Assembly: GCA_028685275.1 (NCBI GenBank)
Contig: JAQUEG010000011.1
Location: 1-10,864 of the forward strand
Source: Bacilli bacterium
GTDB taxonomy: Bacteria > Bacillota_I > Bacilli_A > RF39 > UBA660
DNA: 10,864 nucleotides
Reading direction: 5' to 3'
Shown one piece after another: positions 1 to 10,864 of this stretch; positions within the stretch are counted from its first letter, which is position 1; each line of letters begins with the position of its first letter. Both the position numbers and the translations under genes were made by a program. The notes under the pieces are model-generated. The model was not told where the DNA came from and did no database searches. It worked only from the letters and a program-made list of their open reading frames with translations.

Positions 1-1051
1 AAATAAAAATGGTAAAAATGCTGAAGATATTATTATTAAAGTACCACCTGGAACTATTATTAAAGATTTAGAAACAAATATGATAATTAGTGATTTAATC
101 AATCATGATGATGAAATCATTGTGGCAACTGGTGGTCGTGGTGGTAAAGGTAATAAAACTTTTGTTTCTGCTATTAATACTGCTCCTTATTATTCAGAAA
201 ATGGGGAACCGGGAGAAGAACGAACTTTAAAAATTGAATTGAAATTAATTGCTGATGTCGGTTTAGTAGGCATGCCAAGTGTTGGGAAATCAACTATTTT
301 ATCTAAAATATCAGCTGCTAAACCCAAAATTGCTGCTTATCATTTCACTACTTTAGCACCCAATTTAGGAGTAGTAAAAACTAAAGATAACTTTTCATTT
401 GTAGTGGCTGATTTACCTGGTTTAATCGAAGGAGCAGCCCAAGGAGAAGGATTAGGTGATCAATTCCTAAAACATATCGAACGCACTAGAATTATTGCAC
501 ACATAATTGATATGAGTGGCATTGAGGGTCGTGATCCATATGATGATTATGTAATAATTAATAATGAATTAAAAGACTATAGTAAAGTTTTAAGTCAAAA
601 ACCACAAATTATTATTGCTAATAAAATGGATATTGAAACAGCAACTAAAAATTTAATTACTTTTAAAACTAAAATAAACTTACCAATATATGAAGTAAGT
701 GCCATAAAAGGAGAAGGTTTAGAGCAAGCAATGTTGGAAATTGCTAATCAATTAAAACAAATAGATAAAAAACCATTACATCCAAAAGAAGAAACAGAAT
801 CATTTGTACTTTATAAATTTCAAAAAGAAAAACCTTGGAATATTGAAAAAAATAATGAAGAATGGGTAATTAAAGGAGAACAAATTGAGAGATTATTAAG
901 AATGACTAATTTTCGTTCACATGAAGGAGCAATTAGATTTGCCCAAAAATTACGTAAATTAGGAATCGATGATGAGTTAAAAAATAAAGGTGCTAAAAAT
1001 GGCGATGTAGTAAAAATATTAGATTTTGAATTTGAATTTCAAGATGAATAA
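1..1051 (+). CDS. obg: GTPase Obg (ribosome assembly), 5' end missing
   Basis: This is the 3' part of the Obg/CgtA GTPase, which acts in late 50S subunit assembly and stress signalling. The first whole codon starts at base 2 and the frame is open to the window edge, so the true start lies upstream. About 350 residues are present against roughly 430 in Firmicutes, so some 75-80 are missing. Numbering from base 2, the tail of the glycine-rich Obg fold includes GGRGGKGNKTF near residue 45. The G domain follows: G1 GMPSVGKST (about 90), G3 DLPG (137-140), G4 NKMD (207-210) and G5 SAIKGEG (about 233). A C-terminal OCT domain covers roughly 267-346, including the segment KPWNIE. The gene ends in TAA and a terminator follows within 20 bases, so it closes its own transcription unit. 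Neighbourhood with ruvAB-queA-tgt is typical of Bacilli. Identification is firm; only the 5' end is unknown. Confidence 0.97.
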   Translation, partial: NKNGKNAEDIIIKVPPGTIIKDLETNMIISDLINHDDEIIVATGGRGGKGNKTFVSAINTAPYYSENGEPGEERTLKIELKLIADVGLVGMPSVGKSTILSKISAAKPKIAAYHFTTLAPNLGVVKTKDNFSFVVADLPGLIEGAAQGEGLGDQFLKHIERTRIIAHIIDMSGIEGRDPYDDYVIINNELKDYSKVLSQKPQIIIANKMDIETATKNLITFKTKINLPIYEVSAIKGEGLEQAMLEIANQLKQIDKKPLHPKEETESFVLYKFQKEKPWNIEKNNEEWVIKGEQIERLLRMTNFRSHEGAIRFAQKLRKLGIDDELKNKGAKNGDVVKILDFEFEFQDE

Positions 1052-1067
1052 ATTCAAAAATAATTTT

Positions 1068-1094
1068 CCGTATCTATTTAGGTACGGTTTTTTT
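1068..1094 (+). terminator. Intrinsic terminator after obg
   Basis: Bases 1068-1074 (CCGTATC) pair with 1081-1087 (GGTACGG) as a 7-bp stem with one G-T pair and a 6-base loop. Seven T residues follow directly (1088-1094). It lies 17 bases after the obg stop and separates obg from the nrdD promoter. Confidence 0.85.
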
Positions 1095-1189
1095 ATTAAT
1101 ATTTTTTTTAATATTTTTTTTATTTTTCGGAAACATTTGATAATTAAATGAAAGCCCAATTATTAACCTGAAAAAATAAAAAAATAGCT

Positions 1190-1218
1190 TTGACCAAAAA
1201 AAATTGTAATGCTATAAT
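1190..1218 (+). promoter_or_regulatory. Sigma-A type promoter of nrdDG with extended -10
   Basis: The -35 is TTGACC (1190-1195), followed by a 17-base spacer and a perfect -10 TATAAT (1213-1218). The -10 is extended by TGC (1210-1212). Transcription should start near 1225, leaving a leader of about 40 bases before the nrdD start. A 10-base direct repeat, AAATTGTAAT, flanks the -10 (1201-1210 and 1220-1229) and could be an operator. I see no clear NrdR-type palindrome pair. Confidence 0.75.
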
Positions 1219-1229
1219 GAAATTGTAAT
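1201..1229 (+). repeat. Direct repeat flanking the nrdD -10 element
   Basis: AAATTGTAAT occurs at 1201-1210 and again, identically, at 1220-1229, a 19-base period. One copy lies in the promoter spacer and the other at the expected transcription start. The placement would suit a repressor site, but in DNA this AT-rich chance repetition is possible. Confidence 0.4.
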
Positions 1230-1265
1230 ACAAAAATAGAGAGGTAATAGAAGGAGAGAAGTAAT

Positions 1266-4200
1266 ATGATCGAAACAATTATTAAACGTGATGGTAGAAA
1301 GGAGAAATTTAATTACGAAAAGATTAATAATGCTATTTACAAAGCAATTATTAATACAAGAGAAGGTTTGACCGAAGAAAAAGTTAAAGAAATGTCTGAA
1401 TTAACTACCAACATTATTGTCTTTAAATTAAATGAAAAAAATACTGAAATTATTCACTTAGAAGAAATTCAAAATGCAGTTGAAGAAACGTTAATGGTCT
1501 TAGGAATGACTGATGTTGCACGTAGTTATGTTCGTTATCGTTTTCAACGTGAACAAATGCGAAATGATAAAGAAGCAAGTATTAGTGTCGAAAAAATGAT
1601 GAGTAATTACATTACACAAGATGATTGGTTAGTAAAAGAAAATGCTAATATGGATTATTCACTACAAGGTTTAAATAATTATATTGTTAGTGATATTACA
1701 AAAAACTTTTGGTTAAATCATATATTTTCAACGGAACAAAAATTAGCGCATCAAAATGGAGATTTACATATTCATGATTTAGGTCTTTTATCAACTTATT
1801 GTTGTGGTTGGGATTTAGAAACAATATTACTAAAAGGATTTAGAGGAGTAAAAAATAAAGCCCAAACAAAACCCGCTAAACATTTAAAAACAGCTCTAGG
1901 ACAATTAGTTAATTTCTTTTATACTTTACAAGGAGAAGCAGCAGGAGCGCAAGCTGTTTCTAATTTTGATACTTTAGTTGCTCCTTTTGTACGTTATGAT
2001 AATCTATCTTATAAAGATGTAAAACAATGTATTCAAGAGTTTATTTTTAATTTGAGTGTACCAACAAGAGTTGGTTTTCAAACCCCTTTTGTTAACATTA
2101 CTATGGATTTAAATGTATCTCCTTTATATAAAGATAAACCAATAATTATTGGTGGCAAATATATGAATGAAACATATTCTGACTTTCAAGAAGAAATGAA
2201 TATGATTAATAAAGCTTTTTGTGAAGTTATGACTGAAGGTGATGCTAGTGGACGTATTTTTACATTCCCAATTCCAACTTATAATATAACAAAAGATTTT
2301 GATTGGGATAACGAAGTAGTAAATAATATTATGGAAATGACTAGTAAATATGGTATCCCATATTTTGCTAACTTCATTAATAGTGATATGAAACCTGAAG
2401 ATTCTAGAAGTATGTGTCTTTTTCCAGAAGAAGCTCTTTTTATTAAAAAAGACAATAAAATTGAAAAGCGAACAATTGAAGAAGTATTTGAGTTATATAA
2501 AGGAGAAAAAATTGATAACGAGTGGTATAACTGTAATGATAAGATAAAAGCAATGTCATTAAATGCAGAAACAGGTAAACTAGAATGGACTAATATAAAA
2601 AGATTTTTAAAGGTTTATGATAACAAATTAATTAATATTAATACAAAAGATGGAAAATTAATGCGCGTATCACAAAATCATTTAGTAGCAATTTATAATA
2701 AAAATGGAATTACTACTAAAATGGCAAAAGATATTACGAAAGAAGATTTTTTAATTGTATTAAAAAATGCTTCTAAGACACTTAATAAAAATAATTTAAA
2801 TTCAATTAATCCAGATTTTGTTTGGCTTATGGGATTATTTATTGCAGATGGCAATTATTTATATGACCGTCGTAATAATGATAAAGAAAAATTAAGAGGG
2901 TTACAAATTACTTTTAATAAACAAGATGAAACATTAATTAATAAAACTAAAGATGTTATTAAAAATTTATTCGATTATGATATGAAATTTATAAATGATC
3001 CAAGATATGAAAATTCGTTAAGAGGATATATATATAATACCAAAACAGCTGAAGATTTCTTTTATAATTGGAATATAAGTAAATATAATACTTTACCTAA
3101 ATGGATATGGTCTGCTAATACAGATATTATAAGAACTTTCCTTAAAGGCTTTTTTGATGGTGATGGATATGAAGTAGGTAAAGAAATTCATATAAATGAT
3201 GAATTATTAGCCGAAGAAATTAATCTTTTAATGCAATTAATTGGTATTAGTACTACATATAGAGTAAGAAGTAATTCACAAGTAATTAGAATTCAACATG
3301 TATTAGATAGAAGTGCTAAAGGTAATGTAACTATAAAAGATTCATTACATAATTTAATTCCAGAATTTTTATTAAACCAAAAATTTGTTAAAAATAAAGA
3401 AAATAAAAATCTTTATCAATCGTATGGTAATAAAATGGTGGGATTATCTACCATTGATCGCTGGAAATTAAATAATGATAAAATTGAGTGGCTAAGAAAG
3501 GCTGATTTTGCTGTTGTTGAAATTGAAGATATTAAAAAAGATTGCTTAAATTATGAACAAGTTTTCTATGATATTGAATTAGAAAAAAACCATTATTTTG
3601 TTCATTCAAATGGTAATATTACTCATAATTGCTGCAGACTGAGACTTGATAATAGAGAATTACGAAAAAGGGGAGGCGGTTTGTTTGGTGCTAATCCATT
3701 AACTGGTAGTATTGGTGTAGTAACTATTAATTTACCAAGATTAGGTTATCTTTATAAAAATAAAGAAGATTTTTATGAAAACTTAAAAAGATTAATGGAT
3801 ATCGCTAAAAGTGTTTTAGAAACAAGACGAAAAATAATTGAAAAAAATACTCATACTGGTTTATATCCATATAGTCGTTTTTATCTTAGTGAAGTATATG
3901 AAAGATTTGGTGAATATTGGAAAAATCATTTTAATACTATTGGTATTAATGGAATGAATGAGTGTATTCGTAATTTTTATAATGATTCTGATAATATTAC
4001 TACTGCAAAAGGCCAAAAATTTGCTAATGAAATATTAGATTTTATGCGTGAAAGAATTCAAAAATATCAAGCTAATGGTGATTTATATAATTTAGAGGCA
4101 ACTCCAGCTGAAGGTACTGCTTATCGATTAGCAAAATTAGATAAAAAACTATATCCTAATATACTAACAGCTGGTAAAGAAGAACCATATTATACTAATA

Positions 4201-4580
4201 GTTCGCAATTACCGGTTGGGTTTACCACTGATTTATATGAAACTTTAAAATTACAAGATTCATTACAAACTAAATATACTGGTGGTACTGTTTTGCATGC
4301 TTATCTAGGAGAAAGAATTAAAGATCCAGAAGTTACTAAAAAAGTAATAAAAACCGTATTTGAAAATTATGAGTTACCATATTTTTCAATTACACCAACC
4401 TTTTCAACATGTGATGAGCATGGTTATATTGATGGTGAACATTTCACTTGTCCAATATGTGGTAAAGAAACAGAAGTATGGACTAGAGTTGTTGGCTTTT
4501 ATCGTCCAGTTCAAGCTTTTAATAAAGGTAAACGAGAAGAATATAACGAACGAGTTACATATGTAGTAGATACGGTGTAA
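1266..4580 (+). CDS. nrdD: Anaerobic (class III) ribonucleoside-triphosphate reductase with in-frame intein
   Basis: NrdD reduces ribonucleotides to deoxyribonucleotides by glycyl-radical chemistry without oxygen. The 1104-residue precursor contains a 405-residue intein (384-788); removal leaves a 699-residue enzyme, normal for the family. An N-terminal ATP-cone, the allosteric nucleotide-binding domain, covers about 3-95 (IIKRDGRKEKF; then DVARSYVRYRF). The barrel includes GDLHIHDLGLLSTYCCGWD (around 170-185). After the intein come CCRLRLDNRELRKRGGG and GANPLTGSIG. The probable thiyl-radical cysteine is in the Cys789-Cys790 pair (384-385 after splicing); that assignment is by analogy with the MGCR motif of other NrdDs. 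A zinc-ribbon-like site has Cys1049, His1052, Cys1062 and Cys1065. The glycyl-radical motif VVGFYRPVQAFNKGK holds Gly1077 (672 after splicing). The start at 1266 has AAGGAGAG at 1251-1258. nrdG follows after four bases. Formate- versus redoxin-dependence cannot be settled here. Confidence 0.97.
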   Translation: MIETIIKRDGRKEKFNYEKINNAIYKAIINTREGLTEEKVKEMSELTTNIIVFKLNEKNTEIIHLEEIQNAVEETLMVLGMTDVARSYVRYRFQREQMRNDKEASISVEKMMSNYITQDDWLVKENANMDYSLQGLNNYIVSDITKNFWLNHIFSTEQKLAHQNGDLHIHDLGLLSTYCCGWDLETILLKGFRGVKNKAQTKPAKHLKTALGQLVNFFYTLQGEAAGAQAVSNFDTLVAPFVRYDNLSYKDVKQCIQEFIFNLSVPTRVGFQTPFVNITMDLNVSPLYKDKPIIIGGKYMNETYSDFQEEMNMINKAFCEVMTEGDASGRIFTFPIPTYNITKDFDWDNEVVNNIMEMTSKYGIPYFANFINSDMKPEDSRSMCLFPEEALFIKKDNKIEKRTIEEVFELYKGEKIDNEWYNCNDKIKAMSLNAETGKLEWTNIKRFLKVYDNKLININTKDGKLMRVSQNHLVAIYNKNGITTKMAKDITKEDFLIVLKNASKTLNKNNLNSINPDFVWLMGLFIADGNYLYDRRNNDKEKLRGLQITFNKQDETLINKTKDVIKNLFDYDMKFINDPRYENSLRGYIYNTKTAEDFFYNWNISKYNTLPKWIWSANTDIIRTFLKGFFDGDGYEVGKEIHINDELLAEEINLLMQLIGISTTYRVRSNSQVIRIQHVLDRSAKGNVTIKDSLHNLIPEFLLNQKFVKNKENKNLYQSYGNKMVGLSTIDRWKLNNDKIEWLRKADFAVVEIEDIKKDCLNYEQVFYDIELEKNHYFVHSNGNITHNCCRLRLDNRELRKRGGGLFGANPLTGSIGVVTINLPRLGYLYKNKEDFYENLKRLMDIAKSVLETRRKIIEKNTHTGLYPYSRFYLSEVYERFGEYWKNHFNTIGINGMNECIRNFYNDSDNITTAKGQKFANEILDFMRERIQKYQANGDLYNLEATPAEGTAYRLAKLDKKLYPNILTAGKEEPYYTNSSQLPVGFTTDLYETLKLQDSLQTKYTGGTVLHAYLGERIKDPEVTKKVIKTVFENYELPYFSITPTFSTCDEHGYIDGEHFTCPICGKETEVWTRVVGFYRPVQAFNKGKREEYNERVTYVVDTV
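2415..3629 (+). mobile_element. Intein with LAGLIDADG homing endonuclease inside NrdD
   Basis: This 405-residue insertion (precursor residues 384-788) interrupts NrdD between Ser-Met383 and Cys789. It begins with Cys384 (block A, CLFPEEALF) and has a block-B-like SQNH at 469-472. A two-motif endonuclease follows: LMGLFIADG (521-529) and LKGFFDGDG (625-634 region), about 100 residues apart, both keeping the catalytic acidic residue. Block F reads VFYDIELEKNHYFV, and block G ends in His787-Asn788 followed by Cys789 as the +1 nucleophile. All residues needed for standard class 1 splicing are therefore present, and joining the flanks restores the normal NrdD sequence SMCCRLRLD. The frame is intact throughout. 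Its base composition looks as AT-rich as the host gene, so recent transfer from a distant source is not obvious by eye. Confidence 0.95.
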
Positions 4581-4584
4581 TAAT

Positions 4585-5247
4585 ATGATATATGGAATTA
4601 ATGCTAATTCATTTATTGATTATCCGGGCGAAATATCTTTTGTAATTTTTACTGGTGGTTGTAATTTTAATTGTCCATATTGTCATAATTCAGATATTGT
4701 CAATAAAAATACTAAAATTTATTCTGAAGAAGAAATTTTAAATATGTTAAAAGAACGGCAAAAATTTATTGCTGCAGTTACTATTACTGGTGGTGAACCA
4801 ACTATTTATGGTGAACAATTAATTAATTTAATTAAAAAAATTAAAAACGCAGGTTATAAAATAAAACTAGATACTAATGGTAGTAATGCTAGTTTACTTA
4901 AAAAAATAATCGATTCTAATTTAGTTAATTATATTGCTATGGATATTAAAAATACTTTTGCTAAATACCAAATAACAGCAGGTAAAAAAATAAATATAGA
5001 CGAAATAAAGAAAAGTATTAATTTAATTGAAAATAGTAAAATAGAATATGAATTCAGAACCACTATTAATAAAACAATGCATACTGAAAATGATATTAAA
5101 GAAATAATTTCTTACATAAAAGATATTAATAAATATACTTTACAGCCATATCGTTATAGTAAGCAACAAATAGTTGATACTGATTTTGAAGCATGGACTG
5201 AAACTGAAATTGAAGACATTATGAACAAATTAAAAGTATCCGTTTAA
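4585..5247 (+). CDS. nrdG: Anaerobic ribonucleotide reductase activating protein (radical SAM)
   Basis: This activase uses a [4Fe-4S] cluster and S-adenosylmethionine to generate the glycyl radical on NrdD. The 220 residues begin with the SFIDYPGEISFVIFTGGC signature. The cluster ligands are Cys26, Cys30 and Cys33 (CNFNCPYC), followed by the SAM-contacting GGEP at 69-72. Its length and start match the longer activase subfamily (about 190-230 residues, TIGR02495-like as I recall it) rather than the roughly 155-residue E. coli NrdG. The start lies four bases after the nrdD stop with only a weak ribosome site (GGTG), which suggests translational coupling. The last codons form the left arm of a terminator hairpin, and the stop overlaps the stop of the convergent gene by four bases. 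Other radical-SAM roles are possible for this subfamily, but adjacency to nrdD makes the assignment strong. Confidence 0.92.
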   Translation: MIYGINANSFIDYPGEISFVIFTGGCNFNCPYCHNSDIVNKNTKIYSEEEILNMLKERQKFIAAVTITGGEPTIYGEQLINLIKKIKNAGYKIKLDTNGSNASLLKKIIDSNLVNYIAMDIKNTFAKYQITAGKKINIDEIKKSINLIENSKIEYEFRTTINKTMHTENDIKEIISYIKDINKYTLQPYRYSKQQIVDTDFEAWTETEIEDIMNKLKVSV

Positions 5248-5267
5248 TGGATACTTTTAATTTTTTT
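5227..5267 (+). terminator. Hairpin terminator shared by convergent nrdG and DUF192 genes
   Basis: A perfect 15-bp inverted repeat (5227-5241 with 5249-5263) encloses a 7-base loop (5242-5248). On the plus strand a run of seven T ends at 5267, so it is a strong terminator for nrdDG. On the minus strand the following T-run is poor, so it would act less efficiently there. The loop GTTTAAT contains the stop codons of both genes. Confidence 0.85.
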
Positions 5268-5549
5268 GATTGAGCCAATTGGTAATTCATAAACATTAAT
5301 AATTTCCTTTTTTGGTAATATTAAGCGAAATGGTTTTAAATTTTCATACATATATAAAATATTACTTTTTTTATCGGTCATAACAACATCAATCTTTTGA
5401 AACATAAACAAGGTATGAATAGAATTACAATTTGGAAATAATAAGCCATGATTAATTTTTGGAATTCTAAACATAAAACCAAGTAAACGCGATTTAAAAT
5501 TATTACACTCAATAATATTTATATTTAACAAAGAAAAATCAAACTTCAT
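5244..5549 (-). CDS. DUF192 family protein
   Basis: This 101-residue protein has the DUF192 pattern: RLLGFMFR (21-28), GLLFPNCNSIHTLFM (35-49), the KIDVVMTD strand (52-59), a Glu-Asn-Leu-Lys-Pro segment (69-73) and ELPIG (89-93 region). Length is near the usual 100-130. There is no signal peptide or membrane segment, so it should be cytoplasmic. The molecular function of DUF192 is not established. The start at 5549 is preceded on the minus strand by GGTG (5555-5558) with five bases between. The gene converges on nrdG with a 4-base stop overlap and diverges from the prepilin-like gene. As I recall, DUF192 genes sometimes sit near Tad/Flp pilus genes, so the pairing may mean something, but this is inference. 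Confidence 0.8.
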   Translation of the reverse strand: MKFDFSLLNINIIECNNFKSRLLGFMFRIPKINHGLLFPNCNSIHTLFMFQKIDVVMTDKKSNILYMYENLKPFRLILPKKEIINVYELPIGSIKKIKSIH

Positions 5550-5564
5550 ATCATCACCAAATTC

Positions 5565-5593
5565 ATCATAACATATTAATTATACCTTGACAA
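5565..5593 (-). promoter_or_regulatory. Candidate promoter for the DUF192 gene
   Basis: Read on the minus strand, -35 TTGTCA (5588-5593) is followed by 17 bases and an extended -10, TGT-TATGAT (hexamer 5565-5570). It would leave only about nine leader bases. A second choice is a perfect TATAAT at 5579-5584 with a poor -35, which gives a more comfortable leader of about 22 bases. One of the two is probably used. Confidence 0.5.
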
Positions 5594-5615
5594 GACAAGG
5601 GAAAAAATATAAACT
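5587..5615 (+). promoter_or_regulatory. Promoter of the prepilin-like gene
   Basis: A perfect -35 TTGACA (5587-5592) is followed by 17 bases and TAAACT (5610-5615), or by 15 bases and TATAAA (5608-5613). The ribosome site AGGAGA (5622-5627) and start codon follow shortly. The -35 overlaps the -35 of the opposing DUF192 promoter by five bases. Confidence 0.6.
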
Positions 5616-5636
5616 TATATTAGGAGAAGATAGTAT

Positions 5637-5843
5637 ATGCAAAAAATCACTAATAAAGGACAAGCTTTAATTGAATACATTTTAATTGTATCATTAATAA
5701 CAGTAGTTGCAATTGGCATTGTAAATTTATTTGGTGGTTATTTAAAAGACGCGATTACTAAATCTTCTTGTTCAATGTTAGATAAAACTTATATCGAAGG
5801 AGATTCGCCTGGTAAAGGGTATTGTAGTGATGAAGAAGAATAA
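5637..5843 (+). CDS. Flp-type (type IVb) prepilin-like small protein
   Basis: This 68-residue protein has the class III (prepilin) signal layout. A short basic leader ends at Gly8 (MQKITNKG), then the mature start QALIEY with Glu13 as the conserved Glu+5. A hydrophobic helix runs to about residue 33 (ILIVSLITVVAIGIVNLFGG). This matches Flp/Fap pilins in size and pattern. The polar tail carries Cys45 and Cys63 and ends in Asp-Glu-Glu-Glu; the two cysteines could form a disulfide outside the cell. The predicted fate is cleavage by a prepilin peptidase after Gly8 and assembly or anchoring in the membrane. No peptidase, ATPase or TadB/TadC gene lies in the window. The start has AGGAGA nine bases upstream. 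It is monocistronic, with its own promoter and terminator. The family call is good; its role as a pilus subunit is inference. Confidence 0.82.
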   Translation: MQKITNKGQALIEYILIVSLITVVAIGIVNLFGGYLKDAITKSSCSMLDKTYIEGDSPGKGYCSDEEE

Positions 5844-5852
5844 ATAATACAG

Positions 5853-5883
5853 ATAAACCTAATAATAGGTTTATTTTTCTTTT
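5853..5883 (+). terminator. Terminator after the prepilin-like gene
   Basis: A perfect 9-bp stem (ATAAACCTA 5853-5861 with TAGGTTTAT 5866-5874) encloses a 4-base loop and is followed by a T-rich tract to 5883. It ends the small prepilin transcript before the ruvA promoter. Confidence 0.8.
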
Positions 5884-5899
5884 ATCTAATTAACATCCA

Positions 5900-5908
5900 T
5901 GGTATAAT
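5900..5908 (+). promoter_or_regulatory. Extended -10 promoter for ruvAB
   Basis: TGG-TATAAT (5900-5908) is an extended -10 element with no good -35. Transcription would start near 5915, about 16 bases before the ruvA start, leaving the ribosome site GAGGTGA (5920-5926) in the leader. A second TATAAT at 5914-5919 has a TTAACA 18 bases upstream but would start transcription past the ribosome site, so it is less likely. Confidence 0.55.
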
Positions 5909-5930
5909 TTATATATAATGAGGTGATTAA

Positions 5931-6482
5931 ATGTATTCATATATAACAGGAAAAATAGTAGAAATTACACCTACTTATATTATTGTTAATAATAATAATA
6001 TTGGTTATCAAATACATACCGCTAATCCTTATTCATTTAAAGAAAATAATACTTATACTATATACATATATCAACATGTAAGAGAAGATGAATTATCTTT
6101 ATATGGATTTAAAACAAAGGAAGAAAAAGAATTATTTTTAAAATTAATTAATGTTAAAGGCTTAGGTCCTAAAATGGCCTTACCAATACTTGCTACTGGT
6201 TCTGTTAATGGGATTATTGATGCGATTGAAAGAGAAAATATTTTATATTTAAAAAAATTCCCTAAAATAGGAGAAAAATTAGCAAGACAAATAATACTAG
6301 ATTTAAAAGGAAAAATAGTTACTAGTGATCAAATAATAACTAATGAAAATGATGAATTAATTGAAGTATTAATGGGACTTGGTTATAAAAACCAGGATAT
6401 TAATAAAATTATCCCGAAAATCGATTCTAATAAAGCAATTGAAGAACAAGTAAAAGATGCTTTACGATTATTCTTAAAATAG
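5931..6482 (+). CDS. ruvA: Holliday junction branch migration protein RuvA
   Basis: RuvA binds four-way DNA junctions as a tetramer and loads the RuvB motor onto them during recombinational repair. The 183 residues show the N-terminal OB fold (about 1-62, opening MYSYITGKIVEI and closing with DELSLYGF). Two helix-hairpin-helix DNA-binding motifs follow: NVKGLGPKMA (74-83) and FPKIGEKLAR (110-119). After a linker comes the RuvB-contacting domain III (about 141-183, ELIEVLMGLGY). It is somewhat shorter than the roughly 200 residues usual in Bacilli, mainly in the linker. The start at 5931 has GAGGTGA four bases upstream. Its TAG stop is the only non-TAA stop in the window and overlaps the ruvB ribosome site, so the two genes are tightly coupled. 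Confidence 0.96.
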   Translation: MYSYITGKIVEITPTYIIVNNNNIGYQIHTANPYSFKENNTYTIYIYQHVREDELSLYGFKTKEEKELFLKLINVKGLGPKMALPILATGSVNGIIDAIERENILYLKKFPKIGEKLARQIILDLKGKIVTSDQIITNENDELIEVLMGLGYKNQDINKIIPKIDSNKAIEEQVKDALRLFLK

Positions 6483-6491
6483 GAGGGTATA

Positions 6492-7496
6492 ATGGAAGAA
6501 CGTGTTATAACTAATTATAAATTAGAAGAAGATACTTTTGAATTAACGATTAGACCAGATAGTTTAGATGAATATATTGGGCAAACTGATGCAAAAGGTA
6601 ATTTAAAAGTGTTTATTGAAGCTACTAAAATACGAGAAGAACCATTAGATCATGTTTTACTATATGGTCCACCTGGATTAGGAAAAACAACTCTCGCTCA
6701 TATTATTGCTAATGAAATGGAAAGTAATATTAAAACAGCAAGTGGTCCCACCATTGAAAAAAGTGGCGATTTAGCAGCAATTCTTTCTTCTTTAGAACCT
6801 GGTGATGTTTTATTTATTGATGAAATTCACCGTATGCCTCGTTATATAGAAGAAATATTATATCCAGCAATGGAAGATTATTCATTAGATATTATTGTTG
6901 GTAGTGATGGTAATAGTCGTAATTTAAAAATTGATTTACCACCCTTTACTTTGATAGGTGCTACAACGAGAGCTGGGGATTTATCCAGTCCTTTACGTAA
7001 TCGTTTTGGAATTGTTTTAAAACTAAATTATTATAATGAAAAAGAATTAACTGATATTATAAAAAGAACCAGTCGGGTTTTACAAATACCAATTGATAAT
7101 GAAGCAGCGATTGAATTAGCAAAACGAAGTAGGGGAACACCACGAATTGCTAATCGTTTATTTAAACGCGTTAGTGATTTTGCCTTAGTAATGGGTAATG
7201 GTCATATTGATTTAGATATTACTAAAATGGCATTACAAAGATTAAAAGTTGATGCTCTTGGCCTTGATGAAACTGATCATGAATTGTTAACAACAATTAT
7301 TGGAAAATTTAATGGGGGGCCAGTTGGTTTAGAAGCAATTGCATCTTCAATCGGAGAAGAAGCAACTACCATTGAAGATGTATACGAACCATATTTATTA
7401 CAAATTGGTTTTATGAAAAGAACAAGTCGGGGGCGCATTGCTACGGAAAAGGCTTATCAACATTTAAAAATAGAACATCAAGATAAACTGGTTTAA
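6492..7496 (+). CDS. ruvB: Holliday junction branch migration helicase RuvB
   Basis: RuvB is the hexameric AAA+ ATPase that drives branch migration at junctions held by RuvA. The 334 residues are full length. Seen in order: [11 protein letters not shown] (21-31), Walker A GPPGLGKT (59-66), Walker B LFIDEIHR (107-114), sensor 1 GATTR (156-160), and SPLRNRFG (166-173), which holds the arginine finger. Sensor 2 lies near [10 protein letters not shown], and the C-terminal winged helix ends with the segment [10 protein letters not shown]. The ribosome site AGGAGGG (6481-6487) overlaps the ruvA stop. No RuvC gene is adjacent, which is normal in Bacilli, where a RecU-type resolvase usually serves. 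Followed after 28 bases by the lipoprotein gene with no terminator between them. Confidence 0.97.
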
Positions 7497-7524
7497 TATA
7501 ATAATAAATATAAAGGAGGAAATA

Positions 7525-7974
7525 ATGAAGAAAATTATAACTTTATTTACAGTATTAATACTTACAATTTTCTTAGTTAGTGGATGTACTAGTAATAAAA
7601 AAATTGTTTCTTGTCATTTAACAGAAGAAGAAGATGAAGTAACTATTACTACTAATTTAAAATTTACCTACAAAAATGATAAACCTGAAAATATGTCTTA
7701 TGATATGAGTTTTAATTTTAAGCAAACTGATGAAGAAGGAAGTCAATTTTTTTATGAAATGTTTGATGAAATTTATAATGATTTGGCAGAACAAGAAGGA
7801 TTTACATACGAATCAAAGTTAAAAGATGATCAATTAAAAATATTGGTTGATATTGATTTTAACAAAGCAAAAAAATTAGATTCATTTTCTAATATTGATA
7901 TTACCAAAATCAATGAAACTTCAATTGATGATTTAATTAACAACTTAGAACAAGAAGGATTTACTTGTGATTAA
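7525..7974 (+). CDS. Predicted lipoprotein of unknown function
   Basis: I do not recognise this family with confidence. The 149 residues start with a lipoprotein signal peptide: Lys2-Lys3, a hydrophobic core and the lipobox Val-Ser-Gly-Cys21. The mature protein would be lipid-anchored at Cys21 on the outer face of the membrane. The remainder is acidic and contains alternating polar/hydrophobic strands (for example EVTITTNLKFTY) followed by helical stretches, with Cys30 and Cys148 as the only other cysteines. These lie near the two ends and could form a disulfide. It faintly recalls the YehR/DUF1307 type of small lipoprotein, but this is weak. The ribosome site AAAGGAGG (7512-7519) is strong. 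A TATAAT at 7497-7502 could give it a promoter of its own but lacks a -35, so it probably also rides on the ruvAB transcript. Confidence 0.8.
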   Translation: MKKIITLFTVLILTIFLVSGCTSNKKIVSCHLTEEEDEVTITTNLKFTYKNDKPENMSYDMSFNFKQTDEEGSQFFYEMFDEIYNDLAEQEGFTYESKLKDDQLKILVDIDFNKAKKLDSFSNIDITKINETSIDDLINNLEQEGFTCD

Positions 7975-8002
7975 TTAACAAGTTTTATAATAAAGTTTTT
8001 TC

Positions 8003-8031
8003 TTTAAATTCGTTTTTATTTAGTGTATAAT
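8003..8031 (+). promoter_or_regulatory. Probable promoter for queA-tgt
   Basis: The -35-like TTTAAA (8003-8008, four of six consensus bases) is followed by 17 bases and a perfect TATAAT (8026-8031). Transcription would begin near 8038, only about 13 bases before the preferred queA start at 8051 and too close to the alternative ATG at 8042. Confidence 0.6.
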
Positions 8032-8037
8032 AAAATT

Positions 8038-8041
8038 AGGA
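8038..8041 (+). promoter_or_regulatory. Ribosome binding site that decides the queA start
   Basis: AGGA at 8038-8041 is the only Shine-Dalgarno-like sequence here. It abuts the ATG at 8042 directly, so cannot serve it, but lies nine bases from the ATG at 8051. This supports initiation at 8051. Confidence 0.55.
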
Positions 8042-8050
8042 ATGATGAAA

Positions 8051-9076
8051 ATGAAAGTAGAAACTTTTAATTATGAATTACCAAAACATTTAATTGCACA
8101 AACACCAATTAAAAAACGCGATAATTCGCGTCTTTTAATATTAGATAAAAACAATGGTTCAATAGAACATAAACATTTTAATAATATAATTGAATATTTA
8201 GATAAAGACGATGTCTTAGTATTAAATGATACTAAAGTTATTCCAGCTAGACTTATTGGTATTAAAGAAGAAACTAATGCTGTAGTAGAAGTTTTTTTAT
8301 TAAAAAACAGGCAAGAAAACATTTGGGAATGTTTAACAAAACCCGCCAAAAAAATAAAAGAAGGAACAATTATTTCATTTGGTAATAATAAATTGAAAGC
8401 AAAATGTATAGATATTAAAACTGAAGGTATAAGAATATTTGAATTTATTTATGAAGGTATATTTTTAGAATTATTAAATGAATTAGGAGAAATGCCACTA
8501 CCGCCTTATATTCATAACAAATTAAATGATAAAAATCGTTATCAAACAGTATATGCCAAAAATATAGGTAGTGTCGCCGCACCAACTGCTGGTCTTCATT
8601 TTACTAATGATTTACTTAATAAAATTAAAAATAAAGGAATTATAATCACTTATTTAACCCTTCATGTTGGTCTTGGTACTTTTAAACCAGTAACAGAAGA
8701 TGAAATTACCAAACATAAAATGCATTCTGAATATTATGTTTTAAATGAGGAAACAGCAAATATTTTAAATAAAGCTAAAACTAATGGTAACAAAATTATT
8801 AGTGTGGGAACTACTACGACTAGAACCTTAGAAACAATTCGTCAAAAACATGATTCCTTTGTACCAAGTCAAGGTTGGACTGATATTTTTATTTATCCAC
8901 CTTATCAATTTAAAGCAATTGATATCTTAATTACTAATTTTCATTTACCAAAATCAACTTTATTAATGTTAGTTAGTGCTTTTGCTAGTAAAGATTTAAT
9001 ATTAAAAACATATGAAGAAGCCATAAAAGAAAAATATCGTTTTTTTTCTTTTGGTGATTGTATGATGATTAAATAA
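8051..9076 (+). CDS. queA: S-adenosylmethionine:tRNA ribosyltransferase-isomerase QueA
   Basis: QueA transfers the ribose moiety of S-adenosylmethionine to preQ1 already placed at tRNA position 34, giving epoxyqueuosine. With the start at 8051 the protein has 341 residues and opens [17 protein letters not shown], as is usual for QueA. The open frame reaches back to an ATG at 8042, which would add Met-Met-Lys but has no properly spaced ribosome site. Family motifs visible are [10 protein letters not shown] (59-68), [10 protein letters not shown] (176-185), [10 protein letters not shown] (205-214), GTTTTRTLE (253-261), [13 protein letters not shown] (295-307) and FFSFGDCM (331-338). tgt, the enzyme acting just before it in the pathway, follows after 18 bases. 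The preQ1-producing genes are not in the window, so the precursor may be made elsewhere or salvaged. Confidence 0.96.

Positions 9077-10864
<1,788 letters not shown>

Follow-up and report, generated by a model that had tools for sequence, protein, structure and literature searches.

We conclude with high confidence that nrdD in the DNA analysed here is interrupted, after Met and immediately before the leading Cys of its CCRL motif, by a complete and mobile intein that carries a homing endonuclease with both LAGLIDADG motifs, and we infer that this element both splices and homes. The window, by which we mean the whole stretch of DNA analysed, is contig C65 in its entirety (10,864 bases). It belongs to the draft genome of an uncultured anaerobic bacterium, which comprises 166 contigs with 873,839 bases and is estimated as 82% complete with 2.8% contamination. 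The host gene occupies 1266..4580 (+), an open frame of 1104 codons plus stop that encodes a 1104-aa precursor of a class III (anaerobic) ribonucleoside-triphosphate reductase (PF13597, 1.8e-189; PF03477, 4.9e-18; TIGR02487 over its cut-off). The assignment to class III is supported by the NRDD domain, the ATP cone and the adjacent downstream partner nrdG at 4585..5247 (+; TIGR02495, 2.1e-62), the gene of the NrdD-activating radical SAM enzyme, and because only four bases separate the two genes we regard them as an nrdDG pair. A promoter-like TTGACC-17-TATAAT sequence with an extended -10 lies upstream of nrdD (1190..1218, +) and a terminator-like hairpin of 17 pairs with a T-rich tail lies at the end of nrdG (5227..5263, +), both as consensus matches only; the region holds 34 promoter-like sites, a number not above that in shuffles (mean 37.7), and two terminator-like hairpins compared with 0.8 in shuffles. 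No Rfam match was found in the window at gathering thresholds. Further along, 5637-5843 (+) encodes a small protein of 68 residues with weak matches, below Pfam cut-offs, to Flp/Fap pilin and a class III signal peptide, and 7525-7974 (+), downstream of ruvB, a lipoprotein-like protein of 149 residues whose DUF1307 match is barely over the cut-off.

The intein is encoded at 2415..3629 (+) and runs for 405 residues from C1 to H404 and N405, with CCRLRLDNRE of the C-extein following directly. The translation thus agrees with the sequence-only reading, which had described 405 residues, from Cys to His-Asn and followed by Cys, as interrupting NrdD in an open frame. Excision would leave an N-extein of 383 aa (1266..2414, +, ending PEDSRSM) and a C-extein of 316 aa (3630..4580, +, starting CCRLRLD), together 699 residues with the junction SMCCRLRLD; the claim that removal of the insertion restores this family sequence is borne out by an exact empty site in relatives, the junction being continuous in 114 of the 114 uninterrupted NrdDs listed. 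The N-terminal part of the splicing (Hint) domain comprises residues 1-135 (2415..2819, +; TIGR01445), with the block B histidine, His89, at 2679-2681, and the C-terminal part comprises residues 342-405 (3438..3629, +), ending ...YFVHSNGNITHN, as judged by conservation and by TIGR01443, the C-terminal splicing model, which is over its cut-off in the full-length protein only. Between them, at approximately residues 136-341 (2820..3437, +), lies the LAGLIDADG homing endonuclease domain (PF14528), with motif 1, WLMGLFIADGN, at 2823..2855 (+, Asp145) and motif 2, FLKGFFDGDGY, at 3138..3170 (+, Asp250). Its boundaries were inferred from an alignment of full-length and mini-inteins of Neomoorella at the same site, since protein P0069 lacks the corresponding part and P0015 has it. 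Searched alone, the intein is over the cut-offs of PF14890 (2e-17), PF14528 (8.4e-8) and TIGR01445.

The roles of individual residues in inteins and LAGLIDADG enzymes are well established, and all those that splicing and endonuclease catalysis would be expected to require are present: C1, the block B histidine H89, the penultimate H404, the terminal N405 and C+1 on a predicted Hint fold, and the two acidic dodecapeptide motifs with D145 and D250, both acidic residues having been recognised before. Across 63 full-length inteins, a set that includes the window's own copy and a few mutual duplicates, C1, H89, D386, H397 and N405 are invariant and H404 is found in 62; the D145 position is Asp in 55 and Glu in eight, and the D250 position is Asp in 60. 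The intein has a G+C content of 23.4% and the exteins 28.5%, a difference too small to carry any argument. Intein models, fold match and junction evidence together uphold the identification of a complete LAGLIDADG intein in NrdD. That the inserted segment is a normal domain of NrdD, a reading for which no support was found, is refuted by the 114 uninterrupted relatives that lack it and by the intein models and fold, and its probability is practically nil. Chance was likewise rejected in view of the open frame, the intein models, the kept motifs and the read-through junctions of all 114.

The position of the insertion suggests that splicing is probably obligatory for NrdD function. In the uninterrupted NrdD P0097, the CCR aligns with C329-C330 of Thermotoga maritima NrdD (4coi; residue numbers counted from the alignment). 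According to a report on the Thermotoga enzyme (PMC4493059), its activity is abolished by C329A and by C330A, and in the crystal the cysteine motif is distant from the active site. Because the intein interrupts the very motif in which that enzyme requires both cysteines, the unspliced NrdD should be inactive. We propose that the nrdD precursor is translated whole, that Cys1 would attack upstream and the chain would be passed to Cys+1, which is also the first cysteine of the SCCR-type motif, and that Asn405 would then cyclise and the 699-residue NrdD be joined; the residues for this reaction are in place. The inactivity of the unspliced enzyme would protect the intein from any loss except its exact removal. 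The endonuclease, in turn, would cut intein-free nrdD alleles at the conserved site, and repair would copy the intein in, a homing step that is suggested by the patchy presence of the intein, the trees and the intact motifs.

Cys+1 being one of two essential SCCR-type cysteines in an oxygen-sensitive enzyme, it is conceivable that splicing is redox-dependent and acts as an oxygen switch, freeing active NrdD in anaerobic conditions only. Nothing specific supports this idea and we consider it improbable; if splicing were conditional, however, a genetic parasite would be linked to oxygen control of DNA-precursor synthesis.

The alternative that deserves most weight, although we find it unlikely, is that the endonuclease is dead despite its retained motifs and that splicing alone is active. 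Same-site mini-inteins without an endonuclease do exist, even in Neomoorella thermoacetica, where P0015 and P0069 have identical exteins over 705 positions and inteins of 404 versus 199 residues, the shorter being devoid of the endonuclease part; the pair offers a snapshot of endonuclease loss inside one species. In a second, slightly differing set of 63 full-length inteins, 10 lack Asp at one LAGLIDADG position (eight with Glu at the first, two non-acidic at the second) and none at both, so endonuclease decay does happen within the family. In the window's intein, by contrast, the catalytic Asp pair is kept and the predicted endonuclease domain is full-length with a good structure model, and on its sequence the endonuclease is apparently intact. 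The dN/dS ratios of two related pairs, neither of which includes the window, are 0.183 and 0.125 in the endonuclease part and 0.110 and 0.156 in the splicing part (synonymous sites were saturated in a third pair, also without the window), and these values indicate purifying selection on the endonuclease part in the two pairs.

Comparison of related genomes for empty sites, as envisaged by the sequence-only reading, was fruitful and yielded examples in P0097, P0098 and seven genomes of the host family. The best 120 C-extein matches listed comprise 114 uninterrupted and six interrupted NrdDs, the window's among the latter, and the exteins of the other five are 74-82% identical to the host's. In the extein tree, which has 85 rows (the window, 35 of 94 other interrupted proteins, 41 of 114 empty ones and eight family or class loci), the window's NrdD has the empty P0097 as its sister (support 98), with 89.5% identity over 697 positions; the empty P0098 and the interrupted P0004 are each 82% identical to the window's NrdD. 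Interrupted and empty NrdDs are intermingled, and grouping those of the host clade into a single clade was rejected with p-AU values of 8e-52 (six), 5e-8 (five) and 6e-5 (three), which are a guide only, as the groups were picked after the first tree. This test kept 33 of the 85 rows and dropped 17 empty ones (near-copies and outer rows), the eight loci and 27 other interrupted ones. Comparison of the intein and host phylogenies, also suggested earlier, gave a divided answer: the inteins of the window and of P0003-P0006 form one clade (98/92) that roughly follows the hosts, while that of P0031 falls outside it and the single host clade does not stand. The four nearest relatives of the window's intein are 66-69% identical to it, a level that points to neither a donor nor a recent gain.

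These data also bear on the possibility, which we rate slightly below that of a dead endonuclease, that the intein is old and was passed down vertically within this clade of NrdDs, with many precise losses, and that homing is no longer active. The rough agreement of the five-intein clade with its host NrdDs would fit such a history, and parsimony on the 85-row tree gives seven changes between interrupted and empty states, with gain and loss inseparable by the tree alone. Vertical inheritance would, however, require exact loss repeatedly, including in the sister P0097 and the next neighbour P0098, and it does not account for P0031, which lies in the host clade with an intein outside the five. 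Elsewhere the intein clearly moves alone: between L038 (Patescibacteria) and L045 (Halanaerobiales) the inteins are 82% identical versus 57% over 663 extein positions, a contrast that points to intein transfer across phyla. The median over 1819 pairs is an intein identity 8.4 points below that of the extein (rows of the partial protein P0007 are to be disregarded in this comparison), and in Moorella stamsii an intein of 38% G+C lies within a locus of 53%. Repeated homing within and between lineages is the simplest account, and the intein of the window was probably acquired by homing.

The sequence-only reading held that an intein is unusual in a host of this kind, and the genome samples agree: the intein was found in one of 193 genomes of the family, one of 385 of the order, one of 267 of the class and one of 392 of the phylum, overlapping samples in which the sole positive is always the window's own genome. 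C-extein matches at E <= 1e-60 were obtained in 57 of 386 family genomes, and the window's NrdD subtype in eight of the 386, its own included. In the other seven, C-extein identity is 72-84% and the junction is continuous, once in a truncated frame of 529 residues. The closest relatives of the host NrdD thus include empty alleles from its own family, such as that of G145.

An assembly chimera or a contaminant contig was also considered, and the draft state of the genome, its fragmentation and contamination estimate, as well as the rarity of the NrdD subtype in the family, are in keeping with this. We nevertheless consider it very improbable, given that the frame is open across both junctions, that the exteins are closely similar to those of the uninterrupted P0097 and P0098, and that G145, of the same family, has the same NrdD subtype with a C-extein identity of 84%. 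RuvB, encoded on the same contig, fits the family too, with 82% identity to the best family match versus 68% to the best match outside (60 genomes); the family values go as low as 67% and so overlap with the highest outside value, and for two family genomes there was no good RuvB match. By this marker, the contig agrees with its host family.

Inteins are uncommon in the host family in general, as intein-splicing matches over the Pfam cut-off are limited to nine of 243 genomes, the window's included, and some of these are repeated Hint-like segments. G145, which has the closest C-extein among the family genomes searched for NrdD, carries another LAGLIDADG intein (L076:1192-3495; GETRSGK/C...HN/SLIGL, slashes marking the junctions) that splits an apparent Walker A motif. 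A UvrD/PcrA-type helicase of G028 (L077:643-3813) is interrupted at VVGDNDQ/C...HN/CIYSWRG by an intein without a Pfam LAGLIDADG match, and G163 (L078) has a match similar to it. In G187 (L080:1-1623), three intein-splicing stretches, unusually many for one gene, lie in an open frame of 540 residues at the end of a contig.

The novelty of the NrdD site itself, which the sequence-only reading had implied, did not hold. A search for homologues gave 95 proteins, counting the window's own, and both junctions could be located in 90 of them, all 90 reading M/C...N/C (of the remaining five, three lacked a found C-junction and two an N-junction); the five NrdDs with exteins 74-82% identical to the host's also carry the intein. 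The 90 inteins fall into 54 of more than 380 residues, 34 of at most 250 and two between, and the 34 are too short for a full endonuclease. A scan of genome contigs with a single-sequence query gave no loci, and an alignment-based query found ten organism-named loci, all sharing the junction; one is archaeal and the others come from several bacterial phyla, the record titles naming Patescibacteria, Nealsonbacteria, Bacillota, Thermoanaerobacterales, Halanaerobiales, Moorella stamsii, Thiotrichaceae, Parabeggiatoa, an unclassified bacterium and a Bathyarchaeote, whose intein is just 32% identical. Some relatives, by length and Pfam matches, seem to carry a second intein. Given the common junction of all 90 locatable homologues, the ten loci and published inteins of anaerobic reductases, we regard the site as widely used. 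What is new is the host lineage and the local picture of empty and interrupted alleles: a small-genome anaerobic bacterial lineage joins the hosts of a multi-phylum intein family at one essential enzyme site, and its empty-site relatives at 82-89% identity provide a clean local system in which the gain and loss of inteins can be tested.

With regard to possible vehicles, tblastn gave no match to the intein in 50,697 phage records or in 72,556 plasmid records; one scan of IMG/VR was empty, and a second returned one weak and probably unrelated locus (L048, 20% identity over residues 130-405). Our literature search, largely without subscription literature, brought up no paper that we recognised as describing inteins at the exact NrdD site. 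Inteins in anaerobic reductase genes have nevertheless been published, and the following are likened to ours by gene and not by site. One report describes an intein in the anaerobic reductase (TIGR02487 protein) of Ca. Thiomargarita nelsonii, a different host lineage, and a LAGLIDADG-like or homing endonuclease domain in the inteins of this organism except that of dnaE (PMC4853749). Among phage genes, another report (PMC3653736) notes a putative nrdD intein for Clostridium phage c-st and a remnant of one for Lactococcus phage 949.

Among known structures, the window's intein matches the fold of the homing endonuclease PI-PkoII (2cw7, VIA-align) at 18% identity; the latter resides in a different host protein, presumably a DNA polymerase. 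The NrdJ-1 split intein (8ubs) belongs by name to another class of ribonucleotide reductase and is a split-intein fusion, an entry that at 150 residues is too short for an endonuclease. The closest parallels are the NrdD inteins of Neomoorella thermoacetica, Moorella stamsii, Halanaerobiales, Thiotrichaceae and Patescibacteria, which like ours are inserted as M/C...HN/C and have a full length of 402-405 aa, although they reside in other host lineages and are 54-64% identical to the window's. Neomoorella, unlike the window, also has mini-inteins at this site, and its full-length intein shares the endonuclease signature found here, e.g. DPRYENSLRGYIYN, GKEIHIND and QVIRIQH.
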